DNA from: Deltaproteobacteria bacterium
Lineage (GTDB): Bacteria > Desulfobacterota > RBG-13-43-22
DNA: 37,600 bases
Assembly: GCA_016219065.1 (NCBI GenBank)
Contig: JACRCK010000019.1
Location: 1-37,600 of the forward strand
Reading direction: 5' to 3'
Part shown: one piece after another, positions 1 through 37,600 of the stretch
Numbering within the stretch: the first letter of the stretch is position 1
Layout: every line of letters begins with the position of its first letter
The notes under the pieces: generated by a model
What the model was told of the DNA's origin: nothing
The model's database searches: none
The model's input: the letters and a program-made list of their open reading frames with translations, nothing else
Program-made: the position numbers and the translations under genes

Positions 1-498
1 AGACAAAAAAGCCTTTTCTACCTGAACCTTGGCGCTGTAATGGAGCGTGTTCAGCAGGATCATGACCCGATCGCTGGCCTTCATCTCCTTTAGAAAAATC
101 CCCGACAGGCCTTTGAAGGGGCCTTCATCGATCATAACTGCTTCCCCTTCGCTGAAAAAGGGGGACTCGATTTCCACATAACCGTCGATCATGCGCCCCT
201 TGATATTTTCCAGGAGATTTTCATCGATAATATAGGGAAATCCTTCTTTATTCCCGACAACCCGTTTGACGCCCCTCGTATATTTGATCATATGATAGTA
301 TTCGTAGGGATCGAACCGGGAAAAAAGGTAACAGGGGAACAAACCTTCAACTACCTCGGTCATTTTTCCACGGATTGTTTTCTTTCTTTTGATTTTAGGA
401 TTGAAAATTTCGATACCGGGGTGTTTTAGAAGTTTCTGGGAGACGATATCTTCCTGTTTAGATTTGGTATAAAGACAATACCAGTTTTCAGTAACCAT
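1..498 (-). CDS. RfaH/NusG-like transcription antiterminator (partial, 3' end outside window)
   Basis: The frame opens at an ATG at 498 and runs off the left edge with 166 codons visible. The translation begins MVTENWYCLYTKSKQED, which matches the N-terminal NGN domain of NusG paralogues (W-Y-x-L-x-T-x-x-x-x-E), and continues with PKIKRKKTIRGKM, EGLFPCYLFSRFD and TRGVKRVVGN, all typical of RfaH/UpxY-type proteins. The last part (about residues 120-160, GEAVMIDEGPFKGLSGIF) is a KOW motif. Such paralogues bind RNA polymerase and suppress termination in one or a few long operons, often for surface polysaccharide. Family size is about 165-180 residues, so only a few residues are missing. Its target operon should lie to the left, outside the window. 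A housekeeping NusG is unlikely because the sequence is divergent and no secE or ribosomal protein genes are adjacent. Confidence 0.85.
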   Translation of the reverse strand, partial: MVTENWYCLYTKSKQEDIVSQKLLKHPGIEIFNPKIKRKKTIRGKMTEVVEGLFPCYLFSRFDPYEYYHMIKYTRGVKRVVGNKEGFPYIIDENLLENIKGRMIDGYVEIESPFFSEGEAVMIDEGPFKGLSGIFLKEMKASDRVMILLNTLHYSAKVQVEKAFLS

Positions 499-936
499 TT
501 GTTTTTAGGTTGTTTATCAAATGTTCATTTTTTGAACTTATGTATAACAGGGAATTTTCGATATGTCAAGGACTAAAGCATATTTTGGCAAGGGTTTTGT
601 AGGAAAAATAATTAATCTAAATATAGGATAAATTACTACATTTACTGGTTGGGAACCCTGTCAGGCCGGTATGATTGCAAAAACAAACCTAAAAAAGGGT
701 TCGTTTTATTTTCACCTTAGTTCCTCCTCCGGAGGAATACCGGTCACGATCACTCTTTGTCCGAATTATCTAAAATGATCAATGGGTTGCTTTTTGTTGG
801 CCTATTATCAGGGCAATCCCTGGGTGAATCGACGATTGAAGGGGTCCGTACACAGGCCGTCAAAAACAAGAGTAAGGCTGCGCACGCCAGGATGCCGAAT
901 TTTTTAAACATCGGGTTTCCTTTGGGGCGAGTGACT

Positions 937-965
937 AACCAAAAAAAATTGAAATTTTTTTGGTT
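937..965. repeat. AT-rich inverted repeat, copy 1 of a dispersed element
   Basis: The element has AACCAAAAAAA on the left and TTTTTTTGGTT on the right around a short AT core. It is followed by GGAAAAAACCGTTGAACAA. The same core and flank occur in reverse orientation at 12646-12690, so this is a dispersed element and not a chance palindrome. Confidence 0.7.
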
Positions 966-1010
966 GGAAAAAACCGTTGAACAAGGACCAAAGAGAACGT
1001 AGTTTTTTAT

Positions 1011-1070
1011 TTAGATTCTTACCGCCATTGTTAGAGACAAATTCTCAGAACAATGGCGGTAAGAATCTAA
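1011..1070. repeat. Perfect 22-bp inverted repeat (hairpin)
   Basis: The left arm is 1011-1032 and the right arm 1049-1070, with no mismatch. The 16-base loop itself contains GAGA/TCTC. The arm, which starts TTAGATTCTTAC and ends CCATTGTT, recurs as a single arm at 12626-12647. There is no T-run directly after it and no gene ends here, so it is more likely part of a dispersed mobile repeat than a terminator. Confidence 0.75.
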
Positions 1071-1221
1071 ATCTAATTGAAAAAATTACAAATTTCTATT
1101 TTTTAGGCGCTCCCGACTGGATTAAGAAAATATAAGTATTATAATATCCTAATTAAACATTGCCAAGGTTTTTTAAGACGGGGGGAGTTGATGCCCCCTT
1201 GCTGAGGTAAGGAGGATAAAA

Positions 1222-1926
1222 ATGGCTTTAGTGGTCGCCCGGGCAATCTCCAAGGACTATACGTCCGGAGAAGTCGTTGTTAACGCCCTGAAAGATCTCG
1301 ATTTTGAGATTGAACCGGCTTCTTTCGTTTCTTTCGTGGGGCCATCGGGCAGCGGAAAGACGACCCTGCTGAATTTGATCGGATGTCTGGATAAGCCGAG
1401 TCGAGGCACCTTGCAGGTAGCCGGGGTGGATATAGCCAATCTGAACAGAAAGCAAGGTGCCCGGTTCAGAGGGACCAACCTGGGATTTATCTTCCAGGAT
1501 TTTAATTTGATTCCGGTGCTTTCGGTCTATGAAAACATCGAATACCCCCTGTTGATGGTTCAAAATGTCCCGGCCCCGGAACGATCTCAGCGGGTGAAAA
1601 CCCTGTTGGAGGCCATCGGCATGTCGGAGCAGCAGCATAAATTTCCGGATCAGATCTCCGGGGGACAGAAGCAGCGGGTGGCCGTGGCCCGGGCTCTGGT
1701 CAGCAACCCCAAGCTGGTGCTGGCCGATGAACCGACAGCCAATCTGGACAGCAAGACCGCCTACCGGATCATCGATCTGATGAAAAAGATGCGTGACCAG
1801 TATCAAACCACCTTTATTTTTTCCACCCATGACCAGAAAATCGTCGGGGAGGCCGAAATCATCTACACCCTGGAAGACGGGGAGCTGAAGGGTCGAGAGG
1901 CGAAAGGAGGACGTTCCCATGGGTAA
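1222..1926 (+). CDS. ABC transporter ATP-binding protein, LolD/MacB type
   Basis: A 234-residue ATPase of the LolD/MacB (MJ0796) family. Visible motifs are Walker A GPSGSGKTT at residues 40-48, the Q-loop FQDF at 91-94, the signature ISGGQKQR at about 145-152, Walker B LVLADEP at 165-171 and the switch histidine in STHD. The start ATG has a strong AAGGAGG about 7 bases upstream. It overlaps the next gene, an FtsX-type permease, by 8 bases, so the two are translated together and form one transporter. This family does not usually import solutes. It drives release of lipoproteins, lipids or peptides from the inner membrane, and the LolA-like protein and beta-barrel downstream agree with envelope export. 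The substrate cannot be read from the sequence. Confidence 0.93.
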   Translation: MALVVARAISKDYTSGEVVVNALKDLDFEIEPASFVSFVGPSGSGKTTLLNLIGCLDKPSRGTLQVAGVDIANLNRKQGARFRGTNLGFIFQDFNLIPVLSVYENIEYPLLMVQNVPAPERSQRVKTLLEAIGMSEQQHKFPDQISGGQKQRVAVARALVSNPKLVLADEPTANLDSKTAYRIIDLMKKMRDQYQTTFIFSTHDQKIVGEAEIIYTLEDGELKGREAKGGRSHG

Positions 1927-3157
1927 CCTGTTTAAAATAGCCGTTCGGAACCTGCGCCGCTATAAACGGCGGACCATCCTGACCGCCTCGCTGATCACCG
2001 TCGGGGTGGTCTTTGTCATCGTCTTTATCGGGGTCTCCGGGTCCTTTAAAAATATGATGGTCGGTCAGATTACCGATTCCATGTTGGGCCATATTCAGAT
2101 CCACCGCCAGGGATACGTCGCTTCCATTGACAATTTGCCGTTGAACTTGAATATCCAGGCCCAAGGGGCGGAAAGGTTGGAGGCCCTGCTCCGACGGCAG
2201 CCCGAAGTGGCGGCCGTTTCGCCGCGGATAAAATTCGGGGGCATGTTCAGCACCTTTGTGGAGACCACCAACATCCGCTTGAACGGCATATTTCCGGACC
2301 GGGAATTTCAAACGGTCCCGCTCCTGCCGGGCCGGGTCGCCCAGGGTAAAAAGACCCTGGCCCGGGGGGAAATCTACATCCCGGACCTGCTCCACAAGGG
2401 TATGGGGGCGAAAGTCGGGGATACGGTGGTGATCGTGGCCACCAACCAGGACGGTTCGGTAAACGGCAAACAGTTCAAAGTGGCGGGAGTCCTGGAAAGC
2501 GCCACCGGCCCGGGGGGCCGGGACGGTTACATCCATATCCTGGATGCCATGGAAATCCTGCGGATGGAGGTCATGGACATCAGCGAGTTGGCCATCCGCC
2601 TCAAGGATTTCGATGAACTCCACTCCGTTACCCGCCGCCTGGAGCAGCTGGTTGCCCGAGAAAGGAACCCCCAGGGGAAACCCCTTTATGAAGTCCATTC
2701 CTGGGAAAAGCTGTCGCCTTTCTTCAACATCGCCCGGATGATCGACGTCCTGACCTTTTTTATCAAACTGATGCTCATCGCCATCGTCCTGATCAGCATC
2801 ATGAACGTGATGATCATGGCGGTCTATGAACGCATTCGGGAGATCGGCACCATCTCCGCCATCGGCACCCTGCCGGGGAAGATCCGGTCCATGTTTGTCC
2901 TGGAAGGGTTTTGTCTGGGGGTTCTAGGGGCCGTAGTAGGTAACGTCATCGGGGGAATTATCCTCTATGTCATCAACCTGTCCCGGATCACCTTCGAATT
3001 CGGCCGGCAGAGCGGCTTCGTCCTGGCGGTCCAATTCAATCCGCGGGATATCCTGATGATTTCCCTGATCGTCATCCTGGTTTCCGTCCTGGCCAGCCTG
3101 CAGCCGGCCTTCAAGGCGTCGCGCATGGAACCGATCAACGCCCTGAGACACGTATAA
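1919..3157 (+). CDS. FtsX/MacB-type ABC transporter permease
   Basis: A 412-residue inner-membrane permease with the MacB/LolC/LolE topology. One transmembrane helix lies near the N-terminus (about residues 20-41), followed by a large periplasmic domain (about 42-275). Three C-terminal helices follow, at about 278-305, 325-350 and 375-395, and the protein ends in LQPAFKASRMEPINALRHV, typical of FtsX-fold permeases. The ATG lies inside the end of the ATPase gene (8-base overlap). With that ATPase it should form a mechanotransmission transporter that works on substrates in the outer leaflet or periplasm. LolC/E-like and MacB-like roles cannot be told apart from sequence alone. Confidence 0.92.
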   Translation: MGNLFKIAVRNLRRYKRRTILTASLITVGVVFVIVFIGVSGSFKNMMVGQITDSMLGHIQIHRQGYVASIDNLPLNLNIQAQGAERLEALLRRQPEVAAVSPRIKFGGMFSTFVETTNIRLNGIFPDREFQTVPLLPGRVAQGKKTLARGEIYIPDLLHKGMGAKVGDTVVIVATNQDGSVNGKQFKVAGVLESATGPGGRDGYIHILDAMEILRMEVMDISELAIRLKDFDELHSVTRRLEQLVARERNPQGKPLYEVHSWEKLSPFFNIARMIDVLTFFIKLMLIAIVLISIMNVMIMAVYERIREIGTISAIGTLPGKIRSMFVLEGFCLGVLGAVVGNVIGGIILYVINLSRITFEFGRQSGFVLAVQFNPRDILMISLIVILVSVLASLQPAFKASRMEPINALRHV

Positions 3158-3177
3158 AAGACAGAGTAAAACGGTAG

Positions 3178-3198
3178 GGCGCGATCGCCGAGCGCGCC
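3178..3198. repeat. Small GC-rich inverted repeat between permease and LolA-like gene
   Basis: The arms GGCGCG (3178-3183) and CGCGCC (3193-3198) can form a short hairpin in the 79-base gap inside the operon. There is no T-run, so I do not call a terminator. It could tune or stabilise the mRNA. Confidence 0.4.
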
Positions 3199-3236
3199 TC
3201 TAACAGAGATTGGAAAAGAGAGCCGAGGAGAATAAT

Positions 3237-3965
3237 ATGTTCAGATATTTTATAGCACTTATGACGATGCTGCTGGCGGTTCCGGCTTACGGTCTGGACG
3301 GCGCCCAGTTATTGAAGCAGGTGGACCGCAACCTGGCCCCGGAGTCGTACGAGGCCTACCGGAAGATCATCAACATCGAGCCGGACGGGAAGAAAAAGGA
3401 GTTCACTTATTTCACGATAAAGAAAGGGGCCGACAAGATCGCCGGCCTCTTTCTGGCCCCGGCCAGCGAGAAGGGCCGCACGACTCTGCGGCTGGGGGAA
3501 AATATGTGGCTGTATATCCCCAACGTGGGCAAGCCGATCCGGATCACCAGCTTGCAATCGGTGGTCGGCGGCGTATTCAACAATGCCGACATCCTGAACC
3601 TGGACTACACGGAAGAATACCAGGTGGAAAAAATCGAGGAAGCCGGGGAGCAGCAGCTCCTCCATTTAAAGGCCCGGACCAAAAACGTGGCCTACGACCG
3701 GGTCAAAATGTGGGTCGATAAGAATAAAAAGCTCCCCACCAAATTGGAGTGCCTGACCGAGGCCTCCATGCTGATCAAGACTATCTATTTCAAGGAAGTG
3801 AAAGATTTCGGCGGCGGCCTGGTCCGGCCGGCGGTGATCGAGACGGACAGCCCGCTGTTCAAGGACTATAAATCGGTCATGATTTTCGCCAAGATCAAGA
3901 AGCGGGATTTCAAGGACGAGGCCTTTACTCTGACAAACATGGGGAACATCGATTCCCTGCGGTAA
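3237..3965 (+). CDS. LolA-like outer-membrane lipoprotein-sorting protein
   Basis: I start this at the ATG at 3237, which has GAGGAG just upstream, rather than at the in-frame TTG at 3210. The 242-residue product then begins with a signal peptide, MFRYFIALMTMLLAVPAYG, cut near residue 19. The mature part has the LolA-like fold pattern seen in proteins annotated as outer membrane lipoprotein-sorting proteins: WLYIPNVGKPIRI, a central VDKNKKLPTKLE and many alternating beta strands. Such proteins carry lipid-linked cargo across the periplasm. Its place between an FtsX-type transporter and an outer-membrane barrel fits a three-part export route. The exact cargo is unknown. Confidence 0.85.
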   Translation: MFRYFIALMTMLLAVPAYGLDGAQLLKQVDRNLAPESYEAYRKIINIEPDGKKKEFTYFTIKKGADKIAGLFLAPASEKGRTTLRLGENMWLYIPNVGKPIRITSLQSVVGGVFNNADILNLDYTEEYQVEKIEEAGEQQLLHLKARTKNVAYDRVKMWVDKNKKLPTKLECLTEASMLIKTIYFKEVKDFGGGLVRPAVIETDSPLFKDYKSVMIFAKIKKRDFKDEAFTLTNMGNIDSLR

Positions 3966-3969
3966 AGGG

Positions 3970-4090
3970 GAAAGGCGTTTTCACCGCAAAGGCGCGAAGA
4001 ACGCAAAGAAACGATAAGACCGGACAGGATTAACAGGATTGAAAGAATTTATCAGGGCGGGAGGGGACAAACCCCTCCCCTACGTTTTTA
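3970..4090. repeat. Composite intergenic repeat block
   Basis: The gap holds several motifs that I know as widespread intergenic repeats in deltaproteobacterial genomes: CACCGCAAAGGCGCGAAG followed by AACGCAAAG; GGACAGGATTAACAGGATT; and a perfect hairpin GGGAGGGG (4059-4066) with CCCCTCCC (4072-4079). It ends in TACGTTTTTAGATTCG, which introduces a heptamer array. The same tail occurs before a heptamer array at 11170. The block sits directly before and partly within the start region of the beta-barrel gene. Confidence 0.7.
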
Positions 4091-4094
4091 GATT

Positions 4095-4129
4095 CGACGT
4101 TGGACGTTGGATGTTCGATGTTCGACGTT
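4095..4129. repeat. Tandem heptamer array, five units, at a gene start
   Basis: Five 7-base units of the form CGACGTT/GGATGTT run from 4095 to 4129 and are followed by CGTC. A second array of four units of the same type is at 11184-11211 with the same flanks on both sides. Here the array contains two ATGs (4111 and 4118) in different frames. The one at 4111 is in frame with the beta-barrel protein. Confidence 0.7.
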
Positions 4130-5433
4130 CGTCTATTTTCGTATTAAGTTTATTTTTATTATTTGCTTTATTTGGCATCGGTCAGATGGTCTGGGCGGCC
4201 GAGGAGTATAAAGTCGACCTGTCCGAAATCGAAAAAAAGGAATACCACTTCGGTGGCTACCTCGAGTTCCGGCCGATTTTGAGCGGAATCAATCATGGGG
4301 GCGCCCTCTACCAGGTCCGATATTTCAACCAGGAAAAAGGCAATATCCTGGACGAGTACAACGGTAAGCTGCAACTGGAGGGCAGCCTGGAAAGGGGGCC
4401 GGCCCGACTGTTCGCCCGGATCAATACCGATATCCAATACAGCACTCCGGATTGGACGGAAAAAACGAACCTGTACGAGGCTTTCCTGTCCCTAAAGCCG
4501 TCTTCCTCGCTGGTCCTGGATGCCGGGAAAAAGACCTTGAAGTGGGGCAAGGGCTATGCCTGGAACCCGGTGGCCTTTCTGGACCGCCCCAAAAATCCGG
4601 ACGACCCGGATCTGGCCCTGGAGGGTTTCACCGTTCTTTCCGCCGATTACACCCGAAGCTTTGCCGGGCCGCTCAAAACCCTGTCTCTCACGCCGGTCCT
4701 GATTCCGGTCGGCGATGCGATCAACGAGGATTTTGGAGACAAGTATTACCTGAATTTCGCCGGAAAGCTCTATTTGCTGCTTTACGATACCGACCTCGAT
4801 CTGACTTTTTTATCGGCGGGGAGCAGGACGCCCCGAATCGGCCTGGATTTTTCCAGGAACATCACCACCAACCTGGAAGTGCACGGGGAATGGGCCTGGA
4901 TCAGCCAGAATAAAAGAACGGCGGTGGATGAGAACGGCCGGCCCTCGGTAACGACAGCGGACGCCCAGAGCTATCTGCTGGGGCTCCGCTATCTGACCGA
5001 AAAGGATACTACGATCCTGCTGGAGTACTATTGGAACGAGGCGGGTTTTTCCACCCGGGAGACGGAATCGTTTTTTTCTTTCGTCCACGGGGCCTATGAC
5101 CTCTACCGCCAAACCGGCAACGCCGGCCCCATCCAGCGGGCGGCTAACTTTTCGCAGGGGCTCTACGGCCGGTTTACGCCCATGCAGAATTACTTCTACC
5201 TGCGGGTCAGCCAGAAGGAGCCTTTTGATATCCTCTACTTCACCCCGGCCCTGACCGGTATTTATAATGTGGACGACCGCAGCTTCTCCCTGTCGCCGGA
5301 ACTGCTCTACACCGGCTTAACCAACCTGGAAATGAGGCTGAGAGGGACCTTCCTGTCCGGAGACCAACTGACCGAATTCGGTGAAAAGCCGTACGAATAC
5401 CGGATCGAATTACGATTGCGCTATTTTTTTTAA
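4111..5433 (+). CDS. Outer-membrane beta-barrel protein
   Basis: I choose the ATG at 4111 because the 440-residue product then starts with a good signal peptide (MFDVRRSSIFVLSLFLLFALF, then VWAAEE at the cut site). The in-frame TTG at 4039 lies inside an intergenic repeat and would add 24 unlikely residues. The mature protein has alternating polar/aromatic strands throughout and ends in RLRYFF, with the terminal Phe used as a barrel-assembly signal. The segment KWGKGYAWNPVAFLDRP resembles DUF1302- or alginate-export-like barrels, which I cannot separate. It follows the ABC transporter and LolA-like genes and is probably the outer-membrane end of that route. No clear ribosome-binding site precedes 4111. 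The start codon is supplied by a tandem repeat. Confidence 0.82.
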   Translation: MFDVRRSSIFVLSLFLLFALFGIGQMVWAAEEYKVDLSEIEKKEYHFGGYLEFRPILSGINHGGALYQVRYFNQEKGNILDEYNGKLQLEGSLERGPARLFARINTDIQYSTPDWTEKTNLYEAFLSLKPSSSLVLDAGKKTLKWGKGYAWNPVAFLDRPKNPDDPDLALEGFTVLSADYTRSFAGPLKTLSLTPVLIPVGDAINEDFGDKYYLNFAGKLYLLLYDTDLDLTFLSAGSRTPRIGLDFSRNITTNLEVHGEWAWISQNKRTAVDENGRPSVTTADAQSYLLGLRYLTEKDTTILLEYYWNEAGFSTRETESFFSFVHGAYDLYRQTGNAGPIQRAANFSQGLYGRFTPMQNYFYLRVSQKEPFDILYFTPALTGIYNVDDRSFSLSPELLYTGLTNLEMRLRGTFLSGDQLTEFGEKPYEYRIELRLRYFF

Positions 5434-5807
5434 GGACGCACTGAAACCGCAACTCCGCCAGTCGAACGCCGTCGGGCCGGCCCGCCCGATGTTCACCCCG
5501 ATTGGAACCCACCTGGATCCCTGAAGAAATCCAATCCTGCGAATTGATGATCCCGATCAGGACCAACCCTATTACTGAAAGGCATCCCGTCGGCCGGGGA
5601 GATTAATCAGTTTCCCTGATAAAATACAGGATTTCTTTAGATAAAATACAAGTTTCCGGTAATTCCCCAAGAGTTTGCCCAAAAGTTATCATTGGACACT
5701 AAATTGGGGAGAGCTATCCAAAATCAAAAACAAATAATCATTCACAACATAGCCATCGTTTGAAAAATTTTGTTTGATTTTCAACCTAACGCAAAGGGGA
5801 TAGCGCA
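5434..5807. other. Intergenic region upstream of the cytochrome/porin operon
   Basis: About 370 bases without a gene. The first half is GC-rich and featureless. The second half is AT-rich and must carry the promoter of the 5808-10128 operon. It contains a weak -24/-12-like sequence (5693-5708). No terminator hairpin with a T-run was seen after the beta-barrel gene. Confidence 0.55.
5693..5708 (+). promoter_or_regulatory. Weak sigma-54-like -24/-12 element
   Basis: TGGACACTAAATTGGG has the GG (5694-5695) and TTG (5704-5706) spaced as in a sigma-54 promoter, but the normally invariant GC at -12 is GG. It is 100 bases upstream of the octaheme cytochrome gene. I record it because a near-perfect sigma-54 promoter and a sigma-54 activator are in the same window. 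On its own it is weak. Confidence 0.25.
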
Positions 5808-7082
5808 ATGAAAGGTTACGGGTGGGGGAAAATTTGGCCGTTGGTGTTGTCCATGATCCTGGTGGGAGCCTGCTCCGGCGAAAGAAAGGTGAATATCAAG
5901 GAGATTACTTCCAGCCCCAAGACCTACATCGGATCCGAGAAATGCAAAACGTGCCATCTGGAGCATTACGATTCCTGGAAAGGAACGCTGCACAGCCGCA
6001 TGCTCCAGGACACCAAGGTGAACCTGGACGCCTTGGTAACGGAGATCAATCCGGCCGTGATCCGGGCCGACCTGGAGAAAATCCCTGACCTCAAGGTCCC
6101 GGCCGCGCAGGTCTATATCCCCAAGGTGGAAGAGATCCGCTACACCATCGGCAATCAATGGAAGCAGCGCTACCTGGTGGAAAAAGGGGGCCTGCTCTAT
6201 ATCGCCCCGGTCCAATACAATGTCGATTCCGGGCGTTGGGTCAATTATCATGAAGATTCCTGGGATAAAAAACCTTGGATCAAGGGCTGCGGCGGTTGCC
6301 ACGCCACCGGTGTGGATATGTCCAAGAACTCCTTCAGCGAACCCGGCATCGGCTGCGAGGCCTGCCATGGTCCCGGATCGCATCATTACGCCCTGCCGAA
6401 AACCGCCGTTTTCGAAAAAAGGATGACCATCGCCAACCCCTCCAAGCTGCCGGCCGGGGTGGCCGTCCAGATCTGCGGGTCCTGCCATAACCGGGGAAAA
6501 TCCACCAAGGACAAAACCGTGGAATGGGCGGTAGGCTACCAGCCCGGGAAGGCCCTGGAAACTTTTTTCAAGTCCACCTCCTTTGCCGCCGGCGATGTGA
6601 AACAGATGTACGCCAATGAGTTTTCCAAGGGACATCACCAGCAGTATATCGACTGGCGACAGTCCAAACACCATACGGAGGGGGTTACCTGCACCTCCTG
6701 CCATTACGTCCACCAACTGGGGGTGCCCTCCACGAGGTCGCAAACCAAAAGCGCCGGATCCAAGGAATGCCTGTCCTGTCATTCCGTGATCAATAACAAT
6801 CTGGGGCATTCGATCCACTCCTTTGCCAATTGTGTCGGCTGCCATATGCCGCGGATTGCCTCCAGCGCGGAGTCCGGAGATCTGCACAGCCACGTCTTTG
6901 TGACCCTGCTGCCGAAGGACACGCTCAAGAACGATAAAATTCCCAACTCCTGTCAGACCTGCCATAAACACAAGGACGCCAATTTGGTCGACCTGCAAAA
7001 GCAGTTTGAGGCCATGTCGCAGCTTCCGAAGCCCCAGGGGAGAGTCATCGAAAATATAGTGAAGACCAAACCGGTGAAATAA
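5808..7082 (+). CDS. Octaheme c-type cytochrome lipoprotein
   Basis: A 424-residue lipoprotein: the signal ends in LVGACSG, with the lipobox Cys at residue 22. Eight CxxCH heme sites are visible at about residues 46, 161, 183, 223, 295, 321, 342 and 382. The spacing and CEACHGPGSHH resemble the cytochrome c554/decaheme-like families of extracellular electron transfer and nitrogen/sulfur respiration. The ATG follows AAAGGGGATAGCGC. The genes behind it encode an anchored triheme cytochrome, a cytochrome b and a porin, so this lipoprotein probably sits on the outer membrane or its periplasmic face and takes electrons from the inner-membrane module. The terminal acceptor is not shown by the sequence. 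A soluble periplasmic reductase role is possible. Confidence 0.9.
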   Translation: MKGYGWGKIWPLVLSMILVGACSGERKVNIKEITSSPKTYIGSEKCKTCHLEHYDSWKGTLHSRMLQDTKVNLDALVTEINPAVIRADLEKIPDLKVPAAQVYIPKVEEIRYTIGNQWKQRYLVEKGGLLYIAPVQYNVDSGRWVNYHEDSWDKKPWIKGCGGCHATGVDMSKNSFSEPGIGCEACHGPGSHHYALPKTAVFEKRMTIANPSKLPAGVAVQICGSCHNRGKSTKDKTVEWAVGYQPGKALETFFKSTSFAAGDVKQMYANEFSKGHHQQYIDWRQSKHHTEGVTCTSCHYVHQLGVPSTRSQTKSAGSKECLSCHSVINNNLGHSIHSFANCVGCHMPRIASSAESGDLHSHVFVTLLPKDTLKNDKIPNSCQTCHKHKDANLVDLQKQFEAMSQLPKPQGRVIENIVKTKPVK

Positions 7083-7100
7083 GGGTAGCGGGGACCTGTC

Positions 7101-7775
7101 ATGCGGTCACTTAGGTACTTCCTCTGTTGCTGTCTCATCGGGTACGCTCTTCCCGGGCCGGTTACGGCCCAGGAAGAGGTCACCTCCTCGATCGCCCGCT
7201 ATCGGGAACGGGAAATGAGCACCGGTTACTACGAGGATTTTGAGGTCAGACCCAGGTCCTATAAACCGTATGTGCAAATCCCGGAAGCCCGGAGAGGAAT
7301 ACTTGGGTTAGGCCCGAGCGCCGAACCGGTGCGCCGGCGGGCTTACCTGCAGGACTCCCACTGGGGGATCGATTTCTATGCCCAGCGCCGCTGTCTGGAG
7401 TGCCATGCCGAAAAGGCCGGCAATATCCACGTGGCCCGGGCCAAGATCACCTGCCGCCAATGTCACGGGGGAGAGCCGATCGCCAGCCTGGGGCAGTTTT
7501 ACTCCCCCATGAATCCCATCCGCCGTCACGCCTATGTCTGTGCCAAGTGCCACGAGGGGGCCGGCGCCTCTTTCGCCACCTATATTATTCATCCTCCCCT
7601 GCCGGCGGCGGCCCAAACCAGCCAGACCTTTCCCGCGCTTTTTTATGTCTTCTGGCTGATGGTGGCTCTGGCGGTCGGGACCTTTGCCTTTTTCCTCCCC
7701 CATACCTTTTTATGGGGCTTGAGAGAATTTTTTACCAAGGAGAAAGAACATGTCGAGCCCGGGGCCGAAGACTAG
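7101..7775 (+). CDS. Membrane-anchored triheme cytochrome c
   Basis: A 224-residue protein with an N-terminal signal peptide (residues 1-23), three CxxCH sites (about residues 98, 118 and 147) and one C-terminal transmembrane helix (about 181-203) followed by a short charged tail. The hemes therefore face the periplasm with a C-terminal anchor. It overlaps the following cytochrome b gene by 26 bases. The pair looks like a quinol dehydrogenase in which the cytochrome b oxidises menaquinol and this subunit passes electrons to periplasmic cytochromes. The product has a long Arg-rich stretch before the first heme with no recognised domain. Confidence 0.88.
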   Translation: MRSLRYFLCCCLIGYALPGPVTAQEEVTSSIARYREREMSTGYYEDFEVRPRSYKPYVQIPEARRGILGLGPSAEPVRRRAYLQDSHWGIDFYAQRRCLECHAEKAGNIHVARAKITCRQCHGGEPIASLGQFYSPMNPIRRHAYVCAKCHEGAGASFATYIIHPPLPAAAQTSQTFPALFYVFWLMVALAVGTFAFFLPHTFLWGLREFFTKEKEHVEPGAED

Positions 7776-8586
7776 GCTCAAACGCTTTTCGGCAACGCAG
7801 CGGTTGTTTCATGTGCTGCTCCTGATAATATTTCTGATCCAGGGCGCCACCGGATTGGCGCGGATGTACATCGAAACCAGTTGGGGGCAGGGACTGGCCG
7901 CCTGCTTTGGCGGGTACGAAAGCGCATTGACCGTTCATATCTGGATGGGCATTTTTCTGCTGCTCCTGTTTCTCGGGCATCTGGTTTACCTGTTCCTGAA
8001 CATCGACTGGAAAAATGCGGCCCGGCTTATCGACAGCCCGGATTCCCTGCTCCCCCGCCCGGCCGATTTGGTCCAATTTTTACAACATATCGGCTGGCTC
8101 CTGGGGTTGAGGCCGGCCCCCCGGTTTGACCGCTGGGGGTATTGGGAAAAGTTTGATTACTGGGCCGTCTTCTGGGGAATGGTGATCATGGGCGGCACCG
8201 GTCTGCTCCTGGCCTGGCCCCTGGCCTCCAGTCGCCTGCTGCCGGGCTGGACCCTCAATGTGATCTTCTGGATGCATCGTATCGAGGCGCTGCTGGCCAT
8301 GGGCCATGTATTTATCATTCATTTTTTTATCGCGCACCTGCGCCGCCACAATTTTCCCATGGACCGGGCCATTTTTGAAGGGACCGTCAACCTGGCGGCC
8401 ACCCTGGAAGAAAAACCTCTTTGGGTGGACCGCTTAAAAACGGCCGGAAATTTTGATGAACGCCTGGTTTCCGAAGTCGGCCTGCCTCAAAGAATCATCT
8501 TTTTTATTTTTGGTTACGCGGCTGTGGCCCTGGGGGTCTATCTCCTGGTCGGAGGCCTGATCAACAGCCCCTACATCACCTGGTGA
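7750..8586 (+). CDS. Di-heme cytochrome b membrane subunit
   Basis: A 278-residue integral membrane protein of the cytochrome b561 / formate dehydrogenase gamma type. It starts with a basic segment then RLFHVLLLIIFL, and has candidate heme-ligand histidines at about 21, 63 and 77 and in the later helices (MHRIEALLAMGHVFIIHFF). There are about five transmembrane segments. The gene overlaps the triheme cytochrome by 26 bases. In related complexes this subunit binds two b-hemes and exchanges electrons with menaquinone. Here no catalytic molybdo- or iron-sulfur subunit is next to it, so it is more likely a quinol-to-cytochrome electron donor for the outer-membrane route. Confidence 0.88.
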   Translation: MSSPGPKTRLKRFSATQRLFHVLLLIIFLIQGATGLARMYIETSWGQGLAACFGGYESALTVHIWMGIFLLLLFLGHLVYLFLNIDWKNAARLIDSPDSLLPRPADLVQFLQHIGWLLGLRPAPRFDRWGYWEKFDYWAVFWGMVIMGGTGLLLAWPLASSRLLPGWTLNVIFWMHRIEALLAMGHVFIIHFFIAHLRRHNFPMDRAIFEGTVNLAATLEEKPLWVDRLKTAGNFDERLVSEVGLPQRIIFFIFGYAAVALGVYLLVGGLINSPYITW

Positions 8587-8634
8587 CGCCAAGGAGTGTT
8601 TCTCTAAAAACCATTTGGGAGGAAAGGAAGCGGA

Positions 8635-10128
8635 ATGGAAAAAGAAAAATGGTTGCGGACAAGTGTCGGACGAATGATTTTATGGCCCCTGGCCGCTTTA
8701 TTCCTGACTCTCCAGACACTGCCGGCGGCGGCCCAGGGGCCGGACAAGGACCTGCAGCAGCGCCTGGAACGGCTGGAAAAAGTGGTCCAGGAGCAGAGGA
8801 GCCTGCTGGAGAACTACGAAAAGGAGATGACCCAGTTAAAAAGTGAACTGAAGAAACAACACGAAGCCATCGACGATAAAGTCAAGGCCGCGGCCAAGAA
8901 GCCCGAGCACCTGGAAATGCTCAGGGAAATCATGGCCGATATCCGCCTGACCGAGACCCCGCAAACCGCGGCCGATCAGGAAGTCAAGACGATCTATGAC
9001 GAGGGCTTCTATTTAAAGGGGAAGGACGATCAACTCCGCATTAGCGGCTGGCTGCAGGGCGACGCCCGCTGGTTTCTGGACAGCGATAACCATGACAACG
9101 ACACTTTCCTGATCCGCCGGGCCCGCTTCGACGTGCGGGGCGTCCTGGAGGATGACTGGGCCTATCGACTCTATGCCACCTTCATCGGCGAACGCAACGG
9201 CGTCCTCCAGGAGGGCTGGCTGGAATATAAGAAATACCCTAGTTTCCGGGTCCGGGCCGGGCAGGTCTTCGAGCCCTTCAGCCTGGAAGCCATCTACTCG
9301 GCCTTGTGGACCGATTTCATGGAGCGGGCCGTCATCGTCAATTCCGTCTCCCCCCAGGAAGACATCGGGGTCATGATCTTCGGCAAATTCTGGGACAACC
9401 GGGTTGAGTACGGCATCGGGGCCTTCAATGGCCAGGGCCGCAACCGGGAGGCCGTGGTGGACGACAAGGACCTCACCGGCCGGTTGGTTTTTTCGCCCTT
9501 CCTGCATTCTTCTTCTCTGGCGGCCTTGAAAAAACTGAGCTTCGGCGGGTCCTACGGTACGGGGAACAACAAACAGGACCTGAGCGGTTTCGATCTGCGG
9601 ACCGAAGCCACTACCACCTTCCTGGATATCCAGACCGGCGTCAACCAGGACGGCCGTCTGACCCGCTGGGGTGTGGAGCTGGATTACGCACTCGGGCCCT
9701 TCGGTATGAAAAGCGAATATATTACGTCCCGGTTTGACGACGTGGTCCGGGGAACGGCCAAAACCTATTACGAACAGCGCGGGGCCTACCTGACGGCCGG
9801 CTACGTGCTGACCGGAGAGGACTGGGCCCAGAACGCCACGGTCAAGCCCAAGCGCAACTTCGATCCGTCCAAGGGCGGCTGGGGGGCCTTCCAGCTTCTG
9901 GGCCGCTACCAGTACATCGAAACCGACGACAACATCATCAAAAGCGGATTTGCTGTCGGAACAGATAAGGCGCAGACCGTTACTCTTGGCTTGAACTGGT
10001 ACTGGAATCGCCACGTCCGTTTTCAGCTCAATTATTCCTATTCCTGGTTTGATGATATAATCACTGTGGGCGGTGTAAAACTGGATAAGGAAAGCGTCAT
10101 TCTCTCTCGCTTTCAGTACGTTTTCTAA
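8635..10128 (+). CDS. Outer-membrane porin with N-terminal coiled coil
   Basis: A 497-residue porin of the phosphate-selective porin O/P type. It has a signal peptide (residues 1-34, ending PAAAQG), a coiled coil at about 37-85 (DLQQRLERLEKVVQEQRSLL) and then a beta-barrel ending in LSRFQYVF with a terminal Phe. The coiled coil is typical of porins that trimerise or touch peptidoglycan. GGAGGAAAGG lies upstream of the ATG. It closes the cytochrome operon and is followed by a strong terminator. In porin-cytochrome conduits the barrel surrounds a cytochrome that spans the outer membrane. The octaheme lipoprotein is the candidate partner, but a simple anion porin is equally possible. Confidence 0.88.
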   Translation: MEKEKWLRTSVGRMILWPLAALFLTLQTLPAAAQGPDKDLQQRLERLEKVVQEQRSLLENYEKEMTQLKSELKKQHEAIDDKVKAAAKKPEHLEMLREIMADIRLTETPQTAADQEVKTIYDEGFYLKGKDDQLRISGWLQGDARWFLDSDNHDNDTFLIRRARFDVRGVLEDDWAYRLYATFIGERNGVLQEGWLEYKKYPSFRVRAGQVFEPFSLEAIYSALWTDFMERAVIVNSVSPQEDIGVMIFGKFWDNRVEYGIGAFNGQGRNREAVVDDKDLTGRLVFSPFLHSSSLAALKKLSFGGSYGTGNNKQDLSGFDLRTEATTTFLDIQTGVNQDGRLTRWGVELDYALGPFGMKSEYITSRFDDVVRGTAKTYYEQRGAYLTAGYVLTGEDWAQNATVKPKRNFDPSKGGWGAFQLLGRYQYIETDDNIIKSGFAVGTDKAQTVTLGLNWYWNRHVRFQLNYSYSWFDDIITVGGVKLDKESVILSRFQYVF

Positions 10129-10216
10129 CCCGGGAGGCGACAGGGGCGGGCACCACTCGCGATCAATCCCTGCCGGGATTATGAACTGACCGCTTGAAAA
10201 TTCACCCTTTAAAAAA

Positions 10217-10246
10217 ACCACCCAGTCCGCCTGGGTGGTTTTTTTT
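10217..10246 (+). terminator. Rho-independent terminator
   Basis: A 9-bp stem ACCACCCAG / CTGGGTGGT (10217-10225, 10231-10239) is followed by a run of eight T and preceded by a run of A, so it can work in both directions. It ends the cytochrome/porin operon 88 bases after its last stop codon. Confidence 0.92.
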
Positions 10247-10299
10247 CGGCGGCATAACTTGATCCGTGTTGGAAACGAACTCCCCCCACCCCCCCCGGC

Positions 10300-10320
10300 C
10301 CCCTCCCGCCAGGGGAGGGG
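10300..10320. repeat. GC-rich hairpin repeat (GGGAGGGG type)
   Basis: CCCCTCCC and GGGAGGGG arms flank a short loop inside a C-rich tract. Closely similar hairpins are at 4059-4079 and 18463-18485. It is an intergenic repeat directly upstream of the permease start. Confidence 0.6.
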
Positions 10321-10343
10321 GAGAAAGACGAGAAGGGGATACC

Positions 10344-11129
10344 TTGGAATACCTGATCATTTGTGCGGTGGCCTTATTCGTATCCGGCCTTACTCTATTT
10401 TCCGGCTTCGGGCTGGGTACGGTGCTTATGCCGGCTTTTGCCCTGTTTTGTCCGGTTCCCGTAGCGGTGGCCGCCACGGCCCTGGTCCACCTGTCCAACA
10501 ACCTGTTCAAGACCCTCCTGGTCGGCCGAAAGGGCGACTGGTCGGTCATAGCCGTATTTGCATTGCCCGGTGCCGGGGCGGCCATGGCGGGCGCTTTCCT
10601 CCTGGATGTCGTCGATCGGGTGCCCCCTTTAGCGGTGTATCAACTGGGGAATCAACGGCATGAAATAACGCTGGTCGGTTTGCTGATCGGCATCCTGATC
10701 AGCGGGTTTGCCTTGTTGGACCTCCTGCCCCGTTTCAGGGAGCTGGCTTTTGACCGCAAGTACCTGCCCTATGGCGGACTGCTCTCGGGTTTCTTCGGCG
10801 GAATATCCGGGATGCAGGGGGCCCTGCGGTCCGCCTTTCTGATCAAGGCGGGATTGAGCAAGGAAGCGTTCATCGGGACCGCCACCGTATCCGCGGTTAT
10901 CGTCGACGCCGCCCGTCTGCTGGTTTACGGGTGGAGCTTTTTCAGCCGACATTTCGAAATAATCAGTCCCGCCTTGACCGGGTTGATTTTGGCGGCCACC
11001 AGCGCCGCCTTTTTAGGCTCTTTTATCGGAGCCCGTTTGATCAAAAAGGTGACCTTGAAAACCATTCAGATTATCGTCGGCCTGATGCTGGTTTTAATCG
11101 GATTGGGACTGGCCGGCGGATTGATGTAG
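10344..11129 (+). CDS. TauE/SafE family sulfite/anion exporter-like permease
   Basis: I start this at the TTG at 10344, which follows AGAAGGGGATACC. Upstream in-frame codons fall in a GC-rich repeat. The 261-residue product is very hydrophobic with about eight transmembrane helices. It has the duplicated pattern of the TauE/SafE family, including SGFGLGTVLMPAF near the N-terminus and the second-half motif GGLLSGFFGGISGMQG. Family members export sulfite, sulfoacetate or related small anions. The gene lies alone on this strand between a strong terminator and the convergent porin gene. A link to sulfur oxyanion respiration encoded nearby is possible but not shown. Confidence 0.85.
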   Translation: MEYLIICAVALFVSGLTLFSGFGLGTVLMPAFALFCPVPVAVAATALVHLSNNLFKTLLVGRKGDWSVIAVFALPGAGAAMAGAFLLDVVDRVPPLAVYQLGNQRHEITLVGLLIGILISGFALLDLLPRFRELAFDRKYLPYGGLLSGFFGGISGMQGALRSAFLIKAGLSKEAFIGTATVSAVIVDAARLLVYGWSFFSRHFEIISPALTGLILAATSAAFLGSFIGARLIKKVTLKTIQIIVGLMLVLIGLGLAGGLM

Positions 11130-11169
11130 AAAATCCCCCCCAACCCTCCTTTTTCCCCGCCGCCCGCCT

Positions 11170-11217
11170 TACGTTTTTAAATTCGATGTTGAATGTTGAA
11201 TGTTGAATGTTCGTCTT
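11170..11217. repeat. Tandem heptamer array, four units
   Basis: TACGTTTTTAAATTCG is followed by four 7-base units (CGATGTT then GAATGTT three times, 11184-11211) and CGTC. It matches the array at 4081-4133, which has five units. Here it lies in the convergent gap between the permease and porin genes. Confidence 0.75.
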
Positions 11218-11232
11218 TATTACCACGGAAGC

Positions 11233-11269
11233 GCCGCCTCCGAACCCTGACATCAGGCTCGGAGGCGGC
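11233..11269 (-). terminator. Long hairpin downstream of the porin gene, weak terminator
   Basis: A perfect 11-bp stem (11233-11243 with 11259-11269) lies about 70 bases after the porin stop codon. No T-run follows it in the minus direction, so it may be an mRNA-stabilising 3' hairpin rather than a terminator. Between the stop codon and this hairpin is a second small hairpin (GGGTC / GACC). The whole 3' module recurs at 32588-32700 after a porin relic. Confidence 0.5.
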
Positions 11270-11337
11270 TTCTGGAGGGGAGGAGAGGGGATTTCAGTGT
11301 CCCGGGTCGAAAAGACCTGAAACGGGGGGAAAGTCGA

Positions 11338-12606
11338 TTAGAACTTCAACTGGAACCCCAGTTGAAACTGGTCGAAATCTTTCGTGGTCTGGCTTTCAAA
11401 ATCGCTGTGCTGGTAGGCCGCAAAAGGCATGAGCTCTCTGGACCAGTCATAGGCCATCCCCAGAACATAGGTGGTCGTGGCGTTATTGGAGACATCGGTA
11501 TTGGGATCGAAGTTATAGTAGCGGCCGAAGGCCCTCAATTTCTCCACCTTCGGGATGCGGACGAAACCTTCGACCAGCCAGCCGCTGCGGCTGTTGTCCT
11601 CGGTGGAGGTCATAGTTCCCTTACCCCAGTAATACTGTCCGTAAAGGGTGAACCAGGGATGCTGCCAGGCCAACTGGGCCAGATTGATCTGTGTATCGGG
11701 GAAGTCGTTGGTTTTTCCCCTGGCGGTGAAGTTGTTGTTGGACTGCCCGAACAGGCCGTAATAGGACAGCACCAGTCCTTTCAACACCTCGACCCCCGGG
11801 GCCGGGCGGAAGTAGACCAGCCCGCCGAAGGGTTTGTTGGTGTTGTTTTCGGAATTGGTATAACCGGCACCGTTGTAAACGCCGATTTGATAACCGGCCC
11901 ATTTCCCGGCATAAGTGCTTCCGGCCCACTTCGTAAAATCGTCAGCCATCCTCCCGCCCAATGGTCCCCGGATATTGGCCCCGTAATCCGCGGAGGCTTG
12001 AATGCCGAATTCATCCAGGAAGTGCTTGCCCTGAACGCGGAAGGGCCAGATGTAGGAATCGTACTGGTCGGAGGGGGTATGGGCCAATCCCAATTCGGTG
12101 ACGGTGCCCCAGAAGTACAGGTCGGCATAGGCATATTTCATGCGGAGTTCCAGCCCGTTGCCCCGGTCGTCGGCGTCCCGGGAAGTGAAGAGGTCCGAGG
12201 TCAGGTTGAAGCCCAACCAATCGTTCAATTTGCCCGCCAGGGTCAAATATCCCCGGTTCAGCAAAAACTGATTGGTGGACGGCCCGCCGTCAGCGGTTGA
12301 CCTCAGGTTCCATTCGGCGAAAATCGTGGTCCCGAATTTGACCCCCTTCAGGTAGCCCGGCAGAAAATCGCCTTTCTGGGCCACCTCCTTAATCTCGGCC
12401 TTGCGCTCCTCCTTTTCCTGTTTGGCCTGGGTCTGGGCCTCTTTCAGCAGTCCCTGGGCCTCCTCTTCCGTGATCACCCCTTTCTTTTTCAGCAGGTCGA
12501 GCAGCATCATCATGTCGCGCTCCCCGGCTGCTACCTGGGCCGGAACTGCCCAGGCCGTCAGGAAAAATAAAATCAGTGCCAAACTCAACCAACCCCTTTT
12601 CTTCAT
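11338..12606 (-). CDS. Outer-membrane porin, last gene of the molybdoenzyme operon
   Basis: A 422-residue porin with a signal peptide (residues 1-27). It has a short amphipathic segment LLKKKGVITEEEAQGLLKE with a following charged helix, then a beta-barrel that ends FQLGFQLKF with a terminal Phe. AAGGAGA precedes the ATG. It follows molybdoenzyme 2 by 82 bases, a gap filled by an AT-rich dispersed repeat. It may let the respiratory substrate or product cross the outer membrane. It is not closely similar to the porin at 8635. A short relic of a near-identical C-terminus and 3' region is present at 32588-32731. Confidence 0.87.
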   Translation of the reverse strand: MKKRGWLSLALILFFLTAWAVPAQVAAGERDMMMLLDLLKKKGVITEEEAQGLLKEAQTQAKQEKEERKAEIKEVAQKGDFLPGYLKGVKFGTTIFAEWNLRSTADGGPSTNQFLLNRGYLTLAGKLNDWLGFNLTSDLFTSRDADDRGNGLELRMKYAYADLYFWGTVTELGLAHTPSDQYDSYIWPFRVQGKHFLDEFGIQASADYGANIRGPLGGRMADDFTKWAGSTYAGKWAGYQIGVYNGAGYTNSENNTNKPFGGLVYFRPAPGVEVLKGLVLSYYGLFGQSNNNFTARGKTNDFPDTQINLAQLAWQHPWFTLYGQYYWGKGTMTSTEDNSRSGWLVEGFVRIPKVEKLRAFGRYYNFDPNTDVSNNATTTYVLGMAYDWSRELMPFAAYQHSDFESQTTKDFDQFQLGFQLKF

Positions 12607-12625
12607 CGCTTCTTCTCCTTTCCGG

Positions 12626-12691
12626 TTAGATTCTTACAACCATTGTTCAGCGGTTTTTTCCAACCAAAAAAATTTAAAATTTTTTTGGTTA
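12626..12691. repeat. Dispersed AT-rich element, copy 2 (inverted relative to 937-1070)
   Basis: It contains TTAGATTCTTAC with CCATTGTT (12626-12647), CGGTTTTTTCCAACC and the AT-rich palindrome AACCAAAAAAA / TTTTTTTGGTT (12662-12690). Read on the minus strand the parts occur in the same order as in copy 1. The element abuts and supplies the TAA stop codon of molybdoenzyme 2 and fills most of the gap to the porin. Confidence 0.75.
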
Positions 12692-15600
12692 GATTTTCAA
12701 CAATTTTACTTTGGTGTCATAAAAGGAAACACTCCCGCCCACCGGATCAAACATACAGGTATTTTTAAGCTGGGGATCGATCCACATGGCGGCATTGGCA
12801 TTGAACCCTTTAGCCCGTTTGGGATCGCCTGGAATGATTTCACCGTTCACCATGATGTCCGAGGCCCCGGTAGCCCAATGCCCGTGGCCGATGGTGAAGG
12901 TGATGACGCCCGGCTGGATGGTCTCGGTAACCTGGACTTTGCCGATGATGTCCTTCCGCCCGCCGCCTTTCAAATCCCAGATGCCGTCCGGATTGGTGGC
13001 CGAAACGATCCGGACCTGATCGTCCGGTTTGAGGCCCAGGCGTTCGGCGTCCATCCGGTTGATCACCACGGCGTTCTCCGGATAGATCTCCGTGAGCCAG
13101 TAGTTCGATATGGTCCGGGATTTGGTCATGGTGATATCCCGCTGAGTAATCAGGTGCAGGTCAAAACCCTGGGTGAGGCCGGCCTCCTCGGGCGTTTTCC
13201 CGGCGGCGGTAAAAATGGGCAGATAGTGGGGGTAGCCGGGGTTGCTTTTCCCGGTGAAGGCGTTTTTAGTTTCCGCGGTTTTTTCCTGATACATGGTAAA
13301 GAGCTTGCCGTACTGGTTGGCCACCTGTTCTCCCTGGTATTGATCTGTATAATCCTGGAACCGCCCGCCCCGGTTCAGCACATAAACGACTTTGCGCCAG
13401 ACCGGGCCGGCAATCTTTTCCCAACGCTGGGGGTCGAAGATGGTCCGGGGCAGGTGCTTCCGGGAGTCGAGAAAAAGCTTCAATTCGGCATCGTCCGCGT
13501 CCGGCACCGGGGTGCCGTCCGTGGCGAAATTGGCCACCATCCGGATGTAGAAGTCGTCCGGCCGATTGAAGTCCTGCCCGGGACCAAATCCGTCTTTGCC
13601 GTACCCCGGCAGACCGAGTTTCTCGGCCAGGGCCAGTTGCAGGGCATCATAGGAGCAGGGCATCTCCTCGCCGAAGACCTTGACGATTTCGGTAATGGGG
13701 GCCATGACCGGCTGCTTGATCGGCTGGACCCGGGCCGGCATATTGGGATGACTGCCGTGAAACTCCCAGCGCTCCAGGTCGGAGAGGTCCGGAAACAGAT
13801 AGTCGGCGTACAGGGAGGCGGAGCCGATGGTGATATCGGGAACGAAAAACAAGGGCACCTTCTCCAGATCGGCCAGCACGGCCGTAATGGTCTGGCCGGC
13901 CGGCAGGGCATAGTTGGGGGCGCACATATACCCAAAAAGGGCCTTGATGGGATAGGGATAGGCGTCGCCGATGGAGGGCAGGATCTCCTCATAGACGTCG
14001 CTGGCCAGGGGCCACCAGTTCCGCTTGGCCGGGTAGCCGCTGAAGATCGTGCTGTCTTCGTATTTGATGTCGTGCCGGATAATGCTGATCCCGAAGCGGC
14101 CGAGCTTGCCGGGGGCCATTTTGCCTAAATCGAAGGGCTGTCCCGGTTTGCCGCCCGCCCCGCCGTAAGTGGAGGCCACGATCATGCCCCCTTTCCAATC
14201 AAAGTTGCCGAGCAGGAGGTTGACGGCCCAGGCCAGGAGGATGGAATAGAAACCGTTGGTGTGCTGAGCCACGCCCCGGTGGATGTCCACGCAGGCCCGT
14301 TTGCCGGCACTGGTGAGTCCTTTGGCCACCTCCTCGATATCTTCCGGGTTGAGGCCGCAAAGGGCGGCCCATGCTTGGAACGATTTTTTGTTGACTTCCT
14401 CCCGCATGATCTGCAGGCCGGTTTTCACCCGGATCCCTTTGATTTCCCGGTCGACCAAAAGGTCCCCCGTCACGGCCCGGCCGGCATCGTTGGGATCGAA
14501 GGCTTCCGGCCGGTCGCCTTTCCATACCACCAGGTATTCGAACTCCTGCTCCTTACCGGCGGCGTCCTTCCGTTTCTCCGGTTGGGCCAGCCCGATCTCC
14601 TGGGCGCGGAGAAACCTTCCCGGGCGGCCGTCCCGGTCGACCTTGACCAGCCAGCAGAGGTTGGCGTAGGTGGGTTCGCCGGCCTTTTTAGCCGCGGCCA
14701 GGTTGGCGTTCGCCAGGTATTTTTCATCATAGCGTTTGTTCTTCAGCATCCACTGGAGGATGGCCGAAAACAGGGCCCCGTCGGTTCCGGGCTTTACCGG
14801 CAGGTATTTGTGGGCCTTGGAAGCCAGTTTGCTGAAGCGCGGGTCGGCCACGGCGATCCGCACCTCCCCGTCGGTCAAACGCGGGGAAAGGCGGACGGTC
14901 CGGTTGGTGGGGCCATAGTTGGCGTCGAAAAGGTTGGCTCCGACGAAGAGAATGTATTTGGAATTCTCGATGTCCCCCTGCCAGTAAAATTTACTGCCGC
15001 CGCCGAAGCGGTTCCCCTGGTACTGTTCGCTGCAGGCCTTGGAGGCGAAATACAGGGAACCCTGGCAGACCGTCGTATGGCCGTGGGTATTGACCGTGCC
15101 GAAGTAGTCGCCGAAGAAGCGGGCGGAAAAATCGCCCCGTCCGCCTTTCTTTCTCCCCCACATGTAGACGAAATGGTTATTCTTCGGGCCCAGGTCCGGA
15201 TGGTCGGGGTCGATGAGGTCTTTCAGGTTGGCCGCGTGTTTGACCTTGAAGGCCGCTACGGCGGCCTTTTTATCCTGGGCCTTCTGGAGCGCCCGGGCGT
15301 CTTCGGCCATGTCCTTCATCACCCGGGGGTCCCGCAGGGCATAGATTTCCTGCAACCCGGTCACCACCCGGTTTTCTTCGCCGGGAACGTGGCTGAACAG
15401 CTTCCCGCCGTTGACGATTTCATCGATGGCCTGGGGAAAGGGGATGGTTCGCCATTGGTTTTCCCCCCGCCGGCCGGCCCGTTTGAGGACCTTGACCACC
15501 CGGTAGGGATCGTAAGCCGCCTGCAGCCCCGCATGACCCTTCGGGCAGATGGACAGGTCCTCCTTGGCCAGGTCGAAGGGGGAGGTGCGGTAGGAGGCGT

Positions 15601-15904
15601 GGGGCACCGAAAGCCAGGGGCTGTAGGCGCTGCCGTCGATTTTGACGGCGTAGGCTTTGCCGTTCTGGCGATACATCTTAACCTTGATCCCGCAGCCGGT
15701 GTTGCATTGCATGCAGACCGTATAGAGGATATTCTCGGTCTTCTTGAGTTCGTAGTCCTCTTCGGGCGTCAGCGTTCCCGCCTCGGCCCGCTGGATCAGG
15801 TCGAAGACGCCCTCCAGTTGGGAGGCCCAGAAGGCGCCGCCCAGGATGGCCGAACATTTGATAAAGTCCCGCCTGGAAAATCCATCGGCTGGTTGTTCGC
15901 TCAT
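12689..15904 (-). CDS. Tat-exported molybdopterin oxidoreductase 2 (TtrA/ArrA-like)
   Basis: A 1071-residue catalytic subunit of the DMSO reductase family. It has a Tat signal (SRRDFIK, residues 10-16) and an N-terminal [4Fe-4S] motif with Cys at 64, 67, 71 and 120 (CMQCNTGC and CPKG). The likely molybdenum ligand is Cys280 in HGHTTVCQGSLYF. Its length fits TtrA-like tetrathionate reductases better than ArrA (about 850 residues), but no substrate can be assigned. It is a clear paralogue of molybdoenzyme 1 (shared DPYR-VKVLKRAG, DPDHPD-GPKNN, AYPYPIKAL). A ferredoxin subunit is encoded 12 bases upstream, but there is no second membrane subunit, so it probably shares the NrfD-type protein or uses the pentaheme cytochrome. 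Confidence 0.9.
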   Translation of the reverse strand: MSEQPADGFSRRDFIKCSAILGGAFWASQLEGVFDLIQRAEAGTLTPEEDYELKKTENILYTVCMQCNTGCGIKVKMYRQNGKAYAVKIDGSAYSPWLSVPHASYRTSPFDLAKEDLSICPKGHAGLQAAYDPYRVVKVLKRAGRRGENQWRTIPFPQAIDEIVNGGKLFSHVPGEENRVVTGLQEIYALRDPRVMKDMAEDARALQKAQDKKAAVAAFKVKHAANLKDLIDPDHPDLGPKNNHFVYMWGRKKGGRGDFSARFFGDYFGTVNTHGHTTVCQGSLYFASKACSEQYQGNRFGGGSKFYWQGDIENSKYILFVGANLFDANYGPTNRTVRLSPRLTDGEVRIAVADPRFSKLASKAHKYLPVKPGTDGALFSAILQWMLKNKRYDEKYLANANLAAAKKAGEPTYANLCWLVKVDRDGRPGRFLRAQEIGLAQPEKRKDAAGKEQEFEYLVVWKGDRPEAFDPNDAGRAVTGDLLVDREIKGIRVKTGLQIMREEVNKKSFQAWAALCGLNPEDIEEVAKGLTSAGKRACVDIHRGVAQHTNGFYSILLAWAVNLLLGNFDWKGGMIVASTYGGAGGKPGQPFDLGKMAPGKLGRFGISIIRHDIKYEDSTIFSGYPAKRNWWPLASDVYEEILPSIGDAYPYPIKALFGYMCAPNYALPAGQTITAVLADLEKVPLFFVPDITIGSASLYADYLFPDLSDLERWEFHGSHPNMPARVQPIKQPVMAPITEIVKVFGEEMPCSYDALQLALAEKLGLPGYGKDGFGPGQDFNRPDDFYIRMVANFATDGTPVPDADDAELKLFLDSRKHLPRTIFDPQRWEKIAGPVWRKVVYVLNRGGRFQDYTDQYQGEQVANQYGKLFTMYQEKTAETKNAFTGKSNPGYPHYLPIFTAAGKTPEEAGLTQGFDLHLITQRDITMTKSRTISNYWLTEIYPENAVVINRMDAERLGLKPDDQVRIVSATNPDGIWDLKGGGRKDIIGKVQVTETIQPGVITFTIGHGHWATGASDIMVNGEIIPGDPKRAKGFNANAAMWIDPQLKNTCMFDPVGGSVSFYDTKVKLLKI

Positions 15905-15916
15905 TGATTTTTCCTC

Positions 15917-16765
15917 CTAAAGGATATAAAAAAGCCGCGGCTTGGTGGGGGCCTCGCCGAATACCGGCGTTTTGCCCGGATAGGTTTCGGCGGCTTTAAC
16001 CACCGCTTCTTTCCATTCCTGTTTGGAAAGTTCGAAGTTCTTCGAAGCGACGTGCCGGGCCACTTCCACGGTCTCCTGGACATAGGCCATGGTCACGGTT
16101 TTATTGGCCTTGATGACCTTGCTGATCAGGCTTTGCGGGTCATCGCCGTCGCCGAAATAGGTGGCCCGGCTGACGCAGGTGGTTACACAGGTGGGGAGCA
16201 TGGCCTCCTTGAGGCGCTGGTAGCAGAAATGGCATTTCCGGGCGGCGCCCATGGGCCGGTTGGTACCTTCCCGCATCCACTTGGCGCCGAATTCCCAGGT
16301 GGGCCCTTTTTCCATCTCGGGGACGAAGGGGGCATTTTCGGCGTGATAGGTGACGCCGTCCAAATTGGGCGCCCCGTAAGGGCAGGCGGCCACGCACCGG
16401 CCGCAGCTCACGCATTCCTTGTAGTTCATCATGACGATGCCGGTGCTGATTCCTTCCCGGCCTTTATAAATGGCCTTGCCTTCGGTGGGGCAGGATTTGA
16501 CGCAGGGCGGATCGTCGCAGTGCTGGCAGGGCCGGGGCACGAAGGTCCGCTTGACGTTCGGATACTTCCCGGACTCCAGCCCGTAGACCGGCCGGTAGCG
16601 GACCCCGGGCGCCGATTTGTATTCCGCCATGCAGCCCACGCAACAGGCGTGGCACTGGATGCAGCGCCGGTTGTCGATGAGCATCACCCAGCGCTGCTTA
16701 TCTTTGGTCAGGGCCCGCTGCAAATCCTCCCGCATGATGATCAATTCGTCTCGGTTTTCGTACAT
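15917..16765 (-). CDS. Four-cluster ferredoxin subunit 2 (PsrB/TtrB-like)
   Basis: A 282-residue iron-sulfur protein with four cysteine groups: CIQCHACCVGC, CQHCDDPPCVKSC, CVSCGRCVAACPYG and CHFC with a later C-x3-C. This is the usual four [4Fe-4S] electron-transfer subunit of DMSO-reductase-family complexes. There is no signal peptide, so it is probably carried out with the Tat-tagged molybdoenzyme encoded next (12-base gap). It starts 13 bases after the stop of the selenocysteine cytochrome. Compared with ferredoxin 1 it has a C-terminal extension of about 50 residues ending in KPRLFYIL that I do not recognise. Confidence 0.92.
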   Translation of the reverse strand: MYENRDELIIMREDLQRALTKDKQRWVMLIDNRRCIQCHACCVGCMAEYKSAPGVRYRPVYGLESGKYPNVKRTFVPRPCQHCDDPPCVKSCPTEGKAIYKGREGISTGIVMMNYKECVSCGRCVAACPYGAPNLDGVTYHAENAPFVPEMEKGPTWEFGAKWMREGTNRPMGAARKCHFCYQRLKEAMLPTCVTTCVSRATYFGDGDDPQSLISKVIKANKTVTMAYVQETVEVARHVASKNFELSKQEWKEAVVKAAETYPGKTPVFGEAPTKPRLFYIL

Positions 16766-16778
16766 GGTTCCTCCCCCC

Positions 16779-18086
16779 TTATCTCAGGCTTACCGTCGTG
16801 CTGTGCTGGGCGAGGGCGTATTTGTCCTTGCCTTCCACCGCCTGCCGAGGGTCGCCGCCGGCCGGCAGATGCCAGATTTTAACGGTCACATCCAGGTCCT
16901 TGTTTTTGATGTTCCGGATCTTCTTGCCGTCCTTTTCCGTATCTTCATAGGGAAACTTGATCTCGAACGTTTCGGTCTTCCACTGGCCGGGCTGGAGGCT
17001 TGTATCGGCCAGCATGCCGGACTTTCTGAAGGGGCCGTACACCATCTTGTCCCCCCGACCGTAAGCCGGAGATTGGGGCATGTAAATTTTGTAATCGTAA
17101 TAGACTTCCCGGCCATCCTTGGTCTTGGCGATCACTTCCAGGATCACCCGGTTGGGGGACGGTCAGCCGTCCGGGATGCGGTGCCCCGCTTTGTTGAACA
17201 TCTTGACCGTCAGTTCCGCCGTGGGCACCCAGTCGCCGGCCTTGGGCAGGAACTGATAGGACCGCGTCTCGACCACCAGTTCGACCGCCTTCGCGGCCTG
17301 GGCCTTGTCCCGGTAGGCGGGGATCAGGTGATCCTTGACCGCCAGATTCCGGCCGATTTTGATATCCGCCATGTGGCATTCCTGGCAGTTCTTGTTTCCG
17401 CCGCTGGGAATATAGGCGTGCAGGTAGCTGCCGTACAGGGTGGCGCACTGGGTGGGTTGATGAAATTCAAAATTAGGTCCCAGGCCATGGCACTGCCCGC
17501 AGAGGATGGCCTGATCCATGACCGGGCTCTTTTTGATCCCCGGGTTCTTTTTGCCGGGGTGAACGCCGGCCACCAGCGCGCCGTAGACCGTCTTCGGCTG
17601 GATCTCGCCGTCCACCCACTTGTGCGTGATGGCCTTGTTGTTATGGCAGACCACGCAATTGATGCTGACCTTGTTCAAGGTGTCCTTGTCGCCGGCCAGG
17701 ATGGCCTTGGCCAGATCCTGGGCGACTTTATCGGTGGCGTTTTTGATCTGCGGCAAGTGGCAGGAAAAACAGGTGGCCATATGCTCTACCTTGATATCCT
17801 CCACTTTTTTTACCCCCGAATATTTCCATTCCCCCATCAGGGCGTCGGTAATAAAATTTTTCAAGGTAGCCAGGGTCCGGGGTGTTCCGACCAGGGACTG
17901 GGAGTGAATGGATTTTTCCCAGGTTTCGTAAATCTTCAGATGACAGGCCTTGCAGGATGAGGAATCATACATCCGGGCCAGTTCATCGATGGTCCCGGCC
18001 TTTTTCGTCTCCTGGCCGTGGACCAGGATTGCCGGGGCCAGGACAGCCAAAAATGATACCAGCAGCAGCCATTTTAAAACCCGCAT
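16779..18086 (-). CDS. Pentaheme cytochrome c with in-frame UGA (putative selenoprotein) 1
   Basis: Read through the TGA at 17163-17165 this is one 435-residue protein. A signal peptide (MRVLKWLLLVSFLAVLAPAI) is followed by five CxxCH hemes at about residues 45, 106, 144, 196 and 234. A C-terminal beta domain begins with NKAGHRIPDG-Sec308-PSPNRVILEV. Related cytochromes carry GHKxPTG-x-PSRR here, so Sec stands at the variable position of a known motif. The downstream part has no signal peptide, heme or convincing start of its own, yet it is homologous to the same part of the second copy (DTSLQP, ETFEI). A hairpin follows the TGA. The start at 18086 has AGGAG. The operon context suggests electron transfer to or from the two molybdoenzymes. 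Its layout recalls Geobacter ExtK/ExtL, from memory only. Confidence 0.85.
17127..17148 (-). promoter_or_regulatory. SECIS-like hairpin downstream of the UGA, copy 1
   Basis: In the mRNA, bases 15-21 after the UGA (GGUGAUC) pair with bases 30-36 (GAUCGCC), giving 7 bp with one G-U. The 8-base apical loop is CUGGAAGU. The loop starts 22 bases after the UGA, within the distance known for bacterial SECIS elements. The second cytochrome has the same hairpin at the same place. Confidence 0.65.
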
Positions 18087-18178
18087 GGTTTTCTCCTGTT
18101 TAGTGTTTTCATTACCGGGCAAAATTTTCATGCTTCGCAGGTTCTCACCAAGAGATGGGTTATAGGAACCATCGTTCC

Positions 18179-18424
18179 CTAACAGCCCTCATCCTTCAGG
18201 ATCTTGACCGGAGGCGCAGGCGCCTTTACGGCCGGGGCGGAAGACCCCGGTGGCGCCTGGGCCGGGGCCTTTTCCTCCTTGTCTTTGGAAGCCTTTTCCG
18301 GCGAGGCTGGTTGGGCGGAACCCGGGGGTGCGGTGGTCTGGGTTTCCTCCTTGGAAGCAGCCGTCACCGAAAAGGCAAAAACAAACAACAGCAACAAAAC
18401 CAACAGCCATTTAAACGAACGCAT
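18179..18424 (-). CDS. Small secreted Pro/Ala/Lys-rich protein, unknown function
   Basis: An 81-residue product starting at the ATG at 18424, behind AGGAGGGG. A signal peptide (MRSFKWLLVLLLLFVFAF, cut near TAASKE) is followed by a low-complexity region rich in Pro, Ala, Lys and Glu, ending in VKILKDEGC with a terminal Cys. The signal peptide resembles that of the next gene, the pentaheme cytochrome. I recognise no family. A flexible periplasmic linker or a thiol-bearing tail is possible. It lies inside the operon, 92 bases before the cytochrome, so it is probably made with it. A longer upstream start would read through an intergenic repeat and is rejected. Confidence 0.65.
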   Translation of the reverse strand: MRSFKWLLVLLLLFVFAFSVTAASKEETQTTAPPGSAQPASPEKASKDKEEKAPAQAPPGSSAPAVKAPAPPVKILKDEGC

Positions 18425-18462
18425 AATCCCCTCCTTTGCACTAAATTCGAAATTCGGTTCCC

Positions 18463-18485
18463 CCCCTCCCGTCAAGGGGGAGGGG
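18463..18485. repeat. GC-rich hairpin repeat (GGGAGGGG type)
   Basis: CCCCTCCC and GGGAGGGG arms flank GTCAAGG. It matches the repeats at 4059-4079 and 10300-10320. It sits in the 176-base gap between the FmdE-like gene and the small secreted protein gene, the largest gap of the operon. Confidence 0.6.
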
Positions 18486-18600
18486 ACTTTTACCCAGTTT
18501 CGATCATCAAACAAAATTAGTTTTACATGAGGTCTATTTTGATGAATATAGATAAACCGCGAAGATTTTCCAAAGAACTCCAGTGATAGAAATTCAAAGG

Positions 18601-19215
18601 CTAATAACTCACGGCCTGTTTCAAAAAGATTTCCGCGGGACTCTCAATCTGGTAATATCCATCCCCCTGGCAGGAGAGGCAGAGCGCCCCCTGGCGCAGG
18701 CTGTAAGCCTCGCCGCAGGAAGGGCAGACCCCGGTCTTTCCTTTTTTTATTTTGGCGTAGTGGCGGGTGATCGTTACCGGGTCGGCCGACAAAACCTCCC
18801 GGCCGGCCTCCAGAATGGTCCGATTGAGGACCTCCAGCGGCAGGTCTTTTTTCTCCACCAGCTTCATGAACCAGTTGTAGAGGTTGGGGAAGGCCGCGGT
18901 CTTGCCCACATCCAACCGGACCCGGAAGCCCTGCCGGTTTTTTTTGTCGTAGAGGCTCAGGGCGAACTTGTCCCAGTCCAGGACCTTCATCCAGCCGTTG
19001 CCGCAGGTGCAGGGGGTCAACAGTTGGACGGCGTCGGGCAGGCAGAAGCGGGTTTCCACGATGGCGTCGGCCTCCACCTCCTGCCCCACCAGTTCCAGGG
19101 CATAATCCACCATAAAACCGCCGAGCAGGACCCCGGGGGCCACCCAACCGTGAAATTTGCGGATTTCTTCCATGAAGGCTTCAACGGGTTTTCCGCCAAT
19201 CATTATTTTATTCAT
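18601..19215 (-). CDS. FmdE family protein with C-terminal zinc ribbon
   Basis: A 204-residue protein. The N-terminal half matches the FmdE domain first named in formylmethanofuran dehydrogenase operons: FHGWVAPGVLLGGFM at about 21-35 and CLPDAVQLLTPCTCGNG at 58-74, with Cys58, Cys69 and Cys71. The C-terminal part has CPSC and CLSC (164, 167, 179, 182), a likely zinc ribbon. There is no signal peptide, so it should be cytoplasmic. FmdE proteins often occur with molybdoenzyme genes and may act in molybdenum cofactor handling or insertion, but the biochemical role is not established. It follows molybdoenzyme 1 by 29 bases and has AAGGAG before its ATG. Confidence 0.85.
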   Translation of the reverse strand: MNKIMIGGKPVEAFMEEIRKFHGWVAPGVLLGGFMVDYALELVGQEVEADAIVETRFCLPDAVQLLTPCTCGNGWMKVLDWDKFALSLYDKKNRQGFRVRLDVGKTAAFPNLYNWFMKLVEKKDLPLEVLNRTILEAGREVLSADPVTITRHYAKIKKGKTGVCPSCGEAYSLRQGALCLSCQGDGYYQIESPAEIFLKQAVSY

Positions 19216-19244
19216 GTCTTAACTCCTTCGTCCGTGGAAAGGAT

Positions 19245-22200
19245 CTACACCTTTACCAGCTTGACCTGGCTCTGGTAAAAGACCGCGCTCCCGCCCACTG
19301 TATCCACCAGGCCCGTATTCTTCAGGTGGGGATCGACGCGCATGGCGGCGTTGGCGTGAATTCCCGTGCCCCGCCGCGGATCGCCGGGTACGGTCTCACC
19401 GTCGATGGTCACGGTCTGGGCGCCGTATGACCAGTGCCCATGGCCGAGGGAAAAGGCGATTACTCCGGGACGGAGCCCTTCCCGGACCTTGATCCGGGCG
19501 ACCATGGGTTTCTTGGTGCCGTTCCCCAGGTCCCAGACCCCCTCGGGATTGGAAACGGAAACGGTTTTTACGAGGTCGCCGTCTTTCAACCCCAGACGCC
19601 GGGCATCGAAAGAGGAGATATCCACGAAATTTTCCGGGTACAGGGCCTGGAGCCAGTAATTGCCCGAAGTCCGGCTCTTGGTCTGAGAGATGACCCGGTA
19701 GGTGATCAAGGTCAGGTCAAACCCCTGGGCCTGGTCATTGATCGGCCGACCGAGACAATCCAACGGACCCCCAATAAAATCGGCATGGGCTTTATAGGCC
19801 TTCCCGGTCATGGGATGTTTGTGGGTAGCCAGCTTCTCCATATAGATGCCGACCATCTTTCCGTATTTGTTGGCTAATTGATCATCCTTATAGGCCTTGT
19901 CGTAAGCCTGGAAACGGCCCCCCCGGTTGAGGACGTAAATCGTCTGGGCCCACCAATCCGGGCCGAGCAGCGCTTCCCACCGCTTGTGATCAAATACAGA
20001 AGCGGGCAGATGACGCCGGGCCTGCTTGAAGATCTCCATCTCCCGGGCATCGGCCCCCGGGACTTTTTCCGATCCGTCGGGTTTGTCGCCGAAGGCCACA
20101 TTGGCCGTCATGCGCAGATAGAGGTCCTCTTCCCGCTTGAAGTGCAGCCCCGGACCGAAGGCATTCTCTCCGAACCCCGGCAGCTTCAATTTCTCGGCCA
20201 GGGCCAGGAGCAGGGATTCCAAGGAGAGCGGCATTTTTTCCCCGAAGACGGTGACGATTTCCGTCAGCGGGGCGGCGGCCGGCTGTCGAATGGGGGCTAC
20301 CTTGGGGGTAACCGAGGGATGGGAGCCCGCAAATTCCCACCGTTCGAGATAGGTCAGATCGGGGAAGATGTAGTCGGCGTACATGCTGGTTTCGCCGATG
20401 ACGATGTCGGAGGCGATCACCAGGGGGATTTTTTTCGGATCCGAGAGGATCTTGATCAGCTCGTGGCCGGCGGGCAGGGCGTAGACCGGGCTGCCCATGT
20501 AGAGCAGCAGGGCCTTGATAGGATAGGGGTAGGCGTCACCCATACTGGGGATGATTTCCTGATAGATGTCGCTGGAAAAAGGATACCAGTTTCTTTTAGC
20601 CGGATATCCTTCAAAGATCGTACTTTTTTCATAATAGGTTTCATGGCGGATAATGGAAATCCCCCAGGGTTTGATTTTGCCCGGCATTTTCCGGAGATCA
20701 AAAGGTTTGCCTTCTTTACTGCCGATCGCATCGTAGGTAGTCAACTTGGAAAGCCCGCCCTTCCAGTCATGATTACCGATCAGGGTGTTGACGGTCATCC
20801 AGGCCAGCACATTGTAAAAACCGGAGGTATGTTGAGAGACCCCCCGGTGGATATCGGCCACGGCCTTCCGACCATGGCTGGTAAATTCCTGGGCCAGCTC
20901 AATGATTTCCTTTTCCTTCACCCCCACCAATTCCGCCCATTGGGGCATGGTGCGCGCCAGGGCCGCTTCCTTCAGAAGCTGCAGCACGCTTTTTACCGGG
21001 ATGTCCTTGAGGCGGGTATCGACAAACAGGTCACCCTCCACCGCCTCTTTTTCCCCATTGGGGTCAAAGGGTTTGGGCTGGCCTGCGCTCATAACGATAA
21101 AAGGATCGAACTCCCATTGTTCCGGTTTTTCCCCCTCCTTGGGTTTCGCCCCTTCCTTGGGCTTCTTGGTCCGTTTTTCCTTGGGGAGGCCCAAATCGGA
21201 CCCTCTCAGGAAGGCCCCCGGTTTTCCGTCCTCTCCGATTTTGACCAGCCAGGGGGCCTGGGTCCAGGTCGGTTCCTCGTCTTCCGCGGCGGCGGCTTTA
21301 TTGGCATTAACCAGATAGCCGGCATTGAACCGTTCATGTTCTATAATCCAGCGGATCATGGCCAGGGCCAGGGCGCCGACCCCGTTGGGGGCGATGGGCA
21401 GCCACTTCCAGGCCCGGGCCGCCGTCTTGGAGCAGCGGGGATCCACGACAGCGATTTTCAGCCGCCCGTCCACCATCCCCTGGGTCAGCTTCTGGACCCG
21501 CAGCGGCGGGCCGTAATTGGCCTCGAAAGGGCTGGCGCCCACGAAAAGAATGAATTCGGCGTTACCCGTGTCGCCCTGCCAGTAGAATTTACTGCCGCCC
21601 CCGAATTTCCCTTCCTCGAACTGGTCGCTCATGGCCCGGCAGGTGAAATAGAGGGACCCCTGACAGACGGTGGTATGACCGTGGGCATTGAAGGAACCGA
21701 AGGCATCCCGGGTGAAACGGTTGATCATATCGCCCCGGCCCCCTTTCAGCCGGCCCCAGTTGAAGCAAAACTGGTTGTTCTTGGGGCCGAAGTCCGGGTG
21801 GTCGGGATCGATCAGGTATTGCAGATTTTCTTTGTGTTTTTCTTTGAACTCCGCCGGAGTCATCTTTTTTTCCGCCACATTTTTGGCGTCTTCGGCCAGG
21901 GCAGCGGATAGCTCCGGGTCTTTCAGGACGTAGAGGTCCTTGAGCCCCGCCACCGGGCCTTCTCCGAAGAGATTCCCCCCCTCGACGACCTCCTTGATGG
22001 CCTGGTCAAAAGGAATGGATTTCCATTGGTTCGCCCCCCGTTTCCCGGCCCTTTTCAGAACCTTGACGATCCGGTACGGATCGTAGAGGGCCTGGACTCC
22101 GGCCTGCCCCTTCGGACAGAGGGAACCGTCAATCGGGGCGGCCTCGGCCAGGGGCGTGGCGTAGGGGATATGGGGGGTCAGGGTCCAGGGATTGTAAGGG

Positions 22201-22484
22201 TTCCCGTCGATTTTGGCCACCTCCCCGTCCTTGATTTTAACCTTCATTCCGCAGTTGGTGTTGCACTGCTGACAGACGGTATAGATCAGATTTTCCGGGA
22301 GGTGCAGGGTATATTCCTTACCCAGCAGGTCATCGGCGAAAGCGGGGGAACCGGCTTCTTCATCGAGAAACTGCCACAGGGCGCCGGAGGCGGCCAGGGA
22401 ACCGCCGAGCAGGGCGGTACACTTGATAAATTCCCGGCGGCTCAGATCGGTCTTGAGCAGGGATTTTTTATTGGTCTTAGGCAT
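19245..22484 (-). CDS. Tat-exported molybdopterin oxidoreductase 1 (TtrA/ArrA-like)
   Basis: A 1079-residue DMSO-reductase-family catalytic subunit. It has a Tat signal (SRREFIK, residues 15-21), a [4Fe-4S] motif at Cys71, 74, 78 and 123 (CQQCNTNC and CPKG) and a probable molybdenum ligand Cys274 in HGHTTVCQGSLYF. A Lys/Glu-rich loop (TKKPKEGAKPKEGEKPEQ) in the middle is absent from the paralogue at 12689. Upstream are the NrfD/PsrC subunit (8-base overlap) and the ferredoxin, the standard three-subunit set of tetrathionate, polysulfide or arsenate reductases. The protein should be periplasmic. Substrate is unknown. The size favours a TtrA-like enzyme. Confidence 0.9.
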   Translation of the reverse strand: MPKTNKKSLLKTDLSRREFIKCTALLGGSLAASGALWQFLDEEAGSPAFADDLLGKEYTLHLPENLIYTVCQQCNTNCGMKVKIKDGEVAKIDGNPYNPWTLTPHIPYATPLAEAAPIDGSLCPKGQAGVQALYDPYRIVKVLKRAGKRGANQWKSIPFDQAIKEVVEGGNLFGEGPVAGLKDLYVLKDPELSAALAEDAKNVAEKKMTPAEFKEKHKENLQYLIDPDHPDFGPKNNQFCFNWGRLKGGRGDMINRFTRDAFGSFNAHGHTTVCQGSLYFTCRAMSDQFEEGKFGGGSKFYWQGDTGNAEFILFVGASPFEANYGPPLRVQKLTQGMVDGRLKIAVVDPRCSKTAARAWKWLPIAPNGVGALALAMIRWIIEHERFNAGYLVNANKAAAAEDEEPTWTQAPWLVKIGEDGKPGAFLRGSDLGLPKEKRTKKPKEGAKPKEGEKPEQWEFDPFIVMSAGQPKPFDPNGEKEAVEGDLFVDTRLKDIPVKSVLQLLKEAALARTMPQWAELVGVKEKEIIELAQEFTSHGRKAVADIHRGVSQHTSGFYNVLAWMTVNTLIGNHDWKGGLSKLTTYDAIGSKEGKPFDLRKMPGKIKPWGISIIRHETYYEKSTIFEGYPAKRNWYPFSSDIYQEIIPSMGDAYPYPIKALLLYMGSPVYALPAGHELIKILSDPKKIPLVIASDIVIGETSMYADYIFPDLTYLERWEFAGSHPSVTPKVAPIRQPAAAPLTEIVTVFGEKMPLSLESLLLALAEKLKLPGFGENAFGPGLHFKREEDLYLRMTANVAFGDKPDGSEKVPGADAREMEIFKQARRHLPASVFDHKRWEALLGPDWWAQTIYVLNRGGRFQAYDKAYKDDQLANKYGKMVGIYMEKLATHKHPMTGKAYKAHADFIGGPLDCLGRPINDQAQGFDLTLITYRVISQTKSRTSGNYWLQALYPENFVDISSFDARRLGLKDGDLVKTVSVSNPEGVWDLGNGTKKPMVARIKVREGLRPGVIAFSLGHGHWSYGAQTVTIDGETVPGDPRRGTGIHANAAMRVDPHLKNTGLVDTVGGSAVFYQSQVKLVKV

Positions 22485-23775
22485 GTTGTTGACCTCCTTG
22501 TCCGGCGTCCTTCGCTTGGGAGTCGAGAATGTTGCACCAGGTGGCCGGATCCCTTTTTTCGCCCTTCCCGACCGGGGCGTGGATGGGCAGCCAGCGGCTG
22601 CCGGCCAGGAAGGCGATCAACCCGAAGGAGACGATCCATAGGGAAACCAGCCACTCCATGAGGCTGGGAATATAGTTGGTCCTCAGCCGGGGGTGGAAAA
22701 AGGTGAATTCCAGGCCGTCCAGTTTGTAGATGGCCAGGTCGGGAATGAGGAAATTGAAACGAACGGTGAGGAAGGTGACGACGATCAGAAAACAGGCCCA
22801 GGCCACGGTCCGGGGCTGTTCCGGAGATTTGATCAGCAGGATCAGGGGTATCAGGGTCCCCAGCAAAAGGTGGATGATCCAGAAACTCCACCAGTGCCGC
22901 CCGAAGGCGATCAGGTTGAGCGAAGTCACGATGCCGGTCACTTTGGACTGGTAACCCACAAAGAACTGCAAGACCTCCATGAGGGTAAAAATGACCAACA
23001 GGTAGAGGATAACCTGCCCCAGGGGTTTGACCAGCCCCTCGTCCTCGTGAAAGGCATAAATCAGGGCGGTGATCAGGGCGCCCCCGGAGAGGAGCGCGGC
23101 GGTGATGAAAAGCAGCGGCGTCATGGCGCTGTTCCAAATGGGTCGGTTCTGGAGGATGGCGAAAAAGGCCCCGTTGGTCCCATAGAAAAGGAGCCCCACC
23201 GGCAGACTGATGATAGACAGGCGCCGGACCCACAGGCCATCGCGTTCCCGGTCTTCCTGGGTATAACCGGTCTTCCCCAAGGCCAGGAGGCGGTACACTT
23301 TGTTGGGCTTCAACTTTTCATCCTGGGCTAAGCGAATCAGATCCTCCCGGAGCAGGAAAAATGATTCCAGCAGATAGATAATGAGCATGAGATTGGTAAA
23401 AATAACAAACCAGGTCATCAGGGAAGTGAAACTCGGGGTGATCATAAAGCGATAGAGCCGTTCCATGTGGCCCAGGTCGAGGGTGATGAAAATCAACTCG
23501 CAGATCAGAGCCACCAGCACGGTGAAGGCCGAGAGGCGGCCCACCGTTTTTAGACGTTCCACCCGGAACATGTAGGTCATGATGGTTATCAGAAAGGCCC
23601 CGGCGGTGAGGCCGACGAAAAACAGATAAAAAACCACCCAGAGCCCCCAGGGCACATAGGAGCCGTAGTTCACGGAGGCGTGGCCGAAAATCAGCCGGCT
23701 GCCCATTCCCCAGGAGCCGATGATCAGGCCGATGATTCCCAGGACCATCAGGATCTTGAATTTTTTTTCATTCAT
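22477..23775 (-). CDS. NrfD/PsrC-type membrane subunit
   Basis: A 432-residue integral membrane protein from the ATG at 23775. An open frame extends further upstream but overlaps the ferredoxin gene. It has about nine to ten transmembrane helices, for example ILMVLGIIGLIIGSWGMG at the start and FLTVRFNFLIPDLAIYKLDG in the last third. This is the NrfD/PsrC/TtrC pattern of quinol-binding subunits that pass electrons through a ferredoxin subunit to a periplasmic molybdoenzyme. It is 16 bases after the ferredoxin stop and overlaps molybdoenzyme 1 by 8 bases. It is the only such subunit in an operon with two catalytic and two ferredoxin genes. Confidence 0.9.
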   Translation of the reverse strand: MNEKKFKILMVLGIIGLIIGSWGMGSRLIFGHASVNYGSYVPWGLWVVFYLFFVGLTAGAFLITIMTYMFRVERLKTVGRLSAFTVLVALICELIFITLDLGHMERLYRFMITPSFTSLMTWFVIFTNLMLIIYLLESFFLLREDLIRLAQDEKLKPNKVYRLLALGKTGYTQEDRERDGLWVRRLSIISLPVGLLFYGTNGAFFAILQNRPIWNSAMTPLLFITAALLSGGALITALIYAFHEDEGLVKPLGQVILYLLVIFTLMEVLQFFVGYQSKVTGIVTSLNLIAFGRHWWSFWIIHLLLGTLIPLILLIKSPEQPRTVAWACFLIVVTFLTVRFNFLIPDLAIYKLDGLEFTFFHPRLRTNYIPSLMEWLVSLWIVSFGLIAFLAGSRWLPIHAPVGKGEKRDPATWCNILDSQAKDAGQGGQQHA

Positions 23776-23791
23776 AACTTTTTCCCCTTTT

Positions 23792-24544
23792 CTACTTGAG
23801 ATAAACCACGGAGGGTAGGGTGCCCAATTCTTCCTTGAGGCGGAAGGAGCGGGGTGAGGCCAGTTGTTCGGAAATGAGGGCCTCGGGGTCGTTCCGGTCG
23901 CCGAAGAAGGTGGCCCTCCCGATGCAGGTGGTGACGCACATGGGCAGCATCCCGACAGCCAGCCGATGCAGGCAGAAATGGCACTTGCGGGCATTTCCGA
24001 CCGGCGAACCGTGTCCCCGGTCCGGCCAGGTCTTGCCGTATTCCACGGCCGGTTTATCCTCGTAGCCCTTGGCCGCTGCTTGGCGGCCTACGATTTTTCC
24101 CGGAACATCCGGGGTCTTGCCGGTGTACCATTCCCCAAAATCGGAAGTACGGGCCGCGTAGGGACAGGCCACCAGGCAGTACCGGCAGCCGATGCAGCGC
24201 TTATAGTTGACCACGGTCACCCCCTGAACGGTTTTGTAAGTCGCCTTGACCGGACAGACCTTGACGCAGGGGGGGTTCATACAGTGCATGCAGGGCCGGG
24301 GGAGAAAACGCCGACGGACATGGGGATAGGTCCCTATCTCCTCTTCCAGCACGGGTCGGTAGACCACCCCGGGCGGGAGCTTGTTTTCAGCTACGCAGCC
24401 GATGGTGCAGGCGTGGCAGCCGACGCATTTGGCTATGTCGATCACCATGGCCCACTGGACCTTGGTCGGGTCTTTGGTATTGGCCTTTCTTAGGTCCCTC
24501 TGCATCCGTACCAGCAGGTCTTCTTTGGGTAGTATCCGACCCAT
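23792..24544 (-). CDS. Four-cluster ferredoxin subunit 1 (PsrB/TtrB-like)
   Basis: A 250-residue iron-sulfur protein with four cysteine groups: [37 protein letters not shown] and CHFC with later Cys in LPMCVTTC. It is the electron-transfer subunit between the NrfD-type protein and molybdoenzyme 1. No signal peptide is present, so it is probably exported together with its Tat partner. AGGAGAAGCTTC precedes the ATG. It is similar to ferredoxin 2 at 15917 but lacks its long C-terminal tail. The gene starts 47 bases after the REC-like gene. Confidence 0.92.
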
Positions 24545-24591
24545 GAAGCTTCTCCTTTCAATAAGGGTTTAATCCTTCCCCTCCGATAGGG

Positions 24592-24966
24592 CTATCCGGT
24601 TCGAGGAGGATCGAAAAGGGCTTTCAGCCAATAGAGCAGGTCCCCGTAGTCCGGCAATTTTTCAAAACAGGCGTCGATGTAGCGGCGCATGGCCTCCTCC
24701 AGTTCCTGGTGAAATTTCCGGCTCGATAAGCCGACGAGGCCCAGGAATGGATATTCTTTTTGCAGCTCTTTGAGAAAAAGGTTATCCAAGATTATCTGGT
24801 CAAGGTCTATGAGCATTACCCGGCAGTGTTGTTTCTTAAGCTGGGCCTTGGCCTCCGGAAGAGACGGGACCAGGATGGGGACATAACGTTCTTTTTCTAG
24901 GATGGCACACAGGTCTTTGGTATAATTTTCGTCCCAACCTGCTATAATAATTTGATTTTTATCCAT
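24592..24966 (-). CDS. Single-domain response-regulator-receiver-like protein
   Basis: A 124-residue protein with the REC fold pattern: IIIAGWDENY with an acidic pair at 12-13, MLIDLDQ with the candidate phospho-acceptor Asp54, and FEKLPDYGDLLYWL with Lys103 in the conserved position before Pro. No output domain follows. It is the first gene after the sigma-54 promoter, so it is probably made with the respiratory genes, where it could report or tune phosphorelay signalling. No cognate histidine kinase is in the window. The active-site set is slightly atypical, and a phosphorylation-independent role is possible. Confidence 0.7.
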   Translation of the reverse strand: MDKNQIIIAGWDENYTKDLCAILEKERYVPILVPSLPEAKAQLKKQHCRVMLIDLDQIILDNLFLKELQKEYPFLGLVGLSSRKFHQELEEAMRRYIDACFEKLPDYGDLLYWLKALFDPPRTG

Positions 24967-25011
24967 ATTCCCTGGGTCCGTTGAAAAAAGTGCTCGATTA
25001 CTGTCAATAAA

Positions 25012-25027
25012 AGCAATTTTGTTGCCA
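25012..25027 (-). promoter_or_regulatory. Sigma-54 (-24/-12) promoter of the molybdoenzyme operon
   Basis: On the minus strand the sequence is TGGCAACAAAATTGCT. The consensus TGGCAC-N5-TTGCW is matched except for one base, with exact GG-to-GC spacing. The predicted start of transcription is near 25001, giving a 35-base leader before the ATG at 24966. A sigma-54 activator gene lies just upstream. Confidence 0.85.
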
Positions 25028-25154
25028 TTGGGGGGATACTTAAAAAAAGGGATAACATTTTTTTAACTAATTGATATCAATAATATAATTAATAAACAGG
25101 GGCCGCGGCCGGAAGAGAGGAATAGACTGAAGGATAAAAGGAGGGGATAGAGGG

Positions 25155-25171
25155 TGTCCTGATTTAGGACA
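25155..25171. promoter_or_regulatory. Candidate upstream activator site (palindrome)
   Basis: TGTCCTGATTTAGGACA is a perfect 6+6 palindrome with a 5-base centre, about 140 bases upstream of the sigma-54 promoter, the usual distance for an enhancer-like site. A second pair of half-sites, CAGGAC (25230) and GTCCTG (25249), follows further upstream, and TGTCCTGATTT is repeated at 25248. The Fis-type HTH of the activator at 25269 is the likely reader. The rest of the 300-base gap is AT-rich and without genes. Confidence 0.6.
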
Positions 25172-25268
25172 TTAATCGGGTGTATTTAAAATTATTTTGA
25201 AAATACAACTAATTATAAATGTATTCAAACAGGACTGGCGGGAAGAATGTCCTGATTTTTTTCGCAGG

Positions 25269-27476
25269 CTAATGGGTCGTTGGCCTGGAGATGCCGTAGC
25301 GCTTCATTTTTTGATACAATGTATTTCGGCTGATTCCCAGATTTCCGGCCGCCTCTTTCTTGTTCCACTGGCATTTTTCAAGGGTTTCGAACAATACTTC
25401 CTGCTCCTTTTCGGCCATGGTCGCCAGCCCGGAAGGCTGCCCCCCTTTCCGAGACGGAGGGGCGTTTTTTTTGAGATTAGCGGGCAGGTCCAGCGCCTCG
25501 ATCCGGGTTCCCTTGGCCAGGACGACCGCATGCTCCACGCTGTTTTCCAACTCGCGGACATTTCCGGGCCAGGGGTAAGTGAGCATCAGGCGCAGCGCTT
25601 CGGGACTGAAGTCCTGAACGCTTTTGTTCTGTTCCTCGCTGAAATGGCGCAGAAAGCGCCGGGCCAGCAAGGGAATGTCGTTCGGCCTTTCCCGTAAAGG
25701 AGGCAGGTTCAGCGGGATGACGTTTAGACGGTAATAGAGATCCTCCCGGAATCTTCCGGCCTTGACTTCCTGGAGGAGATCCTTGTTGGTGGCGGCCAGG
25801 AAATGCACGTTGACGGTCAGAGTCTTTTCTCCGCCCAGTCTCTCGAAACTCTGGGTCTGCAGAATCCTCAGGAGTTTGATCTGGGCCGAAGGGGGGATTT
25901 CCCCGATTTCATCCAGAAAAACGGTCCCCCCATTCGCCTTTTCAAAGCGCCCGATCTTTTGCCGCGTCGCGCCGGTGAAGGCCCCTTTCTCATGGCCGAA
26001 TAATTCGCTCTCCAGCAGCGTGGCCGGATAGGCGGAACAGTCTATGACGATAAAGGGTTTATCTCTTCTTTGGCTTAAATGATGGATGGCCCGGGCCACC
26101 ATTTCCTTGCCCGTCCCGCTTTCCCCCTGGATCAGCACGGTGGCATCGGTGGGGGCGATGTCCTCGATCAGCCGGAAGATGGACTGCATCTTCGGGTCTC
26201 GGCCAACGATGCCTTGAAATTCCGGGGCGGCCTCCAGAAGCTTTTCCATGTTGCGGGTTCCCTCCTCCTGCTGCAGGGCCCGGTGGATCACTCCGGAACA
26301 TTGATTCAAGGTCAGTTCCAGGCTTTCCACCTCCTTCAACCCGGCGTCGTATTCTTTCGGCCGTGCAAAGATCAGTAACCCGAAGGTCTGCTCTTCAAAG
26401 CGCAGGGGAATCGCGAGCTGCGGCCCTTCGACATCCATCTCCTTCGGGAGCCTCGGGAATCCCTTCCCGGTCTCGATGGTCTCGCGCACCTCTTTAAGCT
26501 GGGCTGAAAAAGAGGCGACTTTTCCGGGTTCGTCCGTCCATTTCAGTGTGTTCTCGGAGATAACCCAGTAACCCTCTCTGTTATTGGTCAGAAGCAGGAA
26601 AGCCATAGGTGTGGGGGAGGGAAGCATGGCCTGAAACTGCTTGATGAGGTAGACGCCGATTTCCTTGAGGCTGCGCAAAGCCCCGATCTCTCGAATTACA
26701 TTGCAAAAAGTCCGGGTCTGCTGGTTCGAGCGAATCAATTCCTGCGTTTTTTCTTTGAGCATGCGGGTGTAGTCCTCGATACGGGCAACCATCCGGTTGA
26801 AGGAGGAGGCCAGACTTCCTACTTCGTCCGTCCCCTGGATCGTTACCCGCACTCCGGTTTCCCCACGATCGATTCTTTCCATGGCCCGGGTCAAGGTTGA
26901 AAGGGGGCCGGTAATCCGCCGGATAAAAAAGAGGGTCCCGATCACTGCCAGGAAAAGGATCCCAGCGGTCAGCAGCCCCATTTCCAGCCAGAGACGGCGC
27001 ACCTTGTCCTGGTAAGGTTTTTCCACCAGGCCCAGGCGGAGGACTCCGGCCTTGCCCTCGAACACCGGCCAGGCGATGTCCAGGTAGGGGATCCCGTCGG
27101 TGGAGACGATCTTTTGCAGGCGTTGTCGCCCGTCCGGAGCCAGGCGGTTGGCCTTTACCAGATTGGTGGGCAGGCCGCCTCGAAAGGAGTGGGCCAGAAT
27201 TTCGTTCCCGCGTTGAACGAAAAGATACCCGATCCCGTTGTGACTGCCCATCTGATGCTCGATCATTTTCTGAAGTCCCGCCAGATCATTGATCAGGACC
27301 TTGTCCGCCGTCTCCAGGGCGATGGCCAGGGCAATACTTTCCCCCTGGGCCATCATCGTTTCCAGCAGACTGGACCGGTGCCGTTCGCCGACCAGTAGGG
27401 AAATCAGCAGTCCGCTGCCAACAACGAGGGAGGAGACGGCTATAATCAGCCGACCTTTAAGGCTTCTTAGAAGCAT
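25269..27476 (-). CDS. Membrane-bound sigma-54-dependent activator (HAMP-GAF-AAA+-Fis)
   Basis: A 735-residue one-component regulator. Order of domains: TM helix 9-29; periplasmic domain about 30-165; TM helix about 165-185; HAMP about 186-240; GAF-like about 260-400; AAA+ from about 420 with Walker A GESGTGKE (451-458), the sigma-54 contact motif GAFTGA (498-503) and Walker [12 protein letters not shown] (516-526); C-terminal Fis HTH ending [17 protein letters not shown]. There is no receiver or kinase domain, so signal and output are in one membrane protein. It overlaps the PhnD-like lipoprotein gene by 20 bases, and the two are likely a sensor pair. The next operon downstream has a strong sigma-54 promoter, its probable target. 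Confidence 0.92.
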
Positions 27477-28416
27477 GGGGGTTCTCCTTCAACAACAACG
27501 TTCTCTTCCGGATTTCCTCGGTGTTTTCGAACCAGTCGGCCGGCGGAGTGATGAAACGGTCGATCATCAGCCCCTGGAGGATCTGCCGGCCTTCGTTCTC
27601 GAGATGGACGGCGAGCAGGATTTGACGGACCTGATCACTTTTTTCCGGGGGAAATTTTCGGGAAGCCACGATTGGTGGAATGGCAAAGGGTTCCGATTTC
27701 CGAATTATTCGGGTGGCTCGGGTAAGCTCCGGACGGGTGCTCTGAAAATACTCCCAAACCAGGCTGTCCACGGCCGCCCCATCCACGAGCCCCCGGCCGA
27801 CGGCCAGAATGGAGTTGTCGTGGCTGTAGGTGTAAATGATCCTGGAAAAAAAAGTTTCCGGCTTTTCGCCTTTTTGATGGAGCCAAAAACTGGGCGCCAG
27901 TCGACCGGTGTTGGATTCCGGATCCGTGAAGGCAAAAACCCGGCCTCTTAGGTCTTCCAGCCGCTGATAGGGCTTATTGGCATTTATGATGAGGTAGGAG
28001 CGATAGAAATGGTCGTTCTGAACCTGAGGAACGGCCAATACCTGGAAACCATATTTTTCTTTTTTGCCCGCGTAAGGGCCGGAGCAGATAAAGGCTATGT
28101 CTATCTCTCCCCGGTCCAGAAGCTGGTTAATTTCATGATAGGTTTTACGCTGGATCAATTCTACCGGCCTGCCGACCTTCCGCCCGATATATGCAAACAG
28201 CTCCCGGTAATGGACAAAGGTTTCCTTCGGGGAAACCATGGCCCCAATCGCCACTTTTCGTGAAGGGGGCGAGGCCTTGGGGGAGGGCGGGTTTTCCCGG
28301 GAACCGATATCCTGGAAATCAACCACGACGGGGGCGGAATCTTTGGCGCAGCTCCACCAGAGCAGGGGAATGATCAGGAAAGGCAAACAAGCCCTCCAGC
28401 GGGCCGCAATTCGCAT
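27457..28416 (-). CDS. PhnD-like periplasmic substrate-binding lipoprotein
   Basis: I use the ATG at 28416 with AGAGGAAAC upstream, giving 319 residues. The lipobox is LLWWSCAKD. The mature part has the PhnD/AioX fold pattern: VAIGAMVSPKETFVHYRELFAYIGRKVGRPVE (split here as two conserved segments), then IDIAFICSGPYAG, DLRGRVFAFTDPESNTGRLAPSF and DGAAVDSLVWEY. Family members bind phosphonate, phosphite, arsenite or similar oxyanions. No ABC permease or ATPase gene is adjacent. Instead it overlaps the gene of a membrane sigma-54 activator, so a sensory role as in AioX/AioS or the PhnD-like part of TtrS is more likely than transport. The ligand is not known. Confidence 0.85.
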   Translation of the reverse strand: MRIAARWRACLPFLIIPLLWWSCAKDSAPVVVDFQDIGSRENPPSPKASPPSRKVAIGAMVSPKETFVHYRELFAYIGRKVGRPVELIQRKTYHEINQLLDRGEIDIAFICSGPYAGKKEKYGFQVLAVPQVQNDHFYRSYLIINANKPYQRLEDLRGRVFAFTDPESNTGRLAPSFWLHQKGEKPETFFSRIIYTYSHDNSILAVGRGLVDGAAVDSLVWEYFQSTRPELTRATRIIRKSEPFAIPPIVASRKFPPEKSDQVRQILLAVHLENEGRQILQGLMIDRFITPPADWFENTEEIRKRTLLLKENPHASKKP

Positions 28417-28450
28417 GTTTCCTCTCTCCCTCATCGGCCGTTGGGCCGGG

Positions 28451-29395
28451 TCAGTTTTTTAAGTACACCAGGTCTGGACGATCCAGCATGACCCGGGTGC
28501 CTGGAGGAACACTTTCCGTCAACCAGACATTGCCCCCGATGACGCTCCCGGCGCCGATGACGGTTTCGCCGCCCAGGATGGTGGCATTGGCGTAGATGAT
28601 GACATCATCCTCGATGGTCGGATGGCGTTTTTTATTTCGAAACAGGTCCCCGGCTTTCGGCGGCAGGGAGAGGGCGCCCAGAGTCACTCCCTGGTACAGG
28701 CGCACCCGGTTGCCGATGGTCGTGGTTTCCCCGATTACCACCCCGGTCCCGTGGTCGATGAAAAAGGCTTCGCCGATCTCGGCTCCCGGGTGGATGTCGA
28801 TCCCGGTTCGGCTGTGGGCGTATTCGGTCATCATCCTCGGCAGCAGGGGGATGCCCAACAAGTGCAGCGCGTGGGCGATCCGATAAACGGTGACAGCGAA
28901 AAAACCGGGATAACTGACAATGATTTCGGTGCAGCTTTTGGCCGCCGGGTCACCCTCGTAGGCGGCTTGAATATCTTGGAGTAATTGGGTCTTGACTGTA
29001 GGTAGGCGTTTAAAAAACGCCCTGGTTTTTTCATGACCGGCCTCCCGGTCAGTACGGCTGGAGTTGCCGGCGGACCTTCCCTCGGGGGGAAACATTAAAT
29101 TAATTTGTCCGTTTAAAATATTGTAAAAAGCCTGCAGATGCAGTTCAAGCTTTTTTTGCAACCGATCCGGGGGGGACGCCCCTTCTTCCAGGTAACCGGG
29201 AAAGAGGATTTTCCGGGCCCGGTCCACCAGGAGGATAACGGCTTCGGGATCCGGGGAAGCAGGGAGAAGTCCGGCCCCGGAAGCCGTCCGGAGGTGGAAC
29301 GGTTGGAGCAAATCCCCGGCCAGGGATTGCCAGTCTTTTTCCAAATCGTCCGCGGCCCTGGAAATATTCCGGAGTGGCTGGGTCCCGGAGTTCAT
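28451..29395 (-). CDS. Serine O-acetyltransferase, EpsC/CysE type
   Basis: A 314-residue enzyme that makes O-acetylserine from serine and acetyl-CoA for cysteine synthesis. The N-terminal half is helical. The C-terminal half is a left-handed beta helix with hexapeptide repeats: SRTGIDIHPGAEIGEAFFIDHG, with the catalytic His of the DHGTG segment, then VVIGETTTIGNRVRLYQGVTLG and the closing ATILGGETVIGAGSVIGGN. The long N-terminal part (about 180 residues) points to the EpsC subgroup rather than enterobacterial CysE. The ATG overlaps the metW stop (ATGA), so the two are translationally coupled. It is the last enzyme gene of the sulfur amino acid operon. Confidence 0.9.
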   Translation of the reverse strand: MNSGTQPLRNISRAADDLEKDWQSLAGDLLQPFHLRTASGAGLLPASPDPEAVILLVDRARKILFPGYLEEGASPPDRLQKKLELHLQAFYNILNGQINLMFPPEGRSAGNSSRTDREAGHEKTRAFFKRLPTVKTQLLQDIQAAYEGDPAAKSCTEIIVSYPGFFAVTVYRIAHALHLLGIPLLPRMMTEYAHSRTGIDIHPGAEIGEAFFIDHGTGVVIGETTTIGNRVRLYQGVTLGALSLPPKAGDLFRNKKRHPTIEDDVIIYANATILGGETVIGAGSVIGGNVWLTESVPPGTRVMLDRPDLVYLKN

Positions 29396-30039
29396 GGCCG
29401 CTCCGAGCGATTCAGGGATTTGATTTGGAAAATGCCATAGGTGGCTCGCAGGTTGGGAAGCAGGGTGACCAGCTTCCCGGCTTGGTCCTGATTCCGGGTG
29501 TTGACGGCGGCGGACCGGATGACTTCGAAGCCGACCTCGAAGGCAAAGCGTTCAAAATCCTTGAGGGTGATCACGCGAATATTCGGGGTGTCATACCACT
29601 GATAAGGAAGTTGCCGGGTCACGGGGGCATACCCCCCGACCAGCAGTTGGAGACGGACCTGCCAGTGGCTGAAATTAGGAAAGCTGATAATACCGGTTTT
29701 CCCGATGCGCAGCATGGACCGCAGCAGTTGGTCCGGATCAAAGACTTGTTGCAGGGTCCGGCTCAGGACGACGCAGTCAAAGTGCTGCTCCGGGAAATCC
29801 AGGATCTCCCGGTTGATGTCTCCCTGGAGGACAGACAATCCCCGGGCGATGCCGCGGGCCACTTGATCCTCGTCTTTTTCGATTCCTGTTCCGTCCACCT
29901 GCTTATGCTTTTTCAGATAACGCAGGAGGTCCCCCTCCCCGCAGCCCAGATCGAGGACCCGGGCGCCCGGCTCGATCCAGGAACCGATTAGTTGGAGGTC
30001 GAAGCGAATCCCGTTGTTTTCAAAGTTCACGATAGACAC
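29392..30039 (-). CDS. metW: MetW-like methyltransferase-fold protein
   Basis: A 215-residue protein with the SAM-binding motif VLDLGCGEGDLLRYL (residues about 29-43), GIEKDEDQV and VVLSRTLQQV. The region PNFSHWQVRLQLL with PYQWYDTPNIR is characteristic of MetW. MetW works with MetX in O-acylhomoserine formation in methionine synthesis. Its exact reaction is unsettled. The start overlaps the end of metX by 20 bases and its stop overlaps the serine acetyltransferase start, which is the usual metXW order. Confidence 0.93.
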   Translation of the reverse strand: MSIVNFENNGIRFDLQLIGSWIEPGARVLDLGCGEGDLLRYLKKHKQVDGTGIEKDEDQVARGIARGLSVLQGDINREILDFPEQHFDCVVLSRTLQQVFDPDQLLRSMLRIGKTGIISFPNFSHWQVRLQLLVGGYAPVTRQLPYQWYDTPNIRVITLKDFERFAFEVGFEVIRSAAVNTRNQDQAGKLVTLLPNLRATYGIFQIKSLNRSERP

Positions 30040-31186
30040 GGTCCAGGAACCCCTGCAACAGGGCGGTCAGCCGTTCGCTGGGAAGCAGAAAGGCGTCGTG
30101 ACCCCATTCGGCTTCGATTTCCAGAAAACTGACGTCGCGCCCGTTTTTTTTTAAGGCGCTGACGATCTCTTTGGACTGGTAGGTAGGGTACAGCCAGTCC
30201 GAAGTAAAAGAGACCACCAGGAACTTGGCCCGGGTTTTAGAAAAAGCCTCTACCGAAGAGCCGTTTCCGTGCTGCAGGCCCAGGTCGAAATAATCGGCGG
30301 CCTTGGTGATATACAGGAAGGAATTGGCATCGAACCGTTCCACGAATTTGGCCCCCTGATAGCGCAGGTAGCTGGCCACCTGGAAATCGGCGTCGAAATT
30401 ATAGGAAAAATCATGACGCTCCTGCAGCCGGCGGCCGAACTTCAAGCGCAGGGCTTCGTCGGACAGATAGGTGATATGGCCGATCATGCGGGCTACGGAC
30501 AACCCCAGGGAGGGCTTGGCCTCCGAATAGTAGTCGCCCCCGTTCCAGTGGGGGTCGGCCATGATGGCCTGGCGGGCCACTTCATTGAAGGCGATGGCCA
30601 GGGCCGAATGTTTCGTAGCCGTAGCCAGAGGGACCGCCGCGGTCACCATTTCCGGATAGCGCACCGCCCATTCCAGGACCTGCATGCCCCCGATGGAACC
30701 GCCGATGACCGCGAGCAGCCGCCCGATGCCGAGGTGATCCAGCAACTTTTTTTGGGCCTGAACCATATCCCCGATGGTAACCAGCGGGAATTCCAGACCG
30801 TAGGGCTTTCCGGTTTTAGGATTCGGGGAAGAGGGTCCGGTAGATCCCATACAACTGCCCAGGATATTGGAGCAGATGACGAAATATTTGTCGGTGTCGA
30901 TGCCCTTGCCGGGGCCGACCATAATATCCCACCAGCCCGGTTTGGGGTCCTGGGGGGAGTAATAGCCGGCCCCGTGGGAATCCCCGGAAAGGGCATGCAG
31001 AATCAGTATGGCATTCCGGTTCTCCGGATCGGGGCGGCCATAGGTTTCGTAAGCCAGGGTGACCGGCCCCAGCCCGGCGCCGGACTCCAGGGTAAGCTCC
31101 CCGGGGGGGGCGGCAAAGGTAAAGAACTTTTTCTCCACCAGCCCCACCGAGATCCCCTGCCGGTCATGTTCGCTGTACTCGCTCAT
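30020..31186 (-). CDS. metX: Homoserine O-acyltransferase
   Basis: A 388-residue alpha/beta hydrolase enzyme that activates homoserine, usually with acetyl-CoA. Visible motifs: LAYETYG, ILILHALSGDSH, SNILGSCMGSTGP, the nucleophile elbow GGSIGGMQVLEWA and the C-terminal EWGHDAFLLP with the catalytic His. Acetyl- and succinyl-transfer cannot be told apart with certainty by eye. The ATG overlaps the metY stop and the gene overlaps metW by 20 bases, forming a tight metY-metX-metW group. Its product would feed direct sulfhydrylation by MetY. Confidence 0.94.
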   Translation of the reverse strand: MSEYSEHDRQGISVGLVEKKFFTFAAPPGELTLESGAGLGPVTLAYETYGRPDPENRNAILILHALSGDSHGAGYYSPQDPKPGWWDIMVGPGKGIDTDKYFVICSNILGSCMGSTGPSSPNPKTGKPYGLEFPLVTIGDMVQAQKKLLDHLGIGRLLAVIGGSIGGMQVLEWAVRYPEMVTAAVPLATATKHSALAIAFNEVARQAIMADPHWNGGDYYSEAKPSLGLSVARMIGHITYLSDEALRLKFGRRLQERHDFSYNFDADFQVASYLRYQGAKFVERFDANSFLYITKAADYFDLGLQHGNGSSVEAFSKTRAKFLVVSFTSDWLYPTYQSKEIVSALKKNGRDVSFLEIEAEWGHDAFLLPSERLTALLQGFLDRVYREL

Positions 31187-32445
31187 CCGAGTCCGTTCAA
31201 GGCCTGGTCCAGGTCGGCGCAGATATCTTCCGCGGCCTCGATGCCGGCGGAGAGGCGGATCATCTCCGGAAAAATTCCGAGCTCCCGCCGGGTGTCATCG
31301 TCAAAGGAGACATACTGGGAAGACCAGGGGTGGATGACCAGCGTCTTGCAGTCCCCCAGATTGGCTAGATGGTAAATCAGCCGCAGGCGGGAAATAAAGG
31401 CAAAGCAGGCCGCCTGGTCCTTAAGCCCGAAAGTGATCAGGCCGCCGTAGCCCTTTCCCTCGAAATAGCGCAGGGCGGCGGGGTGGGATTGATGGTTATC
31501 GAAACCGGGATAGTTGACCCAGGCCACTTCGGGCCGCTCTTTTAAAAACCGGGCCAGGAGGGAGGCATTGGCCAGGCTCCGCTCCATCCGCAGGGCCAGG
31601 GTGTCCAGACCGATCATGGTCAGGAAGGAATGAAAAGGGGCGGCGGTGGTGCCGAAATTGATATGCTGCTCCCGCCAGACCTTGTCCAGGAAGGCCAGGG
31701 GGCCCTTCCGGTCGATAAAGGGCTTGAAATCCGGAAAGCGGTCCGCGGGCCAGGGGAAAGTCCCTCCGTCGATGACGACGCCCCCTACGGCGGAGCCGTG
31801 GCCGTTCAGGTATTTGGTGGTGGAATGGAGAACCACATCGGCGCCCCATTCCAGCGGACGGCACAGAAAAGGAGTGGCCAGGGTATTGTCCACGACCAGG
31901 GGCAGGTTGTGCGCGTGGGCCAGTTCCGCCGCCGCGGCCAGGTCCGGTATGTCCAGCTTGGGATTGCCGATCGTTTCCAGGTAAATGAACCGGGTCCGGT
32001 TATTGATGGCCCCGGCGACGGCTTTCAGGTCCGTCGGCTCCACCAGCCGGGCTTTCAGTCCGTATTTGGCAAAGACCTTGGTAAACAGCAGGTAGGTGGA
32101 CATGAAAAGGGAATTGCCGCTGATAAACTCGTCCCCCGCGCGGAGCAGGGCCAGACAGGCATTGGTCACCGCTGCCATGCCGGAGGACATGACCACCGCA
32201 CCCCGGCCCCCTTCCAGGAGGGCCAGCTTGTTCTCGAGAGTCCTGTTGGTGGGATTGGTCAGCCGCTGATAGATATGGTCGGTTGTCTCTCCGGCAAAGG
32301 TCCGGCTGAGGCTTTCGGCCGTGGGGTGGAGATGGGAGGCCGTCTGGAAAATGGGGGGCAGCGTAGCCCCTTCCCAGGATAAAGGTTCCTGACCGGAATG
32401 AATGACCAGGGTGTCGAAACGATGGGATTGCGGTGGCTTAGGCAT
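31183..32445 (-). CDS. metY: O-acetylhomoserine sulfhydrylase-like PLP enzyme
   Basis: A 420-residue Cys/Met metabolism PLP enzyme. Motifs are [33 protein letters not shown] and the PLP lysine in [12 protein letters not shown]. The length of over 400 residues and the direct link to metX fit MetY, which makes homocysteine from O-acetylhomoserine and sulfide, rather than cystathionine gamma-synthase. I start at the ATG at 32445, behind GGGGAGGGG. The earlier in-frame ATG at 32481 lies inside an operator palindrome. The promoter region carries two palindromes shared with the regulator gene at 33138, so this operon is probably under that regulator. Confidence 0.92.
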
Positions 32446-32474
32446 ATTTTCCCCTCCCCGTCGGGCGCTTTTGT

Positions 32475-32524
32475 GTGCCACATAGTGGCACTACCTTTTT
32501 ATAAAGGTGCCACACAGTGGCACC
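32475..32524. promoter_or_regulatory. Paired palindromic operators upstream of metY
   Basis: Two palindromes: GTGCCACATAGTGGCAC (32475-32491) and GGTGCCACACAGTGGCACC (32506-32524). Their centres are 32 bases apart, about three helical turns. The AT-rich spacer may hold the -10 region. The same arrangement is found before the regulator gene at 33154-33203. Confidence 0.82.
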
Positions 32525-32587
32525 ACTGTCAAGGGGAAAAAATTGGATCCGCTTAAAGATTTTTAAAAAGCTTTTTTCGAGGCAGGG

Positions 32588-32731
32588 AAGCGCCGCCTCC
32601 GAACCGAAGTTCGTCCAGCTCGGAGACGGCTTTTGGAGGAGGAAGAGGGGATTTTATTGTCCCGGGCCGAAGAGACCCGAAACGGAGGGAAAGTTGGTTA
32701 GAACTTCAACCCGAACCCCGGTCGTGGAACG
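32588..32731 (-). pseudogene. Relic of a porin C-terminus and its 3' region
   Basis: On the minus strand this starts with about ten codons ending in FGLKF and a TAA stop (32698-32700), then a 3' region with two hairpins. It aligns without large gaps to 11231-11367, the end of the porin gene and its 3' hairpins; by eye about four of five bases match. The rest of the porin gene is missing; the regulator gene begins to end at 32749. So a second copy of the porin, or of the end of the operon, once stood here. Confidence 0.7.
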
Positions 32732-32748
32732 GATCGGGAGTTGGATGC

Positions 32749-33138
32749 TCATTCCCCGTTGGGCGGCATCTCCGATTGAAACATTCCGCACTTCCGGCAG
32801 ATTTTGATTTTTTCTCCCCAGTTGGCATGGGTTTCACCCTCACAGATGGTTCCGTTGATGAACCAGCAGAAATGACCGGCCTTTAGTTTCCAGGCCGGGC
32901 ATTGGTCCCGCCTTGCGGAAGGACATTTCTTGACGTTCCAGCAGAAGCGGGCGGTTTTCCCGGAGGTGTGTTGCATGGAGGTCAGCAGCATCAACTGCCG
33001 CTCGATATTCTGGGGGATGGTTCGCCAGCCCTGTTCGTAGCTCCGGACGGTCTTTAAAGAAGTCACCAGCAATTGGGCCACCTGCTTCTGCGTGAAGCCC
33101 AATTGTTTGCGCATATTGATGAATTCGGTGCTTTCCAT
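32749..33138 (-). CDS. Helix-turn-helix regulator with Cys-rich C-terminus
   Basis: A 129-residue protein from the ATG at 33138 (AGGGA upstream). Residues 1-60 form a Cro/XRE-type HTH: FTQKQVAQLLVTSLKTVRSYEQGWR. The C-terminal half has seven Cys (66, 72, 80, 91, 99, 114, 117) in the pattern CW..KKCP...QCPAW...CW...TIC....CRKC, known from many deltaproteobacterial HTH proteins of unassigned function. The Cys set could bind zinc or an iron-sulfur cluster. Its own promoter carries the same paired palindromes as metY, which points to autoregulation and control of sulfur amino acid synthesis. The inducing signal is unknown. Confidence 0.82.
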   Translation of the reverse strand: MESTEFINMRKQLGFTQKQVAQLLVTSLKTVRSYEQGWRTIPQNIERQLMLLTSMQHTSGKTARFCWNVKKCPSARRDQCPAWKLKAGHFCWFINGTICEGETHANWGEKIKICRKCGMFQSEMPPNGE

Positions 33139-33153
33139 TATCCCTGATCCTAT

Positions 33154-33203
33154 ATACCACATCGTAGCACTATTTTGATGTAAAGGTGCCACATGGTGGC
33201 ACC
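33154..33203. promoter_or_regulatory. Paired palindromic operators upstream of the regulator gene
   Basis: An imperfect site ATACCACATCGTAGCAC (33154-33170) and a perfect site GGTGCCACATGGTGGCACC (33185-33203) have centres 32 bases apart, the same as before metY. The weaker site lies closer to the regulator gene, which may set a lower affinity for autoregulation. Confidence 0.8.
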
Positions 33204-33314
33204 CATGTCAAGAGAAAAAATCAGAATAAGTTTTAGAAAAAAAGGGGGAAAGAGAAACACGAAAATTGAGGATTAGCGAAGCCTGAAAAACTTTAAGGGT
33301 AAGGCCCAAGGTTA

Positions 33315-33347
33315 AGACCGACTCGGTCTGGCAGACCGAGTCGGTCT
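33315..33347. repeat. Two tandem 15-bp palindromes forming a perfect long hairpin
   Basis: AGACCGACTCGGTCT (33315-33329) and AGACCGAGTCGGTCT (33333-33347) are each palindromic around one central base and are also exact reverse complements of each other, with a GGC spacer. The block lies 34 bases after the stop of the second pentaheme cytochrome. It could end that transcript, but no T-run follows. It could also be a tandem protein-binding site. Confidence 0.7.
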
Positions 33348-33380
33348 GAGCCCGGGTGAGCTTGGCAAGCTATTTTCGTA

Positions 33381-34580
33381 CTACGGAGTTTCGATCCGTA
33401 TCTGCCGGACAAGGGAATGCAGGGGAAAGATGTTACCCGGGCGAGGTTGGTAGGTCAACCGGACCGTTAAGGCGATTTCCTTGATCCCTTTGGGGACCGG
33501 GATTTCAAAGGTCTCCTCCTTCGGCCGGAAAGGCTGCAAGCTGGTGTCGCGCAGCAGGCCGAGCTTTTTGTCCGGCCCCAAGGCCATGACCGGGCCGCGG
33601 CCGTCGCCGGCCTGGGGCATGTAAAATTTTGAGCCTTCATAGAGTTTCCGCCCGTCGGGGGCGGTAGCGGTCACCTCCAGGACCACCCGGGTGCGGGTGG
33701 GTCAGCCGTCCGGGATGCGGTGGCCGGCCTTGTTGGTGATCCGGGTTTTGACCACGGCCAGCGGCTGATGTTTCCCCTCCTCCAGCTGAAAGACATAGCC
33801 CAGGGTTTCCACCTCGAGCGGCAGGGCTTGGCGGAGGCGGGCCGAAGTGCCGGCCCGGTCGTTGAAGTTCGGCAGGCTGCTGTGGTCCCGGCCCGGCATG
33901 TGGCAATCCTGGCAGGTTTGGGAGCCGCCGCCCGGCAGGTAGGCATGGAGATAGCTGCCGTACAGGGTGGCGCACTGGACCGGATTTTCGAATTCCAGAT
34001 TGGGACCGAGGCCGTGGCACTGGCCGCAGAAAAGGGGGTCCTTCAGCAGGGGGCTTTTCTTCACCGGGAGGCCTTCATGATCCTTGATTGCCCGATTTCC
34101 GTAGAGAGCGGATTTCTCCGGCCGGCCGTGGACCACGGCCCTGTCCTGGTGGCAGATCCGGCAGCCGATATTCAAACGGCTGACGGTTTTTTTGTCGTCC
34201 CGGAAAACGGCCGCGGCCAGTTCGGCGGCCACGGCATCGCTGGCCTGGAAAAGCTGGGGCAGATGGCACTTGGCGCAGGGAAAGTTGGCCTTGGTGGCCT
34301 GCTGCGGTGACTTGACGGAAAGGACGCCCTCCTTGAGGTACTTGGACATGAAAATCCAACCGTCCATACCCATGAGGGGCCGGGCGTGATGAGATTTTTC
34401 CCATTGGGCGTAGATCTCTCCGTGGCATTCCCGGCACCGGGTGGAATCGTAGCGGTCGATCAATTCCTTCAGAGAGCCAATTTCCTCCTTCCGTCCTTCA
34501 CCAAAAAGATAGAGGGGCACTAGGAGGATGAATAAAGCGGTTGATAAAACCAGGTAAAAGGGTCCTCTTTTTTTAGGCAT
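33381..34580 (-). CDS. Pentaheme cytochrome c with in-frame UGA (putative selenoprotein) 2
   Basis: Read through the TGA at 33702-33704 this encodes 399 residues. A signal or anchor segment (PFYLVLSTALFILLVPLYLF) is followed by five CxxCH hemes at about residues 49, 102, 140, 185 and 223, then TNKAGHRIPDG-Sec293-PTRTRVVLEV and a C-terminal beta domain with KFYMPQAGDGRG and DTSLQP. It is a paralogue of the cytochrome at 16779 along the whole length, and the TGA is at exactly the same place. The ATG overlaps the end of the thioredoxin-fold gene by 8 bases. It is the last gene of the arsenite permease cluster, so it may be made with it. The role is unknown. Electron transfer at a redox-active Sec is an inference. 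Confidence 0.85.
33666..33687 (-). promoter_or_regulatory. SECIS-like hairpin downstream of the UGA, copy 2
   Basis: Bases 15-21 after the UGA (GGUGGUC) pair with bases 30-36 (GACCGCU), 7 bp with two G-U, around the loop CUGGAGGU. Position and shape equal those of copy 1. The A-U pair of copy 1 is G-C here, a compensatory change. A second stem just after the UGA (CCACCC with GGGUGG) competes with this fold. Confidence 0.6.
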
Positions 34581-34821
34581 GATCCGATCTTTCCTTAATC
34601 CACTCCAGCACTTCTTCCAGTTCCGGAATTTTTCCCACCGATTTCAGTTTCCCTTCAACAACCACGGCTGGCGTAACCATCACTCCGTATTTGGCGATCT
34701 CCCGGATGTCTTTGACTTTGACCACTTCCGCTTCAATCCCGGCATCGCGCACGGCCTGTTTCACGATCTCTTCGGTGGTATTGCACCGGGCGCAGCCGGT
34801 TCCTAAAACTTCGATTTTCAT
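34573..34821 (-). CDS. Small thioredoxin-fold protein (TM0996/MTH895 type)
   Basis: An 82-residue protein with the redox motif GCARC near the start (Cys10, Cys13), then VKVKDIREIAKYGVMVTPAV with the cis-Pro loop and the end LEEVLEWI. It matches the small glutaredoxin-like family often named redox-active disulfide protein 2, which is frequently found in arsenic and metal resistance clusters. It is probably cytoplasmic as no signal peptide is present. Its stop overlaps the start of the selenocysteine cytochrome by 8 bases. A role in arsenate or permease redox chemistry is inferred from neighbours only. Confidence 0.88.
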   Translation of the reverse strand: MKIEVLGTGCARCNTTEEIVKQAVRDAGIEAEVVKVKDIREIAKYGVMVTPAVVVEGKLKSVGKIPELEEVLEWIKERSDHA

Positions 34822-34848
34822 AACGTAGCCTTTACTTCATGGTTGCGA

Positions 34849-35193
34849 TCAGGAGGCCCGCGGCCAATACATGATAACCGCTACTCCGATAAGGCAAATG
34901 AAACCACCGATGACATCAAAACGGTCAGGCACCTGTCTGTCCACCCACCAACCCCAAAGGATGGAGAGAACGACGAAGACCCCTCCGTAGGCCGCATATA
35001 CCCGGCCGAAATGGGCCGGCTGCAGGGTGGGAACTATCCCGTAAAGGAAAAGCACCAGCCCTCCCAAGGCGCCGAGCCAAATTCCTTTTCCATTTCTCAG
35101 CCACAGCCAAACCAGGTACCCCCCGCCGATTTCACAAAGGCCGGCCAGAATGAACAGGGCCAGCGATTTAAAAATCAGATTGAAGTTAGGCAA
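34849..35193 (-). CDS. YnfA/UPF0060 family small membrane protein
   Basis: A 114-residue protein with four transmembrane helices. The motifs [33 protein letters not shown] and the end [17 protein letters not shown] are typical of the UPF0060 (YnfA) family, related in fold to small multidrug transporters. The start is a TTG at 35193 with AGGGTG upstream. It lies 15 bases after the ACR3 gene and is often seen near metal or arsenic resistance genes. The transported substrate is not established. Confidence 0.88.
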
Positions 35194-35208
35194 GGTTCAC
35201 CCTGTCGG

Positions 35209-36300
35209 CTATGATTTACAGGTTACGTGACAAACCCCGGTAGGGGTTTCCACCGCAAAGGGGAAATATTCCCGTTTGAACCACAGGGCTACATTCACCA
35301 GGCTGATCAACACCGGGACTTCCACCAGCGGTCCGATCACGGCGGCGAAAGCCGCGCCGGAATGGATCCCGAAGACGGCGATCGCTACGGCAATGGCCAG
35401 TTCGAAATTATTCGAGGCGGCGGTAAAAGAAAGGGTGGTGGACTGCTCGTAGGTGGCCTTGACCTTCAGGGACATATAGAAGGAGATAAAGAACATGATG
35501 ACAAAATATATGGTCAGCGGGATGGCGATGCGGATTACGTCCAAGGGCAGTTGAACGATAATTTCGCCTTTTAAGGAAAACATGACGATGATGGTGAACA
35601 GCAAGGCGATCAGGGTGATGGGACTGATCTTGGGGATGAATTTTTTCTCGTACCATTCCTTACCTTTGGTTTTCAGGCCGATCACCCGGGAAATGATCCC
35701 GGCGATGAAAGGAATCCCCAGATAGATGAACACGCTTTCGGCAATCTGGCCGATGGAGATGTCCACTACGGTCCCTCTCATACCGAACCAGCCGGGCAGG
35801 ACGGTGATGAAGATATAGGCATAGACCGAGAAGAAAAGGACCTGGAAGATGGAATTGAAGGCCACCAGCCCGGCGCAGTATTCGGTGTCCCCGGAGGCCA
35901 GTTCGTTCCAGACGATAACCATGGCGATGCAGCGGGCCAGGCCGATCAGGATCAGGCCGACCATGTATTCGGGATAGCCGGCCAGAAAGAGGATGGCCAG
36001 AAAAAACATCAAGATGGGGCCGACGACCCAGTTCTGGATCAGTGACAGAAGCAGGACCCGGTAATTTTTAAAGACCTCTCCCAATTCCTCATATTTGACC
36101 TTGGCCAGAGGAGGGTACATCATCAGGATCAGACCGACGGCTATGGGGATGTTCGTGGTTCCGGATTGGAACAAGTTCCAGAACCGGGCCACACCCGGGA
36201 AAAAAAATCCGGAACACACTCCCACCAGCATGGCCAGGAAGATCCAGAGGGTTAAAAAGCGGTCTAGAAAGGACAATTTTTTGAGGGTTGTTTCGGTCAT
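35209..36300 (-). CDS. ACR3-type arsenite efflux permease
   Basis: I start at the ATG at 36300, which has GAGGTG six bases upstream. A GTG at 36309 is in that same ribosome-binding site. The 363-residue product has about ten transmembrane helices and the ACR3 signature [13 protein letters not shown] with the conserved Cys, then [18 protein letters not shown] and [21 protein letters not shown]3 exports arsenite using the proton motive force. No arsR, arsC or arsA gene is in the window, although more could lie to the right. A near-perfect 13-base palindrome (ACCTCGGCGAGGT) covers the ribosome-binding site and could control translation. Confidence 0.93.
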
Positions 36301-36424
36301 CGTTTGCACCTCGGCGAGGTATTTATCTCAACAACATCTTGATCAAAAAATTTTTCTTGCCGAATGGTCATGCCCGGGCATCTTTGTGCTACATTTCGCA
36401 ATTACAGTATCGTATTTTTATTTT

Positions 36425-36495
36425 GTCATCCCGGCGAAAGCCGGGATCCATCCCGCCGCAGGCGGGACTGGATCCCGGGTCAAGCCCGGGATGAC
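36425..36495. repeat. Dispersed palindromic intergenic repeat (GTCATCCCGG type)
   Basis: The unit starts GTCATCCCGGCGAAAGC and ends CAAGCCCGGGATGAC, with an internal CCCGCCGCAGGCGGG hairpin, about 71 bases in all. This is a very common class of proteobacterial intergenic repeat. It lies between the ACR3 gene and the UxxU protein gene, and with the flanking bases makes up the largest gap (270 bases) of this cluster. Confidence 0.85.
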
Positions 36496-36570
36496 GGCCA
36501 GTAAAGGTTTCGGTATTGGTAAGATCACACGTTACCCATACTTGCGAATAAAGGTACTTAGTCTGCCGGG

Positions 36571-36876
36571 TCAGCACTTCCTGCCCGCTTGTTCCCTGAG
36601 GTAATCCCGGTACTCCCTCAGCAGAACGTAAGCGAATTCTCTCCGGACCAGGTCCGACGCGGGAATATAATTCTTTTTGGTTTCCAGCTTAACGATGATC
36701 TCTTCGGCGGTGGCCTCATTGGCCGGTCGCCCCTCTGCGTAAAGGTCGGCCAGGATCTCTACCAACCCGGTAACACGGATTTTGGTATCGTCAGGAAAGC
36801 GCAGTAGGCGCCAACTAACTGCCGGCGCTTCGGGATCGGCTCAGGTTGTTCACCCGGTCATTTCAAACTGCGGCAT
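36571..36876 (-). CDS. Small protein with two in-frame UGA codons (putative UxxU selenoprotein)
   Basis: From the ATG at 36876, behind AAGGAGA with 6-base spacing, the frame reads MPQFEMTG-Sec-TT-Sec-ADPEAPAV and continues without interruption for 101 residues. The TGAs are at 36850-36852 and 36841-36843. The rest (RLLRFPDDTKIRVTG, LVEILADLYAEGRP, LVRREFAYVLLREYRDYL) looks like a compact helical domain that I do not recognise. A start at the TTG at 36765 would avoid the TGAs but has no good ribosome-binding site and drops a coding-like segment. Sec-x-x-Sec would be the selenium form of a CxxC redox motif. The CcdA-like thiol carrier gene ends 11 bases upstream. Loss by mutation is the main alternative. 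Confidence 0.65.
36808..36828 (-). promoter_or_regulatory. SECIS-like hairpin after the second UGA of the UxxU gene
   Basis: Bases 13-19 after the second UGA (GCGCCGG) pair with bases 27-33 (UUGGCGC), 7 bp including two G-U, with the loop CAGUUAG. Position and loop fit the bacterial SECIS pattern. An alternative stem GCAGU/ACUGC overlaps it. One element would have to serve two UGAs nine bases apart. Confidence 0.45.
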
Positions 36877-36887
36877 GTTCCGTCTCC

Positions 36888-37592
36888 TTAAGAAAAAAAG
36901 AAAGGATTGGCGATAAAATACAGTCCCAGCATACCGATGAGCACCCCGGCCCCGCGGCGAAACCAATGTCCCCCGGTCTGCCAGGACTGGTTCTCGATCA
37001 CTTTGCGGACGGCGGCAGTGGAACTGCCGGCCACCACGATGGGCAGGCAATGGCCCACGGCGAAGAGCAGGATCAGGAGCAGACCGGCGGAGACTTCCTT
37101 CTGAATGGAGATGACGGCCAGGATGGGGGCGATAAAGCCAAAGGTACAGGAGCCGGACAGGACGCCATAAGCCAGACCCAGGACCAAGGCCCCCAAAAGG
37201 CCCTTCAGATTCAGAACCTGCAGCAATCTGCTGGAATAGGAGCACTTCTCGACCCCCAGCATACCCAGGGCCACCCAGATCAGGATCAGTCCCACCAGGA
37301 TTTGCCAGTAATTGCCGATATCGCCGAGCATCCGGCCCAGCAGGGCGGAGACGACCCCGATGAGCGCGATGGTGATGAACAGACCGCCGGTAAAAGCCGC
37401 CGAATAATAGCCGGCCTGCCGGGTCCGCAGGAGCCGTTCCTGCCCTCCCACGTAGGCCACGATCAAGGGGATGGAGGCCAAATGGCAGGGACTGAAGAGC
37501 ACGCTGACCATCCCCCAGAGGAAGGCCCCCAGGAAGGCGATGACCGATCCGCCCGCCAGCCACTCGTTGATGGTCAGAAAAATTTGTTCCAT
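36888..37592 (-). CDS. CcdA/DsbD-like thiol-disulfide membrane transporter
   Basis: A 234-residue protein with six transmembrane helices and the CcdA pattern: GMVSVLFSPCHLASIPLIVAYVGG near the N-terminus and YGVLSGSCTFGFIAPILAV in the second half, each holding one of the two reactive Cys. Such proteins pass reducing equivalents from cytoplasmic thioredoxin to periplasmic thiol proteins, for example for cytochrome c maturation. The TAA stop is inside the ribosome-binding site of the UxxU protein gene, so the two are coupled, and the UxxU protein is a possible redox partner. The ATG is 9 bases from the window edge, so its promoter is not visible. Confidence 0.9.
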   Translation of the reverse strand: MEQIFLTINEWLAGGSVIAFLGAFLWGMVSVLFSPCHLASIPLIVAYVGGQERLLRTRQAGYYSAAFTGGLFITIALIGVVSALLGRMLGDIGNYWQILVGLILIWVALGMLGVEKCSYSSRLLQVLNLKGLLGALVLGLAYGVLSGSCTFGFIAPILAVISIQKEVSAGLLLILLFAVGHCLPIVVAGSSTAAVRKVIENQSWQTGGHWFRRGAGVLIGMLGLYFIANPFFFS

Positions 37593-37600
37593 CTTATTCG

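Follow-up and report, generated by a model that had tools for sequence, protein, structure and literature searches.

Two pentaheme cytochromes of the ExtKL family with a predicted selenocysteine in a Desulfobacterota genome

Two genes of a Deltaproteobacteria bacterium (phylum Desulfobacterota) almost certainly encode selenoproteins of the ExtKL (MccSep) family, predicted from sequence to be pentaheme c-type cytochromes. Both lie in the stretch of 37,600 nucleotides analysed here (the window) and are called ExtKL-1 and ExtKL-2 (Table 1). Ordinary reading of these genes cuts the cytochromes in half. The identification is based on two paralogues having a UGA in one alignment column, their scores against the family model NF040886, the alignment with the MccSep protein of the PDB, the sel machinery found in the assembly, the tally of residues in the UGA column, and the synonymous constraint, stem pairs and covariation after the UGA. 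The interrupted cytochrome is a further member of a known family, which was predicted in 2007 and of which a relative's structure has since been solved.

Table 1. Positions of the ExtKL genes, their recoding signals and adjacent molybdoenzyme genes in the window
Feature	Position	Strand	Remarks
TtrA-like molybdopterin oxidoreductase	12689..15904	minus	TtrA model 406.1 bits, cut-off 1750
TtrB/DsrO-like 4Fe-4S subunit	15917..16765	minus	directly downstream of ExtKL-1; below NCBIfam cut-offs
ExtKL-1, predicted pentaheme c-type cytochrome selenoprotein	16779..18086	minus	NF040886 498.8 bits; 435 residues, Sec308
SECIS-like hairpin of ExtKL-1	17127..17148	minus	8/8 pairs; RNA fold, family covariation
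In-frame UGA of ExtKL-1, read as selenocysteine	17165..17163	minus	translation, MccSep alignment
Second TtrA-like molybdopterin oxidoreductase	19245..22484	minus	TtrA model 498.1 bits, cut-off 1750
ExtKL-2, predicted second pentaheme cytochrome selenoprotein	33381..34580	minus	NF040886 442.9 bits; 399 residues, Sec293
SECIS-like hairpin of ExtKL-2	33666..33687	minus	8/8 pairs
In-frame UGA of ExtKL-2	33704..33702	minus	alignment column identical to that of the ExtKL-1 UGA

An in-frame UGA in two ExtKL genes

The ExtKL-1 ORF starts with an ATG at 18086, with an AGGAG sequence (18097..18093) 6 nt upstream, and an in-frame ATG further upstream, at 18131, is a possible alternative start. With the TGA translated as Sec, the protein reads ...NKAGHRIPDG-U308-PSPNRVILEV... 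and continues for 127 residues beyond the Sec to a TAA (16781..16779). The original prediction of a TGA-split pentaheme cytochrome with a 127-residue continuation, made without naming a strand, is thus confirmed and placed on the minus strand. The downstream piece was also said to lack heme and a good ribosome-binding site. Indeed, it has no CXXCH motif, and no Shine-Dalgarno-like sequence was seen in the 18 bases preceding its first GTG (17147). ExtKL-1 and ExtKL-2 have the same layout, in which the N-terminal part contains five CXXCH heme motifs, the UGA stands at the conserved column, and a non-heme C-terminal part follows. In a search of the whole assembly with the ExtKL-1 protein, the only strong matches were these two copies; the third match (E 2.4e-4) lies within a multiheme protein at 5808-7082. 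Since a paralogue of 43% identity and 104 of 110 homologues have a TGA in that column, the in-frame TGA is more than chance.

NF040886 is named 'multiheme c-type cytochrome (seleno)protein ExtKL' and has a cut-off of 250, which ExtKL-1 (498.8 bits) and ExtKL-2 (442.9 bits) both exceed. The suspected relation to ExtK/ExtL of Geobacter was therefore correct. It was also found that ExtKL-1 matches MccSep, a 'multiheme cytochrome c selenoprotein' with the PDB entries 9wt8, 9wt9, 9wta, 9wtb and 9wtc, among them a U325A mutant. The E-values are 1.5e-118 (mutant chain) and 2.7e-118, and Sec325 of MccSep aligns with Sec308. MccSep is the depositors' name, and the comparison was made by chain names and sequence.

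How conserved is the UGA? In a sample of 395 genomes of the phylum, 39 genomes have ExtKL matches above the NF040886 cut-off. There are 49 such matches when two pieces in genome G113 are counted as one; 42 contain one TGA, six contain no stop, and one contains a TAA. Locus sequences covered 30 of the 49. A contig scan confirmed 172 loci, and the best 80 of these, picked by likeness to the window proteins, supplied further homologues. The alignment joins 105 distinct sequences with six added copies, of which five showed no TGA in the sample listing (including that of locus L138) and one is distant (locus L139). One truncated copy without Sec was dropped, giving 110 sequences; a copy in L140 with a broken frame was left out of the tally, as was the copy of G113 in L141. 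The column holds Sec in 104 sequences, Cys in four, Val in one and Ile in one, a tally in which the selection of the six added copies inflates the Sec-less share. Homologues with Sec or Cys in this column, which the original prediction had proposed to look for, thus both exist. The four Cys homologues have TGT where the TGA stands. In three of them no stop interrupts the match, and that of L138 has a TAA upstream of this codon, in the cytochrome part.

If the UGA were a real stop codon, one operon would yield two separate proteins, ExtK as a short pentaheme cytochrome and ExtL as a small protein. The 2007 report (PMC1914089, excerpted text) left this possibility open, no SECIS having been found. 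The Cys homologues argue against it, as do the MccSep chain, a single polypeptide whose Sec position is given as X and of which a U325A mutant exists, and the lack of a visible ribosome-binding site ahead of the downstream piece, so that a genuine stop is highly improbable. Less probable still are near-cognate suppression or a Trp reading of the UGA, a pseudogene, or a sequencing error. The assembly is a draft, which would suit an error, but the UGA is common to both window copies and to 104 of the 110 homologues, the other six have Cys, Val or Ile and never Trp, and tRNA-Sec and sel genes are present. All these readings were rejected on the Cys homologues, the MccSep chain, the column conservation and the sel machinery.

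The original prediction called for a search of the genome for sel genes. SelA (623.5 bits, cut-off 267.9), SelB (372.3 bits, cut-off 242.25), SelD (394.3 bits, cut-off 125) and tRNA-Sec (75.1 bits, gathering threshold 47) were all found above their cut-offs in the assembly, and ARAGORN also calls a tRNA-SeC(tca). These genes are on contigs other than that of the window, in a draft of 399 contigs with an estimated contamination of 8.68%. All 39 genomes in the sample whose ExtKL exceeds the cut-off have SelA, versus 316 of the 356 others; G113, the one other sampled genome of the genus, has both SelA and an ExtKL with TGA. This co-occurrence is consistent with the selenoprotein reading and not strong evidence for it, because SelA is so common in the phylum (355 of 395 genomes) that finding it is hardly informative.

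The conserved recoding position, the family membership, the sel machinery and the Sec/Cys exchange were all computed here, and together with the aligned Sec of MccSep they uphold the selenoprotein reading. In the proposed mechanism, the UGA would be decoded as selenocysteine by SelB and tRNA-Sec, and a short hairpin 17-38 nt past the UGA would probably direct the insertion. The product would be periplasmic and carry its five hemes N-terminally, followed by a beta domain at the C-terminus, with export and heme ligation predicted likewise.

Several loci deserve separate mention. L136 (G027:C12) has a tandem of ExtKL genes without TGA, in which the Sec column is Ile in the first and Cys in the second; a separate contig of G027 carries an ExtKL copy with TGA. 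L124 (G202:C132) also has a tandem without TGA, with Val in the first copy and a truncated second copy, and no ExtKL copy with TGA was found for G202 among the matches listed in the 395-genome sample. L139 (G035:C287) encodes a distant ExtKL-like protein of 172.8 bits, whose TGA also falls in the Sec column (PHRVPDS-U-PW). Since this score is below the cut-off, Sec extends beyond the curated family. In L097 (JALSPG010000135.1), another in-frame TGA precedes the Sec column by 104 residues; a mutation or an error of sequencing is a likelier cause than an additional Sec. Finally, the SelD gene of the window's own genome (L017, G000:C86:37337-38254, minus strand) has one in-frame TGA and probably encodes a Sec-containing selenophosphate synthetase. 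Selenophosphate synthetases containing Sec are a known type.

A candidate SECIS hairpin after the UGA

It was found that the RNA downstream of the ExtKL-1 UGA can form a hairpin with a 7-bp stem, a bulged U and an inner C-G pair, from +17 to +38 counted from the U of UGA. Its core has one compensating change, A-U for G-C. The hairpin was found from single-sequence folds and then assessed by pair counts, by synonymous shuffles, in which the codons were redrawn from each gene itself, and by slid controls; it was chosen on the same sequences that were later used to test it. The fold of the ExtKL-1 hairpin alone (28 nt) has a z of -2.69, and that of 60 nt from the UGA a z of -0.59. The ExtKL-2 hairpin alone (z -0.63) is not stabler than shuffles, and its 60-nt fold favours other pairs. 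RNAalifold gave no structure on the 81 main-group 60-mers.

For the main group of 81 Sec sequences, including both window copies, the hairpin has five core pairs (+19..+23 with +32..+36) and the bulged U at +31. All five pairs are kept in 74 sequences, three in six, and two in one. Among 51 non-redundant sequences, a mean of 5.88 of the 7 stem pairs forms versus 4.71 (sd 0.12) in synonymous-codon shuffles, and none of 1000 shuffles reaches the observed value; the outermost two stem pairs are held in just 23 and 29 of the 51. The codons at U+8 (CTG in 50/51), U+7 (GTC in 45/47), U+10 (GTG in 48/50) and U+11 (ACC in 41/46) are over-conserved. They rank 1, 2, 3 and 5 in synonymous constraint among 123 conserved columns, and 1, 3, 2 and 7 when the Geobacter type is added (62 sequences, 131 columns). 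The covariation of the hairpin pairs is 0.113, compared with 0.084 in shuffles (0/500 reach it) and 0.002-0.055 in six slid controls. Changes on both sides were found at four pairs in 10 cells, of which 7 come from the two outer pairs.

The Geobacter type has a different hairpin (+13..+18 with +26..+31). Standard pairs are formed in 22 of 22 sequences, with 6.0 of 6 pairs versus 3.75 in synonymous shuffles (0/1000). This group comprises 22 sequences, 7 of them non-redundant, and was split off by a motif within the hairpin stretch itself.

Do copies without Sec lack the hairpin? Of the five core pairs of the main group, the four Cys copies have 2, 2, 2 and 4, and the Val and Ile copies have 4 each. 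Seven of the 81 Sec copies have 2 or 3, fewer than one Cys copy and both copies without Sec or Cys. The hairpin is thus strongly constrained in the Sec copies as a group and cannot alone separate every Sec copy from the others. As far as these alignments can tell, the synonymously constrained hairpin-forming stretch, weaker in three of the four Cys copies, is a candidate SECIS element.

The original prediction implied novelty, but the family is not new as a selenoprotein candidate: the excerpted text of PMC1914089 (2007) already proposes GSU2937 and GSU2936 together as one, with neither a SECIS nor non-Sec homologues found. Beyond that report, most of the sampled family is now seen to have a constrained hairpin behind the UGA, with a different one in the Geobacter type, and Cys homologues exist, three of the four without most of the hairpin. 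Later work may already be aware of the hairpin and of the Cys homologues; the NCBIfam family name contains '(seleno)protein'. An excerpt of a 2026 review (PMC13188914) lists NF040886 as a selenoprotein.

Gene neighbourhood and TtrA-like molybdoenzymes

ExtKL-1 adjoins TtrB- and TtrA-like genes (Table 1), the TtrA-like proteins scoring far under the TtrA cut-off. Between ExtKL-1 and ExtKL-2 lies the second TtrA-like operon, which also encodes NrfD and TtrB-like subunits. The same interval holds genes for a sigma-54 activator, a PhnD-like protein, MetW, MetX and a serine acetyltransferase, and a sulfhydrylase-like gene. An ACR3 arsenite exporter gene (464.6 bits, cut-off 282.8) is located beyond ExtKL-2.

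Are the ExtKL proteins dedicated partners of the adjacent TtrA-like molybdoenzymes, forming one respiratory oxyanion reductase? The adjacency suggests it, and genome G102 repeats the order TtrA-NrfD-TtrB-regulator-sigma54-PhnD beside a TGA-bearing ExtKL, with an ACR3-like gene further on whose product is 70% identical to the window ACR3. Among the best 80 of 172 ExtKL loci, L035 has a TtrB-like gene (54%, 285 bits) and distant TtrA-like segments in its flank, L091 has weaker TtrB/TtrA-like segments, and L042 has a TtrB-like gene. On the other hand, of the 8 genomes among the 395 that have both an ExtKL above the cut-off and a TtrA-like match, only two (the window's genome and G102) have them within 20 kb, with a TtrA-like match taken at E <= 1e-100, at most two TtrA candidates scored per genome, and drafts that may hide neighbours. 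No ExtKL turned up in seven neighbourhoods around TtrA homologues (57-70%), three of which stop at contig ends, and the best TtrA segment in the 80 ExtKL loci, whose flanks are up to 8 kb and often shorter, scores about 70 bits. Such a dedicated partnership is therefore unlikely, and as a general rule it was rejected by the synteny test; the ExtKL-TtrA link is at most lineage-specific.

A narrower possibility is that this lineage recruited the two selenocytochromes as an electron partner or a second catalytic site of TtrA/Psr-like respiration. G102 repeats the arrangement with the PhnD-like sensor, the sigma-54 regulator and the nearby ACR3-like arsenite exporter. The possibility is rather doubtful, slightly more so than the partnership. 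If true, there would be a respiratory chalcogen or arsenic oxyanion reductase dependent on selenocysteine.

The PhnD-like periplasmic binding protein and the HAMP/sigma-54 activator are encoded at 25269-28434 on the minus strand, beside the second TtrA-like operon. The same two genes are found next to TtrA-like genes in G102, G311 and G385 and, more distantly, in G128, and they look like a conserved sensor-regulator for the TtrA-like molybdoenzyme. At 36888-37592 on the minus strand is a membrane protein gene that, at E <= 1e-10, matches just one NCBIfam model, that of the rhodanese/DsbD fusion-like selenoprotein TsoB, with 51.1 bits against a cut-off of 805.

The Sec residue and relatives of known context

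An AlphaFold2 model of ExtKL-1, made from 45 sequences, has a mean pLDDT of 81.3 and a pTM of 0.77, is weak around residues 201-251, and has strands from 268 to 433. Outside the CXXCH motifs, all 110 homologues have His61, His253, His302 and Cys214; His155 is found in 104 and His176 in 102. The invariant His302 may be an axial heme ligand, and the Sec, six residues later, would then be close to that heme. Cys214 was considered as a resolving Cys for the Sec and rejected; it also persists in the two copies that have Val or Ile at 308, and thus its invariance gives no evidence of pairing with the Sec.

The leading but tentative guess for the role of the Sec is redox catalysis by its selenolate, with the hemes serving it. 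The foremost candidate substrates would be selenite, tellurite or sulfur species, because a Geobacter study (PMC5877670, in excerpt) ties the ext cluster to selenite reduction. The link to selenite and tellurite reduction was made there through an ExtI mutant; the same excerpt mentions a preliminary study connecting ExtKL with selenite reduction, and an anti-ExtKL antibody was used. Excerpts of two other papers concern relatives: ExtKL is grouped with the pentaheme cytochromes (PHC) of cable bacteria, which are counted as potentially catalytic (PMC11976967), and an ExtKL homologue is highly expressed in Seep-SRB2 (PMC10553843).

The fold was compared by Foldseek with library entries released up to 8 April 2026. 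The best match to the ExtKL-1 model is the pentaheme cytochrome c552 of Thermochromatium tepidum (PDB 5ze8; E 4.8e-13), and MccSep was not among the matches. Cytochrome c552 resembles ExtKL-1 by a weak sequence match and by keeping the His of the GHxxPxG motif, but it has Ala instead of Sec in the column. In the sequence profile, its PHAMPTGAP is aligned with GHRIPDGUP of ExtKL-1, in agreement with the claim that the TGA occupies the variable position of a GHxxPTGxP motif.

ExtKL of Geobacter sulfurreducens (GSU2937-GSU2936), described in PMC6148476 and PMC5877670 (both in excerpt), shares with the window copies the five CXXCH motifs, the UGA column, the C-terminal part and a score over the cut-off. 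Among the best 80 of 172 loci, those of Geobacter, Geomonas, Geotalea, Citrifermentans and Geomobilimonas are 43-50% identical. The Geobacter context is the extHIJKLMNOPQS cluster with the ExtI porin, according to the excerpt of PMC5877670, and such a placement was not found in the window. Of 16 ORFs (E <= 0.001), the ORF 8635-10128 alone touched the ExtI model, with 25.3 bits against the NF040900 cut-off of 150, and no ExtI was found among 9 further window ORFs (E <= 1e-10). Since gene context varies within the family, this placement was not counted as defining ExtKL. The window lies outside the recurrent neighbour clusters of Geobacter-type ExtKL, its two copies sitting among TtrA-like operons, and the Geobacter type differs also in the hairpin after the UGA. 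MccSep, on which a literature search found no paper, is another sequence, whose homology to ExtKL-1 is nearly full-length with the Sec aligned.
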